A stretch of DNA of 64,000 nt, taken from Oscillospiraceae bacterium. GTDB taxonomy: Bacteria > Bacillota > Clostridia > Oscillospirales > Acutalibacteraceae. Numbering within the stretch: position 1 is the stretch's first letter; each line of letters begins with the position of its first letter. Of the stretch, positions 1-64,000 are shown in pieces. The position numbers and the translations under genes were made by a program. The stretch lies in NCBI GenBank assembly GCA_902796905.1, contig CADBQU010000004.1:1-64000 (forward strand), given 5' to 3'. Under the pieces are notes generated by a model. That model was not told the origin of the DNA, did not search any database, and saw only the letters and a list, made by a program, of their open reading frames with translations.

Positions 1-13
1 AATTTCGTTAAAC

Positions 14-42
14 TTGACAGTAAAAGTTTGCCATGTTATAAT
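14..42 (+). promoter_or_regulatory. Sigma-A promoter for the GT2 gene
   Basis: TTGACA and TATAAT are separated by 17 bases, with a TG one base before the -10 box (extended -10). It lies about 60 bases upstream of the glycosyltransferase start. Confidence 0.75.
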
Positions 43-103
43 ATTTTGGAACAAAAAATGTTATATTTATTAATTTTTAGTAAGAAAATGGGTGTGTATT
101 AAT

Positions 104-1054
104 ATGGAAAAAATTGCGGTTTTAATCCCTTGCTTTAATGAAAGCAAAACTGTAGCTAAAGTTGTTAAGGATTTTAAAAAATATTTACCGGAAGCGGTAG
201 TTTATGTGTATGATAATAATTCTACCGACCATACCGATGATTTGGCACGTGAGGCCGGCGCTGTAGTTAGATACGAGTACAAAGCCGGTAAGGGTAATGT
301 AATACGCCGTATGTTTAGGGAAATAGACGCCGAGTGTTATATTATGGCGGACGGTGATGATACTTATCCCGCAGAATTTTCTCGTGAGATGGCAGATAAA
401 GTATTAAACCGTAAAGTAGATATGGTTGTAGGGGACAGGCTTTCTTCTACCTATTTTACCGAAAATAAACGTCCTTTCCATAATTTTGGAAATTCTTTGG
501 TACGCGGTTGTATCAATTCTATGTTTAACAGCAATATTAAAGATATTATGACCGGTTACAGGGCTTTCAGTTATCAGTTTGTAAAAACTTTCCCGGTGCT
601 TTCAAAAGGGTTTGAAATTGAAACCGAAATGAGTATACATGCTATTGACAAAAATATGCTGGTAGAAAATGTAGTTATAGAATATAGGGACAGGCCCGAA
701 GGCAGCGAATCTAAGCTTAACACATATTCGGACGGTTTCAGAGTTTTAAAAACCATTACAAAGCTTTATAAAAACTACAAACCGTTAAAGTTTTTCTCTA
801 TTTTGGCTGCCATTTTATGTATTATAAGTTTAGCGTTTTTTATACCTATTTTTGTTTCTTTTATTAAAACCGGATTAGTAGCCAAAATACCTACTTTAAT
901 TGTAAGTTGTTTTGTAATGCTTGCGGCTATACAATCGTTTTTCTCCGGACTTATACTTTCTACATTAACGCAGAAAAACAGACACGATTTTGAAATGCAA
1001 TTAATTAAAACCCAGGATTCATACGAAAAAAAATTAAAAGAATCTAATAAATAA
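104..1054 (+). CDS. GT2 polyprenyl-phosphate-type glycosyltransferase
   Basis: A family 2 glycosyltransferase of the dolichol-phosphate-mannose-synthase-like group. These enzymes typically move a sugar from a nucleotide sugar to a lipid carrier on the inner face of the membrane. The N-terminus has the nucleotide-binding start (AVLIPCFNE), then DNNSTD and MADGDDTYP (the DxD-type metal site). About 220 residues of catalytic domain are followed by two membrane helices (about residues 228-253 and 265-288), the arrangement seen in GtrB-like proteins. The ATG at 104 is chosen over a GTG four codons upstream because the protein then starts directly at the conserved fold. The next gene is a polytopic membrane protein that could use the lipid-linked sugar; this pairing is inference. 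The sugar cannot be told from sequence. Confidence 0.85.
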   Translation: MEKIAVLIPCFNESKTVAKVVKDFKKYLPEAVVYVYDNNSTDHTDDLAREAGAVVRYEYKAGKGNVIRRMFREIDAECYIMADGDDTYPAEFSREMADKVLNRKVDMVVGDRLSSTYFTENKRPFHNFGNSLVRGCINSMFNSNIKDIMTGYRAFSYQFVKTFPVLSKGFEIETEMSIHAIDKNMLVENVVIEYRDRPEGSESKLNTYSDGFRVLKTITKLYKNYKPLKFFSILAAILCIISLAFFIPIFVSFIKTGLVAKIPTLIVSCFVMLAAIQSFFSGLILSTLTQKNRHDFEMQLIKTQDSYEKKLKESNK

Positions 1055-1060
1055 AGTTTA

Positions 1061-1098
1061 AAATGGAGTAAGTAAGTTTAATCTTACTCCATTTTTTA
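1061..1098 (+). terminator. Rho-independent terminator after the GT2 gene
   Basis: A perfect 12-base stem (AAATGGAGTAAG with its complement), ten-base loop, followed by a T run. The downstream membrane-protein gene has its own Shine-Dalgarno (GGAGAAG) just after it. Confidence 0.85.
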
Positions 1099-1115
1099 TT
1101 GGAGAAGATTTATAT

Positions 1116-2927
1116 ATGTATAAAATTTCGGACACAATTAAAAATAATAAATTTGCGGTTATTTTGTTAAGGGCTGTTTTTTCTTATTGTGCGGCTGCCG
1201 GAGTTTCATATTATTATTTTTACGGAAAAAATTTAGTATTACAAAGCGCTTTTAATTTTTCTTTTTTTATATTGATATATATTTTATTACAAAAAGCAAG
1301 TTCGTTTAAAAAGCGCACTAAAAGAATAGCGTTTTCTGCGGGAGCAGTATATTCCGTAGTTATTTGTGTGGGTAAAGCTTTATATGATACAAACGGTTTT
1401 ATCACGTTATACGGTTCTTATAAAAGAGTTTTAATAACTTTGGTTATGTTGTTTGGCATTTTTATAATTACCGGTTTAACACTTAGTTTAATATTAAACT
1501 TTTTAGAAACTCACGACATAACCGACAACAATAACAGTAATAATTTAAAGGGTACATCTAAATTAAATTTAAAAACACCTGTAAAATTTTTAATTTTATG
1601 GGGAGTTAACTTTATAGCGTATATTCCGTGTTTGTTGGCTTATTGGCCCGGAATTTATGCTTACGATATGAAAATGCAATCGGCTCAGGCAATAGGAGCT
1701 GCTCCGTTTGATAAATTTCATCCGCCGTTACATACTTTTTTATGGAAGGTTTGCATTAAAATAGGAAGTATAATTCCGTTGCAAGCCATAACGGTTTATG
1801 CGTTATTACAAATGGCGTTGTTATCTTGTTTTTTTGCCTCGGTTTTAATATATTTACGCAATAAAAATAAAAAGTTGTTTATTATAGGTTTTGTTTGGTT
1901 TGCTTTAAATCCTATTTTTGCGTTGTTTTCCATAAATCCAACAAAAGATGTTTGTTTTTCCGTATTTTTTGGTTGGACAATACTGTTAATTTATGACGCT
2001 CTTAAAAATACAAAAGCATTTTTTAAAAAACCTATTAAAATATCAGCTTTATTAATTTGTATATTATTAAGTTGTTTATTCAGAAATAACGCGGTTTATG
2101 TATTTATAGTATGTGTGCCGTTGTTTGCTGTATTTTTTAAAGGCGTTAGAATAAAAGCGGCGGCAGTATTGGTTTGCGCTTTGGCTTTGTTTATGGTAAT
2201 TAACGGTCCTTTATTACAAGCTTTGGGCGTTAAAAAAGGCAATAACCGTGAAAAACTTAGCGTACCGATGCAGCAAATTGCGCTTACTGTTGTTAGAAAC
2301 GAGAGCAAATTAACTCAGGAAGAAAAAAGTACAATAGATAAATTTTTAGATTATAAAATTATTAAACAAAAATTTAATTATAGGTTTGCCGACCCTATAA
2401 AAAGTTCTTTTAAAACAGATTATTACGATTGCAACAAAAAAGAATTTTTAAGGCTTTGGGTTGATTTGGGACTTAAATATCCTAAAGAATATATTATTGC
2501 TTTTATGGATTTGAATTTGCCGTATTGGTTTATTGATGCGGATTCCGTAGATACATATTCACAAAGAAGATACATTGAAACCAGTGCGGTTTCAAATAAT
2601 TATTATACAATAAACAGAAATTCCAAATTACCGTGGATTTATAACTGTTACGAAAAAGCAGCCGATTACAGCATTTTTAGAAAAATCCCCATAGTTTCAA
2701 ATATATTTTCTATAGCTACGCCCATATGGGCAATATTATTTACCGGTTTATGTTTAATTTTTAAACGAAAATACAAACAACTGTTGGTTTTATTGCCTCC
2801 GGCTTTATTATGGGCCACATATTTGTTGGGACCTGTAAGCAATTTTAGATATGTATTACCGTTTACAATGCTATATCCTTTATTTTTGTTGTTAATATTT
2901 AACAAAGAAAATACCGAGAATAATTAA
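1116..2927 (+). CDS. DUF6020-like polytopic membrane protein
   Basis: A 603-residue integral membrane protein with about a dozen hydrophobic segments. A central motif region reads YWPGIYAYDMKMQ and then KFHPPLHTFLWK; this arrangement resembles the DUF6020 family of large membrane proteins often found with glycosyltransferases. A soluble stretch of about 130 residues (roughly 400-520) lies between helices and is probably extracytoplasmic. By analogy with other membrane glycosyltransferases it may use a lipid-linked sugar made by the preceding GT2 enzyme, but no catalytic residue is proven here. GGAGAAG eight bases before the ATG supports the start. Family assignment is from memory of the motif pattern; function is inference. 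Confidence 0.65.
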   Translation: MYKISDTIKNNKFAVILLRAVFSYCAAAGVSYYYFYGKNLVLQSAFNFSFFILIYILLQKASSFKKRTKRIAFSAGAVYSVVICVGKALYDTNGFITLYGSYKRVLITLVMLFGIFIITGLTLSLILNFLETHDITDNNNSNNLKGTSKLNLKTPVKFLILWGVNFIAYIPCLLAYWPGIYAYDMKMQSAQAIGAAPFDKFHPPLHTFLWKVCIKIGSIIPLQAITVYALLQMALLSCFFASVLIYLRNKNKKLFIIGFVWFALNPIFALFSINPTKDVCFSVFFGWTILLIYDALKNTKAFFKKPIKISALLICILLSCLFRNNAVYVFIVCVPLFAVFFKGVRIKAAAVLVCALALFMVINGPLLQALGVKKGNNREKLSVPMQQIALTVVRNESKLTQEEKSTIDKFLDYKIIKQKFNYRFADPIKSSFKTDYYDCNKKEFLRLWVDLGLKYPKEYIIAFMDLNLPYWFIDADSVDTYSQRRYIETSAVSNNYYTINRNSKLPWIYNCYEKAADYSIFRKIPIVSNIFSIATPIWAILFTGLCLIFKRKYKQLLVLLPPALLWATYLLGPVSNFRYVLPFTMLYPLFLLLIFNKENTENN

Positions 2928-2930
2928 ATA

Positions 2931-2975
2931 AAAAACAGCCTGAAAATTTACATAATTTTTTGGGCTGTTTTTTAT
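2931..2975 (+). terminator. Terminator after the DUF6020-like gene
   Basis: AAAAACAGCC pairs with GGCTGTTTTT, with further A/T pairing inside the loop, and a T-rich tail follows. It separates the + strand unit from the oppositely oriented ABC remnant. Confidence 0.8.
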
Positions 2976-2994
2976 TTTGTTTTTAATTAAAATT

Positions 2995-3303
2995 TTAACT
3001 TTTAATTAACCGGTAAACCGTATCGGATTGACCGGCTACTTCCGGAGAGTGGGTTACTATAATTATACATTTGCCTTCTTTGGCCAACATTTTAAAAATT
3101 TGCATAATTTCGTTTTGTGTTTCTATATCCAGGTTCCCGGTGGGTTCATCGGCTAAAATTATTTTAGGGTTAAAAGATAACGCTCTGGCAATTGCAACTC
3201 TTTGCTGCTGACCGCCCGAAAGCAATAAAACTATTAAGCCTATAAGAATATTTCTGCCTTTGGAACGCGTTATGTTTTTAATTGCATTTTTAAGTATGTA
3301 CAT
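2995..3303 (-). pseudogene. Chimeric ABC-transporter remnant (permease start fused to ATPase end)
   Basis: A 102-residue open frame made of two unrelated parts. Residues 1 to about 28 ([20 protein letters not shown] then a hydrophobic run) look like the start of an FtsX/MacB-type permease. From about residue 29 it continues directly with the ABC ATPase signature [15 protein letters not shown], Walker B ([12 protein letters not shown]), the switch His (VTHS) and the ATPase C-terminus. Walker A, the Q-loop and nearly all of the permease are absent. In this family a permease gene is often followed by its ATPase gene, so one in-frame deletion of more than 1 kb explains the structure. The ribosome-binding site TAGGAGG is intact, so a product may still be made. 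It cannot hydrolyse ATP alone without Walker A. It could also be an assembly join; checking reads would settle this. Confidence 0.8.
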
Positions 3304-3454
3304 AAATACCTCCTAAATTTATTTTTAAAAGTTAAGTGCAATTGAATTTTTAACAAAAATATATTAACTTAATTTTTTTGTGAGAAAAAATTTTAAAAAT
3401 TAAAAAAGTTTAAACAAATGTTGCAAAAAAATATTTTGAACTTATAAAAAATAA

Positions 3455-3483
3455 TTGTATTTTTTAGGTTTAAGTGATATAAT
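3455..3483 (+). promoter_or_regulatory. Sigma-A promoter for the cytidylate-kinase-like gene
   Basis: TTGTAT, 17-base spacer, TATAAT. A strong AAAGGAGG ribosome-binding site follows, and the ATG is 27 bases after the -10 box. Confidence 0.7.
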
Positions 3484-3509
3484 TACAATATAAAAGGAGG
3501 CTTAATAGT

Positions 3510-4118
3510 ATGAAAAATATAAGTATTTGCATTGGTAGGCAATTTGGCAGCGGCGGACATGAAATAGGTAAATTAATAGCGGAAAAATTAAATATTCCTA
3601 TTTACGATAAAGAAATTATAAACGAAATGTCTAAAAAAAGCGGTATTAGTAAGGAACTTTTGGAAGACTACGATGAAAAGCACACAAACTCTTTTCTTTA
3701 TTCTTTATCTTTAGGCGCTTACACTTATAATACAATTGCCGGTGTTCCGGAAATGCCTTTAAGTGATAAAATATTTATTATTCAAAGCGATACTATTAAA
3801 TCTTTGGCAAGTAACGGCCCTTGCGTATTTGTGGGCAGATGTGCCGAAACCGTTTTGGAAAAAGAACATGATATTTTCAGCGTGTTTATTCATAATGATT
3901 TTGATAACAGAATTGAAAGAGTTTCATCTTTTCAAAAGATATCGCACGATGAAGCGGCAAGCATTATAAGAAAAGCGGATAAAAAACGTGCCACTTACCA
4001 CAATTTTTATTCCGATAAACGCTGGGGAGACGTAGCTTCTTACGACATGTGTATAAACAGCAAAATAGGTACGCAAAAGGTTGCGGATATTATTATAAAA
4101 GCTGTTGAATCTCTTTAA
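3510..4118 (+). CDS. Cytidylate kinase-like family protein
   Basis: A 202-residue P-loop protein of the AAA_26/cytidylate-kinase-like family. The N-terminal ICIGRQFGSGGHEIGK contains the phosphate-binding loop, followed by the usual LNIPIYDKEII strand-turn. Later come GRCAETVL and a basic lid region (RKADKKRATYHNFYSDKRWG) expected to contact phosphates. These proteins resemble cytidylate kinases but are common as extra paralogues in Clostridia, where the substrate is mostly untested, so I do not call it cmk. It has its own promoter and a strong Shine-Dalgarno. It is followed closely by yunB, and the hairpin between them overlaps the yunB ribosome-binding site. Confidence 0.85.
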   Translation: MKNISICIGRQFGSGGHEIGKLIAEKLNIPIYDKEIINEMSKKSGISKELLEDYDEKHTNSFLYSLSLGAYTYNTIAGVPEMPLSDKIFIIQSDTIKSLASNGPCVFVGRCAETVLEKEHDIFSVFIHNDFDNRIERVSSFQKISHDEAASIIRKADKKRATYHNFYSDKRWGDVASYDMCINSKIGTQKVADIIIKAVESL

Positions 4119-4123
4119 AAATC

Positions 4124-4180
4124 AGCACCTGTTTTCGTTTACTTGAGTAAAATGGTAATACGGAAAGCAGGTGCTTTTTA
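4124..4180 (+). terminator. Terminator hairpin overlapping the yunB start region
   Basis: AGCACCTG pairs with CAGGTGCT, with further imperfect pairing inside and a small inner palindrome (TTTACT/AGTAAA) near the apex. A TTTTTA tail runs straight into the yunB ATG. The descending arm contains AGGTG, the only plausible yunB Shine-Dalgarno, so the same hairpin could limit both read-through and yunB translation. Confidence 0.7.
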
Positions 4181-4815
4181 TGAAAAATTTAAAAAGAGAA
4201 AAACAAAAGGGAATTATAAAAGTTTGCTTTTTTGCTATAATTATAATTTTGGCGGGAATTATATACATATCCTATTACAGCTTAAAACCTTTAATAATAA
4301 GCAATATTGAAGTATGCGCAGAAAACGAATTTTTAAATATTACGGCAAAAGAGCTTGAAAATATAATAAAAGAAAACAATATAAATTATAAAGAACTGGC
4401 AAATATAGAAAAAAATAATAACGGCGATATAATATCGGTTAGTTGCAACACGGTTAAATTAACAAATATAAAAACAAAACTTATAAAAAATATAGATGTA
4501 TATTTAAAAAAAGGCCCGGAATTTTCTTTTTCTATTCCGCTGGGTAATGTTTTAAACAGTAATTTGTTTTCGGGAAAAGGTCCGTGCTTAAAATATAAAT
4601 ATGTATTAAACAGCACAATAAATTCGAATTTTAAAAGTGAATTTAATAGTGCCGGGATAAATCAAACTTTGCATAAAATAGTTTTGGAATTATCTTCGGA
4701 CATTTCGGCTTCTATGCCGTACATTACAAGCAACATTAATGTTAAAAGCAGTTATGTTTTAGCCGAAACGGTAATAGTGGGTAAAATACCTCAATCGTAT
4801 TTCAGCATAAATTAA
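4180..4815 (+). CDS. yunB: Sporulation protein YunB
   Basis: A homologue of Bacillus subtilis YunB, a sigma-E-controlled protein needed for normal spore formation whose biochemical role is unknown. One N-terminal membrane helix (about residues 13-35) is followed by an external domain. The C-terminal half carries family-typical patterns: IPLGNVLNSNLFSGKGP, then EFNSAGINQTLHKIVLEL and ETVIVGKIPQSYF at the end. Length (211 residues) fits the family, which runs to roughly 250. The ATG at 4180 is preferred over the upstream GTG at 4171 because AGGTG then lies at normal spacing. It marks the genome as an endospore former. The ligA gene downstream on the same strand is probably independent of it. 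Confidence 0.9.
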   Translation: MKNLKREKQKGIIKVCFFAIIIILAGIIYISYYSLKPLIISNIEVCAENEFLNITAKELENIIKENNINYKELANIEKNNNGDIISVSCNTVKLTNIKTKLIKNIDVYLKKGPEFSFSIPLGNVLNSNLFSGKGPCLKYKYVLNSTINSNFKSEFNSAGINQTLHKIVLELSSDISASMPYITSNINVKSSYVLAETVIVGKIPQSYFSIN

Positions 4816-4851
4816 GTGTTGTAACAGGTAGGTTATTTTTTAAAAATATAA

Positions 4852-6879
<2,028 letters not shown>

Positions 6880-6925
6880 AATAAATTATAATATAATATA
6901 ATCATAAAATTTATATATATTTTTT

Positions 6926-6963
6926 AAAGTCTTTTTTTTAAAATTAACAGACTTTATTTTTTT
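6926..6963 (+). terminator. Terminator after ligA
   Basis: AAAGTCT pairs with AGACTTT around an A/T-rich loop, followed by ATTTTTTT. The stem is short but the T run is clear. Confidence 0.6.
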
Positions 6964-7040
6964 AATAACCGTATAGTATTTATAAAAATGCACAAAATAT
7001 TTAAGTGTAAAAACATTAAGTATTTTGGACGGTAATATTT

Positions 7041-8213
7041 ATGAAATTAACATTTTTAAAGGCTTTATTTAAAAAGAAAAAGCAGGTTGTTTTAACGGTT
7101 TTAAGCATAGCTATGGGTATATTAACGGTTGTTATTACAGGAATAGTTTCTACAACCGGAAAAACGCTTATAAATAACGAATTGGACAGCTTAGGTATGA
7201 ATGGTATATCCGTTACGGCTACTGTTGGTAATACGTTAAAAAACGATACTTTGGAAGAAATTAAAAAGCTTTCTTATGTTAAGCAGGCTACACCCGTAAT
7301 AGTATCGGGCGGATATTTAAAAAACGAAGGCAGCGGAACAAACGCCATAGCGTTTTGGGGCATAGATTCTTCGGCAGAACAGGTAATTTCCATAAAGCTT
7401 ATAAAGGGAAATAATATTTCCGATAAAAATGTTAAAAATAACGATTATGTTTGTTTAATAAACGAAAATATGGAAGATAAATATTTTAACGGAGACGCAA
7501 TAAATAAAAATTTAGAGGTTTTAATTTCTAACGAAACCGTAGCGTTTAAGGTTGTAGGCGTAGTTGAAACCGACAGCTGTATTTTACAAAATACGGTAGG
7601 AGAGATTATACCCAATGTTTTATATATTCCATATACAAGCTTGCAAACTGCCATAGGAATAAATACCATAAACCAAATTGCAGTTAATGTTAACTCCGTT
7701 AACGATGCGCAAATGGATGAATATACTTCTAAAATAGTAAACGAAGTTAACGCTTCATCCGGCGGCAGTATTGTAAAAGCCCAAAATTTATCAAAGCAAC
7801 GCAACGGTTTATCCAATACATTAAATATTATATCGGCGGTTTTGGGCACTATAGGACTGATTACTTTATGTATTTCGGGATTTAGCAGTATGACGGTTAT
7901 GATGTTTTTGGTAAACGAACGCACAAAAGAAATAGGAATTAAAAAAACTTTGGGCGCTTCGTTTAAAAATATTTTATTTGAATTTTTAGGGGAGTCGGTA
8001 TTATTATCTTTAATGGGCTGTTTTTTGGCTTTTACCGTAGTGGGACTAATACTGTTGTTTTTAAATATATTTTTGCATTTAACTTTTAGTTTAAACGCAG
8101 AGCTTTTTATAACCGCTTCTTTAATATCTGTTATAAGCGGAGTTGTTTTTGGAATATATCCGGCTATAACTGCGGCAAAGTTAAATCCTGCCGATTCTTT
8201 AAGAAAAGAATAA
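7041..8213 (+). CDS. MacB/FtsX-type ABC transporter permease
   Basis: A 390-residue permease of the MacB/FtsX superfamily. One N-terminal helix (about residues 17-38) is followed by an external MacB-like periplasmic-core domain of about 220 residues. Three C-terminal helices end in the usual cytoplasmic tail (YPAITAAKLNPADSLRKE). The family normally pairs with a LolD/MacB-type ATPase for mechanotransmission or export of lipids, peptides or toxins. No ATPase gene is adjacent: upstream is ligA and downstream a recombinase, and the only ATPase fragment in the window lies in the broken chimera about 4 kb away. It may therefore be an orphan or use a distant ATPase. The ribosome-binding site (GGACGG) is weak. 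Confidence 0.88.
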   Translation: MKLTFLKALFKKKKQVVLTVLSIAMGILTVVITGIVSTTGKTLINNELDSLGMNGISVTATVGNTLKNDTLEEIKKLSYVKQATPVIVSGGYLKNEGSGTNAIAFWGIDSSAEQVISIKLIKGNNISDKNVKNNDYVCLINENMEDKYFNGDAINKNLEVLISNETVAFKVVGVVETDSCILQNTVGEIIPNVLYIPYTSLQTAIGINTINQIAVNVNSVNDAQMDEYTSKIVNEVNASSGGSIVKAQNLSKQRNGLSNTLNIISAVLGTIGLITLCISGFSSMTVMMFLVNERTKEIGIKKTLGASFKNILFEFLGESVLLSLMGCFLAFTVVGLILLFLNIFLHLTFSLNAELFITASLISVISGVVFGIYPAITAAKLNPADSLRKE

Positions 8214-8272
8214 AAGAAGTAATATAATTTGACAAACCAAAATTTTTATGATAAATTTATATTAGTAAATAA

Positions 8273-8333
8273 ATAGGAAAAGCAATATTTTTTATTTAAT
8301 AAAAGAAAAGGGTATTGTTTTTCCTATATTTTA
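8273..8333 (+). terminator. Long hairpin terminator upstream of the recombinase gene
   Basis: A 15-base stem (ATAGGAAAAGCAATA with its complement, one G-T pair) with a 25-base loop and T-rich tail. It could end permease transcription. A TTGACA at 8229-8234 with TAAATT 17 bases on would place a transcription start only about 10 bases before the stem. A second perfect 12-base stem (ATTATACAAAAT, loop GAAT) follows at 8345-8372. Confidence 0.6.
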
Positions 8334-8465
8334 AAATATCAAAAATTATACAAAATGAATATTTTGTATAATTTAGGGAAGTTTAAATTACTTTAAATAA
8401 TTAAAGACTTTACAGGCATTATCTTATAAATTATAATATATATGTAGTATTCGGAGGTGTATTTA

Positions 8466-9470
8466 TTGAAATATGAAGTTTTAAGCTCTGCTCCTTTAAT
8501 AATAAGAGATTTTTTGGTTTACAGTGAAACCATTAAAAATAAATCGGTCAATTCCGTTGAAGAATATTTTTTTGATTTAAGAACCTTTTTTAGGTATTTA
8601 AAGCTTTCCCGTAATATGGTTCCTAAAAATACGGATTTTGAAGAAATAGATATATCCGACATAGATTTAGACTTGGTAAAAACAGTTACTTTAAACGATT
8701 TATATTCGTTTTTGGTTTATTTAAAAAATGTTAGAAAAAACAACGCAAAATCCCGCGCCCGCAAATGCTCTACTTTAAGAATATATTTTAAATATTTAAC
8801 TACCAACCGCGGTCTTTTAGAAACGGACCCTACCGCATTAATGGAATCTCCAAAATTTCAAAGCGAAATTCCAAAATATTTGACATTAGAAGAGAGCCGC
8901 GAATTATTAAACTCTATTGACGGTAAACATTATGAACGCGATTATTGTATTATAACGTTGTTTTTAAATTGCGGTTTGCGTTTAAGCGAGCTTTGCAATA
9001 TAAATTTAAGCGATATAAAAGGCACTAATCTTAAAATTACAGGTAAAGGTAATAAACAGCGTATAGTTCATTTAAACAACGCTTGTATAAACGCTTTGGA
9101 AAATTATATTAAAAAAAGACCTGCCGAAGGCGTAAAAAGCGAATATAAAGACGCATTGTTTTTAAGCCAGCAATTAAAAAGAATAAGTAATAAAACCGTA
9201 CAGCATATAGTTTATACTTTTTTGGATAAGTCGGGTTTGGGCGGAAAAGGATATTCCGTACATAAATTAAGACACACCGCCGCAACGCTGATGTATCAGC
9301 ATGCAAACGTAGACGTAAGAGTTTTACAGGATATTTTGGGACATGTTAATTTAAATACAACCCAAATATATACACATACATCTTCACAGCAAATTGACAG
9401 CGCAATAGACCATAATCCTTTGGCAAACGAAAAATTATCAAATAAAAATAACGATAAAGATAAAAACTAA
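8466..9470 (+). CDS. Tyrosine recombinase, XerC/XerD type
   Basis: A site-specific recombinase of the XerC/XerD family, likely for chromosome-dimer resolution. The N-terminal SAM-like DNA-binding domain (about residues 10-125) is followed by the catalytic domain. The conserved residues are present: the first Arg in NCGLRLSEL, Lys in TGKGNKQR, HKLRHTAATL (His-x-x-Arg), LGHVNLNTTQIYTHT (His and the nucleophile Tyr). About 334 residues is slightly longer than the usual 295-310, with an Asn/Lys-rich tail. I choose the TTG at 8466 because CGGAGGTG lies seven bases upstream; the GTG at 8457 overlaps that site. It stands alone, without integrase-associated cargo, which favours a housekeeping role. 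XerC and XerD cannot be told apart here. Confidence 0.88.
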   Translation: MKYEVLSSAPLIIRDFLVYSETIKNKSVNSVEEYFFDLRTFFRYLKLSRNMVPKNTDFEEIDISDIDLDLVKTVTLNDLYSFLVYLKNVRKNNAKSRARKCSTLRIYFKYLTTNRGLLETDPTALMESPKFQSEIPKYLTLEESRELLNSIDGKHYERDYCIITLFLNCGLRLSELCNINLSDIKGTNLKITGKGNKQRIVHLNNACINALENYIKKRPAEGVKSEYKDALFLSQQLKRISNKTVQHIVYTFLDKSGLGGKGYSVHKLRHTAATLMYQHANVDVRVLQDILGHVNLNTTQIYTHTSSQQIDSAIDHNPLANEKLSNKNNDKDKN

Positions 9471-9491
9471 TTTAATATACTAATATATTAA

Positions 9492-9533
9492 AATAACAGA
9501 ACCGCAGATTTTTGTTTCTGCGGTTCTGTTATT
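9492..9533. terminator. Bidirectional terminator between xer and spo0A
   Basis: A perfect 17-base stem containing ACAGAACCGCAGA with an eight-base T-rich loop sits between two converging genes. The flanks are A/T-rich on both sides, so it can serve both strands. Confidence 0.85.
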
Positions 9534-9600
9534 TAGAAAGATAAAGTTAAATAAAAAACAATATATAAAATAACCATAATAAAAATAATTATAATATTTA

Positions 9601-10374
9601 TTAGGCTATTTTTAATCTTAATCTTAGCTTATCGGCTATCATTGCTATAAATTCGCTGTTTGTGGGTTTGCCCCTGCCATTATGTATGGTAAAGCCAAAA
9701 TAGGAATTTAAAACATCCACATCTCCCCTATCCCAAGCCACTTCTATTGCATGCCTTATGGCACGTTCCACTCTTGAAGAAGTTGTAGAATAATGCTTTG
9801 CTACCGTTGGATATAATAATTTTGTAACTGAATTTATTATTTCGGGGTCTTTTACCGAAAGTATTATGGCTTCTCTTAAATACTGATATCCCTTAATATG
9901 TGCCGGAACGCCTATTTGATGAATTATTTCGGTTATCATAATTTCCAGGTCCGGGTCGGTTACCACACCGCTGTTAATGCTTTTAATAGGGTTGGAAATC
10001 TTTTTCCAACCGGTTAGCTGAATCATTCTTTCGGCCATAACGCCTATATCAAAAGGTTTTAAAAAATAATAAGAAACACCGGCTTTTAAAGCAGCTTGTT
10101 CCAATTCCGGATTATCAAAACTGGACATTGCCATTACCATAGTTTTTAAATTTAATGTTTTTATGGTTTCCATTACTCCCAAAATATCTAAGCTTGGCAT
10201 AAAAACATCCGCTAAAACTATATCCGGAGTTTTACGCTGAATTTCATTAACTAAAACTTTTCCGTCTTTTTCGCACGAATAAGTTTCCATACCGTAACTT
10301 TTTAATATATTGGAACATTTTTGTCCGAATTCCGTTTTATTATCTGCTATTAGTACTTTTAATTTCTTTTCCAT
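9601..10374 (-). CDS. spo0A: Sporulation master regulator Spo0A
   Basis: The phosphorelay response regulator that switches cells into sporulation by binding 0A boxes. The N-terminal receiver domain has the acidic pocket (IADN), the phosphorylated Asp at about residue 56 (LADVFMP) and the conserved Lys at about 106 (FLKPFD). The C-terminal effector domain carries the characteristic [20 protein letters not shown] and the recognition region [16 protein letters not shown]. Length (257 residues) is normal. The ATG at 10374 has AAAAGGAG upstream, so the longer frame is not used. Unlike Bacillus and many Clostridia, spoIVB is not adjacent but about 19 kb away. I saw no convincing sigma-H promoter or 0A box upstream. 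Confidence 0.98.
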
Positions 10375-10403
10375 TGTTTTAACTCCTTTTATTGATTTGC
10401 TAT

Positions 10404-10432
10404 ATTTTACCATATAATGTAAAAAATTGCAA
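10404..10432 (-). promoter_or_regulatory. Promoter for spo0A
   Basis: Read on the minus strand: TTGCAA, 17-base spacer, TAAAAT, about 30 bases before the spo0A start. This is a sigma-A-like vegetative promoter. Confidence 0.6.
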
Positions 10433-10485
10433 GTATATTTTTACAAAAAATGGAAAATATTTTTTAACCGATAAAAAACGGACAT

Positions 10486-10526
10486 AAAAAAACAAGAATT
10501 AAAGCCGAATTACTTTAATTCTTGTT
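10486..10526 (-). terminator. Terminator after the MscS gene
   Basis: A perfect 14-base stem (AACAAGAATTAAAG with its complement) with an eight-base loop, followed on the minus strand by a T run. It separates the MscS gene from spo0A. Confidence 0.85.
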
Positions 10527-10543
10527 AAAAAAATTATAAAAAA

Positions 10544-11329
10544 TTAATTATATAAATTAATATCAATTTTTTGGTAAGGTACAGAAATATCGTTTTCTTC
10601 AAAAACCGAATAAATTATTCCTAATATATCTCTTTTAATTTGCAAAAATTTTTCCAATTTGCAATTTGCCTTAATTAAATGATTAACCGAACTGTCGGCA
10701 AATTCGGTAATTCCTAAATATTTAATGGATTTTACCGAAACGGTATTTTTAATTTTATCGCAAATAATATTTGAAATTTCTTTTGCTTTTTCCAAATCGA
10801 TTTCGTAAGGATAAGGAATTTTAATAAGCAGCCAATCGCTTAATTTAGTAATTTCATTTATATTTCTGTTGCTTACCGTAACGGTGTTACCCGTTTTTAA
10901 ATCATATATTTTTGTTACTTTTAAATTAAAATGAGTTATTTTACCGAGAGTTACATTACCGTAGCTTACATAATCTCCCACGGTAAAAAAATCATCCCAA
11001 ACAATATTTATACCCATTATTAAATCTTTTAAAATATCCTGCAAAGCAAAACCAACTATAATACCGGCTACTCCCAAACCTGTTATAATAGATGTAACGT
11101 TAATACCGTATATTTGCAAAACCGTAATTGCGGCAAATATAATAAGCAAATATTTTATACAAACCGAAACGGTTTTTAAATTAGCTTCTTTTTTAAAATC
11201 GAACTTCTTTTTTTGAGAAAAGCGTTTTATAAATTGTTTGTATAAAAACCATACCGCAACGCAAATTACAACAATAGCCGTGCTTATATACAATTTGGGA
11301 GAAAGCAAAAAATTTTTTATAACGTCCAT
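10544..11329 (-). CDS. MscS-family mechanosensitive channel
   Basis: A small-conductance mechanosensitive ion channel that releases solutes on osmotic downshift. Three membrane helices fall at about residues 13-31, 56-77 and 80-105. The third is the Gly/Ala-rich pore helix (GLGVAGIIVGFALQDILKDL), followed by the beta domain motif DDFFTVGDYV and the lower alpha/beta domain (TVTVSNRNI). At 261 residues it is close to the minimal E. coli MscS. AAAGGA precedes the ATG. It appears monocistronic, with a terminator on its 3' side and the dapL-operon terminator upstream. Confidence 0.93.
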   Translation of the reverse strand: MDVIKNFLLSPKLYISTAIVVICVAVWFLYKQFIKRFSQKKKFDFKKEANLKTVSVCIKYLLIIFAAITVLQIYGINVTSIITGLGVAGIIVGFALQDILKDLIMGINIVWDDFFTVGDYVSYGNVTLGKITHFNLKVTKIYDLKTGNTVTVSNRNINEITKLSDWLLIKIPYPYEIDLEKAKEISNIICDKIKNTVSVKSIKYLGITEFADSSVNHLIKANCKLEKFLQIKRDILGIIYSVFEENDISVPYQKIDINLYN

Positions 11330-11360
11330 ATTTATAAATCCTTTGTAAATTAAATTTATT

Positions 11361-11399
11361 ATAAAAAATAATAGTAGTATTTTAAATACTACTATTATT
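11361..11399 (-). terminator. Terminator of the pyrG-dapF-dapL operon
   Basis: A 16-base inverted repeat (AATAATAGTAGTATTT with its complement) followed on the minus strand by TTTTTTAT. Confidence 0.8.
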
Positions 11400-11519
11400 A
11401 CTTAATTATAAAACAATAGATACGCTTTTGCAACACTTGTAAATAGGTAAATATAAAAAACCAAAATAAATTTTTCTTTTTTAAAACCCTAAAATATAAA
11501 ATATATTTAAAAATAAAAT

Positions 11520-12707
11520 TTATTTTTTAAATAATTCTACCAATCTTTTTGCTGCCTCTACGGTATCTTCTTTATTGCCGAAAGAAGATAATCTGAAAAA
11601 TCCGTCCCCGCATTTTCCAAAGCCCTCTCCCGGAGTACCTACTATTTTTCCTTTGTTTAAAAGTAAATCAAAGGTTTCCCAGCTACCCATATTATTTGGG
11701 CATTTAAACCAAATGTACGGAGCGTTTTTTCCGCCGCAATACCAAATTCCGCATTCGTCCAAAGCCTGCATTAAAACTTTGGCATTTTGTTTATATTTTA
11801 AAATATTTTCTTTTATTTCTTTTTGACCGGAAGCCGTAAAAACCGCAGCGGCTCCTTTTTGTATAATATAAGAAACGCCGTTTGTTTTTGTGGTACGGTT
11901 TCTAACCCACATTTCGTTTAAATTCATACCGTTAAAAGCCAAATCTTTAGGTATAACCGTATATCCGCAACGGGTGCCGGTAAATCCTGCGGTTTTAGAT
12001 AACGAACTTATTTCTATAGCGCATTTTTTACTGTTTTCAATTTCGTAAATACTGTGCGGAATTTCATCGTCTTCTATAAAAGCTTCGTAAGCGGCGTCAA
12101 ATATAATTACGGAATTATTTTTATTTGCGTATTCTACCCATTCTGAAAGCTTTTCTTTTGTAAATACTGCCCCTGTTGGATTATTTGGAGAGCAAATATA
12201 AATAATATCAGCTTTTATGCTGTAATCGGGCGACGGAGTAAAGCCGTTATCTTTGCTGGAAGGCAAATGTATAATTTTATGTCCCGCAATAACGTTTGCG
12301 TCAACATAAGCCGGGTATGCGGGTTCCATAATTAAAGTTGTATTATTGCTTGAAAATAAATCTAATATATCTCCCAATTCATCGCTGGCTCCGCTTGAAG
12401 CAAAAATTTCCTCGGTACTTAAATCTACATTCCTTAAAGAATAATAATCTTTAATGGCTTTTTTATAAAAATCCGCGCCGCATTCAGGCATATAGCCGTG
12501 GAATGTTTCTTTATTGCCTTGGTCATCTACTGCTTTATGTAATGCTTCTACAACGGTTTTACAAAGCGGAAGCGTAACATCGCCTATACCCAAGCGCAAT
12601 AAGTGTGTATTGGGATTTTTTTGCAAATAAGCATTTGTTTTTTGGGCTATATTGTAAAACAAATAAGAGCTTTTAAGTTCGGAATAATGTTCATTTAAAT
12701 TAATCAT
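11520..12707 (-). CDS. dapL: LL-diaminopimelate aminotransferase
   Basis: Converts tetrahydrodipicolinate directly to LL-diaminopimelate with glutamate as amino donor, bypassing the succinylase/acetylase steps of lysine and peptidoglycan synthesis. It is a fold-type I PLP enzyme. The start MINLNEHYSELKSSYLF and LLRLGIGDVTLPL are typical of DapL; YICSPNNPTGAVF and the PLP Lys in SSLSKTAGFTGTRCGY follow. Length (395 residues) is close to the family norm of about 400. The ATG at 12707 has GGAGAAG nine bases upstream and overlaps the dapF stop by eight bases, so the two are translationally coupled. The longer frame would start inside dapF without a ribosome-binding site. Confidence 0.96.
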   Translation of the reverse strand: MINLNEHYSELKSSYLFYNIAQKTNAYLQKNPNTHLLRLGIGDVTLPLCKTVVEALHKAVDDQGNKETFHGYMPECGADFYKKAIKDYYSLRNVDLSTEEIFASSGASDELGDILDLFSSNNTTLIMEPAYPAYVDANVIAGHKIIHLPSSKDNGFTPSPDYSIKADIIYICSPNNPTGAVFTKEKLSEWVEYANKNNSVIIFDAAYEAFIEDDEIPHSIYEIENSKKCAIEISSLSKTAGFTGTRCGYTVIPKDLAFNGMNLNEMWVRNRTTKTNGVSYIIQKGAAAVFTASGQKEIKENILKYKQNAKVLMQALDECGIWYCGGKNAPYIWFKCPNNMGSWETFDLLLNKGKIVGTPGEGFGKCGDGFFRLSSFGNKEDTVEAAKRLVELFKK

Positions 12708-13497
12708 CTGCAACTTCTCCTTCATAAACAAATTCTGCCGGACCGGTCATTAAAACGGTATTATCGTTTAATATTTTTATATGTAATGTTCCGCCGTCCA
12801 AAATTACAGATATATCGGAATTATATTCGCAAAAACCGTTTTCTATTGCAGCCATAGCCGAAGCACAAGCCCCCGTACCGCAAGCCAAAGTTATACCGCT
12901 GCCTCTTTCCCAAACTCTCATTCTTAATTTGTTTTTATCAAGTACTTTAATAAATTCTACATTTGTACCGTTTTTAAAAAATGAATGATGTTCTATTTTA
13001 GGGCCTACTGTTGTAAGAGGAGCGTTCTCGGCGTCGTTAACAAAAATTACCGCGTGAGGATTACCCATAGATACTGGTTTTACGGTGTAATCTTTATTTA
13101 AAACATTTAAAACCACATCTTTTTGCGGCTCGCTTTTGCCCATATTTACCGTAACGCTTTTTACTTTTTTATTATCAATTTTAAGTTCCAGTTTTTTTAT
13201 TCCCGATAAAGTTTCTATTTCTACTTCGTTTTTATTAATATAACCTTTATCAAATAAATATTTTCCCACGCATCTGATACCGTTTCCGCACATAAGCGCC
13301 TCGCTGCCGTCGGCATTAAAAATACGCATTTTATAATCTGCTGCGGTAGAAGGCAAAATATATATAATACCGTCGGATCCGGCGCCGAAATGTCTATCGG
13401 AAAGTTTTATAGATAATTCACTTGGATTTTTCGGTTCTTCGTTGGAAAAGATATATAAATAATCATTTCCGAGTCCTTGCATTTTAGTAAACTTCAT
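12700..13497 (-). CDS. dapF: Diaminopimelate epimerase
   Basis: Interconverts LL- and meso-diaminopimelate, the step after DapL, supplying peptidoglycan and lysine precursors. It is PLP-independent with two active-site cysteines, both visible: CGNGIRC (about residue 72) and ACGTGACA (about residue 212). The start MKFTKMQGLGNDY is the family consensus and is preceded by GGAG eight bases upstream; the open frame extends further, but that extension reads through the inverted repeat between pyrG and dapF. Length (265 residues) is normal. With dapL it makes a two-gene DAP module behind pyrG. Confidence 0.97.
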   Translation of the reverse strand: MKFTKMQGLGNDYLYIFSNEEPKNPSELSIKLSDRHFGAGSDGIIYILPSTAADYKMRIFNADGSEALMCGNGIRCVGKYLFDKGYINKNEVEIETLSGIKKLELKIDNKKVKSVTVNMGKSEPQKDVVLNVLNKDYTVKPVSMGNPHAVIFVNDAENAPLTTVGPKIEHHSFFKNGTNVEFIKVLDKNKLRMRVWERGSGITLACGTGACASAMAAIENGFCEYNSDISVILDGGTLHIKILNDNTVLMTGPAEFVYEGEVADD

Positions 13498-13516
13498 AAA
13501 TATACTCCATATATAG

Positions 13517-13600
13517 GCGAAAGCCCAAAGCCTTTTAGGCTTTGGCAAAAGCAAAGCTTTTGCTCCCAAAAACAAAATTTGTTTTTGGGATGGCTTTCGC
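13517..13600. repeat. Cloverleaf-like compound inverted repeat between pyrG and dapF
   Basis: An 84-base non-coding element that can fold into a tight four-way junction. The closing stem is GCGAAAGCC with GGCTTTCGC (13517-13525 / 13592-13600). Inside are three hairpins: 13525-13545 (CAAAGCCT, three-base loop), 13546-13562 (CAAAAGC, loop AAA) and 13564-13590 (TCCCAAAAACAA with its complement). Nearly every base is paired. It begins a few bases after the pyrG stop and ends just before the dapF Shine-Dalgarno, so it would sit in the operon mRNA. It is not a tRNA: no TTC arm, no acceptor end. I saw no second copy in the window. It may be a REP/MITE-like element or an RNA-processing site. Confidence 0.85.
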
Positions 13601-13604
13601 GTTA

Positions 13605-15290
<1,686 letters not shown>

Positions 15291-15376
15291 TTAATAGGTT
15301 TTTAATTATTTTACAGTTTTGTTTTTTAAAATTATTTTTTTAAATTAAATTTATGCTTTTTATTTTTTAAATTTTA

Positions 15377-15961
15377 TTATCTGTATGTATTTAATATATT
15401 TTTAGCTATTTCAAGTTTTGTTACACATCTGTTCATAGCTTGCTTTTCTATATATTTATGTGCTTCATTCTCAGACATTTTAAGGTTATCTATAAGTACC
15501 CATTTTGCCCTGTTGACCAAACGTATTTCTTCCATTTTTTCTTCTATGGAAGCTGTTTTTTGTTCCATACGCTTTAAGCGCTCTCTTGTACCGCAAAGCA
15601 AAATTAAAGATTGTGTAATCATAGCGGCGGTTGTGGGTTTTGAAAGAGTTAATACCCCGAACGGAGAAACCCTTGCGTTAATATCCGGATAATGTTCGCT
15701 TTTTACTAATAGCAAAACTCCCGTTCCGCTGCTTTCGCAAACATCCAACGCCAATTTTGTGCCGAAATCGTCCGGCAAAGGCGTATTTATAATAACAATA
15801 TCATAACTGTTTTCAAGCAAACTTCTTCTTGCGCCTGAAACATCTTTTACTATTATTTTGGGGCTGTAACGATTTTCGGGAAGTAAATCTAATATTGATT
15901 GATTGAATTTTTGAAATTGAGATACTATTAAAACACTGTAGCAATGCTCAATTAAATCCAT
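15377..15961 (-). CDS. ANTAR-domain RNA-binding response regulator (NitR-like)
   Basis: A 194-residue antitermination regulator. Residues 1 to about 120 form a receiver-like domain with a degenerate acidic pocket (SVLIVSQF at the start), so phosphorylation is doubtful; Asp occurs at DIVIINTPLPDD. A coiled-coil linker (RLKRMEQKTASIEEKMEEI) leads to a C-terminal ANTAR domain with the typical alanine and aromatic positions (RAKWVLIDNLKMSENEAHKYIEKQAM). ANTAR proteins bind RNA stems with six-base loops and block terminators. It lies 86 bases after glnA, probably in the same operon, like the glnA-linked nitR regulators described in solventogenic clostridia. Candidate targets are the hexaloops at 22507-22526, 22921-22936 and 23110-23125. 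Confidence 0.9.
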   Translation of the reverse strand: MDLIEHCYSVLIVSQFQKFNQSILDLLPENRYSPKIIVKDVSGARRSLLENSYDIVIINTPLPDDFGTKLALDVCESSGTGVLLLVKSEHYPDINARVSPFGVLTLSKPTTAAMITQSLILLCGTRERLKRMEQKTASIEEKMEEIRLVNRAKWVLIDNLKMSENEAHKYIEKQAMNRCVTKLEIAKNILNTYR

Positions 15962-16047
15962 TAATACTTCTCTCCTTCCCCAAAAATCAAAGTATAACTT
16001 TTGTTACCGATGTTTTTAAATTTAAAACTTTTAATCTTTTTAATATT

Positions 16048-17289
16048 TTAATCTTGCGTATAATTTTTAATTAAATTTTCGTTTAAATTTTCTTTAATAA
16101 ATAAGCTGTTTAATGCGTTTTCTTTTGCTTCCGCCAAAGTAAGCGGCAAAAGTTTAAAATCTTTAATTTTTTCTTTTTCCGCCAAATATAAATTAAAATC
16201 TGCGGGTTTTGGCAATTTTAAATTGTTTTTTACACCGTATATTCCCGCTTTTATTATTAAAGCAAAAGCCAAATAAGGATTGCACATAGGGTCTGCCGAA
16301 CGAAGTTCGGCGCGTTTATATTTACCGAAAGCCGCAGGAATACGTATAAGTTCCGAACGGTTTTCATTAGACCAAGTTACATATTTGGGTGCTTTGCTGT
16401 GTCCGAATCTTAAATAAGATTCATCCGTAATATTTAAAAATAATGTAATATCGTTTATTTTATCTAAAATTCCGGCTATTACGCATTGCATAATATTTTT
16501 TTCATCGTCTTTTAAATTATTTATTTTCGATTTTTTATTTTCCGCTACCGAAAAGTTAATATGCATACCGTTGCCGGCTTTATTTAATAAAGGCTTGGGA
16601 GAAAAATCTGCGTATAAACCGTTTCTTGCAGCCGCAGTTTTTACTACCGATTTAAAAGTTACGGCATTATCGGCAGCGGTTAAAGGATCGGAATATCTAA
16701 AGTCTATCTCATTTTGTCCCGGACCTTCTTCGTGATGGGAACTTTCGGGTATAATACCCATTTGCTCCAAAGTCAAGCAAATTTCTCGCCTTATATTTTC
16801 TCCTTTATCGTCGGGAGCTATATCCATATATCCGGCGTTATCGTAAGGAATAACTGTTTTTTCTCCGTTTTCGTTTAAATTAAATAAATAAAATTCCATT
16901 TCGGAGCCGAAAGAAAATTCCAGACCCATTTCTTTGGCTTCCTCTACGGCGTTTATTAAAACGGTTCTTGTATCGCATTCAAAAGGTTCGCCGTTAGGGT
17001 AAGTAATATTGCAAAACATTCTTACAACTCTTCCGTGCTCAGGTCTCCATGGCAAAACCGAAATAGTAGATGGATCGGGATGTAAAAATAAATCGGAATG
17101 AACCTTTACATTAAATCCCTTAATAGCAGAAGCGTCTATTGCAATACCGTATTCAAAAGCTTTTTCAAGTTCTTGCGGCATTATAGAAATATTTTTCTGT
17201 TGGCCGTAAATATCGCAAAAAGCCATTCGTATAAACTTAACGTCTTCTTCTGCAACATATTGCAAAACCTCGTTTTTTGAATACTTCAT
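16048..17289 (-). CDS. glnA: Type I glutamine synthetase
   Basis: Condenses ammonia and glutamate to glutamine using ATP. The N-terminal beta-grasp (VKFIRMAFCDIYGQQKNISI) is followed by the catalytic domain: GSEMEFYLF, the NEIDFRY metal site, GNGMHINFS, ENRSELIRIP and RAELRSADPMCNPYLAFAL. At 413 residues it is shorter than the usual 440-470, lacking part of the C-terminal region. The adenylylation loop is poorly conserved, as expected for Gram-positive enzymes not controlled by GlnE. It follows the GXGXG-domain gene of glutamate synthase, so GS and GOGAT are made from one transcript. A second, unrelated-type GS (GSIII) is encoded divergently in the same island. Confidence 0.94.
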   Translation of the reverse strand: MKYSKNEVLQYVAEEDVKFIRMAFCDIYGQQKNISIMPQELEKAFEYGIAIDASAIKGFNVKVHSDLFLHPDPSTISVLPWRPEHGRVVRMFCNITYPNGEPFECDTRTVLINAVEEAKEMGLEFSFGSEMEFYLFNLNENGEKTVIPYDNAGYMDIAPDDKGENIRREICLTLEQMGIIPESSHHEEGPGQNEIDFRYSDPLTAADNAVTFKSVVKTAAARNGLYADFSPKPLLNKAGNGMHINFSVAENKKSKINNLKDDEKNIMQCVIAGILDKINDITLFLNITDESYLRFGHSKAPKYVTWSNENRSELIRIPAAFGKYKRAELRSADPMCNPYLAFALIIKAGIYGVKNNLKLPKPADFNLYLAEKEKIKDFKLLPLTLAEAKENALNSLFIKENLNENLIKNYTQD

Positions 17290-17352
17290 AACAGTTTCCT
17301 TTCTTTTAAACCGTTCGGTTTTTAAATAAACCGAAAAATTTTAATTTTATTG

Positions 17353-18090
17353 TTAATTGGCTATATACATTTGTTTGTACGGGTTTGCGCTGTTAGGGGT
17401 AATTACCGTATATTCTTCGCTTAACATTTCTTTTTCGTTAAAATTAAAATATTTGCAAAAATTAGATATATACGGTTTTATTTCGTCTAAATCTTCTTTG
17501 GTGGCTTTACGTTTGGTGGTTTGACCCGGAAATTTAATGTTTTCGGCTTTTCCTCTTAAAATTAATTTTCCGCCGTGCATACCCGTAGAAGAAAAATTAC
17601 CTACCAAAGGCTTATCGTTTTTGGTCAACCCCAAAACAATAATTAATCCTCCCGCCTGGTATTCGCCTAAAAAGCTGCCGGTTTTTCCGCCTATTATAAT
17701 AACCGGTTTCTTTTCTTTATATTCTTTCATATGAATACCGGCCCTGTATCCGGCGTCGCCTTTAACATATATTTCTCCGCCGCGCATAGCGTATCCTGCG
17801 GCGTCGCCTATGTTGCCGTGTATAATAATTTTTCCGGCGTTCATAGTATCGCCTACGGCGTCCTGTGCATTGCCGTTTACGGTTATTTCGGCACCGGTTA
17901 AGTATGCGCCTAAAGCATTACCGGGAATTCCGTTAAGTTCAATTTTTTTGTTGTTCATACCGCTTGCTATAAAGCGCTGACCTGTTAAATCGGTTATTTT
18001 TACAGTGCCGTTTTTTTCATATTCCCGTATTTTATTGTTTAAATCTTTAAAATTCAGTTCTTTTGCATTAATTTCGATTGTTTTTTCCAT
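17353..18090 (-). CDS. Glutamate synthase GXGXG-domain protein (GltB3 type)
   Basis: A stand-alone version of the C-terminal beta-helix domain of glutamate synthase large subunit (245 residues). The repeated glycine turns are clear: ALGAYLTGAEITVNGNAQDA, GKIIIHGNIGDAAGYAMRGG, EIYVKGDAGYRAGIHMKEY and the later GGKTGSFLGEYQAGG. In fused GltB this domain supports the channel between amidotransferase and synthase sites. It overlaps the FAD oxidoreductase gene by one base and has a strong AGGAGGTG ribosome-binding site. Its neighbours supply the other GltB parts, as in archaeal-type split glutamate synthases. Confidence 0.92.
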   Translation of the reverse strand: MEKTIEINAKELNFKDLNNKIREYEKNGTVKITDLTGQRFIASGMNNKKIELNGIPGNALGAYLTGAEITVNGNAQDAVGDTMNAGKIIIHGNIGDAAGYAMRGGEIYVKGDAGYRAGIHMKEYKEKKPVIIIGGKTGSFLGEYQAGGLIIVLGLTKNDKPLVGNFSSTGMHGGKLILRGKAENIKFPGQTTKRKATKEDLDEIKPYISNFCKYFNFNEKEMLSEEYTVITPNSANPYKQMYIAN

Positions 18091-19334
18091 TATACCACAC
18101 CTCCTAAAATCTTTCTACGATAATTTTTTGAAAAAGCAAAAAGAGAAGGTTCTTTTTCCAAAACAGGTAAATCCACTTCGTTTATATCAATATTATTTCT
18201 TAAAATATTTGTGTAAATACCTGCATTTTTTACATTACCTATAAGTAAAAATCCAACCAATCTGTTATTTTTAAAATATAATTTTTTAATATTTTCTTTT
18301 CCTTTTTCGGTATAAATATTATCTGCGGTTTCTTCATTTCTGTCTCCGGCAGACATTGCGTAAAGTCCGAAAAAGCCGATTGAATTCATAGGTATGGGAT
18401 TATCAAATACTTCTTCTTTTCCCGCCATATTAATTCCCGCCGTTTTACCGCCTATATACGCGTTTGGCATAAGCGCCATAATTTTAGAGGTTTTACTTGA
18501 AAAATCTATTGTTTCGGTACAATCGCCGGCAGAATATATATTTTTTAAAGAGGTTTGGTTTTTATTGTTAACCACTATTCCTCTGTTTACTTCTCCGCCT
18601 ATATCTTTAATTAAAGAAACATTAGGTCTTACGCCCACGGCGGTTATTAAAATGTCAAATTCAACAGTTTCTCCGTTTTGCATAACGGCTTTATGGCCTT
18701 TGTATTCACTTACGGAATTACCCAAAGAAAACTCAAGGCCTTTTTCTTCTAATTTTGTTTGAATTATTTTTGCGCTTTCATCATCTAATATGCTGGATAA
18801 CACTCTTGTAGCCAAATCGCACACAAGTATGCTTTTAGCTCTTTCCAAAATGCCTTCGGCGCATTTTAAACCTATAAGACCTGCTCCTACAATTAAAACT
18901 CGACTGTTTATATTTATTGCCTTTTCTATTTTTTTTGCGTCGCTTAAAGTTAAAAATGTAAAACTGTTTTTAACGGTTTCCATACCCTTTACTTTAGGTA
19001 CAAAAGGACTTGAACCCGTGCAAACGCATAATTCGTCAAAATCTACTGTTTTATCATCCGAAAGCAAAACTTCTTTTTTATCGTTGTTAATTTTTACGGC
19101 TTCTTTATTATATAAAACTTTAACACTGTTATTTTTGTAAAAATCGTCGGGTCTTAATTTAATTTTTTCCAAATCTGTTTTGTTTTCTAAATAATAGGAA
19201 ATTAACGGTCTGGAATATACATGTTCGTTTTCTTTTGAAATTACGGTTATTTCTCCCGATTTATCTACCGAACGTATGCCTTCTATACATCCTACCGCCG
19301 CAGCTCCGTTTCCTATAATAACGTATTTTTTCAT
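18090..19334 (-). CDS. FAD-dependent NAD(P)H oxidoreductase of the split GOGAT cluster
   Basis: A 414-residue pyridine-nucleotide-disulfide oxidoreductase-like flavoprotein. The FAD-binding fold is at the N-terminus (VIIGNGAAAVGCIEGIR), a second nucleotide fold at about residues 143-160 (VLIVGAGLIGLKCAEGI) and the FAD-contacting ATG-like motif is NIYSAGDC. It resembles NADH-rubredoxin/nitrite-reductase large-subunit-type reductases. Context suggests it passes electrons from NAD(P)H to the adjacent ferredoxin and then the FMN domain, taking the place of the usual small subunit GltD; this is inference. Coupled to the downstream GXGXG gene by a one-base overlap. Confidence 0.88.
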   Translation of the reverse strand: MKKYVIIGNGAAAVGCIEGIRSVDKSGEITVISKENEHVYSRPLISYYLENKTDLEKIKLRPDDFYKNNSVKVLYNKEAVKINNDKKEVLLSDDKTVDFDELCVCTGSSPFVPKVKGMETVKNSFTFLTLSDAKKIEKAININSRVLIVGAGLIGLKCAEGILERAKSILVCDLATRVLSSILDDESAKIIQTKLEEKGLEFSLGNSVSEYKGHKAVMQNGETVEFDILITAVGVRPNVSLIKDIGGEVNRGIVVNNKNQTSLKNIYSAGDCTETIDFSSKTSKIMALMPNAYIGGKTAGINMAGKEEVFDNPIPMNSIGFFGLYAMSAGDRNEETADNIYTEKGKENIKKLYFKNNRLVGFLLIGNVKNAGIYTNILRNNIDINEVDLPVLEKEPSLFAFSKNYRRKILGGVV

Positions 19335-19400
19335 ATTTTTTACCTCTCGAATTTACGTTGTAAACCAAACACCGATTAATAATTTTTTATTGATTATAAT

Positions 19401-19829
19401 TTACCGTTCTTCGTAAACTATGGCTTTATTAGGACATCCGCTTACGCATGCCGGTTTATCAACATTATTTTTAATACATAATTCGCATTTTTGGGCTACG
19501 CCTTCGCCGTTTGGAGTTATTGAACCGTAAGGACATACCAAAACACAGGTTAAGCAACCGACGCATTTTGATGTATCTATACATATAACGCCGTCTTCTT
19601 TATGTAAGGCACCCGAAATACAACATTTTACGCATATAGGGTCTTCACAATGTCTGCAAGATACGGCAAACGTTATTTTATCGTTTCCTTCTACATGAAC
19701 TCTCGGATATATGGTTTTGTTTTTTAAAGCCTTAACCATATCGCTTATATGGGAATTTGCAAAAGCACAGTTATATTCGCATAAATGGCATCCCAAGCAC
19801 CATTTTTCATTTACATATACTCTTTTCAT
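19401..19829 (-). CDS. Four-cluster ferredoxin subunit
   Basis: A 142-residue iron-sulfur protein of the HycB/DmsB-like family. Four cysteine groups are visible: CLGCHLCEYNC (residues 11-21), SCRHCEDPICVKCC, KCVGCLTCVLVCP and CELCIKNN ... ACVSGCP, enough for about four [4Fe-4S] clusters. It probably carries electrons between the FAD oxidoreductase and the FMN glutamate synthase domain encoded on either side. The start overlaps the end of the FMN-domain gene by one base. The name of the partner is inferred from position. Confidence 0.9.
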   Translation of the reverse strand: MKRVYVNEKWCLGCHLCEYNCAFANSHISDMVKALKNKTIYPRVHVEGNDKITFAVSCRHCEDPICVKCCISGALHKEDGVICIDTSKCVGCLTCVLVCPYGSITPNGEGVAQKCELCIKNNVDKPACVSGCPNKAIVYEER

Positions 19830-21334
19830 TATTCTCCTGCATGTGAGATTCCTAAAATCTCAAGCTCCTTTTCAGTTAAATTAACGCCTCTTAACATTAA
19901 ACGGTTGCCTCTTAAAGCTTCAATAGAGTTTATACCCATACCGCCCATAAGTTCCTTAATTTCGTGTTTCCAGGCGGTCAATAAATTTACAAGTCTTTCG
20001 GTACCTATATCGGGGTTTAAACGCTTTACCAAATCCGGTCTTTGGGTAGCTATACCCCAGTTACATTTACCGGTTTGGCAAGTTCTGCACAAATGACAGC
20101 CCAAAGCTATTAATGCGGAGGTTGCTATATAGCAGGCGTCTGCACCCAAAGCTACGGCTTTAACCACATCTGCCGCAGACCTTATACTTCCGCCTACTAC
20201 CAAAGAAACGTTATTTCTTATACCTTCATCTCTAAGCCTTTGGTCAACAGCCGCTAAAGCAAGTTCTATAGGAATGCCCACATTATCTCTTATTCTGGTA
20301 GGGGCCGCTCCCGTGCCGCCTCTAAAGCCGTCAATAGCAATAATATCCGCGCCGCTTCTTGCAATACCGCTTGCAATAGCCGCTATATTATGCACTGCCG
20401 CAACTTTTACTATAATAGGTTTTTTATATTCTGTTGCTTCTTTTAAAGAAAATACCAGCTGGCGTAAATCTTCTATTGAATAAATATCGTGATGCGGAGC
20501 CGGAGAAATTGCGTCGGAACCTTCGGGAATCATTCTGGTTTTTGATACGTCCCCTACTATTTTAGCACCCGGTAAATGTCCGCCTATACCGGGTTTTGCA
20601 CCCTGCCCCATTTTTATCTCTATTGCGGCACCCGCATTTAAATATTCCTCGTGAACGCCGAAACGTCCCGAAGCTACCTGTACTATCGTATTAGGTCCGT
20701 AGCAATAAAAATCTTCGTGAAGTCCGCCTTCGCCGGTATTATAATAAATACCCAATTCTTTAGAGGCTCTTGCCAAACTTTCATGTGCGTTATAGCTTAT
20801 AGAACCGTAACTCATAGCCGAAAACATTACCGGCATAGAAAGCTCTAACTGAGGAGTGAGCTCGGTGTTAATTGAGCCGTCGGGGTTTCTTTTAATTTCA
20901 CTTGGTTTTTTACCTAAAAATACTTTTGTTTCCATAGGCTCTCTTAAAGGGTCTATGGGCGGGTTTGTTACCTGAGAAGCATTAATAAGTATTTTATCAA
21001 AATATACCGGCAGCGGATTTGGGTTTCCCATAGAGGAAAGCAGCACTGCGCCGGAGGACGCTTGTTTGTATATTTCTTTTATTGTACTTTGCTGCCAGTT
21101 TGCGTTTTCTTTAAATGTACATTCATTTTTAACTATTTTTAAAGCGTTTGTGGGGCAAAGCGAAACACATCTTAAACAGTCTACGCACTTTGTTTCGTCG
21201 CTTAACATTAAATTTAAGTCTTTATCAAATCTATGTACTTCGTTTGAGCACTGCCTTTCGCAAACTCTGCAAGCAATACACCTATCTTTGTTTCTTATAA
21301 TATCGTATTCCGGTGTAACATATCTTATTGCCAT
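19829..21334 (-). CDS. Glutamate synthase FMN domain with N-terminal ferredoxin module
   Basis: The synthase core of glutamate synthase (GltB2 type, 501 residues). Residues about 15-70 form a two-cluster ferredoxin module (CIACRVCERQC, CVDCLRCVSLCP). From about 80 comes the FMN-binding TIM barrel: SAMSYGSIS, NTGEGG, EIKMGQGAKPGIGGHLPG, APHHDIYSIEDL, VVGGSIRSAADVVKA, and the [3Fe-4S]-type cysteines CHLCRTCQTGKC. It forms glutamate from 2-oxoglutarate and ammonia delivered by the separate amidotransferase. The fused ferredoxin module marks the archaeal/clostridial stand-alone form. Overlaps by one base at both ends show tight coupling. Confidence 0.95.
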   Translation of the reverse strand: MAIRYVTPEYDIIRNKDRCIACRVCERQCSNEVHRFDKDLNLMLSDETKCVDCLRCVSLCPTNALKIVKNECTFKENANWQQSTIKEIYKQASSGAVLLSSMGNPNPLPVYFDKILINASQVTNPPIDPLREPMETKVFLGKKPSEIKRNPDGSINTELTPQLELSMPVMFSAMSYGSISYNAHESLARASKELGIYYNTGEGGLHEDFYCYGPNTIVQVASGRFGVHEEYLNAGAAIEIKMGQGAKPGIGGHLPGAKIVGDVSKTRMIPEGSDAISPAPHHDIYSIEDLRQLVFSLKEATEYKKPIIVKVAAVHNIAAIASGIARSGADIIAIDGFRGGTGAAPTRIRDNVGIPIELALAAVDQRLRDEGIRNNVSLVVGGSIRSAADVVKAVALGADACYIATSALIALGCHLCRTCQTGKCNWGIATQRPDLVKRLNPDIGTERLVNLLTAWKHEIKELMGGMGINSIEALRGNRLMLRGVNLTEKELEILGISHAGE

Positions 21335-22425
21335 TAAAAGGCACCTTCTTTCACTTTAACTATAACCGGTTCTCCGCCCGAAGGAGCATATATATTTTTT
21401 GCATTGGGCTCCATCACTCTTATTGCCGCTTCTTCGCTTGCAATAAATACTTTATCGTCTTTTTCTCCTATTACCATAGAACGAAGTTTAAGGCGGTCGT
21501 TTAATGCCATAAGTCCGCCTTCAAATCCTAAAATAATAGAAAAAGGACCGGTTATAAGCAAGCTGGGATAAATTTTTCTTAAAAAGCTTAATTTTTCGGC
21601 TTCTTTAGGGCCTTTATTTTGTATTGTGCTCCAAAACGGGGCAGCAATTACCGAAGCGGTTTCTTCTAAAGTAAGTTTTTGTTTTCTTAATAAATAATCG
21701 GCTATATATGTTATAACCTCCGTATCGGTTTTAAGCATACATTTATAACCGAACATTTCTATGTATCTTCTGTTGGCGTCGTAAGAAGATATTTCGCCGT
21801 TATGAACAATAGAATAATCAAGTAAAGCAAAGGGATGCGCTCCGCCCCACCAACCCGGAGTATTTGTGGGGTATCTTCCGTGAGCGGTCCAAGAATATGC
21901 TTCGTATTCGTCTAACCTGTAAAATCTTCCTACATCTTCCGGAAAACCTACCGCTTTAAAAGTACCCATATTTTTTCCGCTTGAAAAAACATAAGCTCCT
22001 TTTAAGTTTGTGTTTATATGCATAACGGTTCTTGCCACATATTCTTTTTCGTCTAATTGAAGTCTTGATAATATAGAAGCCAAAGGCGCTACAAAATATC
22101 TCCATATTAAAGGAACATCCGTTATTTCTTTAATTTTTTTAATGGGTATATTCTCGGCTTTTACAATTTCAAATCTGTCTTTTAAAAGCTTTTCGCATTC
22201 TACTCTCGAATCGTTATCATTATAAAAAATATGAAAAGCGTAAAATTCTTTATATTCCGGGTAAATTCCGTATGCCGCAAAACCGCCGCCCAATCCGTTT
22301 GAACGGTCGTGCATAGGTACCATACTTTTTATAATACTTTCTCCGGTCATTTTTTTGCCTTCTTTGGAAATTACCGCAGAAATTGCGCAACCCGAAGGTA
22401 TACGTACTTCTCCCTCTATTTTCAT
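21334..22425 (-). CDS. Glutamate synthase class II amidotransferase domain (GltB1 type)
   Basis: Releases ammonia from glutamine for the synthase subunit. It is a class II (Ntn) amidotransferase of 363 residues. The candidate nucleophile is Cys13 in IPSGCAISAV, so the first twelve residues would be cleaved to free the N-terminal Cys; this leader is normal in the stand-alone form. Later motifs are MHDRSNGLGGGFAAYG, HGRYPTNTPGWWGGAHPF and NGEISSYDANRRY, expected for glutamine binding. First gene of the glutamate-synthase/glnA operon, about 175 bases after the promoter with an attenuator-like leader. Confidence 0.93.
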   Translation of the reverse strand: MKIEGEVRIPSGCAISAVISKEGKKMTGESIIKSMVPMHDRSNGLGGGFAAYGIYPEYKEFYAFHIFYNDNDSRVECEKLLKDRFEIVKAENIPIKKIKEITDVPLIWRYFVAPLASILSRLQLDEKEYVARTVMHINTNLKGAYVFSSGKNMGTFKAVGFPEDVGRFYRLDEYEAYSWTAHGRYPTNTPGWWGGAHPFALLDYSIVHNGEISSYDANRRYIEMFGYKCMLKTDTEVITYIADYLLRKQKLTLEETASVIAAPFWSTIQNKGPKEAEKLSFLRKIYPSLLITGPFSIILGFEGGLMALNDRLKLRSMVIGEKDDKVFIASEEAAIRVMEPNAKNIYAPSGGEPVIVKVKEGAF

Positions 22426-22465
22426 AAACTTCTTTCCTATCCTTTCTTATAAAAGAATTTTAAAC

Positions 22466-22519
22466 AATAAAAAAGGCGTCCATTCCAAAAAGGATAAATC
22501 CTTAAGAATGAACGCCTTT
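22466..22519 (-). terminator. Attenuator terminator in the glutamate-synthase operon leader
   Basis: Read on the minus strand, AAAGGCGTTCATTC pairs with GAATGGACGCCTTT (14 bases, one G-T pair); the loop holds a smaller AAGGAT/ATCCTT stem; a T run follows. It lies between promoter and first gene, so it would stop transcription by default. Its 5' arm is shared with the hexaloop stem at 22507-22526. Confidence 0.85.
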
Positions 22520-22526
22520 GCTCATT
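22507..22526 (-). ncRNA. ANTAR-type hexaloop stem, glutamate-synthase leader
   Basis: On the minus strand AATGAGC and GTTCATT form a 7-base stem (one G-T pair) closing the loop AAAGGC, with A at position 1 and G at position 4 as reported for ANTAR targets. The loop and 3' arm are also the 5' arm of the downstream terminator, so the two folds exclude each other. No second, upstream hexaloop was found in this leader. Confidence 0.7.
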
Positions 22527-22605
22527 AATTATTAAATTAATATAAAATCAATGCTAAAAAACATTAATTTACATTATTTTTTAAATGCATTTTTTATCTT
22601 TTGGT

Positions 22606-22634
22606 ATTATAGCACAGTAAATTTATAAAGTCAA
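22606..22634 (-). promoter_or_regulatory. Promoter of the glutamate-synthase/glnA operon
   Basis: Minus strand TTGACT, 17-base spacer, TATAAT. The start point would be near 22599, leaving a leader of about 175 bases. Confidence 0.8.
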
Positions 22635-22881
22635 GTTTTTATTTTTTATTTGTATACAATTTAATTTAACTCTTAAAATTAAGTTTTAAATTCATATTAA
22701 AAAAACAAAAAATACAAAAAGCCATTTTGTTTTTTAAAAATATAAAAAATAACAAATAAAATTAATATAACTCCCGTTTTAAGATGATTTTTAATATTGT
22801 ATCGCCGCCGCATTTTTTTATGGAAATTACTTTTAAAAAATCAAACCAAAAATTAAATTTTAAATTTTTTTAAAAAAACTC

Positions 22882-22909
22882 TTGACAAATTAAAAATACG
22901 GTGTATAAT
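22882..22909 (+). promoter_or_regulatory. Promoter of the GSIII gene
   Basis: TTGACA, 16-base spacer, TATAAT. The predicted start near 22916 puts the first hexaloop at the very 5' end of a leader of about 400 bases. The stretch from here back to 22635 is AT-rich and shows nothing else I can name. Confidence 0.8.
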
Positions 22910-22920
22910 AATTGACATAA

Positions 22921-22936
22921 AAGGCAATGACGTCTT
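22921..22936 (+). ncRNA. ANTAR-type hexaloop 1, GSIII leader
   Basis: AAGGC and GTCTT (one G-T pair) close the loop AATGAC, which has A1 and G4. The loop and 3' arm overlap the 5' arm (GACGTC) of the terminator that follows, giving mutually exclusive folds. Confidence 0.7.
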
Positions 22937-22972
22937 AGAGTTTTATTTCTCTTTGACGTCTTTTTCTTTTTT
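22929..22972 (+). terminator. Attenuator terminator 1, GSIII leader
   Basis: GACGTC pairs with the second GACGTC 26 bases later, then a TT/TT internal loop and AGAG/CTCT, loop of eight bases, followed by TTTTTCTTTTTT. Only about 13 bases lie between the predicted start and this stem. Confidence 0.8.
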
Positions 22973-23106
22973 ATAAACTGTTTACGGTTATTTATTAAGT
23001 ATTTGTTATTTTAGTGTTAAACGGTAATTTTAAAATTAAAATAATACTTATAATATAATTACTTAATAATATAAACTAAGCATTACAATTAAATAATTAA
23101 AAATTT

Positions 23107-23157
23107 AAAGAGGCAATGGGGTCTTGTTTTACGGTCCTGCTGCCTCTTTTATTTTTT
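23107..23157 (+). terminator. Attenuator terminator 2, GSIII leader
   Basis: AAAGAGGCA pairs with TGCCTCTTT, with an inner GGGTC/GGTCC stem, then TATTTTTT. It is a second transcription stop in the same leader, about 160 bases before the gene. The DNA between the two attenuators is AT-rich with a possible weak TATAAT at 23049-23054. Confidence 0.8.
23110..23125 (+). ncRNA. ANTAR-type hexaloop 2, GSIII leader
   Basis: GAGGC and GTCTT close the loop AATGGG (A1, G4). It repeats the sequence pattern of hexaloop 1 (AGGCAATG, two variable bases, GTCTT). Its 5' arm is also the 5' arm of terminator 2. Confidence 0.7.
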
Positions 23158-23315
23158 AATAATTCTTAGGTTTTACTTATTAATTAAATTAAAAAACAAA
23201 AATAATTAAATACTTTAAAACAATAAAATTATATTTTTTAATTTAATTAATTTTTAAAATATCAAAAAATAAAAAACAAATTATTAAACAAAAATCATTA
23301 TAAGGAGTGGAAAAT

Positions 23316-25412
23316 ATGAAAACAGTATCTGATTATTTCGGCAGCTTGGTTTTTGATGACCGTATAATGAAATCTAAACTTTCAGCCGATGTTTACAGAT
23401 CACTCAAAAAAACAATTGACGAAGGGGCGAGTTTAAAAAACGATGTAGCTAATGCGGTAGCTTCGGCTATGAAAGAATGGGCCATAGAACACGGCGCTAC
23501 ACACTTTACGCATTGGTTCCAGCCTTTAACCGGTATTACAGCCGAAAAACATGACAGTTTTATTTCCCCTGCTCCGGACGGCGGAGTAATAATGGAATTT
23601 TCCGGTAAGGAATTAATTAAAGGCGAACCGGACGCGTCATCATTTCCTTCGGGCGGTTTAAGAGCAACCTTTGAAGCCAGAGGTTATACGGCGTGGGATC
23701 CTACTTCTTATGCTTTTATTAAAGACAAAACCTTGTGTATTCCTACTGCGTTTTGTTCTTACGGCGGAGAGGCTTTGGATAAAAAGACTCCTCTTTTAAG
23801 AAGTATGGAAGCTTTAAATAAACAGGCATTAAGAATTTTAAAATTATTCGGCAGAGACGATGTAAAATGCGTAAGAACTTCTGTAGGACCGGAACAGGAA
23901 TACTTTTTAGTTGATAAAGAAATGTACGAAAAAAGAAAAGATTTAATGTTCTGCGGCAGAACTCTTTTCGGTGCCAAACCACCTAAAGGTCAGGAAATGG
24001 ACGACCACTATTTTGGCGTTATAAAACCCAGAGTAGCCGAATATATGGCGGATTTAAATGAAGAACTTTGGAAACTCGGAATTTTAGCCAAAACCGAGCA
24101 TAACGAAGTAGCACCCGCACAACACGAATTGGCGCCTATATATGCCACTACAAACATAGCTACCGACCATAACCAAATTACAATGGAAATTATGCAAAAG
24201 GTTGCTTCAAAACACGGTTTGGTTTGCTTATTACACGAAAAACCGTTTGCGGGCGTAAACGGAAGCGGTAAACATAACAACTGGTCTATGGCTACCGATA
24301 AGGGCGATAACCTTTTAACTCCGGGCGAAACCCCCTATGAAAACGCACAGTTTTTATTATTCTTATGTGCGGTTATAAAAGCGGTAGATGATTATCAGGA
24401 TTTACTTCGTTTATCCGTAGCTACGGCGGGCAACGACCACCGTTTGGGTGCAAACGAAGCACCTCCTGCAGTAATTTCTATGTTTTTGGGCGATGAACTA
24501 ACCGCTGTTTTAAAGGCTATAGAAAACGATACGCCTTACAGCAATCACGAAAAAACGGTTATGAAATTAGGCGTTCATGTTTTACCAAAATTTACGCGTG
24601 ATACAACCGACCGTAACCGTACTTCCCCGTTTGCTTTTACCGGCAATAAATTTGAATTCAGAATGTTGGGTTCTTCTAACAGCATTGCTTGTGCAAACAT
24701 TATGTTAAACGCAGCCGTAGCCGAATCTTTAAAAGTTTATGCGGACCGTTTGGAAAACGTTGAAGATTTTGAAACAGCGCTTCACGATATGATTAAAAAG
24801 ACAATAAAAGACCACAAACGAATTATATTTAACGGTAACGGATATGATGACGCATGGATTAAAGAAGCTACAGAAAAACGCGGACTTTTGAATTTAAAAA
24901 CCACACCCGACGCATTACCTACTATTTTAGAGAAAAAGAATGTAGATATGTTAACTTCTCATAAAATCTTTTCTAAAGCAGAAATTCAGTCCCGTTACGA
25001 AATAACTTTGGATAACTATTCAAAACAGGTAAATATAGAAGCCGAAACAATGGTTGATATGGCAAGAAAAGAAATTTTACCGGCAATTGAAAGCTATGCC
25101 AAAGATATTTCAAAAACACTTATTGCAAAAACAAAAGTTTTACCGGAACTCCCCGGCAAATACGAAAAGAATTTAATTTCTAAATTATCTGCTTATGCCG
25201 ACGGCATTGATTCGGCAACAAGTGAGCTTGAAAGCGCAATTATTGAATTTAAAGCTATAGAAGATGTAACAGAAGCCGCAAACTTTATAAGAGATGTAAT
25301 TCTTCAAAAAATGGCGGAATTAAGGGTTGTATGTGATGAAGCAGAAGCCGTTACATCCGAAAAATATTGGCCGTTCCCAACTTATGATAAGTTGTTGTTC
25401 GGCGTAAGATAA
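23316..25412 (+). CDS. glnN: Type III glutamine synthetase
   Basis: A GSIII enzyme (698 residues; the family is about 700-730), structurally distinct from GSI and common in Bacteroidetes and Clostridia. Visible family features are [11 protein letters not shown] (about residues 60-72), [31 protein letters not shown] (metal-binding Glu), [43 protein letters not shown] and [16 protein letters not shown]. The ATG at 23316 has AAGGAG eight bases upstream; an upstream GTG overlaps that site. It is transcribed away from the GOGAT/GSI operon through a leader with two hexaloop/terminator units, and is followed by the Amt-PII gene. Having GSI and GSIII in one island suggests use under different nitrogen supply. 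Confidence 0.96.
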
Positions 25413-25468
25413 TAAATTTTAAAAATGTAAAGTAAAAAACGCATTAATATTTTTAATAAATGTACTTT

Positions 25469-25498
25469 ATTTATTAAAACAACATTTATTAAAACAAC
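25469..25498 (+). repeat. 15-bp tandem duplication before the amt gene
   Basis: ATTTATTAAAACAAC occurs twice head-to-tail with no mismatch, directly before the ribosome-binding site of the Amt-PII gene. Probably a slippage duplication; no function is evident. Confidence 0.9.
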
Positions 25499-25521
25499 AA
25501 CTTTAAGAGGAAGTGTTAAAA

Positions 25522-27240
25522 ATGACTTTAAGTGCTGTAAACACTATATGGGTATTATTAGGTGCAGCTCTTGTTTTCTTTATGCAAGCCGGATTTTCTA
25601 TGTGTGAGGCAGGTTTTACAAGAGCAAAAAACACAGGTAACATTTTAATGAAAAACCTTATGGACTTTTGTATAGGTACTCCTTGCTTTTGGCTTGTAGG
25701 TTTTGGCGTTATGTTTGGCAGCGGAACCGCATTATTCGGTTGGATTGACCCGCTTATTATGAAAGACTACAGTCATATATTGCCGGCGGGTGTTCCGCTT
25801 TGGGCATACGCAATATTCCAAACTGTTTTTTGTGCCACAAGCGCAACAATAGTTTCGGGAGCTATGGCAGAAAGAACAAAGTTTAGTGCATATTGTATTT
25901 ATTCTGCCGCAATTTCGCTTTTAATATATCCTATTTCCGGACATTGGATTTGGGGCGGCGGCTGGTTAAGCCAATTAGGTTTCCACGATTTTGCTGGTTC
26001 TACCGCAGTACATATGGTAGGCGGTATATGTGCTTTAATCGGTGCTGCTATATTGGGACCGCGTATCGGTAAATATGATAAAAACGGCAAACCCAGAGCT
26101 ATTTTAGGACACAACTTAACCTTTGCTGCTTTAGGCGTATTTATTTTATGGTTCTGCTGGTTTGGATTCAACGGTGCTTCTACCGTTGCTATGGATTCGG
26201 ACAAAGCTATAAAAAGCGCAGGTTTAATATTCTTTAACACAAACCTTGCTGCCGCAGTAGCTTGCTGCACAACTTTAATATTTACATGGTTAAGATACGG
26301 TAAGCCCGATGTTTCTATGACTTACAACGCAGCTTTGGCAGGCTTGGTTGGTATTACAGCCGGATGCGACGCAGTTGATCCTTTGGGTGCCGCAATAATG
26401 GGCGTAGTATTTGGTTTGGTTATTGTTTTGGCAGTAGAATTCTTTGATAAAGTAGCAAAAATAGACGACCCCGTAGGCGCTATTTCGGTACACGGTGTTT
26501 GCGGTGCTTTAGGAACAATTCTTACCGGTTTCTTTGCAACAGGCGTATCTACCGAAAAAGGTGTTTTCTACGGCGGCGGATTCCATTTCCTCGGAGTACA
26601 GGCTTTAGGCGTTGTTTCGGTAATGGCTTATGTTGCGGTAGTAATTACCATAGTTTTCTTAATTATTAAACATACAATCGGTTTAAGAGCAGACGAAGCA
26701 GACGAAATAGCAGGTTTGGATGTTTCGGAACACGGCTTACCTACCGCTTATGCAGGTTTTGCAATGTTACCCGATACAATAGTAGCAGACGAAGACACTG
26801 TAGCGGTTACAGGAGATGTTCCGGTAGCAGAGGCTGTTCCGGTTAAAAAAATGCCTACCTTTAACGAAGGTACGGAAGATTTGCCTAAATTTACAAAGGT
26901 AGAAATTTTGTGCAAAGAATCTAAATTTGAAGCTCTTAAAAAAGCTCTTACCGATATAGGTATTACAGGTATGACGTTATCTCACGTTTTGGGCTGCGGT
27001 ATTCAAAAAGGCAAACCCGAATATTACCGTGGTGTTGAAGTAGAGGCAAACTTATTACCGAAAATTCAACTTGATATAGTTGTAAGCAAAGTTCCCGTAA
27101 GAAAAGTTATTGATACTGCTAAAAAAGTATTGTATACAGGACATATAGGCGACGGTAAAATATTTGTTTACGATGTTGAAAACGTTGTTAAAGTACGTAC
27201 CGGTGAAGAAGGTTACGAAGCTTTGCAGGACGTAGAATAA
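25522..27240 (+). CDS. Ammonium transporter with fused C-terminal PII domain
   Basis: An Amt/MEP/Rh channel of about 410 residues followed by a linker (about 415-455) and a complete PII (GlnB/GlnK) signalling domain of about 110 residues. Amt features: MQAGFSMCEAGFTRAKN, the twin pore histidines in STAVHMVGG and AISVHGVCGALG, and about eleven membrane helices. PII features: KVEILCKESKFEALKKAL, GITGMTLSHVLGCGIQKG, T-loop EYYRGVEVEANLLPK and GHIGDGKIFVYDVENVVKVRTGE. The position of the uridylylated Tyr51 of enteric GlnB is Val (codon at 27040). In other bacteria a free GlnK plugs Amt; here the plug is tethered. The ATG at 25522 follows AGAGGAAG. Confidence 0.95.
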   Translation: MTLSAVNTIWVLLGAALVFFMQAGFSMCEAGFTRAKNTGNILMKNLMDFCIGTPCFWLVGFGVMFGSGTALFGWIDPLIMKDYSHILPAGVPLWAYAIFQTVFCATSATIVSGAMAERTKFSAYCIYSAAISLLIYPISGHWIWGGGWLSQLGFHDFAGSTAVHMVGGICALIGAAILGPRIGKYDKNGKPRAILGHNLTFAALGVFILWFCWFGFNGASTVAMDSDKAIKSAGLIFFNTNLAAAVACCTTLIFTWLRYGKPDVSMTYNAALAGLVGITAGCDAVDPLGAAIMGVVFGLVIVLAVEFFDKVAKIDDPVGAISVHGVCGALGTILTGFFATGVSTEKGVFYGGGFHFLGVQALGVVSVMAYVAVVITIVFLIIKHTIGLRADEADEIAGLDVSEHGLPTAYAGFAMLPDTIVADEDTVAVTGDVPVAEAVPVKKMPTFNEGTEDLPKFTKVEILCKESKFEALKKALTDIGITGMTLSHVLGCGIQKGKPEYYRGVEVEANLLPKIQLDIVVSKVPVRKVIDTAKKVLYTGHIGDGKIFVYDVENVVKVRTGEEGYEALQDVE

Positions 27241-27309
27241 TTTAAACTTAATCAATAAAAGCGTTTGAGTTGGGAAAAGTAACTTAAGCACACTTAACGC
27301 AACAATCAA

Positions 27310-27354
27310 TACCCAAAAGGCGTAAATTTTTAAATAGGTTTACCCTTTTGGGTA
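27310..27354 (+). terminator. Hairpin after the amt-PII gene
   Basis: TACCCAAAAGG-C-GTAAA pairs with TTTAC-CCTTTTGGGTA, a 16-base stem with one bulge. There is no immediate T run, but T-rich DNA follows from 27361, so termination may be partial. Confidence 0.6.
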
Positions 27355-27379
27355 AAGAATGTTTTTAAAAATGTTTTTA

Positions 27380-27846
27380 TTTTTGTTGTACAGCGAGTAC
27401 GGGACGGTGTAAGCCGTACAGGTAAATACTTAAGCGAAGAACACCCGGCAAGCTTCTATCCGAACATATTATTTTTTTAGTTTAAGCTTTTATTATAATT
27501 TTTATTTTTTACTTTTTGTTTTATATTTTATAAATGTACTTTTAATAACTGATAAACCGATTTTTTAAAACAAAATTAAATTTATATTAAAAACTTAAAA
27601 TTTAAAATTTTAAAAATTTAATTATAAGTAGGTGCGACGGGTTCCGCCCGTAACAGCGGTATGCTTTGTTTGAAGCTACGCAAACAATAATACGGTATTA
27701 ATATAAAGTATTATTGTTTGTAAAATTAAGGTAGCCGTTACAAAATTTTATTAATTTAGCGTAATTACTATAAATTTTAACGGCTTAAAAGATAGGTGGT
27801 ACAGCGAGTAACAGCCTCGCCCTATTAATGCTGAATTTTTAGGAGG
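27380..27846 (+). ncRNA. T-box-like leader of asparagine synthetase
   Basis: The 3' end has a near-consensus T-box: ATAGG-TGGTACA-GCGAG, loop, CTCGC-CCTAT (27792-27825), where TGGT is the tRNA-acceptor-pairing bulge. Upstream, CAGCGAG (27391-27397) and GGTGTAAGCC (27406-27415) match the AG-bulge and distal-loop signatures of Stem I. GAAG-AAC-ACC (27437-27446) offers AAC, an Asn codon, as specifier. Between them are a hairpin with 13-base arms around 27680-27721 and an AGCCGTT/AACGGCT stem. No terminator follows. Instead CCTATTAAT can pair with AATTTTTAGG over the ribosome-binding site, excluding the T-box helix. About 330 bases from Stem I to T-box is longer than usual, and I see no promoter of its own. 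The rest of the intergenic stretch from 27241 is covered by the amt hairpin. Confidence 0.7.
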
Positions 27847-27855
27847 AATGTTTTT

Positions 27856-29433
27856 ATGTGTTCTATAATGGGTTATTGCGACAGCTGTACCGATTTAGCT
27901 TCATTTGAAAAAGGTTTTTCCAAAACCGTTTCAAGAGGTCCGGACAGCAGTAAAATTATTGATACCAAAAAAGGTTTATTGGGATTTCACCGTTTATCTA
28001 TAATGGATTTGTGTTTCAGCGGTATGCAGCCGTTTGAATTAAACGGAAGTTATGTAGTGTGCAACGGAGAAATATACGGATTTGAAAAAATAAAAAAAGA
28101 GCTGTCCGTAAAATACTCTTTTAAAAGCGATTCCGATTGCGAAGTATTGCTTCCTTTATATTTTGAATACGGTACCGATATGTTTAAAATGTTGGACGCG
28201 GAATTTGCTTTAATTATTTATGATGCGGCAAGCGAAAGCTATATTGCCGCCAGAGACCCTATAGGTATTAGGCCTTTATATTACGGTTACGATAAAAAAG
28301 GAGTAATTGTTTTTGCAAGCGAACCTAAAAACTTGGTTGGCTTATGTGATAAAATAATGCCTTTCCCTCCGGGACATTTTTATAAAGACGGAAAGTTTGT
28401 TTGTTATAACGATATAACAAAGGTAGAAAAATATACCGACGACGATTATGATTTGATTTTTAAAAACATAAAAGAAAAATTGATTTCCGGTGTAGAAAAA
28501 AGGCTTGTATCCGACGCCAAAGTGGGCTTTTTGCTTTCTGGCGGTTTAGATTCTTCCCTTGTTTGTTCAATAGCCGCTAAAAAACTTAAAAAACCTATAA
28601 AAACCTTTGCTATAGGTATGAACGAAGACGCAATAGATTTAAAATACGCAAAGGAAGTAGCGGACTATATTAAAAGCGAACATACGGAAGTTATTATTAA
28701 CAAGGATTTGGTTTTAAGCTCTTTAGAAGAGGTTATACAAATTTTAGGAACTTTTGATATTACCACAATAAGAGCCAGTATGGGTATGTATTTGCTTTGC
28801 AAATGGATACACGAAAACACCGATATCAGGGTTTTGCTTACCGGAGAGATTTCGGATGAGCTTTTTGGATATAAATATACCGATTTTGCTCCGAGTGCGG
28901 AAGAATTTCAAAAAGAATCCGTAAAAAGAGTAAGCGAACTGCACATGTACGATGTTCTTCGTGCAGACAGATGTATTTCGGCAAACTCTTTAGAAGCAAG
29001 AGTTCCCTTCGGAGATTTGGATTTTGTTAAATATGTTATGAGCATTGACCCTAAAAAGAAATTAAATACTTACGGCAAAGGTAAATATTTACTTAGAAAA
29101 GCTTTTGAAGGCGATTATTTGCCAAACGATATTTTATACCGTGAAAAAGCAGCGTTTTCGGACGCCGTAGGACATTCTATGGTAGATTATTTAAAAGAAT
29201 ACGCCGAAACAAAATATACAAAAGAAGAATTTGAAGAAAAGCGTAAAAAGTATACTCATGCAATGCCTTTTACCAAAGAATCTTTGTTATACAGAGAAAT
29301 ATTTGAAAAATATTATCCGGGACAATCCAAAATGATAAAAGATTTTTGGATGCCTAACAAAGAATGGGAAGGCTGCGATGTAAACGACCCTTCTGCCAGA
29401 GTTTTATCCAACTACGGCGAAAGCGGAAAATAA
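27856..29433 (+). CDS. asnB: Asparagine synthetase (glutamine-hydrolysing)
   Basis: Transfers ammonia from glutamine to aspartate with ATP. The class II amidotransferase nucleophile is Cys2 (MCSIMGYC), followed by SRGPDSSK, GFHRLSIMD and VCNGEIYG. The synthetase domain starts near residue 205 with the PPi loop LLSGGLDSSLVCSIA. Later motifs are GEISDELFGYKY and SLEARVPFGD. Length (525 residues) fits the family. A strong AGGAGG ribosome-binding site lies nine bases before the ATG, and the T-box-like leader upstream points to control by uncharged tRNA-Asn. It follows the ammonium transporter, and a strong terminator ends it. Confidence 0.96.
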   Translation: MCSIMGYCDSCTDLASFEKGFSKTVSRGPDSSKIIDTKKGLLGFHRLSIMDLCFSGMQPFELNGSYVVCNGEIYGFEKIKKELSVKYSFKSDSDCEVLLPLYFEYGTDMFKMLDAEFALIIYDAASESYIAARDPIGIRPLYYGYDKKGVIVFASEPKNLVGLCDKIMPFPPGHFYKDGKFVCYNDITKVEKYTDDDYDLIFKNIKEKLISGVEKRLVSDAKVGFLLSGGLDSSLVCSIAAKKLKKPIKTFAIGMNEDAIDLKYAKEVADYIKSEHTEVIINKDLVLSSLEEVIQILGTFDITTIRASMGMYLLCKWIHENTDIRVLLTGEISDELFGYKYTDFAPSAEEFQKESVKRVSELHMYDVLRADRCISANSLEARVPFGDLDFVKYVMSIDPKKKLNTYGKGKYLLRKAFEGDYLPNDILYREKAAFSDAVGHSMVDYLKEYAETKYTKEEFEEKRKKYTHAMPFTKESLLYREIFEKYYPGQSKMIKDFWMPNKEWEGCDVNDPSARVLSNYGESGK

Positions 29434-29557
29434 CTTTTAAAAAACAAAATAAAGTTTTAATTTTATTTAACGTATTAAAAATTTAAAAAATTTTCCGATT
29501 TTTATTTTTTAAATTTTTTAATAAAGTGTTGCCGTTAATATATATTGGCAGTAACAC

Positions 29558-29602
29558 AAAACAGAGCAAAGAAATTTCCCCTTTCTTTGCTCTGTTTTTA
29601 TT
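29558..29602. terminator. Terminator between asnB and spoIVB
   Basis: A perfect 17-base stem (AAAACAGAGCAAAGAAA with its complement) with a seven-base loop, ending in T-rich DNA. It lies between converging genes and can serve both strands. Confidence 0.9.
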
Positions 29603-29647
29603 TTATATACATTTATTATTTATAATTTTTATTTATATTTTGCATTT

Positions 29648-30871
29648 TTACGATGCGTTTTTTAAATTGTTTTTACGGTTTATTTCACTCATATCTTTTA
29701 ACATATTTTCGGCAAAAATTCCGTAGCCCGAAGTAGGGTCGTTTAAAAATACATGCGTTACGGCGCCTATTAATTTACCGTTTTGAATAATGGGGCTGCC
29801 GCTCATCCCCTGCACTATTCCTCCCGTTTTGTCCAAAAGCTCGGAATCGGTTATTTTAATAACCATATTTTTGGTTATACTGTCGTTATATCTTATTTTT
29901 TGAATAACGCAGTTATAATAATGAGGCTCTTTGCCGTTTATGGTTGTATAAATTTTAGCGTCCCCCGCAACCACTTCTTGTTTTAACGCCACTTTTATCA
30001 AATTATTAAAATCGGTATTTTTATTTTTAAAAGAATAAAAAATTCCGGTTTCGTCGTTAAGCAATAAATCGCCTATTGTGCTGTTTAAAAACCTGCCCTT
30101 TAATTCGCCGGCACTTCCCTTTTTTCCTTTTTGCACCGATAAAATCTCGGCATCTACGGCTTGTCCTTCGTTTATTGTTAAAAGTTTTCCGGTATCCACG
30201 TCGCAAATACCGTGTCCCAAACCGGCAACACAATTATATTTTGGGCTGAAAAAGGTTTGCGTACCTATTCCTGCACTGCTGTCTCTAACCCAAATACCGG
30301 CTTTATATTTGTTTGAACTTAAAGAAATTTCGGGCGTTAAATATAAAGTTTGGTTTTTATTGTTTCTTACTATTTCTATTTTTAGCTTTTCGCCTTCGCT
30401 TTGCTCTATAATTAAAGCTACTTCTTCGTTGGTTAAAACTTCTTTATTATTAATTTTTGTAATTAAATCGCCTATTAACAGTCCTGCCTCTTCGGCTGGT
30501 TTTTTATTGCCGTTTTTGGTATCCACTTCCGTAATTCCCACAACCATAACGCCGTTGGTATATATTTTTATCCCAAAAGGCGTACCTAAAAGCTTAACGG
30601 TATTTTCATCTATAACATTAACCGAAGCATTAGACACCGGTATTACGCCTAAAAACTTTAGTGTAACATCGTATTTTTCTTTTGTGGTATTCCCGGTTTG
30701 TACGGCATTGATAGGAAAATAACTGTTTATAGTAAGCTTGTTGCCTTTTATTACATTAAAATCTTTTGGTAAATTATTCCCTAAAAAACCCACAAAGCTT
30801 AACACGGTTACGGAAATAGCCAAAAACAAAATAAATATAGGTTTTAAAATTTTTTTAACTGTTTTTTGCAT
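29648..30871 (-). CDS. spoIVB: SpoIVB intercompartmental signalling peptidase
   Basis: The forespore-made serine peptidase that crosses to the intermembrane space and triggers pro-sigma-K processing by cutting SpoIVFA. An N-terminal membrane anchor (about residues 12-32) is followed by a PDZ domain (about 100-180, GITEVDTKNGNKKPAEEAGL). The SpoIVB peptidase domain has the catalytic His in CVAGLGHGICDVDTG and Ser in GMSGSPIIQNGKLIG. Length (407 residues) is close to the B. subtilis protein (about 425). The RBS AAAGGAG lies in the loop of a hairpin whose 3' arm contains the start codon. It is usually next to spo0A, but here the nitrogen island and pyrG/dap genes separate them. The 266 bases upstream hold no obvious sigma-G box. 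Confidence 0.95.
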   Translation of the reverse strand: MQKTVKKILKPIFILFLAISVTVLSFVGFLGNNLPKDFNVIKGNKLTINSYFPINAVQTGNTTKEKYDVTLKFLGVIPVSNASVNVIDENTVKLLGTPFGIKIYTNGVMVVGITEVDTKNGNKKPAEEAGLLIGDLITKINNKEVLTNEEVALIIEQSEGEKLKIEIVRNNKNQTLYLTPEISLSSNKYKAGIWVRDSSAGIGTQTFFSPKYNCVAGLGHGICDVDTGKLLTINEGQAVDAEILSVQKGKKGSAGELKGRFLNSTIGDLLLNDETGIFYSFKNKNTDFNNLIKVALKQEVVAGDAKIYTTINGKEPHYYNCVIQKIRYNDSITKNMVIKITDSELLDKTGGIVQGMSGSPIIQNGKLIGAVTHVFLNDPTSGYGIFAENMLKDMSEINRKNNLKNAS

Positions 30872-30901
30872 AGAAAAACTCCTTTAAGGTTATTCTATGC
30901 A
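30867..30901 (-). promoter_or_regulatory. Hairpin enclosing the spoIVB ribosome-binding site and start
   Basis: On the minus strand TGCATAGAA pairs with TTCTATGCA (nine bases). The loop carries AAAGGAG and the 3' arm carries the ATG. It may tune spoIVB translation. This is a fold seen by eye, without energy calculation. Confidence 0.6.
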
Positions 30902-31137
30902 GTTTTTTATTAAGTATTTATTTTGCATGTTTTTTATTTGTAAAACCAAAACAGATTGTATCGTAATTATAGCAGTAAACAGAAACAAATTGATTTTATT
31001 AAATAAAACTACCGTTTACGGGGCAGTTCTTTTATTTGTAAAAGTACTTAAATAAGCAAAAATCACTCTTTAAAATAAATAAGTTTTAAAATAAACATAA
31101 AAGCTTTTAAAATAAATATTTAAAACCTAAAGTTTAA

Positions 31138-31416
31138 TTAAAACGGAAAAAATTTCCTTTTCGGTTTTATTTTACTTTTGGGCTCGGTACAAACAAGAAT
31201 GGTTTCTCTTCCTATAACCTCAATTTCGCACCACGGAACTATAATATCGTCTTCGTGGCCGAATAGGCCGAAAAACTTTGCTTTTCCGGGCAAAACCAGC
31301 GATACTATTTTACCGTTGGCGGTATCTACCTCAACATCACATACATATCCCAAAATAGTACCGTCTTTTATAGAAATCACCTGTTTGTCTTTTAATTCAA
31401 CAATTCTGCAGCACAT
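31138..31416 (-). CDS. YlmC/YmxH-family PRC-barrel sporulation protein
   Basis: A 92-residue PRC-barrel protein. The sequence MCCRIVELKDKQVISIKDG, then LGYVCDVEVDTANGKIVSLV and DDIIVPWCEIEVIGRETILV, matches the YlmC/YmxH family conserved in endospore formers. The B. subtilis member is linked to sporulation but its exact role is unclear. A C-terminal basic tail (KSKIKPKRKFF) follows the barrel. AGGTGG precedes the ATG. It lies 34 bases after addA, so it may be read from that transcript as well. Confidence 0.85.
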   Translation of the reverse strand: MCCRIVELKDKQVISIKDGTILGYVCDVEVDTANGKIVSLVLPGKAKFFGLFGHEDDIIVPWCEIEVIGRETILVCTEPKSKIKPKRKFFPF

Positions 31417-31450
31417 AAAACCACCTCAAAAAATTATATGCTGCGCAGAT

Positions 31451-34400
31451 TTAAAATTTAACTAAAATTTCTTTTTCTAAATTAAAAGAGTATAAATAAC
31501 ATTCTTTAACAGGTATTTTAAAAATTTTACTTACGGCAAAAGCATAATACTTAAGTTGTTCGGAATAGTTATTTAATAATGTTGTTTCATCCTTTACTTT
31601 ATCGGTTTTAAAATCCAAAATAACTATATGCTCATTGCTTGAACAGCTAAGGCAGTTTGAATTTTCTGTTTCGCTATCTGTTTTATTATCGGGTATATTA
31701 TCGGTTGTATTATTTGTTTTATCTTTTTCTATAAATAAACAGTCTATAGCGCCTTGAACAACTATCATTTCATCTTTAAATTTTTTATCTATTGCGGGAT
31801 TTAATTCCGTAGCCGGAATTTCGGTTAAAAAACTGTATTCTTTATAGCATTTTTCCGCATTTAAAATTCTGCTTGCTGTTTTTGAATTTAAAAACTTTAT
31901 TATTTGTTCTTTTTTTACCGCATTAAGCTCTTCTTCGGTTAAAAACAAATATTCTTTTAGTCTTAAAAATTCTTCGTCTAAATTTTCTTTCGCCTTTTTA
32001 AAATTTAAATATTGCATAAGTTTATGCATAACTGTTCCGTACTGTGCGCCGCTTAAAACTGCAGTATTGCCGAATTCCGGAATTTTTTTATAATCAAAAA
32101 GCGTAAGTCTTTCGCTCTCCACAATATCGGTAACGGTGGTTTTTGATTGTAGTTGGGCAATTTCTTTAAAAGGATATCGGTAATTAAAGCGGTTTATTAT
32201 TTCTTTAACTGTTTTTTCGTCTGTTTCTAAATTATTGTCTTTACTTTCTTTTATTTCTTTTAAACCGCAAAATTCAGTAAAATTAACAACATATTTTAAA
32301 GAATTTTCGGTTTTGGGCGGTATTTTGCCGTAATTTTTATAACCGTTAAAATATAATGCGTTATAAATCCAATATTTAAAAGATTTTGCTTTTAAAGCTA
32401 TGGTTTTGCTGTCTAAATTCTCATTTAAAAGCTTTTCGGTTTCTTTTGCAAATTTTTCAAAATCTTTATCAATATCGTTTTTGCATACAGTTAATATAAG
32501 CTTTTCCTCTGCCCTGGTTAAAGCCACATAATAAAGCCTTATTGCTTCGCTTAACTCATCGGAATAACATTTATCTAAAATAAATTCCCTTGCAATATTG
32601 CTTCTTTTAACGTTTTTAATTTCGTCCAAACATTTAAAACCTATACCGTAATCTTTATTTTTTAAAATTACTTCCCTGCTTAATACATTGTTAAAAGCGC
32701 TTGCATTTGAAGCAATAAAACATATAGGAAATTGTAAACCTTTTGAGCCGTGCATAGTTAATATTTTTACGGTATTTTGCTCTTTGTTTATTCCGTTTCC
32801 GGTAGGAGCGTCGTTTTTGGATTTTTCCAAATATCTTAAAAACGCATAAAGACCGCCTACATTATCTTTAAAGTTTTTTGCTTTTTCGCATAAAAAGTTT
32901 AAATTATCGTTTCTTCTGTCCGGCAGTGTCATAAAACCTATTATTTCTTTAAAAGAAAAATCGTTTATTATAGTTTCTATAAGTTCATAACAGGAAAGAA
33001 CCGAGGAAAGATATTTGTGTTTTTTATAAAAGTTTAAAAATAACGAAACCTTTGGATTGTTTTTATTTAAAATTAAACCGGAATACAAAGAAGTGGTTTC
33101 TGCTTGTTTTATATCATATATTTCATTTAAAGTAAAATTAAAAAATACCGAAGTTAATGCAGCAGTTAAAGAAATATCATCGTTAGGATTAATCAAAACT
33201 TTTAAATAGTCAATAACCGTTATAACTTCATTGCTTAGTAAAGGAAAGCTTTTACCTTTACCGCAGGGAATATTATATTTTTTAAATATTTTTCCTATTT
33301 CATCAAATCTTCCGCTGTCGCTTCTTAAAATAACCGCAAAATCTCTGAATTCCGCTTTTCTTAAACCTCCGTTTTTATCTTTTAAAAACGGTTCCTTGTT
33401 TATTAAATTTAAAATTCTTTGCGCTATATATTCTGCTTCGGCAATATTGCTTTTTTGTGAGGATTTATTATTAATAAAATCCACTTCTGCTTTAGGCTCC
33501 GCGGTATCGGCATAATTTGCCCCGTATACTAATTTTTCATTTTCACCGTAATTAATATCGCCTAATTTTTCCGACATATTTACTTTAAAAAAGTAATTTA
33601 TAAAATCGCATATTTCTTTTCTGCTTCTGTAATTTTTAGCCAAATATATTTTACGCGGAAGATTTAAAGCGTTTGATTTTTCAAGTTCGTTTGTATTTTG
33701 GCTTAAACTGCCGTTAATTTTTAAATTTTCTTCTTTTCCGTATTCTTTAAAGGTATCGCATTTTTCTTTAAAATTAAAAGGATTTGAGCCTCTGAAACGA
33801 TATATGCACTGTTTCATATCGCCAACCGTAAACAAATGCTTTCCGTTATTGCTTATTAAATAAAAAAGTTTATCCTGTAAATCGTTAACATCCTGGTATT
33901 CGTCCACCATTACCTCTTTAAACATAGAAATAATTTCGTTTTTTATGCCGAGTTCCTTATTTTGCAAAAGCTCCAATGTAAAACGTTCGCAAAAATTATA
34001 GGTTAACATATTTTGCTTGTTTAAATTTGTTAAAAGCCGTTCTTCCAAACTGTTTAATAAATCAACCAAAACATTTAAAATTCTTATTTGCTTTAAATTC
34101 TCTTCTTTTAAATAACTTAAACTGTATTTATAAGTTTCGGTTATATTTTTAATATACTTTTTAAACTGCTTAAACGTTTCTTTAAATAAGGCTGTTTCTT
34201 CTGTTTTTTTGGTTACGCTAACTGAAAAATCGTTGTTTATACCATTAAAGGTATTTATTATTTCGGTATAATTATTGCTTTTAAAAGCTTTTTTAAAATT
34301 TAAAGACAAATCTTTGGCATATAAACAAATATCGCTTAAATTTTTAATCGGATTTTCACAAAAGAAATTATATAAATTTAAAAAAGTATTGTAAAAATAA

Positions 34401-35059
34401 TCTGCTTTTTTATAATTATCAAAATTTTTATCTTTAAAATATAAATTTATATATTCATTTTTTTTATAAAGATTTAAAGAATTTTGCAAAAATTCTTTGG
34501 GATTTTCCAAATTGGAAATAAATTTATATGTATCCGTTACGGCATTCACCGATTCGCTGTCATCAAAATCGGAATTAAAATTATCTATAAAATACAAAAA
34601 ATCTTCATTGTTTTCTTCAAATTTTTCAAAAAATATTTCGTTTACCGTATTAAGTATAGCTATATCTTCATCTGTTCCGGCACAAATATCAAAATCTTGA
34701 TTTATATTAAGTAAATTAAAGTAATTTCTGCACATTTTTATGCAAAAAGAATCTATGGTACCTATAAATGCATTGTTAAGAAGTAGCTGTTGTTTTAAAA
34801 TCCAAGTGTTTTCGGGTTCTTTAGCAATAAGCCGGGTTAAACCGTTATTAATTCTGGCCCTAAGCTCTGCCGCGGCGGCATTGGTAAAAGTAACAATTAA
34901 AAGCTTATCGGCGGGTAACGGATTTTCTTTATTTTTTATTTTTTCAATAACCCTTTGTACAAGCACAGCGGTTTTTCCGCTGCCGGCAGCAGCAGAAACC
35001 AAAATTTCGCCGTTAGAATAAATGGCATATTCCTGTTCTTTGTTAGGCTTAAAATCCAT
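31451..35059 (-). CDS. addA: Helicase-nuclease AddAB, subunit A
   Basis: The ATP-driven helicase and one nuclease of AddAB, which resects double-strand breaks and loads RecA (the Gram-positive RecBCD equivalent). Superfamily 1A helicase motifs: Walker A in AAAGSGKTAVL (about residues 19-29), VDEYQDVNDLQ (motif II), GDMKQCIYRFRGS, KILTMHGSKGLQFPICF and YVALTRAEE. The C-terminal RecB-like nuclease domain has YGTVMHKLMQYL and the catalytic ILDFKTDKV. Length (1202 residues) is typical. The start overlaps the addB end by 11 bases, so the two subunits are translationally coupled. Confidence 0.97.
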   Translation of the reverse strand: MDFKPNKEQEYAIYSNGEILVSAAAGSGKTAVLVQRVIEKIKNKENPLPADKLLIVTFTNAAAAELRARINNGLTRLIAKEPENTWILKQQLLLNNAFIGTIDSFCIKMCRNYFNLLNINQDFDICAGTDEDIAILNTVNEIFFEKFEENNEDFLYFIDNFNSDFDDSESVNAVTDTYKFISNLENPKEFLQNSLNLYKKNEYINLYFKDKNFDNYKKADYFYNTFLNLYNFFCENPIKNLSDICLYAKDLSLNFKKAFKSNNYTEIINTFNGINNDFSVSVTKKTEETALFKETFKQFKKYIKNITETYKYSLSYLKEENLKQIRILNVLVDLLNSLEERLLTNLNKQNMLTYNFCERFTLELLQNKELGIKNEIISMFKEVMVDEYQDVNDLQDKLFYLISNNGKHLFTVGDMKQCIYRFRGSNPFNFKEKCDTFKEYGKEENLKINGSLSQNTNELEKSNALNLPRKIYLAKNYRSRKEICDFINYFFKVNMSEKLGDINYGENEKLVYGANYADTAEPKAEVDFINNKSSQKSNIAEAEYIAQRILNLINKEPFLKDKNGGLRKAEFRDFAVILRSDSGRFDEIGKIFKKYNIPCGKGKSFPLLSNEVITVIDYLKVLINPNDDISLTAALTSVFFNFTLNEIYDIKQAETTSLYSGLILNKNNPKVSLFLNFYKKHKYLSSVLSCYELIETIINDFSFKEIIGFMTLPDRRNDNLNFLCEKAKNFKDNVGGLYAFLRYLEKSKNDAPTGNGINKEQNTVKILTMHGSKGLQFPICFIASNASAFNNVLSREVILKNKDYGIGFKCLDEIKNVKRSNIAREFILDKCYSDELSEAIRLYYVALTRAEEKLILTVCKNDIDKDFEKFAKETEKLLNENLDSKTIALKAKSFKYWIYNALYFNGYKNYGKIPPKTENSLKYVVNFTEFCGLKEIKESKDNNLETDEKTVKEIINRFNYRYPFKEIAQLQSKTTVTDIVESERLTLFDYKKIPEFGNTAVLSGAQYGTVMHKLMQYLNFKKAKENLDEEFLRLKEYLFLTEEELNAVKKEQIIKFLNSKTASRILNAEKCYKEYSFLTEIPATELNPAIDKKFKDEMIVVQGAIDCLFIEKDKTNNTTDNIPDNKTDSETENSNCLSCSSNEHIVILDFKTDKVKDETTLLNNYSEQLKYYAFAVSKIFKIPVKECYLYSFNLEKEILVKF

Positions 35060-38000
35060 TTTTATTTTCTTCCCCTGTAAAAGCAGATTCTTTTTTCATC
35101 TGTTCTAAAATTTCCTCGTTTGTTAAAGCTTTGTAATCCAACAATACGGTTTCTTTATTATCTAATTTACATATATCTTTAAAATCACAATATTTGCAAG
35201 CAGTGTTTTCGCTGTCGGATTTGGTTACCGGATTTACTTTTATATTTCCCTCTTTAATTTCTTTTACCATATTAATTATTTTACTGTCTATATTTTTAAA
35301 TACGGTATTAAAATCATCCTCCGAAATATTCGGGTTGCTTTTTCTGTTAGCTTTTAAAGGCTTTTTGGGAATAAATTTATATCCGTCGGCAAAGTCCATT
35401 TTGTCCTGCACGGAATAATCGTTAAGTAAAATTCCGTCCATTCTTAAAATTTCATCATTTTCACGGCTTTCGGTTCTTAAATCGGATTTTGCGTTTAAAT
35501 ATAATACTCCGGCAGGTTTTAAATTGTATCCTTTTAATTTATTGCCATTTTTAATAACCGCATTTAAATAAATAAGCATTTGTAAATTCAGGCCGTAAAG
35601 TAAATCGTATAAATTAACATCTTTCTTCCCGGTTTTATAATCTACAATTCTAACATAATTGTCATTGTTAAAACCTTCTAATATATCCGTTCTGTCTATT
35701 TTTCCTTTAACCACAATTTTTATTTTGCCGTTGTAAAGAATTAACGGAGGTATGTCTTTTCCAACATCTAATTCACAGTATTCGGGTTTGAATTTGCAAA
35801 CTTTAAATTCATCCGATATATGCTTTACTACCGTAACCGTTATTTTTTCTATTTTTTTATATAAATAAATAAATCTCGGAGTTTTAATAAAATCGGAACC
35901 CACAATACCGTTTAAATATTCATTCATAAAAGAATTAACGTCAAACCTTATTTGTTCTATGGTTAAATCTTTTATATCCTCTTTATATTTATTAATAATA
36001 TTTTCCAAAACATAATGAACTATGGTACCGCGGTTAATAACGTCAATTTCCGCTTTTTGCTGTTTTTTTAATTTTAAAATATATCTGCAAAAATATGAAA
36101 AATTACAGTTATAATATCTTTCTATTTGCGAGGCTGAAAGATTGATTTCGTTTTTAATTATATCTTTTACTTTTTCATCTTCTAAATCAAAAGAGCTTTT
36201 AAAATTAAAATTATAATCTTTAAAATCTTCCGATTTTTTTAAAGCATATATAATGTCATTTTTATTGCTTTTATTTAACTTTATAGCCGAAAAAGCACTT
36301 TTGGGTGTTTCTACCCCCAAAAGATTTGTATTTATTTTTTTAAAATCTATTATTTTTTTAAGCTCTGTTAAAACAGAAGACTCTTCGCAGTAATCACCGT
36401 TACCGTTAAACTGAGTATTGCAAAAATAAATCTTATCTCCGGCTGAAGCGGCACAGGAATATACTAAAAATTTTTCGTTTGTTATAAATTTTTGCAGTCC
36501 GTTCGGAAAATCTAATCCTAAATCTTTAAAACGTTCTTTTTCGTATGTTAAAAAAAGTCCTTCGGGCATAGAAATTTTTGGGAATTCTCCGCTGTTTAAG
36601 CCCAATAAAAAAACAATTTTTGGTCTTCCGGGTCTTATTCTGTCTGCACTGCCGCATGATATTTCATCCAGCAGCTGAGGCACTACGCCTATTTTTATAT
36701 TTTCGGCCCCTATTTTAAGCGCATTTATAATATCTTCCGCCGTAAAATCTTCATCTTTTAAAACAGAATTTACCGAAGACAGTAAATCTATAAAAGCGTC
36801 ATAACTTTGCCTGCAGTAATTTTCGTTTAAATAACATATATCTTTTGGCAGTTTGTTTGAAAGCTCGTTAAATTTATTTGGAATATCCAATTTTTGAAGA
36901 GTGTTATATAATTCCTGTAAAATATTGTTTTTTTGATAGTTAACCGCGAAATTCAAGCTGTTTAAAATATTAACGATTTTTATTCTTACACCGTTTATAA
37001 ACTCTAATTTTTTAATTATGGCTTCTTTTTTATTATCATCATTAATCGGCTCAAAACCGTTGGGGTTCATATCCCAATTTTTTATCCAATCCATACCGTT
37101 TATCTGCCAAATATAAACGTAATTGTATATGGCCTCTGTTTCTTTTTCCGTTAAAATATCAAAACCGCAATTAAGCATATTAAAAATATCATCTGTTGAA
37201 TATTTTTTTGCCGCCGTTAAAATATTAACAGCCAAACGGAATATCGGCGAATACGTAAGCTCTTTTCTTTGGTCTAAAAATAACGGTATATTAAATTTTT
37301 GCGCTGTGGGCATAAGTAAATTTTCATATTCCGAAATATCTCTTGCTATAATTACAAAATCCCTATATCTGTAATTTTCTTCTCTTACAAGCCTTGCGGC
37401 TTCGCTTAAAACACAAAAAACTTCTTCTTGTTTATTTTTTGCATTTATTAAGTATAAATTTTCATTATTTTCTAATTTTTGATTATTTACGGTCAATAAG
37501 CTTTTTTCTAAAAATTTTAAATCTTCGTGCTTATAATAATTATTTTTTAAAACAATATCGGGCAAAATGTTATGTCCGTATTTTTTTGCTATTGTATTTA
37601 TTTTTAAAATATTTTCTTTTACTATATTAAATATAGAAAATTCGTCAGACATATCTTTATCGTAACAAAAAGAAATTGCCACTTTTTTTGCATATTTAAA
37701 TATATTGTCTATAATTTTATACTGCGCGCCGGTAAAATCTTTAAAAGCGTCAAAATATACGGTTTTGCCTTTAAAAAAACCGTTATTATTTATAATGTTA
37801 TATAAATGCTCCAAATCGTTTTCCGAAAGTAAAAATTTCTTTTCTGTTACCGAATTGTATAAAGTTAAAATTTCAATAATTTCGTTTGTTTTATCATAAA
37901 ACGCTTTATTGCTTATTTTAGGTAAAACTTTTACAAATTCATCTAAACCTATATCGTTGTTTTTTAATTCATCGTTAAACAAAACCAAATTTTCGGCAAA

Positions 38001-38354
38001 ATCAAAACTGTCGGCAGATTTTTTATATAACGAAAGAGAGCCTTTAACTTTTTGTAAGACTCTCGACATAATAATTATTTTATCTGCGGCGGTAAGCGTT
38101 TTACCTGCATTGCCGCCGTAGATGTTTTCAACAATGTTTATAAGGCGCGTAAAACTTGTAACCGAAATATCATTCAGTCCGTTTTCCACTAATGCTTTTT
38201 CGGTTTCAAAGCTGTACTGTTCCGGTACAATCAAAAAAATATCGTTTTCTTCGTTATTTTTAACGCTTTTTAAAACTTTTTCTTCCTCTTTTAAAAGAGA
38301 AATTATTTTTTGCGTTTTACCGGTAAATGCCCTGCCAAAAATATATTGCAGCAC
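35049..38354 (-). CDS. addB: Helicase-nuclease AddAB, subunit B
   Basis: The Chi-recognising partner of AddA with a second nuclease domain. The N-terminus has a Walker A loop (FGRAFTGKTQKI) at about residues 6-17. The C-terminal nuclease includes NRGTIVHYVLENI, GKIDRTDI and RIVDYKTGKK. An iron-sulfur cluster is expected from Cys in NCNFSYFC and the terminal CKYCDFKDIC. Length (1101 residues) is typical. GTG is the start, with AAAGGTGAT six to seven bases upstream. Only 31 bases separate it from the flippase gene and no terminator is visible, so it may be read from the polysaccharide operon. Confidence 0.95.
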   Translation of the reverse strand: MLQYIFGRAFTGKTQKIISLLKEEEKVLKSVKNNEENDIFLIVPEQYSFETEKALVENGLNDISVTSFTRLINIVENIYGGNAGKTLTAADKIIIMSRVLQKVKGSLSLYKKSADSFDFAENLVLFNDELKNNDIGLDEFVKVLPKISNKAFYDKTNEIIEILTLYNSVTEKKFLLSENDLEHLYNIINNNGFFKGKTVYFDAFKDFTGAQYKIIDNIFKYAKKVAISFCYDKDMSDEFSIFNIVKENILKINTIAKKYGHNILPDIVLKNNYYKHEDLKFLEKSLLTVNNQKLENNENLYLINAKNKQEEVFCVLSEAARLVREENYRYRDFVIIARDISEYENLLMPTAQKFNIPLFLDQRKELTYSPIFRLAVNILTAAKKYSTDDIFNMLNCGFDILTEKETEAIYNYVYIWQINGMDWIKNWDMNPNGFEPINDDNKKEAIIKKLEFINGVRIKIVNILNSLNFAVNYQKNNILQELYNTLQKLDIPNKFNELSNKLPKDICYLNENYCRQSYDAFIDLLSSVNSVLKDEDFTAEDIINALKIGAENIKIGVVPQLLDEISCGSADRIRPGRPKIVFLLGLNSGEFPKISMPEGLFLTYEKERFKDLGLDFPNGLQKFITNEKFLVYSCAASAGDKIYFCNTQFNGNGDYCEESSVLTELKKIIDFKKINTNLLGVETPKSAFSAIKLNKSNKNDIIYALKKSEDFKDYNFNFKSSFDLEDEKVKDIIKNEINLSASQIERYYNCNFSYFCRYILKLKKQQKAEIDVINRGTIVHYVLENIINKYKEDIKDLTIEQIRFDVNSFMNEYLNGIVGSDFIKTPRFIYLYKKIEKITVTVVKHISDEFKVCKFKPEYCELDVGKDIPPLILYNGKIKIVVKGKIDRTDILEGFNNDNYVRIVDYKTGKKDVNLYDLLYGLNLQMLIYLNAVIKNGNKLKGYNLKPAGVLYLNAKSDLRTESRENDEILRMDGILLNDYSVQDKMDFADGYKFIPKKPLKANRKSNPNISEDDFNTVFKNIDSKIINMVKEIKEGNIKVNPVTKSDSENTACKYCDFKDICKLDNKETVLLDYKALTNEEILEQMKKESAFTGEENKNGF

Positions 38355-38385
38355 GTAATATCACCTTTATATTTTATATAAAATT

Positions 38386-39939
38386 TTATTCTTCCGAACT
38401 TTTTAATATACTTTTTGCCATTTTAAACAGTTCTTTCATTTCACTTGTTCTAAAGAACAAAACAAAATTTATAACATTTGGTATAATTAATGCCAAAAAT
38501 GCGTTTATAATAATTTGTAAATAAGCATCTGCATCGGCAATAGGTATACATAAAGAAATTTTATAGGTTAAATATACTTCCGCTAAAGTTATTGCAAAAT
38601 ATATAATATATTTTAAATAATAAAATTTAAGTCCTTTTAAATTTTCAACCACATATTTATAAACCAAATATGGCTGCGACCATAAAGGTACTATCAACAT
38701 ACTGGCGGTATTAGCCAAAATTAATCCGTTAACACCCCACAATTTAATAAATATAAAAGATAAAGCTATATTTATACCCGCTTCTAAAAGTGCCAAATAT
38801 CTGTCGGGTCTGTATAAACCGGCAGCGTCTTTTGCCATTAAAATACATCTTCTTATTCCGCTTACAAATAAATATATTGTTAAAAGAAAAATTGTGGTTA
38901 TTGGAAATTTGCCGTCTTTACCTATCCACACAGATATAAAAGGCTGAATAACCGTTGCATACGCTGTGCAGAAAAAAGCCATAAGCAAAAAGTTTGCAAA
39001 ATATAAAACTTTAAATTTTTCATAAACCTTTTCTTTGCTTTCGGAATTTGAAAATTGACCGAAAGAAGCCACAATACCATTATATATTTGCGCTAACATC
39101 ATATTTAAAGTAGTTATAATTAATATATAGTTACCGTAAATGCCGGCGGTTTTAAGGTCGATTAAAGCCGAAACGAAAGCAGAACCCGTAGCCGTTACAC
39201 TAACTGCGCCTACTCTGTGCATAAGCAAAGCGCCTATATTTTGAAGCAAACCTTCTCGTTCTTCGCCCGAAATAACTTCTTTTGATTTATCGTTGTAAAT
39301 TTCGGGATAAAGCTTTTTAAATTTATATCCTATAAAAACAGCTCCGGATAAACGGCAAATAATTTTGATTGCGGCATAAATTATAAAGCTTAAAAAAGGA
39401 TTTCCTTTTATTAAAAATAAAAATGATACTTGTAAAATAAAAGAAAAAATAGAAATAAACGCGTCGTTCCTGCTAACCAAATAATTCCTTTGGTCGGCTA
39501 TTATTAAAGCTTTACGGTTTGCATATAAATAAGATGCAACGGTATCCCCGGCATAAAGCATAAATAAAACGCCTAAATACAGTGCAGAATAATTTTCTTT
39601 AATAACTGTTTTGGTAAAACAAGCTACAATTACGCTGCCTAATAAAAATACCAAAGAAATAATTATATACGCATTTTTATAAAAATTAAGTATTCTTTTA
39701 ATCTGTTTTTTATCATCCTGCAAAATAGGAGTATACAGTTTATATATTAACCCTGTACCTATGCCTAATTCCGCTAAAGATAAAAAAGACAGAAAATTTT
39801 TAAATACGGTATCTAAACCGGCTAAATCATATCCTAATGCTTTAACTAAAACCGAACGCGTAATAAGGTTGCTAAGCATTAAAATAATATAACCTGCCAT
39901 ACCGTATATTGCATTTATAAACGCCTTTTTACTTCTCAT
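38386..39939 (-). CDS. Wzx-type polysaccharide flippase
   Basis: A 517-residue membrane protein of the MOP superfamily (Wzx/MATE-like) with about 12-14 helices. The start MRSKKAFINAIYGMAGYIILMLSNLITRSVL is typical in pattern, shown here only as the opening region, and the LGYDLAGLDTVFKNFLSFLS stretch that follows is characteristic of flippases for lipid-linked oligosaccharides. It would move undecaprenyl-linked repeat units outward. It starts with a one-base overlap on the ligase/polymerase gene and ends 31 bases before addB. Confidence 0.88.
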   Translation of the reverse strand: MRSKKAFINAIYGMAGYIILMLSNLITRSVLVKALGYDLAGLDTVFKNFLSFLSLAELGIGTGLIYKLYTPILQDDKKQIKRILNFYKNAYIIISLVFLLGSVIVACFTKTVIKENYSALYLGVLFMLYAGDTVASYLYANRKALIIADQRNYLVSRNDAFISIFSFILQVSFLFLIKGNPFLSFIIYAAIKIICRLSGAVFIGYKFKKLYPEIYNDKSKEVISGEEREGLLQNIGALLMHRVGAVSVTATGSAFVSALIDLKTAGIYGNYILIITTLNMMLAQIYNGIVASFGQFSNSESKEKVYEKFKVLYFANFLLMAFFCTAYATVIQPFISVWIGKDGKFPITTIFLLTIYLFVSGIRRCILMAKDAAGLYRPDRYLALLEAGINIALSFIFIKLWGVNGLILANTASMLIVPLWSQPYLVYKYVVENLKGLKFYYLKYIIYFAITLAEVYLTYKISLCIPIADADAYLQIIINAFLALIIPNVINFVLFFRTSEMKELFKMAKSILKSSEE

Positions 39940-41372
39940 TATTTCTCCTTGTTTTTATGCAGTTTGTTATAAACAGAAAGTAAGGGTTTGTCAAATCTCG
40001 AATTTTTACCGTTGTATATTAATTTTATAACATAACCTAAATATAACCAGAACAAAAGAACGGAAAATCTGGTCATATACATAATAGTAACTTCTGCCAT
40101 ACTGTTAACCGCAAGCATAAATAAAAGCGCGGCAGAAGCAAAAATAACACCGTAATATTTATTTGCTCTTAACTTTTTACTCCAAAGTTTTCTTATAATT
40201 TCCAAAGCGGATGAAATTAAAAAGAAGAAAAGAAAAGTTGTTCCGACAATTCCGTTTCCGGCTAAGCTTTGAATTATTATATTATGCCAATGGCGAAGAG
40301 GAGCTTCTAAAACCTGAATATTTCCAAAAGAAAGAGGTCCCCAACCAAAAATAGGCTTTTTCAAAAATTCTTCTATTCCTCTGGCCCAAATTTTAGGTCT
40401 TCCGGTTAATGCTCCGTATCCTTCCGGAATATCACGTTCCATAGTAAAGTCTTTTATTAATTTATCATTTCCGGCACCGTTATTCAAAATTAAATTTTCA
40501 ATAAAATCATATATTCTGGGAATAAAGTTTAAAATATATCTAAAAACATAAATAGCAACAAATAAAAATATAATTGAGCCTGCCGCAATTGCCAATGATT
40601 TTATATAACATTTAAAAGCTTTTTCATCTTTATATTTTTGGCTTAATTTTGTAAATACGTAAATTCCTATAAATACCGCCAAAGAAATATATGCGCCCGA
40701 AGCGTTTTCCAATACCAAGTGTATAAAATTAATAACAAGCGAATAAATTAAAAATGCTTTGTATTTTTTTGAAATTCCGTTTTGATAAATATTTTTTGCA
40801 ACTTCAAACTGTATTACGGTTAATGCAAAAGCTATAGAGGTTATCATTAAACCTGTATTAGAATACAATCCGAAAAGTCTGTTGCTTGAAGACCAACCTA
40901 CTATATAATCTTGTCCCGGTCCGTAATTATGTATAAATCTGAACAAAACAACAAACATACCAAAACCTATTGTTGAAAGTACCGCCGTAAAAATTAAAAC
41001 CGTATTGTTAATAGCAAACATTTCTTTAACAATTTCTTCGTTGTTTTTATTTCCTTGCGGATACATAATAATCAAAGCAATGGCGGCATACCCAAAGCTC
41101 ATTATGTTTAAATTTAAAAAAGAATGTCTGTTTAAAAGTATGGTAATTACAAAAGAAGCTAAAAACAAAAGCAACCATATCATTCTTTTAGCTTTTAAAA
41201 AGTTTTGATTTATAAAAAGGTCCGCTATACAAAGTGCGGCGCCTAAACCTACAATGACAAATCCTATTTTACCAAAAACAGTATATTGAGGCGTTGCCAA
41301 AACAAGCAACGATAAAAACAAAGCTAAATGTTTATAATAATAAATTAACTTATCCAAAGTATTTGCTTTCAT
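39939..41372 (-). CDS. O-antigen ligase/polymerase-like membrane protein
   Basis: A 477-residue protein with about 12 membrane helices and one large external loop (about residues 290-350). The loop contains GYGALTGRPKIWARGIEEF and continues to HWHNIIIQSLAGNGIVG, the pattern of the Wzy_C/WaaL family that joins lipid-linked glycans into polymers or onto an acceptor. In this Gram-positive setting a polymerase of a Wzy-dependent polysaccharide is likelier than a lipid A ligase. Coupled to the flippase by a one-base overlap. Confidence 0.85.
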   Translation of the reverse strand: MKANTLDKLIYYYKHLALFLSLLVLATPQYTVFGKIGFVIVGLGAALCIADLFINQNFLKAKRMIWLLLFLASFVITILLNRHSFLNLNIMSFGYAAIALIIMYPQGNKNNEEIVKEMFAINNTVLIFTAVLSTIGFGMFVVLFRFIHNYGPGQDYIVGWSSSNRLFGLYSNTGLMITSIAFALTVIQFEVAKNIYQNGISKKYKAFLIYSLVINFIHLVLENASGAYISLAVFIGIYVFTKLSQKYKDEKAFKCYIKSLAIAAGSIIFLFVAIYVFRYILNFIPRIYDFIENLILNNGAGNDKLIKDFTMERDIPEGYGALTGRPKIWARGIEEFLKKPIFGWGPLSFGNIQVLEAPLRHWHNIIIQSLAGNGIVGTTFLFFFLISSALEIIRKLWSKKLRANKYYGVIFASAALLFMLAVNSMAEVTIMYMTRFSVLLFWLYLGYVIKLIYNGKNSRFDKPLLSVYNKLHKNKEK

Positions 41373-41382
41373 AAAATAACTC

Positions 41383-42345
41383 CTAAAGATTTTTACTTCT
41401 TATTAATTTTATATATAACGGTCTAAAATATCTAAATAAAAACATTAACAATTTAGACTTTTTATTAAAATATTTAGATTTAAAAATTAAATCATAATAA
41501 GAACTGATAAGGTTTACCAAATAACTATAATATTCTGTTTCTTTGTAATTGTCAACCAATATTAATTTTTTAAAAGTATTTATTGCCGCTAAAGTAATCC
41601 TGTAATCAAACACTTCGGCTAAATTGGGATATACCTTGCAAACATAATCCTTATTTTTTATAAATACTCTAACCATATCCATTTGGTAATCTTTAAAAGT
41701 TGTATTAGTAATACTTTCAGATATAGTGAAAAAATATTTATATTTGGGCGTACTGCTCATATATATTTTTTTGCACATCATAAAAATTCTCGGAAGTATA
41801 AATGCATCTTCGTAAAGAGTAGTAACGTCAAACTGAATTTTATCAAATATTTCTTTTTTATAAAGTTTGTTACCTACATGCAACGAACTTGCAGGACCGT
41901 AAAAACTGTTATATATAGCTTCTTCCGGCTCACATAATTTATTAAATGTTCCAGAATTCACTATGGTTTTGTTATTACGTATAAAAGTAGTCGCACATGT
42001 AGAAATATCGGCATCATTATTAATTAAATTATTATATAAAAACTCAAACATATCCGTTTCCACGCAGTCATCGCTGTCTACAAAACCGATATATTCTCCG
42101 GTTACCGCTTTAAGCCCTACATTTCTCGTATCGCAAACACCGGAATTTTTTTCTTTATGAATAACTTTTATTCTGCTGTCTTTTTTAGCGTATTCGTCGC
42201 AAATTTCGCCGCTTTTATCGGGAGATTTATCTTCTACCAGTATAATCTCCAAATCTTTATATGTTTGGTTTATTAAAGATTCTATACATCTGCCAATTAA
42301 CTTTTCCACTTTATAAACCGGAACAATAACGCTTATTTTTGCCAT
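41383..42345 (-). CDS. GT2 glycosyltransferase
   Basis: A family 2 (GT-A fold) glycosyltransferase of about 320 residues. It has the classic start AKISVIVPVYKVEKLIGRC, DKSPDKSGEICDEYA, NSGVCDTRNVGLK and the metal-binding FVDSDDCVE. The C-terminal third is predicted soluble and basic. The ATG at 42345 is chosen because GGAGGAG lies seven bases upstream; the longer frame starts inside the cytidylyltransferase gene. Likely adds one sugar of the repeat unit. Confidence 0.9.
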   Translation of the reverse strand: MAKISVIVPVYKVEKLIGRCIESLINQTYKDLEIILVEDKSPDKSGEICDEYAKKDSRIKVIHKEKNSGVCDTRNVGLKAVTGEYIGFVDSDDCVETDMFEFLYNNLINNDADISTCATTFIRNNKTIVNSGTFNKLCEPEEAIYNSFYGPASSLHVGNKLYKKEIFDKIQFDVTTLYEDAFILPRIFMMCKKIYMSSTPKYKYFFTISESITNTTFKDYQMDMVRVFIKNKDYVCKVYPNLAEVFDYRITLAAINTFKKLILVDNYKETEYYSYLVNLISSYYDLIFKSKYFNKKSKLLMFLFRYFRPLYIKLIRSKNL

Positions 42346-42349
42346 TGGT

Positions 42350-43063
42350 TTACTCCTCCAAATATTCATTTGCCATAGCTTTTGCTATGTCATAATCTCC
42401 CTTTGTAGTAATTTTAAAATTGCTTGCGTCGCCTTCTATAAGTTTAACCGGTTTATTGTTTAAAATAAATATTTTGCAAGCATCGGTTAATGTTTTCTTT
42501 TCCTCTTCACTTAAATTTAATATTAATTCTTTTAGCATAGATAAATTAAAACTTTGGGGACATTGACCCAAATATATTTCGTCCCTGCTGGGCATACTGT
42601 CGGTATTAACGCCGTCTTTAGATAAAATAATAGTGTCTTTTGCACCAACTACGGTATTGCAAGCGCCGCATTCTTTTGCGGCAATAATGCTTTTTTCTAT
42701 CATATCTACGGTAACAAAAGGCCTTACCGCCTCATGAGATACAAAAATATGTTCTTTGTTTTTACCGTTTTCTTCTTCAACCTTATCTATTAAATTAAAT
42801 AAAGTATCATATCTTTCTTTACCGCCTTTAACCAAAATTATCGGTTTTGAAGGTACATCTAAATATTTTTTTATAAGTTTGCCGCAATAATCTATCCAGT
42901 TTTCGTTTACGCCTATATAAATTTTATCAATACCGGGAGCTTTTAAAAATTTAATCAGCGTATGTATAATAATAGGTTTATCCCCTATATCCAAATATTG
43001 TTTCGGCAATTCTCTTTTCATTCTTTTACCGGAACCTCCGGCAAGAATAGCTGCAAAAACCAT
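42350..43063 (-). CDS. IspD/TarI-family cytidylyltransferase
   Basis: A 237-residue nucleotidyltransferase that joins a polyol phosphate to CMP. The N-terminal AILAGGSGKRMKRELPKQYL is the CTP-binding loop. It could be IspD (isoprenoid precursor) or a TarI-like ribitol-5-phosphate enzyme. I favour a TarI-like role, because HEAVRPFV resembles the TarI form more than the HDAARP of IspD. The neighbours are LicD and glycosyltransferases, not ispF. CDP-ribitol or a similar donor could feed a phospho-polyol decoration made by LicD. The Shine-Dalgarno lies in the last codons of licD. Confidence 0.8.
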   Translation of the reverse strand: MVFAAILAGGSGKRMKRELPKQYLDIGDKPIIIHTLIKFLKAPGIDKIYIGVNENWIDYCGKLIKKYLDVPSKPIILVKGGKERYDTLFNLIDKVEEENGKNKEHIFVSHEAVRPFVTVDMIEKSIIAAKECGACNTVVGAKDTIILSKDGVNTDSMPSRDEIYLGQCPQSFNLSMLKELILNLSEEEKKTLTDACKIFILNNKPVKLIEGDASNFKITTKGDYDIAKAMANEYLEE

Positions 43064-43071
43064 ATTTTTAT

Positions 43072-43875
43072 TTACCTCCAGTAAGCCTTAAATACATGGT
43101 GCGATACCTGCTTTTCTTTAGGCGGAAGCTTTAAATAGTCGCCGTAAAGAGAAGAAAGATAACTGTTATAGTCTTTAGGTATGTAAAATTCGTAATTTTC
43201 AAATTTTGCCGGCACTACTTCTTTAAAAACTTCTTTTTTCATTATTTCTTTTTCTTTGTATACGCCTACCAAACAAGCACACTCCGAAGTTTCTTCTTTT
43301 TGGTAAGAAATTAATTTTTCTATTTTTTGCGCCAAATAGTGTTTGTTATAAAAACAAACGCATATTTTTAACAAAACCAGTAAAAAATTGCGTTTAAAGC
43401 TTCTGGTTTTGGAAATTTTAATATTTTTAACATCCAAAGCATTACGGTAAAAATTTATTTTTTTAAATAATTTTAAACGTACATCTTTGTCTTCGGGCAA
43501 AAAATCATACGGAAAAATGTCTATATTAATATAAAAATCTTTTTTGTTATAAACACCGCTTTTTTCTTGTAAAACCGTATTAACGTTGCAAAGTTTGGCA
43601 AAAGGCAAATTATAATTTTTATTATTAAAAGAAGTGAAAATTTTAAAATCTTTATTTTCTTTATTAAAAATTTCCGTTAATTTATCATAATCTTTCCTTG
43701 GCATTAAAACGTCTATATCATCATCCCAGGGAATATATCCTTTGTGCCTTACGGCCCCTATAAGCGTACCGCCGGCTAAAAAATAAGTTAAATTACGGCT
43801 TTGGCAAAATTCGTGTAACTTACTTAAAATATCCAACTGTATGCTTTTAAGTTCTTCTAACTTAATCTCTTTCAT
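43072..43875 (-). CDS. LicD-family phosphotransferase
   Basis: A 267-residue LicD/fukutin-type nucleotidyltransferase-fold protein. The signature FLAGGTLIGAVRHKGYIPWDDDIDVLMPRKDYDKL region (shown by its key residues: GG, RH, WDDDID) is present near residue 35-70. The family transfers phosphocholine or phospho-polyols from CDP donors onto glycans. Together with the adjacent cytidylyltransferase it suggests a phosphate-bearing surface glycan. The start overlaps the end of the GT4 gene by 14 bases. Confidence 0.92.
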   Translation of the reverse strand: MKEIKLEELKSIQLDILSKLHEFCQSRNLTYFLAGGTLIGAVRHKGYIPWDDDIDVLMPRKDYDKLTEIFNKENKDFKIFTSFNNKNYNLPFAKLCNVNTVLQEKSGVYNKKDFYINIDIFPYDFLPEDKDVRLKLFKKINFYRNALDVKNIKISKTRSFKRNFLLVLLKICVCFYNKHYLAQKIEKLISYQKEETSECACLVGVYKEKEIMKKEVFKEVVPAKFENYEFYIPKDYNSYLSSLYGDYLKLPPKEKQVSHHVFKAYWR

Positions 43876-45085
43876 CGGCTAAAATTCCTTTATAAAGTTC
43901 AATGTATTTTTTAAAACAAACCGTTTTGTCAAAATTACTTCTGAAATTTAAAATTTCTTCTTTTTTGCAAACATTTTCTATATTAATTATACAGTTAAGC
44001 AAGCCGTTAATATCTCCGGGTTCCGTTACTTCGCCAAAACCATCTTTAAGCTTTATACATTCGGGGCTTCCGCCTGTATTGTAGGTTATTACGGGCGTAC
44101 CGCAGCATAAGGCTTCTAAGTTTGTTGTAGGGTAATTATCTTCGTAAGTGGTATTTACAAACACATCTGCCGCAGAATATATTTCTGCCAGTTCTTTAAC
44201 GCTGTCTGTTCTGTTAATACATAAAATATTATTTTTAACATTTTTGCCCGAAATTTCTTTTTTTTGCTTTTCGGTTGTTCCTACCAACACAATTTCATAA
44301 TTTTGAGGCAAAATTTCGCTTAAATTTAAAAAGTCGTTTAAACCTTTTCTTTCTTCCCAAATACTTGCAACACCCAAAATAATTTTTTTGTTTTTTAAAT
44401 TATTTTTTTCTTTAAATTGTGAATCGGTAGGTTTGAAAATCTCGGTATCTATACCGTTATTTATAACAACGGTTTTATGGTTTTTTAAAAAGCTGTGCTC
44501 TACTTCTTTTTTAAGCCATTCGCTCGGAGTAACTATAGTTAACTTAGTCGTATTTTTAAACAGCTTTTCTTTTAAATTAAAGTTATTTTCGGAATTATCT
44601 TTAAAACTTTTAGGATAATTGTTTAATTGCGCGCAATTTTTACATTCGGTTTGCCATTTTAAGCATTTTTTTGCTGAAAAATATGCACAATGACCCGTAA
44701 AACTCCAACAGTCGTGTAATGTCCATACAATAGGAACATTATAGTTATTTAAAAAAGAAAATAAAATCTCGTAGTTTAAATAATAACCGTGAATATTGTG
44801 CAAATGAATAATGTCCGGTTTATATTCTTTAATTTTATTTATTAAATTTAAAGTTGCCTTTTTGGAATAAAGTCCCGATTTATCGGTTATTCTCGCTAAA
44901 AAACAATGAATATAAAAATCTAATTTATTAGCAAATTTATAAGCGTTGCATTCTTCCGGCGCACTTCCTCTGCCATAGCAAACCAATCCTTCAAATCCCG
45001 AATTTTCTATTTCTTTTTGAAGGTCAAACACAATTCTGCCGGTACTGCCGTAACCGCAAACCGAATTAATTTGAAGTATCCTCAA
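43862..45085 (-). CDS. GT4 glycosyltransferase
   Basis: A family 4 (GT-B fold) glycosyltransferase of 407 residues. The N-terminal INSVCGYGSTGRIVFDL is the glycine-rich acceptor loop, a HLHNIHGYYLN motif follows, and the donor-binding ATNLEALCCGTPVITYNTGGSPE region near the end is represented by EALCCGTPVI. The start is TTG, supported by GGGAG seven bases upstream and an overlap of 20 bases with the upstream GT4 gene. The sugar is unknown. Confidence 0.88.
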   Translation of the reverse strand: MRILQINSVCGYGSTGRIVFDLQKEIENSGFEGLVCYGRGSAPEECNAYKFANKLDFYIHCFLARITDKSGLYSKKATLNLINKIKEYKPDIIHLHNIHGYYLNYEILFSFLNNYNVPIVWTLHDCWSFTGHCAYFSAKKCLKWQTECKNCAQLNNYPKSFKDNSENNFNLKEKLFKNTTKLTIVTPSEWLKKEVEHSFLKNHKTVVINNGIDTEIFKPTDSQFKEKNNLKNKKIILGVASIWEERKGLNDFLNLSEILPQNYEIVLVGTTEKQKKEISGKNVKNNILCINRTDSVKELAEIYSAADVFVNTTYEDNYPTTNLEALCCGTPVITYNTGGSPECIKLKDGFGEVTEPGDINGLLNCIINIENVCKKEEILNFRSNFDKTVCFKKYIELYKGILADERD

Positions 45086-46313
45086 GCAAATTCTCCCTTA
45101 TAATTTTTAAAAGTCTTGTTTCAAAAATATCAAGCGTATAATTTTTATTAAAATATTTCAATCCGTTTCTTCCGCAGTTTTTATATTTTTCCGGATTATC
45201 AATAAAATCTGCCAAAGCTTGGCTTAAAGCTTTATAATCGCTTGGAGGCACAGCTTTGCCGCAATCTGCGTTTTCTATAATTTCCGTGGCACCTTTACCT
45301 GCCGCAGAAAATATAGGTTTGTTCCCCGACATATATTCCTGTAGTTTTGCCGGAACGGTATTACCTACCGCACCGCTTTGTTTAAGCGTTAAAATAAAAG
45401 CGTCGGCTTTTTTATAATGTTCTTGTAAATCGTTAAAAGTAACTCTTCCGAAAAATTTAACCTTTTCGTTAACATTAAGCTCTTTTGCTTTATTTTTAAC
45501 GTTTTCAAGTTCGCTGCCGTCTCCGTAGATATTTATTTTAAAATTTTTGTCTTTTATTAATGCCGCTGCTTTTATAATACATTCAACATCCTGCGCCGCA
45601 CCTATATTGCCGCCAAAAGCAAAAACCGTTTCTTTTTGTTCTTCTTTTGTTTCTTTTTTTATGCTTTCGTTTTTTAAATCGGCAGTATTGTTATTGTTTA
45701 TACTTAAATCCAGCCTATTGCTGTGCTGCGGAAGATAAACCATTTTATCCAATGGCACATTATTAACATTATTTAAATATTCCTTAAACGGATTTGAAGA
45801 AACCGCTATAATATCCGCATTGTTATAAGCCCATTTGGAATATTTATTCATTAATTTAAATAAAGGATTATTTTCTTTTATTCCCCAAACCTTTAAGCTT
45901 TCGGGCCATAAATCCAAACAATAAATTATTAATTTTTTACCGCTTTTCTTTTTAGCCGTAATTGCAGCGTGAGCCATAAATATAGGAGAAGTTTGATAAC
46001 ACATAATGCAATCAAACTTTTTTAAATCCATTTTTTTTACTTCTTTTTTTGAAGCCGTTAAAAACGATAAATAATTTAAAGCCCTGTTTTTTACTCCGCT
46101 TTTTCTTTCTTTGGTTTTAACCCTTATAACATTTACGCCAAAATAATCGTCTTTAAATTTTTGTTTATATTCTTCCGGCACATAGCCCGTAGCGTAATCG
46201 GGCAGAGATGTTAATACGGTAATATTATTTCCGCTTTGAGTTAATTTTACCGCTATATCGTTAATCCTGAAATTATCCGGAAAAAAGTGTTGTGATACAA
46301 TTAAAATATTCAT
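45066..46313 (-). CDS. GT4 glycosyltransferase, WbuB-like
   Basis: A family 4 glycosyltransferase of 415 residues. The start MNILIVSQHFFPDNFRIND, then YQTSPIFMAHAAI and YCLDLWPESLKVW, resembles WbuB-type enzymes that act on lipid-linked amino sugars. The donor site includes FAFGGNIGAAQDVE and PAKLQEYMSGNKPI. It is the first gene of the polysaccharide operon, about 20 bases after the predicted transcription start, so it may initiate the second sugar of the repeat unit. That step is inferred. Confidence 0.9.
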   Translation of the reverse strand: MNILIVSQHFFPDNFRINDIAVKLTQSGNNITVLTSLPDYATGYVPEEYKQKFKDDYFGVNVIRVKTKERKSGVKNRALNYLSFLTASKKEVKKMDLKKFDCIMCYQTSPIFMAHAAITAKKKSGKKLIIYCLDLWPESLKVWGIKENNPLFKLMNKYSKWAYNNADIIAVSSNPFKEYLNNVNNVPLDKMVYLPQHSNRLDLSINNNNTADLKNESIKKETKEEQKETVFAFGGNIGAAQDVECIIKAAALIKDKNFKINIYGDGSELENVKNKAKELNVNEKVKFFGRVTFNDLQEHYKKADAFILTLKQSGAVGNTVPAKLQEYMSGNKPIFSAAGKGATEIIENADCGKAVPPSDYKALSQALADFIDNPEKYKNCGRNGLKYFNKNYTLDIFETRLLKIIRENLLEDTSN

Positions 46314-46339
46314 AAACGCTCCATAAGCAGTTTTCTAAT

Positions 46340-46368
46340 ATTATACTACCAAAAGTAATTTTTTTCAA
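46340..46368 (-). promoter_or_regulatory. Promoter of the polysaccharide operon
   Basis: Minus strand TTGAAA, 17-base spacer, TATAAT, with a start point near 46333. Confidence 0.75.
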
Positions 46369-46390
46369 CAAAAATCATAAAATAAATATC

Positions 46391-46419
46391 TTGAATGTTA
46401 TATAAAATTAGTGTAAAAT
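46391..46419 (+). promoter_or_regulatory. Promoter for the membrane-protein/DUF5412 genes
   Basis: TTGAAT, 17-base spacer, TAAAAT with TG just before the -10 box, about 40 bases upstream of the start. It diverges from the polysaccharide promoter. Confidence 0.6.
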
Positions 46420-46456
46420 ATAAAAAGGTAAAAATATATTGGGATGATATTTAATT

Positions 46457-47227
46457 ATGTATAATTTAAAACTGCAAACAAAAGAAAATTTAAAACCTTT
46501 ATATTTAAAATCCGTTGTGGTAAGTTTTCTTTTAATTGCAACATTTGCTTTTATTTTATTAATTAATGTATTCTTTTCGGTTTTGGTTAAACAAAACGGC
46601 ATAGCTTTGCTTTCGGAAAGTTTTATTAATTTAATCCTTTATGTTTGTTTACTTAATCCGCTGCTATACGGTGTTTTATATTGGTTTTATTATTCGCTTA
46701 GCGGCAACAATATTAAACTTTTTGAATGCTTTTATTTTTTCGGAAATTCAAAAAATTACAAAAGGGCCGTATCGTTAAGCATTAAAGCTACTTTAAGAAC
46801 CTCTTTTATTTACTTTGTGTTCAGTATTCCTACTTTTTTAAATTCCTATTTTAAATACGGCGAAATTTTTAATGATATTTTCGGTTTGTTCAGTACCATA
46901 GGCTTATTTTTATGTATTTATCAACAGTTGAAATATTTTGTAGCCCCCATACTTTTAATTAACGACAGTTCTCTTTCCGCTTCCGGAGCCTTATATTTAT
47001 CGGCGGAAATAAGTTTTAATAATAAGCTTAATATTTTGGGTTTCATTTTAAGCTTTTTTGGTTATTTTTTGCTTTGCTTTTTTGTGTTTCCCACTATTTT
47101 TATTCTTCCCTACTATTTGGCGTGCTATTGCAATAAGTGTAAGGAACTTATAAATAAATATAATTACTCTGTTAAAACGATTAACCGAAAATTTTACAAA
47201 AATTATTTTAACTTTTTAAAAAGGTGA
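46457..47227 (+). CDS. Membrane protein, possibly DUF975-like
   Basis: A 256-residue protein with about five or six hydrophobic segments (for example residues 18-43, 55-80, 115-140, 155-175 and 200-225). The pattern of an N-terminal helix, GVLYWFYYSLSGN, then helices around LYLSAEISFNNK resembles the DUF975 family, but I am not certain. GGGATGA precedes the ATG. It is followed after four bases by a DUF5412-like gene, which suggests they work together; no function can be named. Confidence 0.6.
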   Translation: MYNLKLQTKENLKPLYLKSVVVSFLLIATFAFILLINVFFSVLVKQNGIALLSESFINLILYVCLLNPLLYGVLYWFYYSLSGNNIKLFECFYFFGNSKNYKRAVSLSIKATLRTSFIYFVFSIPTFLNSYFKYGEIFNDIFGLFSTIGLFLCIYQQLKYFVAPILLINDSSLSASGALYLSAEISFNNKLNILGFILSFFGYFLLCFFVFPTIFILPYYLACYCNKCKELINKYNYSVKTINRKFYKNYFNFLKR

Positions 47228-47231
47228 AAAA

Positions 47232-47630
47232 ATGAAAAATAAAACTTTAAACTGCATTATTGTTATTTTAACTTTTGTTGTAACCATAACTAATTCTTTA
47301 TGTATGATATATAATTCATATTTTTCTAAATTGGACCGTTTGCCCAAAGGAGAATTTATGTTTTCTTCTATGTCCAACGATTTAAGCAAAACTTTAAAAG
47401 TTTATAAAGTTGATATAAATACTTTAGGTACCGGTATAAGAGCCGAAGTGGTACAATATAAAAACAAAAAAAGCACAACAAAAAACATTTATTGGCAATT
47501 AAATAAGGATACTGCTATAGTATCCTGGACAGACGATAATCACGTACAAATAAACGATGAAATTGTAGATATTAACGGCGAAGGATTTGACAGCCGCAAA
47601 AAAATTGTTCTTCCTAAAACAAATCTTTAA
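47232..47630 (+). CDS. DUF5412-like membrane-anchored protein
   Basis: A 132-residue protein with one N-terminal helix (about residues 7-26) and a small outer domain. LPKGEFMFSSMSNDLSKTLK, KNIYWQLNKDTAIVSWTDD and INDEIVDINGEGFDSRK fit the DUF5412 pattern, a short family of unknown function. AAGGTG gives a normal start. The gene starts four bases after the upstream membrane-protein gene and ends 27 bases before rlmD. Confidence 0.7.
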   Translation: MKNKTLNCIIVILTFVVTITNSLCMIYNSYFSKLDRLPKGEFMFSSMSNDLSKTLKVYKVDINTLGTGIRAEVVQYKNKKSTTKNIYWQLNKDTAIVSWTDDNHVQINDEIVDINGEGFDSRKKIVLPKTNL

Positions 47631-47657
47631 TTTTATAATTTTATAAGGTTGATAAAA

Positions 47658-48998
47658 TTGATTAACAAAAACGATGAATTTATTTTAGATATAACCGAAT
47701 TTTCCGGCGAAGGAAACGGTATAGGCCACCATAATAATATGGTGGTTTTTGTTAACGGTGCAATTAAGGGCGATACCGTTCTTTGCCATATTATAAAATC
47801 CAAAAAAAATTACTGCATAGGAATTATAAAAGCATTTGTTAATAAAAGCAGTTTAAGAATTGAAAGCGATTGCGAAATTTCAAATAAATGCGGCGGTTGT
47901 ATATATAAAAATATTCCTTATAAAGAAGAGCTTAAAATAAAATCCAACGAAGTTTATCAATGTATAAAAAGAATAGGAAAATACGATATTTTACCGCAAA
48001 ATATTATTTACGGCAAAAGAAACAATTATCGCAATAAGGCCTCTTTGCCCGTAACTCAAAATTACACGTTTGGTTTTTATGCCAACAAAACCCACAAAAT
48101 AATAGAAAATAAAAATTTAAGTTGCAATATATCTTCAAATATATTTAACAAAATATTAAAAGATATATCTTTATTTTTAAAAAACAATAACATTTCTGTT
48201 TATAACGAAGAAACAAACAACGGTTTATTAAAGCATGTGGTTTTAAGATATGCCCAAAAAACAAATCAAATAATGGTTATTTTTGCCGTAAAAAACAACC
48301 GATTTGAAAATCTTAAAAATATAGCGGATTTTATTACAAACAAACATAAAGAAATTAAAAGTATTTACATTAATGTTAACTCCCAAAAAACAAATGTTAT
48401 TTTAGGAGAAAAAAACATTAAAATTTTTGGTGAGGATTTTATTACAGACGAACTTTGTAATTTAAAATTTAATATATCTCCCCTTTCGTTTTATCAGGTT
48501 AACAGAGATATGGCGGAAAAGCTTTATTTTAAGGTAAAAGAATACGCCGATGTATTAAATAAAACCGTATTGGATTTATATTGCGGAACCGGTACCATAG
48601 GATTATCTTTGGCAAAAGAGGCCAAAAAAGTATACGGAATAGAAATTGTAAACCAAGCTATAGAAAACGCAAAACAAAATGCAAAGCTTAATAATATTAC
48701 AAACGCCGAATTTTTTTGCGATGACGCCGTAAATATTGATAAATATATAACCGAACAAATAGATACCGTTATATTGGACCCTCCGCGTAAAGGAACCGAT
48801 AAAAAAATAACGGATTATATAGCCGCTGTTATAAAGCCTTCGGTTATAGTTTATGTTTCGTGCGATTCCGCAACGTTAGCCAGGGATTTAACATATTTTA
48901 AAGAAAACAATTATATATTAAAAGAATATACCCCCGTAGATATGTTTCCTTGTACCAAACATGTGGAGACGGTAGCAAAATTAGAAATAATGGTGTGA
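47658..48998 (+). CDS. rlmD: 23S rRNA (uracil-1939-C5)-methyltransferase family protein
   Basis: A RumA/RlmD/RlmCD-type methyltransferase that uses SAM and an iron-sulfur cluster to methylate uracil in 23S rRNA. An N-terminal TRAM domain (ITEFSGEGNGIGHHNN) is followed by the cluster cysteines CEISNKCGGCIYK. The SAM fold is LDLYCGTGTIGLSLA, then LDPPRKGTD, and the nucleophile Cys lies in YVSCDSATLARDL. I choose the TTG at 47658, because AAGG then has normal spacing; the TTG at 47649 is directly on that site. Bacillus has paralogues with different target uracils, so the exact position is uncertain. Confidence 0.9.
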   Translation: MINKNDEFILDITEFSGEGNGIGHHNNMVVFVNGAIKGDTVLCHIIKSKKNYCIGIIKAFVNKSSLRIESDCEISNKCGGCIYKNIPYKEELKIKSNEVYQCIKRIGKYDILPQNIIYGKRNNYRNKASLPVTQNYTFGFYANKTHKIIENKNLSCNISSNIFNKILKDISLFLKNNNISVYNEETNNGLLKHVVLRYAQKTNQIMVIFAVKNNRFENLKNIADFITNKHKEIKSIYINVNSQKTNVILGEKNIKIFGEDFITDELCNLKFNISPLSFYQVNRDMAEKLYFKVKEYADVLNKTVLDLYCGTGTIGLSLAKEAKKVYGIEIVNQAIENAKQNAKLNNITNAEFFCDDAVNIDKYITEQIDTVILDPPRKGTDKKITDYIAAVIKPSVIVYVSCDSATLARDLTYFKENNYILKEYTPVDMFPCTKHVETVAKLEIMV

Positions 48999-49063
48999 AA
49001 ATAAATAATTAATAATAAAAAGTAAACAAATTAATACTATAACAATAAGGTTAGGATTATAAT

Positions 49064-49834
49064 ATGAATGAATTTGCAAATAACATAAAACCGGATGAAT
49101 TTAAAAACTATATTTCTTTAGGATACTTTTGCGAAGTAGCAAAAGATTTAGAAAGGCTTGGATTAAGAAACCAATCTTCTCCATTCGATTGGGTTATATC
49201 TTATTTTCCAAAAGTAATTTATGCTATTGATACTTAATTTCTTAATTTTTTAACATACGAAAATTTATATCAGGAAAAAACAAGTAAGAATCGCTATTTT
49301 GACAATGAATACCGTATTTATTTCTATCACGACTTTAACGCTTATGATTCTCTTGATAAGCAAATAAACGATGTAAAGTCAAAATATGACAGACGTATAA
49401 AAAGATTTTTAAATACAATAAAAAATCCTACTTTATTTTTAAGATATATCTCTAACGAAAAAAATAATAAAAACGGAAGATCATCCGAATTGGAATGGAT
49501 AGAAGAAAACTATGAATATATATTATCAACATTAAAAAAATACAACCCAAATAATAATATAATATTTCTCGGAGACGAACAAACCGTTTCAAAAAAAATA
49601 AAAATATATCATGTACCTATAGATGACGGAGACAAGGTCTCTCGTCAACCAATATTTAATAATAAAGAGCTTTATCCCATTCTTGCAAAAATTGATTTTC
49701 CCGGCAAAGAAAACAATTTAAAAAGATACCGAAAAAAAGAATGCAAAAAGTTTTTTAAAAAAGCAATAAACAAAATTCGTAAAAAATTTAATAAAATTTT
49801 TCGTAAAGAATATTGCCATACAAAAACATACTAA
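49064..49834 (+). pseudogene. DUF1796-type putative cysteine peptidase with in-frame stop
   Basis: One continuous 257-codon frame interrupted only by TAA at 49235-49237 (codon 58). The first part reads YISLGYFCEVAKDLERLG and SSPFDWVISYFPKVIYAIDT, then the stop. The same frame continues with FLNFLTYENLYQEKTS, RIYFYHDFNAYD and FLGDEQTVSKKIKIYHVPID. Cys23 and the His in FYHDF are where the DUF1796 papain-like family has its conserved residues. A good AGGAT site precedes the ATG at 49064. It is either a recently broken gene or a sequencing error. A restart at 49490 would give only the C-terminal 114 residues. Confidence 0.8.
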
Positions 49835-49871
49835 ATCATTAATTTTAAAAATAATATTAAATATAAAAAAT

Positions 49872-49926
49872 AAAAACAGTACTTATTGTTACGGTAATTT
49901 TACAGTAACCATAAAGTGCTGTTTTT
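49872..49926. terminator. Terminator between the DUF1796 gene and spoVM
   Basis: AAAAACAGTACTT pairs with AAGTGCTGTTTTT (one mismatch-type G-T pair), plus an inner GTTAC/GTAAC stem. T-rich on both sides, so usable by both converging genes. Confidence 0.75.
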
Positions 49927-49959
49927 ATTTTATGTTATATTTTATTTTATTTTTGTTTA

Positions 49960-50043
49960 TTAATTCTTATTTTTTTTAATTCCGAAAATTAATTTTAACA
50001 GCCCTCTTAAACATTTTGGGCTTTTTACCACTACAACTTGCAT
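49960..50043 (-). CDS. spoVM: SpoVM, spore-coat anchoring peptide
   Basis: A 27-residue amphipathic peptide that marks the curved forespore membrane and anchors SpoIVA for coat assembly. The translation begins MQVVVVKSPKCLRGLLKLIF and ends with a short Lys/Asn-rich tail. The Lys-Ser-Pro-Lys entry followed by an amphipathic helix matches clostridial SpoVM, and the B. subtilis protein is 26 residues. GGAGG lies eight bases before the ATG. The position just after thiN is the same as in B. subtilis, where spoVM follows rsgA-rpe-thiN, which confirms the call. A Cys replaces the usual Phe at residue 11. It is easily missed because of its size. Confidence 0.9.
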   Translation of the reverse strand: MQVVVVKSPKCLRGLLKLIFGIKKNKN

Positions 50044-50057
50044 AATATGCGCCTCCG

Positions 50058-50204
50058 TTAGCATTTATAATATTTAAATCCCAAATAAATAAGCGATATT
50101 GCAAGAACAACGCATAAAAATTTTATAGGAAAATAAAAAGCAACCATAAGACCTATACCGAAAAAACAAACGCATATAGGTCCCAAACCACTTCTTTTGC
50201 GCAT
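50058..50204 (-). CDS. 48-residue two-helix membrane peptide
   Basis: A small protein starting MRKRSGLGPICVCFFGIGLM, with a hydrophobic segment of about 18 residues, a short turn after FYFPIKF and a second hydrophobic segment, ending in YYKC. It resembles short clostridial peptides with Arg-rich starts and a GPIC/CxxGxGLL pattern, though I cannot name the family. GGTGG-type ribosome binding precedes the ATG at 50204. It stops 15 bases before spoVM, so the two probably share a transcript; an involvement in sporulation is inference. An alternative longer frame on the same strand lacks a ribosome-binding site. Confidence 0.7.
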   Translation of the reverse strand: MRKRSGLGPICVCFFGIGLMVAFYFPIKFLCVVLAISLIYLGFKYYKC

Positions 50205-50229
50205 TCTCAATCCACCGCCCTTCGTTTTT

Positions 50230-50259
50230 ATTATATACATCGGGCAAGGTTTTTGTGAA
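50230..50259 (-). promoter_or_regulatory. Possible promoter for the 48-residue gene and spoVM
   Basis: Minus strand TTCACA, 18-base spacer, TATAAT, 25 bases before the small gene and just after the thiN terminator. The -35 box is weak. A sigma-E or other sporulation promoter could overlap but I cannot show one. Confidence 0.4.
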
Positions 50260-50292
50260 AACCAATACAGCAATATTAATGTTAACAGCAAT

Positions 50293-50328
50293 AAAAAGAA
50301 AAAGAACCAATAAAAATCAATTGGTTCT
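50293..50328 (-). terminator. Terminator at the thiN stop codon
   Basis: Minus strand AGAACCAAT pairs with ATTGGTTCT (nine bases), followed by TTTTCTTTTT. The 5' arm contains the last sense codons and the TGA lies at the arm-loop boundary, so termination overlaps the end of translation. Confidence 0.8.
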
Positions 50329-50934
50329 CATTAATAAAACTTTTCCGTTTAAAACATTAATTTCGGCTTTATCCAAAGCAATTTCATTACTTACTCCAAT
50401 AGGAAAATCGGTTGGAATAGTATATTCGTTTAAATTATATTTTGCACCCTTTATAGAAACTTTTGCGTTGCCTGCAAAAGAAAGCAAAGAAAAATATTTA
50501 TATCTGCTGTCTTTTTTTATTGTAATTTTTTCGCTGCATAATATTTCAACCGTAAAATCTTTGCCAAACGCTTTTCCGTAAGCATTATTATTTTTTATAA
50601 ATTCCAATGCCGAATATGTGCAAAAAGAATGGTCGGGTCTTGAACCGAAAGAGCAGTAAATTTCTATATTTTTAAAATTTTTTTTTAATGCGTACTTTAC
50701 GGCATAAATTAAATCGGTATCATCTTTTTCGGTAGGCAAAGTAATTTTTTTTACATTTTCACAAATTTCGCCTTTGTAAGAATCAAAATCTCCCAAAACC
50801 AAATCAGGTTTTATTTTATTATTAATTGCATTTAAATACCCTCTGTCGGCGCAAATAACAAATTTGTTTTTAAAATTACCGTTATCGCTTATTTTAAAAA
50901 AGTCCCCGCCGGCAAAAATAGCGCAGCAATTCAT
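50317..50934 (-). CDS. thiN: Thiamine diphosphokinase
   Basis: Makes thiamine diphosphate from thiamine and ATP. Length about 205 residues, matching B. subtilis ThiN (214). Family motifs: CAIFAGGDF at the start, ICADRGYLNAINN, DLVLGDFDSYK, LPTEKDDTDL and SFGSRPDHSFCTYSAL. The ATG at 50934 forms an ATGA overlap with the rsgA stop and has AAGGA nine bases upstream, so it is preferred to the ATG three codons earlier. Last gene of the long housekeeping operon; rpe, which sits before thiN in Bacillus, is absent. Confidence 0.92.
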   Translation of the reverse strand: MNCCAIFAGGDFFKISDNGNFKNKFVICADRGYLNAINNKIKPDLVLGDFDSYKGEICENVKKITLPTEKDDTDLIYAVKYALKKNFKNIEIYCSFGSRPDHSFCTYSALEFIKNNNAYGKAFGKDFTVEILCSEKITIKKDSRYKYFSLLSFAGNAKVSIKGAKYNLNEYTIPTDFPIGVSNEIALDKAEINVLNGKVLLMRTN

Positions 50935-51800
50935 CTTTCCCATTCCTTAATATTTTTTAGTTCATTATAAAAATCAACATAACTGCTATGTCTTGAAGAA
51001 GAAATTTTACCGTTTTTAACGGCTTCTATTACAGCACAGCCTTTTTCGGTTGTATGGCTGCAAGAAGTAAATTTGCACTTTCCCAAAAACGGATTAAATT
51101 CGTTAAAATGTTTTGCTGAATCTTCTTTTTTGCAGTTTAAAACCTTTTCGGTCTCTATAGAAGAAAAACCGGGAGTATCAACAATATATCCGTTATTATA
51201 ACTGTAAAGAGAAGTTTCCCTTGTAGTATGCTTTCCCCTTCCGAGTTTTTTACTTACTTCACCGGTTTCTATTTTTAAATTTAATATTTTATTAAGCAGA
51301 CTGGATTTTCCTACGCCGCTGTTACCCGTAAAAGCCGAAATTTTACCGCTTATGTTTTCTTTTATTTCTTCTATTCCTATATTTTCTTTAGCCGAAGCCA
51401 CAATTACACCGATACCGCTGTTTTTGTAAATATTTACCCATTCCGAAAAATCTCCGGTATCGCATTTATTAAACACTATAATAGGTTTAATATTGTTTAT
51501 ATCGGCTATAACCGTTAAGCGGTCTATATATATTGCATTGGGAGTAGGATTGTTAAAAGAAGAAACAATAAATAAATTATCAATGTTGGCTACGGGCGGT
51601 CTTATTAAAAAATTCTTTCTTTTATTAAGCTCGCATATAACTTTTTCTTCGGCATTAAACTTTACGCTGTCGCCTGCCAAAAGCTTTATATTTTTATTTT
51701 TAAAATTTCCTCTTGCGCTGCATTCGTAAGTATTATTGCCGGACTTTACCGTATAAAGCCCGGCAAGAACTTTTAAAATTATTCCGTCGTTCAAAATCAT
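50931..51800 (-). CDS. rsgA: Ribosome small subunit biogenesis GTPase RsgA
   Basis: A late 30S assembly GTPase (YloQ in B. subtilis). The N-terminal OB fold (about residues 1-65) is followed by a circularly permuted G domain: NKCD (G4) comes before FTGNSGVGKSSLLN (G1), then DTPGFS (G3). A C-terminal zinc-binding region has Cys and His in NPFLGKCKFTSCSHTTEKGC. Length (289 residues) is normal. It sits between the Ser/Thr kinase and thiN exactly as in B. subtilis, consistent with its known phosphorylation by PrkC. Confidence 0.96.
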   Translation of the reverse strand: MILNDGIILKVLAGLYTVKSGNNTYECSARGNFKNKNIKLLAGDSVKFNAEEKVICELNKRKNFLIRPPVANIDNLFIVSSFNNPTPNAIYIDRLTVIADINNIKPIIVFNKCDTGDFSEWVNIYKNSGIGVIVASAKENIGIEEIKENISGKISAFTGNSGVGKSSLLNKILNLKIETGEVSKKLGRGKHTTRETSLYSYNNGYIVDTPGFSSIETEKVLNCKKEDSAKHFNEFNPFLGKCKFTSCSHTTEKGCAVIEAVKNGKISSSRHSSYVDFYNELKNIKEWER

Positions 51801-51830
51801 AAATTTATAAACCTAAAATATACCTTAATT

Positions 51831-53816
51831 TTAATTGTTGGAGCTTGTATTTGATTTAGTAGGATAGTTGGTATAGGTATGTGATTTTAAAATTTTTCCG
51901 GTTTTACAGTCTACCGTAAACGAGGCATAATTGTCGTAAGAAGACGAGCCTTTTCCGTTTACTTTAACCAAAATAGTCATTCTTTTTTCTTTAGTGGTAA
52001 AGTTGAAAGAATATGATGCTCCGCTGCGCCATAAATCCAACTCTTCCGAAGTTTGGCTCTTTGTGCTTCCTCCGTTGGTCCACGCAGAAAGATTTCCGTA
52101 TTGAGATACATAATCGTTGGGAAGCTCTACTTTTAATGTAAATTTATTGGTGGATTCTCCCGAACCTATAGAAAGCGTAACTGCCGTTCCTTTTCCCACC
52201 TGTTTTGTAGAACTTGAAGGCGACTGGCTTACTACAAAACCTTTCATATTGGCTTCGCTTTCAACAGTAGTTGTATTCGCAACCAGTCCTGCCCTTTCTA
52301 TAAGCTTAACGGCATCATCTTTACTTAAGCCCACAACATTAGGTAAATCTACATATACCGTAGGTGCGCCTGTACTTACATAAATCGTTATTTTTGTACC
52401 TACATAAACGTTGGAATCTTTTGCCGGAGAAGTTTCAATAACCGTATTTGCCGCAACATTTTCATCCGGTCTTTCAACTACTTCATATTCTAAATTTTCG
52501 CTTTTTAGCATTGAAGTAGCTTTAGATAAATCATAATTTGACAAATCCGGAACTTTTACGGTTTTTTGACCCATACTTACATAAGCTTTAATGGTTGTAC
52601 CTTTTTTAATTTCTTTACCCGCCGTAGGCGATTGATCGTAAATTATACCGTATTCGGTGTTGGCGCTGTAGCCTTGTATTACTTCTATTTTGTAATCTTT
52701 GCTTTCGGCTATTTTATCGTACTGCTGGCCTATTAAATTGGGGCAAGGAAAAGCCGAGCCGGAAGAACCGAATAAAAATTTCGCGGCAAAAATACCGAAA
52801 ATAATTAAGAAAATACCAAAAACCGCAGCTACGCCCGTAAGTATGGGAATTACCGGGGATTTATCGTCCTTTCTGCCTACGTCTTCTTCATCTTCATCTT
52901 CTTCGTCTTCCCTATTCGGATCTACAAAATCATCAATATATTTTGTGGGACTGTTATCTACAAAAACATTTTCTTCAAAAACCACATCCGGGTCTTTTTT
53001 AAATATTTCCAAATCCCTAAGCATTTCCGCTGCCGAAGCATATCTGGCGTTAGGGTCTTTTCTCATGGCGTGCATTGTAATTTGTTCTATTCCGCGCGGA
53101 ATAGAAGAATTTATGGTGCTGGGCAATTTTGCTTCTGTTTGAAGCTGCATTATAGCAACCGAAACCGCACTTTCTGCCTCGAACGGCAAAACACCCGTTA
53201 GCATTTCGTAAAGCATTACTCCCACGGAATAAATATCGGCTTTTTCGTTTGTAACATCTCCCTTTGCCTGTTCGGGGCTTATATAATGTACCGAGCCGAT
53301 AGCCTTATCCGTAATGGTTTTGTATTCGTTTCTGGCAAATCTTGCAATGCCGAAATCCGTTACTTTAATGGTGCCGTCTTTTAAAACCATTATATTTTGA
53401 GGTTTTATATCTCTATGTACTATACCTTTATCGTGCGCATGCTGTAAACCTCTTAAAATTTGAATGGTAAAGTTTACGGCTTCTCTCCAAGGTAAACTTC
53501 CCTTGCGGTCAATATAAGTTTTTAAAGTAATGCCGTCAATATATTCCATAACAATATATTGAAATACCTCACCGAAGCTAACGTCAAAAACCTTAACTAT
53601 ATTAGGATGAGATAATACGGCAATGGCTTTGCTTTCGTTTTTAAATCTACGCAAAAACTCTTCATTAGCCGAATATTCTTCTTTTAATATTTTTATGGCT
53701 ACTATTCTGTCTTCAACATTATCGTAGGCTTTATAAACTACCGCCATACCGCCAATGCCTATAATTTCTTGTATTTCGTAACGTCCGTCTAATCTTTTAC
53801 CAACAAATTTATCCAT
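51831..53816 (-). CDS. prkC: PASTA-domain Ser/Thr kinase PrkC
   Basis: A membrane Hanks-type kinase that senses peptidoglycan fragments. The kinase domain covers about residues 10-275: GIGGMAVVYKAYD, catalytic HRDIKPQNIM and DFGIARFA. A very acidic stretch (NREDEEDEDEEDVGRK) is followed by one membrane helix (about 325-347). Three outer PASTA repeats follow, starting near PCPNLIGQQ, VPDLSNYDL and LPNVVGLS. A further C-terminal domain of about 110 residues, Ser/Thr-rich at the end, is not a PASTA repeat. The ATG at 53816 has AAGGTGG seven bases upstream. In spore formers PrkC signals germination; its partner phosphatase gene is immediately upstream. Confidence 0.95.
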   Translation of the reverse strand: MDKFVGKRLDGRYEIQEIIGIGGMAVVYKAYDNVEDRIVAIKILKEEYSANEEFLRRFKNESKAIAVLSHPNIVKVFDVSFGEVFQYIVMEYIDGITLKTYIDRKGSLPWREAVNFTIQILRGLQHAHDKGIVHRDIKPQNIMVLKDGTIKVTDFGIARFARNEYKTITDKAIGSVHYISPEQAKGDVTNEKADIYSVGVMLYEMLTGVLPFEAESAVSVAIMQLQTEAKLPSTINSSIPRGIEQITMHAMRKDPNARYASAAEMLRDLEIFKKDPDVVFEENVFVDNSPTKYIDDFVDPNREDEEDEDEEDVGRKDDKSPVIPILTGVAAVFGIFLIIFGIFAAKFLFGSSGSAFPCPNLIGQQYDKIAESKDYKIEVIQGYSANTEYGIIYDQSPTAGKEIKKGTTIKAYVSMGQKTVKVPDLSNYDLSKATSMLKSENLEYEVVERPDENVAANTVIETSPAKDSNVYVGTKITIYVSTGAPTVYVDLPNVVGLSKDDAVKLIERAGLVANTTTVESEANMKGFVVSQSPSSSTKQVGKGTAVTLSIGSGESTNKFTLKVELPNDYVSQYGNLSAWTNGGSTKSQTSEELDLWRSGASYSFNFTTKEKRMTILVKVNGKGSSSYDNYASFTVDCKTGKILKSHTYTNYPTKSNTSSNN

Positions 53817-53854
53817 ATTGTCCACCTTAAATTAAAATTAAACTTAAATTGAAA

Positions 53855-54583
53855 TTAAATTATAATTGTAACAACCGTTATATTATCGCCGCCGCCGGCC
53901 GCATTTGCCAAACCGATCAGTTCCGATAATGAGTTTTCGTTTTTGTTTTTATTTAAAATTTCGGCAATTTTGCTTTCTTCAACAAAATTCGTTAAACCGT
54001 CGGAACAAAGCAAAATCACATCATTTTTTTGTAAGCAAAGCTCGTTTAAATCTATTAAAATATTTTTGTCAACGCCTAAAGCTCTTGTAATTATATTTTT
54101 ATTGGGATGACTTTTTGCCATTTCTTCGGTAATTTGTCCGCTGTCTACCATTGTTTGAACCACCGAATGGTCAACGGTTAATCTATACAAATTTTTGTTT
54201 CTTAATAAATAAGCGCGGCTGTCTCCGGCATGAGCCAAATATAAATAATTATCATAAACTACTGCGGCTATAACCGTAGTGCCCATACCGTTTAAAGCAG
54301 AATCGTTTTGAGCCTCTTTAAAAATTGCGTCGTTTGCGTTTGTAACAGCGCTTTCAAGCAAATATCTAATGCTTGAGTTTTTCATATTAACGCTAAACGA
54401 TTTTTTAAAAGAATCGGCAATAATTTCAACAGCTTTTTTTGAAGCTATTTCTCCGCCGTTTCTTCCTCCCATACCGTCGCAAACAACCGCAAAGCAAGAA
54501 TTTTCCGAAAACTCACCCGTAATAAAGCTGTCTTCGTTAAATTCACGTTTCAGTCCTTTATCTGTTTTAGAAAAAATTTGCAT
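53855..54583 (-). CDS. prpC: PP2C-family Ser/Thr phosphatase PrpC
   Basis: Removes phosphates placed by PrkC. A PPM/PP2C metal-dependent phosphatase of about 242 residues: KREFNEDSFITG, VCDGMGGRNGGEIAS, YLAHAGDSRAYLLR, LLCSDGLTNFV and GGDNITVVTII contain the metal-binding aspartates. The ATG at 54583 is chosen because GGGGTGAT lies eight bases upstream; an in-frame GTG at 54595 overlaps that site. Gene order rlmN-prpC-prkC-rsgA is conserved in Firmicutes. The 121 bases to rlmN are AT-rich without a clear terminator. Confidence 0.95.
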   Translation of the reverse strand: MQIFSKTDKGLKREFNEDSFITGEFSENSCFAVVCDGMGGRNGGEIASKKAVEIIADSFKKSFSVNMKNSSIRYLLESAVTNANDAIFKEAQNDSALNGMGTTVIAAVVYDNYLYLAHAGDSRAYLLRNKNLYRLTVDHSVVQTMVDSGQITEEMAKSHPNKNIITRALGVDKNILIDLNELCLQKNDVILLCSDGLTNFVEESKIAEILNKNKNENSLSELIGLANAAGGGDNITVVTIII

Positions 54584-54716
54584 AAGAGTTATCACCCCTT
54601 ATTTATTCCTTGTTTTGATTTTTCTTGTACTTTTTTGTTTTTATAAAAAATTTTTTTACTTCTTTTTATATTGTTTTTATTTTGAATTTTTATTAATTAT
54701 TTATTTAATCATTTAA

Positions 54717-55742
54717 TTATTTATTTCTGTTTCTTAGCTGACCGCAGGAGGCGCTTATATCCGCACCTAAAGTTCGGCGTACCGTGGCATTCATACCTAA
54801 ATCGGTTAAAGCTTTTTGAAAATTTAAAACTTTTTGCCTGTTTGGCGTTTTATAAGAATTTTCTTTTACGGGATTAGCCGGAATTAAATTAATGTGGCAC
54901 ATAAGTCCGTGCAATAACCTGCTTAGTTCTTTTGCGTTTTCTTTGCTGTCATTTACTCCGTCTATTATAGCATATTCAAACGATATTCGTCTATTGGTTT
55001 TATTAAAATATTTTTTGCATGCGTCTATAAGCTCTTCTACCGGGTATTTATGGTTTATTTTCATAGTTCTGTTTCTTATTTCGTTATTGGGTGCATGCAA
55101 ACTAACCGAAAGCGTTATAGGAAAATTATATTCTGCCAACTCAAGTATTTTAGGCACTAATCCGCAGGTACTTACCGAAATATGTCTTAAGCCTATATTC
55201 AATCCGTTTTCATCCGATACCAGCTTTAAAAATTTTACGGTATTTTCAAAATTATCCAACGGTTCTCCCATACCCATTAAAACTATATTGGATATTCTTA
55301 TATTCAAATCTTTTTGCGCCGTAGTTATTTCCGAAAGCATTTCGGAAGCCGTTAAATTTCTTGTAAGTCCAAACAAGCCGGACGCACAAAAACTGCAGCC
55401 CATTCTGCAACCTACCTGTGTAGAAATACATATAGAATAACCGTGAAGATATTTCATAACTACACATTCTATTAAATCGTTATCGTTTAACGAATATAAA
55501 TATTTTACAGTACCGTCTATTTTTGATACAAATTTTTTATTTATTTTAACATTTAAAATAACAAACTTTTCTTTTAATTTTTGTATTAAGCTTTTTGATA
55601 TATCCGTCATTTCATCAAAGGATTCAACGCCTTTATGAAGCCATTTAAAAATTTGTTTGGCTTTAAATTTAGGTTCTCCCATTTTTGTAATATATTCTAA
55701 AAGCTCGTTTTGGCTTAAAGATTTAATATCTATAAGTTCCAT
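54717..55742 (-). CDS. rlmN: Dual-specificity RNA methyltransferase RlmN
   Basis: A radical-SAM enzyme that methylates C2 of adenosine in 23S rRNA and in some tRNAs. Residues CRMGCSFCASG (about 112-122) hold the CxxxCxxC cluster; MGMGEPLDNFENT follows. The C-terminal mechanistic Cys is in SASCGQLRNR, and the second radical-relay Cys belongs to the IECVVMKY region. Length (341 residues) is normal. It is close to rsmB (15 bases). Confidence 0.96.
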   Translation of the reverse strand: MELIDIKSLSQNELLEYITKMGEPKFKAKQIFKWLHKGVESFDEMTDISKSLIQKLKEKFVILNVKINKKFVSKIDGTVKYLYSLNDNDLIECVVMKYLHGYSICISTQVGCRMGCSFCASGLFGLTRNLTASEMLSEITTAQKDLNIRISNIVLMGMGEPLDNFENTVKFLKLVSDENGLNIGLRHISVSTCGLVPKILELAEYNFPITLSVSLHAPNNEIRNRTMKINHKYPVEELIDACKKYFNKTNRRISFEYAIIDGVNDSKENAKELSRLLHGLMCHINLIPANPVKENSYKTPNRQKVLNFQKALTDLGMNATVRRTLGADISASCGQLRNRNK

Positions 55743-55757
55743 ATCTTTCCTTTTAAA

Positions 55758-57002
55758 TTACTTTTTATAAATCAATGCGGCAAAAAAACCGTCTCCGCCG
55801 TTTATTTTATTATAAAAAACTTTTTGTTCTTTTAAATAAAAATTTTTATTTTCGCTTAAAAATTCTTCTATTACTTCATTGTTTTCTTTTTTGTTTAATG
55901 TGCAGGTGGAATATAAAATTCTTCCGCCTTCTTTAACGTATTCGGAGCTTACTTTTAAAATATTCCTTTGTATTTTATAAAGCCCTTCAATTTCGTTTAA
56001 AGTTTTATATTTTATTTCCGGCTTTCTTCTTACCGTACCTAATCCCGAACACGGAACATCACACAAAACCAAATCAAATTTACCTAAATCTTTATTGTAT
56101 ATTTCTCCGTTATTAACTAAAGTTTTTATATTTAAACCTAATTTTTCCGCGGTTTTTTTAATAAGTTCGGTTCTTTTAACATATATGTCGGCACTTAAAA
56201 TTTCGGCTTTGTTTTTGCAAATTAAAGAGGTTAAAAACGATTTCCCGCCGGGTGCCGCACAAACGTCAAAAATGCGCTCGTTTTTTTTAGGATTTGCCAA
56301 ATGTACGCACATTGCAGCCGAAATATCCTGTACAAAATAATAACCGTTTAAAAACAGCTTTTCTTTAGAATTAAAGCTTTTTAATTCCAAAACATTTTCA
56401 ACATCGGTATCCAAAAAAATATCGCTTGTTTTTAACAACTCTTCCTTTGTTGTTTTTAAAGTATTTACACTTACAAAAACAGGCGCTTTATTAAAAGAGT
56501 TAATAAAAAAATGTTCCGCTTCTTCTTTGCCTATATAATCTTTAACCGTATTAAAAATATCTTCATTGCAAGAAAATTTAATGCTTTCGGGTTTGTTGTT
56601 TAAATATTTCAAATCGTAAAGAACGGCTTTTTTTACAACGGCGTTTACCATTCCGCTTAAATATTTATATTTACTTTTTTTAACTAAGTTTACCGCTTCG
56701 TTTACAACGGCAAAATGCGGAGTATTTAAATATAAGCCTTCAAATACCGCCATTCTTAAAACATTTAAAACCAAAACCGGAAGTTTTTTTAACGGTTTGT
56801 TTAAAAATTTTTCTATAATATAATCTAAAGTTATTTTTCTTTCAATAACACCGTAAAACAAAGTGGTTATAAAACTAACGGAATTGCTGTTTTTGCCGTT
56901 TTGAGTATTTATGTTATTTAAAACATTATTTAAAATAATTGTTGAATAACCGTTTTGTTCCTGTTTTATAAGCGCATTTAAAACAGCCTCTCGCTCGTTC
57001 AT
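55758..57002 (-). CDS. rsmB: 16S rRNA (cytosine-967-C5)-methyltransferase
   Basis: Methylates C967 of 16S rRNA. The N-terminal NusB-like RNA-binding domain (about residues 1-130) is followed by the SAM-binding NOL1/NOP2/Sun domain: FDVCAAPGGKSFLTSL, LVNNGEIYNKDLGKFD, the catalytic Cys in DVPCSGLGTVRRKPEI and YSTCTLNKKENNEVIEEF. Length (414 residues) is slightly short but within the family. Preceded by AAGGAG. Unusually, 189 non-coding bases separate it from fmt, where other members of this operon are tightly packed. Confidence 0.94.
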   Translation of the reverse strand: MNEREAVLNALIKQEQNGYSTIILNNVLNNINTQNGKNSNSVSFITTLFYGVIERKITLDYIIEKFLNKPLKKLPVLVLNVLRMAVFEGLYLNTPHFAVVNEAVNLVKKSKYKYLSGMVNAVVKKAVLYDLKYLNNKPESIKFSCNEDIFNTVKDYIGKEEAEHFFINSFNKAPVFVSVNTLKTTKEELLKTSDIFLDTDVENVLELKSFNSKEKLFLNGYYFVQDISAAMCVHLANPKKNERIFDVCAAPGGKSFLTSLICKNKAEILSADIYVKRTELIKKTAEKLGLNIKTLVNNGEIYNKDLGKFDLVLCDVPCSGLGTVRRKPEIKYKTLNEIEGLYKIQRNILKVSSEYVKEGGRILYSTCTLNKKENNEVIEEFLSENKNFYLKEQKVFYNKINGGDGFFAALIYKK

Positions 57003-57071
57003 TATAACTCCTTATATTATTTTCTTTTTGCCGTATATTCTGTATATTTTACGGTTTTATTTAATATCATA

Positions 57072-57151
57072 GTGTGCACAACTCAAACCTGCCGCGTTTT
57101 GACCGCCGCATTTCAAATTGCAATTTTGCGTTTATTTTTGCAAGGCGTAAC
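57072..57151. repeat. GC-richer non-coding element between fmt and rsmB
   Basis: An 80-base patch that is clearly richer in G and C than the surrounding AT-rich spacer. It holds a perfect palindrome AAATTGCAATTT (57115-57126) and a GCCGCG/CCGCCGC stretch. On the minus strand a short open stretch ends in RSKRGRFELCTL without start or ribosome-binding site. It is not part of either neighbour. A dispersed repeat or an operon-internal RNA element is possible; I see no second copy here. Confidence 0.5.
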
Positions 57152-57191
57152 TAAAAAAATAAAAAGATTATACTATAAAAAATTTATTCTA

Positions 57192-58100
57192 TTATTCTAT
57201 TATTCTTCCCTTTACGGCGTCGGACCCTGTCATTTTTTTACTGCCTTCGGGACAAATCAGTTTAAGTTCCAGCGAAGAACCGTTTTTGCAGGCTACAAAA
57301 GGTTTGCCGTTATTAATAAATACGGTTCCGGGAATATTATCGGTTTTGGGTCCTACCGAAGTTTCAAAAACTTTAATTCTGCGATTATTAAAAATAAAAC
57401 TGCAGCAAGGCCAAGGATTAAACCCTCTTACTAAATTATTTAATTCTTCACTGCTTTTATTAATAAAATCGAGCTCTCCCATTTTTTTGTTTATTATAGG
57501 CGCATATACCTTACATTCTCCCTGTTTAACGGGGTTTAATTTGTTGTCCTTTAAATCGTTTATAGTTTCTGTTAAAAGCTTTGCCGATAATGCACTTAAT
57601 TTATCGTGCAAAGTGCCTGCATTATCATTAGGGTCTATTGCAATTTTTTCCTGTTTTAAAATATCACCGGTGTCAAGACCTTCGTCCATTTGCATAGCGG
57701 TAATTCCCGTTTCTTTTTCTCCGCAAACAATAGACCATTGTATAGGACTGGCACCCCTTAAATTAGGTAATATTGAGGCATGCATATTAATACAACCGTA
57801 TTTAGGATATTCCAAAATGCTTTTGGGCAATATTTTACCGTAAGCCACTACAACAATAAGCTCCGGATTCAACTCTTTTATAATATTTAACGCTTCTTCG
57901 TTTTTTAATGTGTTTGGTTGGTAAACCGGAATATTGTTTTTTACGGCGCTTAATTTTACTTCACACGGAGTAATTACCTGTTTTCTGCCTACGGGTTTAT
58001 CTTGATTACAAAATACACCCACAACGTTTTCTTTGCTGTTTATTAAAGCTTCTAAACACGGAACCGAAAATTCTGGAGTTCCCATAAAAACTATTCTCAT
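57192..58100 (-). CDS. fmt: Methionyl-tRNA formyltransferase
   Basis: Formylates initiator Met-tRNA using 10-formyltetrahydrofolate. The N-terminal catalytic domain starts MRIVFMGTPEFSVPCLEAL; the active site is in NMHASILPNLRGASPIQW with Asn-His and the later Asp of MDEGLDTGDIL. The C-terminal OB domain binds tRNA (about residues 205-302). Length (302 residues) is a little short of the usual 310-315. It starts with a four-base overlap on def, so the formylation and deformylation genes are coupled. Confidence 0.96.
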   Translation of the reverse strand: MRIVFMGTPEFSVPCLEALINSKENVVGVFCNQDKPVGRKQVITPCEVKLSAVKNNIPVYQPNTLKNEEALNIIKELNPELIVVVAYGKILPKSILEYPKYGCINMHASILPNLRGASPIQWSIVCGEKETGITAMQMDEGLDTGDILKQEKIAIDPNDNAGTLHDKLSALSAKLLTETINDLKDNKLNPVKQGECKVYAPIINKKMGELDFINKSSEELNNLVRGFNPWPCCSFIFNNRRIKVFETSVGPKTDNIPGTVFINNGKPFVACKNGSSLELKLICPEGSKKMTGSDAVKGRIIE

Positions 58101-58549
58101 TGTTCCTTATATAACCTTTCTTTGTAAAGAATACCGTTTAAGTGGTCTATTTCGTGGCAAAAAGCCCTTGCTTTTAAACCTTCGCCCGAAATCGTAAATG
58201 TTTTACCGTTTCTGTCCTGAGCCCTTACCGTTACAAAAAAAGGACGTTCCGTTATACCGGTTTCTCCCGGAATGGATAAACATCCTTCAGGTTCGTGCTG
58301 AAGGCCCTTTTGTTCTATAATTACCGGATTAACAAGCTCTATTACTCCGTCGTCGTCTCCTACGTCTATAATACATATCCTTTTAAGTAAACCTATTTGG
58401 GGAGCTGCAAGACCCGCACCTTGGGCGTCTGCTAAAGTATCTGCCATATCGTCTAAAATCATTTTAAGCTTATCGTCAAAATCCAGCACCGATCTGCAAA
58501 CTTTTTTTAAAATGGGATCCCCTATTTTAACTATATTTCTTAATGCCAT
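58097..58549 (-). CDS. def: Peptide deformylase
   Basis: Removes the formyl group from new proteins. The three conserved motifs are all present: GAGLAAPQIG (about residues 45-54), EGCLSIPGE with metal-ligand Cys (about 91-99) and CHEIDHLNGIL with the two His ligands and catalytic Glu (about 133-143). At 150 residues it is a type I enzyme. Lies between priA and fmt as in B. subtilis. Confidence 0.97.
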   Translation of the reverse strand: MALRNIVKIGDPILKKVCRSVLDFDDKLKMILDDMADTLADAQGAGLAAPQIGLLKRICIIDVGDDDGVIELVNPVIIEQKGLQHEPEGCLSIPGETGITERPFFVTVRAQDRNGKTFTISGEGLKARAFCHEIDHLNGILYKERLYKEQ

Positions 58550-58583
58550 TTTATCTCCTTTTGTTTTGTAATAAGTAAAAATT

Positions 58584-61049
58584 TTACATTATATTTTCAG
58601 GATTAATATCTATAAACACAGCACATTTGCGCTCGTTATTGTAATATTCAAATAAAAATTCTTTTAGCATTTCCCTTAAATTTTTATTGTTTTTTGTTTT
58701 TAACAAAATCCTGTATCTGAATTTTTTACTTACATACGGAACGGTTGCCGCAGCCGGTCCCAATATTATAGCTTTTACATTGTGTCTTTCTATAAGCTGC
58801 GTTAAAATTTTTAAAGATTTTTTTGCCGCGTTTATTGTTACATCTTTAACTTCGCTGACAAACCCCAAAAGAACAATATCGCAATAAGGCGGGTAAATTA
58901 AAAGCTTACGCATTTTAATTTCTTCGTTAAAAAACATTTCATAATTTTGGTCTTTTGCCATTTTAATCACATTGCTGTTAGGGTTTAAAGTTTGTATAAC
59001 GGCTTTTCCGGGTTTTTTGCCCCTACCCGAACGCCCTACAACCTGCGTTAAAAGCGAAAAAGAACGCTCATACGATTTATAATCATCAAACATAATTGTA
59101 TTATCTGCCGAAAGTACGCCTACCAATGTTACCAACGGAAAATCCAATCCTTTCGCCACCATTTGCGTTCCTACCAAAATGTTATACTCTTTATTTGCAA
59201 AAGCGCTTAACTTTTCCTGAAAACTTTCTTTTGCGGCAGTGCTGTCTGCGTCTAATCTTAAAACTTTTGCTTCCTTAAATATAATTCCCAGCTCTTCGCA
59301 AGCCTTTTGCGTACCGAAACCGGAATATCTTAAAAGTTCATTCCCGCATTCAGGACATATTTTTGGATTGGCTTTGCTTGATCCGCAGTAATGGCACACT
59401 AAGCGGTTAATATCCGAATGATATGTCATAGAAATACTACAATTATCACATTTAAAAACATATCCGCATTTAGGACACGAAAGATAGGTATTATGTCCCC
59501 TGCGGTTAAGTAAAATTATAGCTTGTTCGCCGTTTTCCAATACGCTTTGTATTTCCTCTATTAAATAATTACTGAAAATACCTTTGTTTCCCGATTTTGT
59601 TTCTTTGGTCATATCTACCGTAATTACTTCCGGCAATAAAGCATTGTTGTAACGATTTAAAATTTTAAAAAGCGAATATTTGCCGTTTAAAGCCATAGCG
59701 TAGCTTTCAAACGAAGGAGTTGCGGACCCCAACAACAAAAGCGCATTATTTTTTGCACACCTGAACTTTGCCAGGTCTTTTGTATTAAATCTGGGAGCTT
59801 GCTCTGATTTATATGTATGCTCCTGTTCTTCGTCTATAATAATAATCCCTATATTTTCTATAGGCGCAAAAATTGCCGAGCGCGTACCTAAAACAACGCT
59901 TACCTCATTATTTTTGCAACGCCTGAATTCATCCATTTTTTGTCCGTTGGATAAAGCGCTGTGAAATACCGCCACCTTATCTCCGAATCTGCTTAAAAAT
60001 AAATTCAAAGTTTGCGGAGTTAAAGAAATTTCGGGAACCATAAAAATTGCGGTTTTACCTTTTTTTAAAACTTCTTCTATAAGCTTTAAATATACACTGG
60101 TTTTTCCGCTTCCGGTAATTCCGTATAAAAGCGCCGCATTTGGTTTTTCGTTAAAAAGCAACGATTTAAGCCCGTTAAAGCATTTTTCCTGCTCTTTATT
60201 TAAATTGATTTTTTTATTGTCTTTTTTAAAATTTTTAAGAGCCGTTCTGTAATATTCTTTTTCAAAAATATTAACTAAACCGTATTTTTCCAAATTTTTA
60301 ACGGTAGCAACCGAAACCCCCGAATAAAGCTCTATCTCTTTAAACGACGACGTTCCGTTTTCGTTTAAAAATTCCAAAGCCTTTTTTTGATTTGCAGTAA
60401 GCTTTTTATCGGATTTTATATCTGTGGCTTTGGCAAATTTTAAAGTTGCCACATTTAATTTCGGTACGGCCACATAGCTTTTTTTAACCATACCGCTTTT
60501 TAAAAGCATATTGTAAAGTTCGCTGTTTTCTTTTAAATTAAGCTTAGTTAAAAAAAACCTCGTTTCTATTTCGTTGCCGTTTGATTTAAGCAAATTTAAA
60601 ACTTCTGATTTAAAAGAACCGAAATCTTCCCCGGCATTTTCGTTTATCAAACAAAAACTTTCTTTTATATCTACTCCCATACCGTACGGTAAAATGCACT
60701 TTATCGCCTCAAAATAAGTACAAAAAGTACGCTCTTTTAAAAATTTTACCATTAAAAACATTTCTTCATTTAAAACGGGAGCATCGTCAATTACTTTTAT
60801 TACGGTTTTTAATTTAATATTTTGATTGGTGTTTTGAATTTCTTTTTCTGTTTTTTCTGCATTACCGTTTTCATCGTAATTCAAACAGTCAAAAATCATT
60901 CCCAATTTAGGCGAATTATAATATCCAAAAGGAACTATAACCCGACAACCCTGCAAATTTTGCCTTGCAAAGCTATCGGGCAATAAAAAGTCGTACTGTT
61001 TATCTATATTATAAATAACATTATCTACTACGACTTTAACTTTTTTCAT
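58584..61049 (-). CDS. priA: Primosomal helicase PriA
   Basis: Restarts stalled replication forks. The N-terminal DNA-binding domain is followed by a winged helix and the SF2 helicase core: Walker A in YGITGSGKTSVYLKL, Walker B IIIDEEQEHTYKSE (DEEQ), and later QVVGRSGRGKKPG. Between them lies the zinc region with paired cysteines (CPKCGYVFKCDNCS, CHYCGSS, CPECGNE). Length (821 residues) is somewhat above the 730-800 typical of the family. Its ATG overlaps the rpoZ stop by one base. Confidence 0.96.
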   Translation of the reverse strand: MKKVKVVVDNVIYNIDKQYDFLLPDSFARQNLQGCRVIVPFGYYNSPKLGMIFDCLNYDENGNAEKTEKEIQNTNQNIKLKTVIKVIDDAPVLNEEMFLMVKFLKERTFCTYFEAIKCILPYGMGVDIKESFCLINENAGEDFGSFKSEVLNLLKSNGNEIETRFFLTKLNLKENSELYNMLLKSGMVKKSYVAVPKLNVATLKFAKATDIKSDKKLTANQKKALEFLNENGTSSFKEIELYSGVSVATVKNLEKYGLVNIFEKEYYRTALKNFKKDNKKINLNKEQEKCFNGLKSLLFNEKPNAALLYGITGSGKTSVYLKLIEEVLKKGKTAIFMVPEISLTPQTLNLFLSRFGDKVAVFHSALSNGQKMDEFRRCKNNEVSVVLGTRSAIFAPIENIGIIIIDEEQEHTYKSEQAPRFNTKDLAKFRCAKNNALLLLGSATPSFESYAMALNGKYSLFKILNRYNNALLPEVITVDMTKETKSGNKGIFSNYLIEEIQSVLENGEQAIILLNRRGHNTYLSCPKCGYVFKCDNCSISMTYHSDINRLVCHYCGSSKANPKICPECGNELLRYSGFGTQKACEELGIIFKEAKVLRLDADSTAAKESFQEKLSAFANKEYNILVGTQMVAKGLDFPLVTLVGVLSADNTIMFDDYKSYERSFSLLTQVVGRSGRGKKPGKAVIQTLNPNSNVIKMAKDQNYEMFFNEEIKMRKLLIYPPYCDIVLLGFVSEVKDVTINAAKKSLKILTQLIERHNVKAIILGPAAATVPYVSKKFRYRILLKTKNNKNLREMLKEFLFEYYNNERKCAVFIDINPENIM

Positions 61050-61228
61050 TATAAAGCTCTGTCCTCGGCAATTTTATCTATTGCCAAACTAACCGACTTT
61101 TCGTATATACTGTCGGTATCGTCTTCGTGTAAAACAGCAATTTTTCTTGCTTCTTTTGCAACATCTAAAACCAATTTGTATCTGTTATCGCTGTTTTTGA
61201 TTAATTTTCCTATAGCCGGATCTAACAT
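61049..61228 (-). CDS. rpoZ: RNA polymerase omega subunit
   Basis: A 59-residue omega subunit that helps RNA polymerase assembly. The translation begins MLDPAIGKLIKNSDNRYKLV, continues DVAKEARKIAV and ends SLAIDKIAEDRAL; the SDNRYKLV-LDVAKEAR pattern is typical of omega. Position directly between gmk and priA is that of B. subtilis rpoZ. The start overlaps the gmk end by seven bases and the stop overlaps priA by one. It is shorter than Bacillus omega (67) and is easily overlooked. Confidence 0.92.
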   Translation of the reverse strand: MLDPAIGKLIKNSDNRYKLVLDVAKEARKIAVLHEDDTDSIYEKSVSLAIDKIAEDRAL

Positions 61229-61830
61229 GTTTTTTGCACCCTTTCAAGTAATTCTATTTGTCTTTCATACTTTAACCGATTACTTTTTATAATCGAATTT
61301 AAATCATTAACGGCTTTTTTTAAATCGTCATTACAAATTATATAATCAAATTCATTTGCACGGCTTATTTCGTCAAAAGCCTTATTTAAGCGTTTTTCTA
61401 TCTGTTCTTCCGTTTCGGTTCCTCTGCCGATTAAACGCTCTTTAAGCGTTTTTAAAGAAGGTGGAACTATAAAAACGGAAATAGCGTCCGGAAAAGATTT
61501 TCTTATATTACCTGCTCCGTTAACGTCAATTTCAACTATCATATCAATTCCGTTGTTTATTGCGTTTAAAACCGGCGTTTTCGGCGTTCCGTAATAATTT
61601 CCCAAATATTCGTTATATTCTAAAAATTCATTTTTATTTAAAAGATTTAAAAATTCTTCTTTTGATACATGATGGTATTTTGAGTCTTGTGTTTCATCTT
61701 TTCTCATCGGTCTTGAAACCGTAGACATTGAAAGTTTAATGTCTTTATTATCTTTTAAAAATTCATTTAATATTGTGTCTTTACCCGAACCGGACGGACC
61801 GGATAAAATAAACAATCTGCCTTTATTCAT
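61222..61830 (-). CDS. gmk: Guanylate kinase
   Basis: Phosphorylates GMP to GDP. P-loop FILSGPSGSGKDTIL at about residues 7-21, with Asp in place of the usual Ser after Lys; GMP-binding STVSRPMRKDE follows, then KYHHVSKEEF and IDVNGAGNIRKSFPD. Length (202 residues) is normal. Overlaps remA by eight bases at its start and rpoZ by seven at its end, as part of the yicC-remA-gmk-rpoZ string. Confidence 0.95.
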   Translation of the reverse strand: MNKGRLFILSGPSGSGKDTILNEFLKDNKDIKLSMSTVSRPMRKDETQDSKYHHVSKEEFLNLLNKNEFLEYNEYLGNYYGTPKTPVLNAINNGIDMIVEIDVNGAGNIRKSFPDAISVFIVPPSLKTLKERLIGRGTETEEQIEKRLNKAFDEISRANEFDYIICNDDLKKAVNDLNSIIKSNRLKYERQIELLERVQKTC

Positions 61831-62071
61831 TTATATCTTCCTCTGATGTTCTTTGCTTTATGCTTTCTACCGTAAGACAAGATAATATTATTTGGTCGTT
61901 TTCGGTAAATATAACGCTGCGGGTTTTTCTTCCCGAAGAAGCGTCTATAAGTTTCATATCTTCTTTTGCTTTTTGTATCATTCTTTTTATGGGCGCCGCA
62001 TCCGGAGATACAACCGCCACAATTTTTTCTCCCGATACAAAATTATCCAAACCAATATTTATAAGTTTCAT
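61823..62071 (-). CDS. remA: RemA-family (DUF370) regulator
   Basis: An 82-residue RemA/YlzA-like protein. It is a DNA-binding regulator of biofilm matrix genes in B. subtilis. The family features GLDNFVSGEKIVAVVSPDAA, PIKRMIQKAKEDMKLIDAS and the basic GRKTRSVIF are clear. The same gene lies between yloC and gmk in B. subtilis. The role in this organism is inferred from the homologue. Confidence 0.9.
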   Translation of the reverse strand: MKLINIGLDNFVSGEKIVAVVSPDAAPIKRMIQKAKEDMKLIDASSGRKTRSVIFTENDQIILSCLTVESIKQRTSEEDINE

Positions 62072-62129
62072 ATATGTTCTCTCTGTATAAATTTAATTTT
62101 TTTGTTTTTTACTGAATTTATATAAATTT

Positions 62130-63029
62130 TTATTCAATATTTTGTATTTGTTCTCTTATTTTCTCTATTGTGGTTTTAATTTCTATTACTTTTTTTGCAA
62201 TATCGCTGTCCTGAGCTTTAGAACCTATGGTATTGGCTTCTCTGTTCATTTCCTGTACCAAAAAGTCAAGCTTTCTGCCTACTGCACCGTCTCCGTTCAA
62301 AATTTCCTTCATTTGCGCTATATGACTTCTGAGTCTTACGGTTTCTTCATCCACCGCTATTTTATCGGCAAAAACAGCAACTTCCGTTATAATTCTTTGT
62401 TCGTCTATGTTAACCGAGCTTGTATTTAAGTTAAAGTTTTTAAATGTTTCTTCAATTCTTTCTTTTAACTTTTCTTCATAAGCCTTTAAAGTTTTCGGCG
62501 AAAGTTCTTCTATTAAAGCCACATTATTTAAAATATCATCCAGTTTAAGCAATAAATCCCGCTTTAAAGAACCGCCTTCGGTTTCACGCATGGCAATAAA
62601 AGAATCTATTGCATTATTGGCAAGATTTATTATAAATTCCGTTAATTCTTCTTCGTTTATTTCTTTATTTTCTATTAAAAAAGTATCGCTTTTACCCGCT
62701 AAATCGGAAACCGAAATTTCTCCCGCCAAATTATATGTGCTTTTTAATTGTTTTAAAGCATTTACATAACTTTCAACAAAACTGTTGTTTACCGAAATTT
62801 TTGTACTGTCCGAAGCACCGGAAAGCATAGAAATAAATACTTCTGTTTTTCCTCTGAAAATTCTTTCCTGAAATGTTTTTTTAAGCTTATCTTCCAAAAA
62901 GAAAAGAGTTTTTGGCATACGGCAGTTAAATTCAAAATATCTGTGATTTACAGCCTTAATTTCTATAGAAAAATTTATGTTGTTAAATACGCCTTCGCTT
63001 CTGCCGAAGCCTGTCATACTTCTTATCAA
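62130..63029 (-). CDS. yicC: YicC/YloC-family endoribonuclease
   Basis: A 299-residue member of the YicC/YloC family; E. coli YicC has been shown to act in small-RNA turnover. The start MIRSMTGFGRSEG is the family signature, IEIKAVNHRYFEFNCRMP follows, and the C-terminus has GRKLDFLVQEMNREANTIGSKAQD with the conserved Glu residues. It is the first gene of the operon that runs to thiN, with its own promoter behind the tyrS terminator. Confidence 0.93.
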   Translation of the reverse strand: MIRSMTGFGRSEGVFNNINFSIEIKAVNHRYFEFNCRMPKTLFFLEDKLKKTFQERIFRGKTEVFISMLSGASDSTKISVNNSFVESYVNALKQLKSTYNLAGEISVSDLAGKSDTFLIENKEINEEELTEFIINLANNAIDSFIAMRETEGGSLKRDLLLKLDDILNNVALIEELSPKTLKAYEEKLKERIEETFKNFNLNTSSVNIDEQRIITEVAVFADKIAVDEETVRLRSHIAQMKEILNGDGAVGRKLDFLVQEMNREANTIGSKAQDSDIAKKVIEIKTTIEKIREQIQNIE

Positions 63030-63065
63030 ATTATATACTTCCCTTTATATACATAATTATTTATT

Positions 63066-63094
63066 ATAATACCAAATTCAGGGCAAAAAGTCAA
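63066..63094 (-). promoter_or_regulatory. Promoter of the yicC-to-thiN operon
   Basis: Minus strand TTGACT, 17-base spacer, TATTAT (TATAAT three bases later). It lies just after the tyrS terminator and about 40 bases before yicC. Confidence 0.7.
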
Positions 63095-63097
63095 TAA

Positions 63098-63121
63098 AAA
63101 AACACCCGAAAACGGGTGTTT
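63098..63121 (-). terminator. Terminator after tyrS
   Basis: Minus strand AAACACCCG, four-base loop, CGGGTGTTT, then TTTTTTA. A standard intrinsic terminator. Confidence 0.88.
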
Positions 63122-63163
63122 AAAATTTAATTTTATTCTTTTTAATTAAGCAATAAATATTTT

Positions 63164-64000
63164 TTATAACAAAATTTTATGAAAAACTTTTTTGCCTTTT
63201 TTAATAACGACAAAGCCTTCTTTAAAATCTTCCGAAGTTAAGGTTTTGTAAGGGTCGGTTATTTTTTCATCGTTAACCGATATTCCACCTTGTTGTATTA
63301 ATCTTCTTCCCTCGCCTTTAGAAGGAATAAGACCTGCCAGCATCATTGCGTCCAACAGTCCCAAACCGTTTTCTATTTGGTCTGCCGCTATTTTTGTTGT
63401 AGGCATATTTTCTGCCGAAACCTTAGCGCCAAAAAGAGCTTTTGCCGATTCCTGTGCTTTTTCGGCTTCTTCTTTTCCGTGTATCATTTCGGTTAAAGCA
63501 TACGCCAATTTAGCTTTAACACTGTTTAATTCGCTGCCTTCAAGCTTTTCGTATTCCTTTATTTCTTCAAGCGAAATAAAGGTTAACATCTTCATACATT
63601 TTATAACATCGGCGTCATCAACATTTCTCCAATATTGATAAAAATCGTACGGAGAAGTCTTTTTCGGGTCTAACCATACCGCACCGTTTTCGGTTTTTCC
63701 CATTTTTTTACCGTCGCTTTTTAAAAGCAAATTAAAGGTCATACCGTAAGCGTCTTTACCGGTTTTTTTACGAATTAATTCAACGCCGCCTATAATGTTG
63801 CTCCACTGGTCATCTCCGCCCAATTCCAAAACACAGTTATATTCTTTATTTAAGCGTAAAAAGTCATAGCTTTGCATAAGCATATAGTTTAATTCAAAAA
63901 ACGTTAAACCTCTTTCCATTCTTTGCTTATAGCACTCTGCCGCCAACATTCTGTTAACGGAAAAATGCACACCAATATCTCTTATAAAATCAATATAATT
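63164..64000 (-). CDS. tyrS: Tyrosyl-tRNA synthetase (partial, N-terminus outside window)
   Basis: Charges tRNA-Tyr. The frame is open to the window edge (the last codons read into NYIDFIRDIGVHFSVN), so the start and the HIGH motif lie outside. Present are the Tyr-recognition region FELNYMLMQSYDFL, LGGDDQWSNI, the KMSKS-type loop as KKMGKTENG, and a C-terminal S4 RNA-binding domain (GLIPSKGEGRRLIQQGGISVNDEKI in its key part GEGRRLIQQGG). The visible part is about 279 residues of an expected 400-420. Confidence 0.95.
   Translation of the reverse strand, partial: NYIDFIRDIGVHFSVNRMLAAECYKQRMERGLTFFELNYMLMQSYDFLRLNKEYNCVLELGGDDQWSNIIGGVELIRKKTGKDAYGMTFNLLLKSDGKKMGKTENGAVWLDPKKTSPYDFYQYWRNVDDADVIKCMKMLTFISLEEIKEYEKLEGSELNSVKAKLAYALTEMIHGKEEAEKAQESAKALFGAKVSAENMPTTKIAADQIENGLGLLDAMMLAGLIPSKGEGRRLIQQGGISVNDEKITDPYKTLTSEDFKEGFVVIKKGKKVFHKILL

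Follow-up and report, generated by a model that had tools for sequence, protein, structure and literature searches.

How is transcription into the type III glutamine synthetase (GSIII) gene of an Oscillospiraceae bacterium controlled, if its leader carries, one after the other, two hairpins with hexanucleotide loops, each entangled with a candidate terminator? The locus lies within a stretch of 64,000 nucleotides that was analysed as a whole (the window), and in which an original prediction had placed hexaloop hairpins ending in GTCTT at 22922-22936 and 23111-23125. The sequence agrees with it: both loops are hexanucleotides with A at position 1 (A1) and G at position 4 (G4), as in ANTAR-target RNA, and both sit on a stem of 5 bp, where at least 3 bp are characteristic of such targets. 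The leader and the genes behind it comprise the following features:

22882 to 22909, plus strand: sigma-70-type promoter of the GSIII leader, TTGACA-16-TATAAT, matching the consensus at 12 of 12 positions
22921 to 22936, plus strand: hexaloop hairpin 1, AAGGC[AATGAC]GTCTT, with A1 at 22926 and G4 at 22929; the stem covaries in relatives
22929 to 22972, plus strand: terminator 1, GACGTC-AGAG / CTCT-GACGTC (22929-22960), then the T run TTTTTCTTTTTT (22961-22972)
23107 to 23157, plus strand: terminator 2, arms AAAGAGGCA and TGCCTCTTT (23107-23149), then a T-rich tail to 23157
23110 to 23125, plus strand: hexaloop hairpin 2, GAGGC[AATGGG]GTCTT, with A1 at 23115 and G4 at 23118
23316 to 25412, plus strand: GSIII, the putatively regulated gene (Pfam GSIII_N, 4e-81; translation P0001)
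25513 to 27240, plus strand: ammonium transporter with a C-terminal P-II domain (Amt-PII; Pfam Ammonium_transp and P-II in one ORF)

The Amt-PII gene is probably co-transcribed with GSIII; a scan of the 100-nt gap upstream of it found no unit, that is, no hexaloop hairpin with an overlapping terminator. The consensus promoter implies a transcription start near 22916, ∼5 nt before hairpin 1, which agrees with the distance of about five bases originally predicted, and relatives keep the distance from promoter to hexaloop (A1 usually 12-18 nt downstream of the −10).

The exact sequence GGCAATGNNGTCT occurs twice in the window, as opposed to not once in 100 dinucleotide shuffles, and only three times in the genome (1.64 Mb), which was covered by pattern and model searches; two of these copies are those of the GSIII leader, and the third lies in coding-looking surroundings. 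When two mismatches were tolerated, 7 sites were found versus 6.8 expected; as this search was uninformative, exact matches and structure were used instead. The hexaloop hairpins by themselves are weak (−3.6 and −3.4 kcal/mol for hairpins 1 and 2, respectively). The stretch of unit 1 folds at −18.5 kcal/mol (z −6.9), and that of unit 2, with flanks, at −20.3 kcal/mol (z −4.4). Hairpin 1 contributes its 3′ arm and positions 4-6 of its loop to the 5′ arm of terminator 1, and in unit 2 the 5′ stem arm of the hairpin is sequestered by the terminator as well. Thus, each hairpin overlaps a terminator of its own that ends in a T run, as had been predicted, and the folds show hairpin and terminator to be mutually exclusive. 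A simple terminator scan picked up neither terminator of the GSIII leader, probably because of their internal mismatches. In the source genome, a covariance model of the unit gave a strong match at unit 1 (E 1e-7) and a weak one at unit 2 (17.6 bits, E 0.59); a second unit similar to unit 2 is present in one relative (L018).

Conservation of both structures was assessed by covariation. Across 46 distinct hexaloop hairpins, 92.6% of the cells in the stem were paired (77.1% in shuffles), a value into which pairing is partly built, because the pairs adjacent to the loop, unlike the outer ones, had been selection criteria. Double changes numbered 39 versus 15.5 in shuffles, and the covariation score was 0.606, compared with 0.308 when shuffled and at most 0.213 when the partner was slid. 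Three of the five stem pairs vary on both sides (e.g., GC:30/AU:16 and CG:25/AU:13), and one position is mostly G:U (25/46). In 68 aligned units, the terminator, which starts at loop position 3, showed double changes at 10 of its 13 pairs. As hairpin and terminator both covary, both of these mutually exclusive structures are preserved. An inverted repeat that directly follows a promoter at a fixed distance might also be a DNA operator for a repressor instead of an RNA element, but this is very hard to credit: G:U, the commonest pair at one stem position, is not palindromic at the DNA level, the loop is conserved and asymmetric in its letters, and units also occur where no strong promoter is nearby (L025, L027-L029, L031, and L032), always with an overlapping terminator. 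The G:U pairs and the asymmetry of the loop led to rejection of the operator.

A candidate reader of these RNAs is encoded on the opposite strand, at the end of a run of nitrogen genes that diverges from GSIII and has a unit of its own:

15377 to 22425, minus strand: gltS (GATase, FMN, ferredoxin, oxidoreductase, GXGXG)-GSI-ANTAR run, from ORFs and Pfam
15377 to 15961, minus strand: ANTAR protein with N-terminal pseudo-receiver, last gene of the gltS-GSI run (PF03861, 58 bits)
22469 to 22526, minus strand: third unit, in the leader of the gltS run, AATGAGC[AAAGGC]GTTCATT with overlapping terminator, found by scanning

The run is presumably one operon. Its glutamate synthase does not form a single ORF: GATase, FMN domain, and GXGXG are encoded separately, alongside a ferredoxin-type ORF and an oxidoreductase, and a short GSI and then the ANTAR gene follow. 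The third unit folds at −29.6 kcal/mol (z −6.5), and 11 relatives have the element in their divergent leaders as well, at a distance of 12-17 nt from the −10. In the source genome, the distance to the best −10 on this strand is larger, which makes the start site of the gltS run uncertain.

PF03861 has a single match in the source genome, namely this ANTAR gene, 7.4 kb from the units of the GSIII leader. The ANTAR proteins carry the domain at the C-terminus and score 55-58 bits, compared with a curated cut-off of 27.3; the protein of the source genome matches Rv1626, AmiR, NasR, and EutV by sequence. In alignments, it retains the EutV residues Lys149, Glu160, Met172, and Asn173 and has His for Tyr164, as does AmiR, whereas the RNA-contacting arginines 142, 168, 175, and 177 of EutV are not conserved. 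In place of the phosphoacceptor Asp of EutV it has Asn, and the receiver lacks this Asp in all 21 aligned proteins (that of the window and L155-L174), where the position is mostly Asn (INSPLPDD). Phosphorylation is therefore unlikely to activate it as it does EutV; by analogy with AmiR, a protein partner would be the more likely route. AmiR-type ANTAR proteins with a pseudo-receiver (PMC7496416) are alike in lacking the phosphoacceptor Asp and in having a coiled coil and a C-terminal ANTAR domain, but among the genes examined here no AmiC-like partner was identified.

If the units are ANTAR targets, their occurrence should follow that of the protein. In the family sample, GSIII was present in 164 of 200 genomes, and 107 upstream stretches of GSIII could be oriented. 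Under a fixed rule (C:G-closed ANNGNN loop, stem, and overlapping terminator), a unit was present in 55 of 68 GSIII leaders of genomes encoding ANTAR but in 5 of 39 from genomes without it (Fisher 6e-12, relatedness ignored); an energy-based terminator call gave 59/68 and 5/38, respectively. Relatedness was taken into account on the GSIII tree, where six independent pairs on well-supported branches agreed in ANTAR and unit in 4.9 and disagreed in 0.1 cases on average (median p 0.06), which is supportive of the association, though such pairs are few. The covariance model matched 119 of 343 genomes of the class; of these, 112 encode ANTAR, compared with 73 of the 224 without a match (3e-31; relatedness not controlled). 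The best 29 loci across the class, picked without gene information, lie mostly directly upstream of GSIII and in some cases by Amt. Also, the GSIII and ANTAR genes are no more than 11 kb apart in 42 of the 84 genomes having both. The originally predicted control by ANTAR is thus well supported by this comparative evidence, which is one of co-occurrence in genomes.

Association is not binding, and units are retained without ANTAR in 5 GSIII leaders and 7 model-positive genomes of the class. Another RNA-binding protein, or a small ligand, co-inherited with ANTAR might therefore read the hairpins, and tandem leaders of the ligand type do exist, as in the cyanobacterial glnA RNA (PMC2864571). We regard this as improbable, for the A1/G4 identity of the loop fits ANTAR chemistry, linkage of the ANTAR gene to GSIII is frequent, and a hairpin of 16 nt offers little room for a ligand pocket. 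Moreover, a search of the window and 18 related loci against Rfam matched no family at the gathering threshold; below it, only chance matches of the miRNA type appeared.

Comparison with GSIII leaders of related genomes, which the original prediction had called for, revealed that units in series recur: 19 of the 55 unit-bearing leaders placed on the GSIII tree carry at least two, and the tandem state changed at least eight times on that tree. The sister of the source genome (L015) also has two units, and another relative (L026) has, by eye, three. Successive units, and with them their hexaloops, are 57-194 nt apart in leaders with several of them, 189 nt in the source genome, and 57-66 nt in several relatives. 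The serial arrangement, originally taken for an oddity, is thus common in the family; the larger departure, found throughout the class, is that each unit has a single hexaloop. Two further observations concern the form of the units. GSIII leaders from other genera (L075-L154) contain a further subclass of stem, CAGC[AAAGGC]GCTG instead of AGGC/GUCU, in which the logic of loop and terminator is unchanged; it, too, occurs as single promoter-proximal units. Terminators sequestering the whole hexaloop were seen in 9 of 19 later but in only 2 of 19 first units (p 0.03), a difference too weak to build on.

The spacing also bears on whether the two units of the source genome are in series at all. The 189 nt between them accommodate a promoter-like match (10/12) at 23030-23059, upstream of unit 2, so that two promoters might each feed one attenuator, and the units would then work in parallel. 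We think this unlikely. Promoter-like matches in this AT-rich stretch are at background level (8 found versus 8.9 expected), and the spacing of 57-66 nt in relatives leaves no room for a promoter. Given the latter, serial control from one promoter is, as far as leader sequences can tell, more likely to be the rule.

The two attenuators in series that had been predicted are well supported by the comparison, but they are not whole units in the classical sense, which would have a pair of hexaloops each. Where Ramesh et al. (2012) define ANTAR targets by two hexaloops per terminator, only one was found per terminator, and instead of a short linker, the distances given above separate successive hexaloops. 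When hairpins 11-21 nt after the −10 were collected from leaders of ANTAR-encoding genomes with the loop letters unselected, nearly all were of the AANG type. In 32 promoter-proximal leaders with a single unit, the stem begins 2-9 nt after the earliest plausible start, so no upstream first hairpin (P1) fits, and most of the top matches of the covariance model elsewhere in the class have the same geometry.

P1 and a second, terminator-overlapping hairpin (P2) act together in every ANTAR antitermination system characterised to date, so it must be asked whether a P1 accompanies each terminator-overlapping hexaloop but went unnoticed, or whether hexaloop 1 serves as P1 of hexaloop 2. Four leaders (L042, L096, L098, and L100) do contain, between both units, a further A1/G4 hexaloop with a strong stem but no terminator, which in L096 reads CAATCC[AACGGG]GGATTG; it could be the recruitment hairpin of the second unit. 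However, a search for a classical P1 in the 32 single-unit leaders found additional A1/G4 hexaloops in 3, versus 4.1 expected from shuffles. Many leaders have only a single unit, the start leaves no space for P1, and a spacing of 57-194 nt, interrupted by a terminator, greatly exceeds the linker of 5-12 nt in eut, or of up to 25 nt (PMC8164766). We therefore consider a classical target with paired hexaloops improbable here.

Taken together, the leader probably contains promoter-proximal ANTAR antiterminators with one hexaloop each, two of them in series, which would serve nitrogen assimilation; this reading rests on comparative sequence evidence. Each attenuator would combine one hexaloop hairpin for ANTAR to bind with one terminator; because the two have bases in common, only one can form at a time. 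By default, the far more stable terminator would fold, and most transcripts would stop near 22972 or 23157. Under nitrogen limitation, the condition presumed to activate it, the ANTAR protein (15377-15961) would bind the nascent hexaloop via A1 and a flipped-out G4; the bound hexaloop would then occupy the 5′ arm of the terminator, and polymerase would pass. Both units would have to be passed to reach GSIII and Amt-PII; because of this, the readthrough probabilities are proposed to multiply. The sharper or two-step response originally suggested for serial units is plausible. The single unit before gltS-GSI-ANTAR would be read by the same ANTAR protein, resulting in positive autoregulation, and ANTAR would govern its own production provided that the run is indeed one operon.

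Several elements of this scheme are familiar. The leaders of eutP and other eut genes read by EutV, of amiE read by AmiR, and of nasF read by NasR (Ramesh et al, 2012; PMC3369931) likewise have A1/G4 hexaloops on short stems, a P2 overlapping the terminator, nitrogen genes, and ANTAR in the genome. They differ from the GSIII leaders in that the latter have one hexaloop per terminator, at the 5′ end of the transcript, and, in place of P1 and P2 on a short linker, may carry several such units at intervals of 57-194 nt. Transcription units with more than one ANTAR-controlled terminator are also known: Desulfotomaculum acetoxidans has 13 ANTAR elements in 6 transcription units (PMC3369931), and four terminators are present in eut of E. 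faecalis (PMC8934654). Those serial elements have dual hexaloops, whereas the units of GSIII leaders have single ones, and the eut terminators are spread along the operon, whereas the GSIII units occupy one 5′ leader before one gene.

The single hexaloop conflicts with the dual-hexaloop definition and with what EutV requires, namely, two hairpins joined by a short linker; antitermination by EutV depends on both hexaloops, and lengthening the linker abolishes it (PMC3369931 and PMC8934654). At the same time, hexaloops are contacted singly by the EutV dimer, and the structural unit that an ANTAR dimer binds is one hexaloop (Walshe et al, 2022; PMC8934654), as it would be in the GSIII leaders. 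Why the dimer needs two hairpins was left open in that study, searches for single hexaloops were called for, and single sites were expected only where polymerase imposes no time limit; the single sites of GSIII leaders, in contrast, overlap terminators. A literature search outside subscription journals for single hexaloops with ANTAR yielded only this one study. Serial ANTAR elements in a transcription unit are thus already known, and single-hexaloop antiterminators are a suggestion, made for situations without polymerase timing. Clostridium saccharobutylicum has NitR, which we take to be an ANTAR regulator encoded beside glnA and gltAB. Literature searches on NitR and on GSIII leaders returned nothing usable.

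On balance, we favor a class of ANTAR attenuators with a single hexaloop at the 5′ end of the transcript, for which P1 would not be essential and in which stacking would tighten the control of nitrogen assimilation; such a class would have been overlooked because published search models require two hairpins. Many genomes thereby offer natural predicted targets in which a single hexaloop overlaps the terminator, with one, two, or three units per leader, on which one can directly test what the recruitment hairpin does and how stacking acts. For a large group of bacteria, the proposed outcome is a nitrogen-assimilation regulon of GSIII, Amt-PII, gltS, GSI, and ANTAR itself, which would be read by a pseudo-receiver ANTAR protein.
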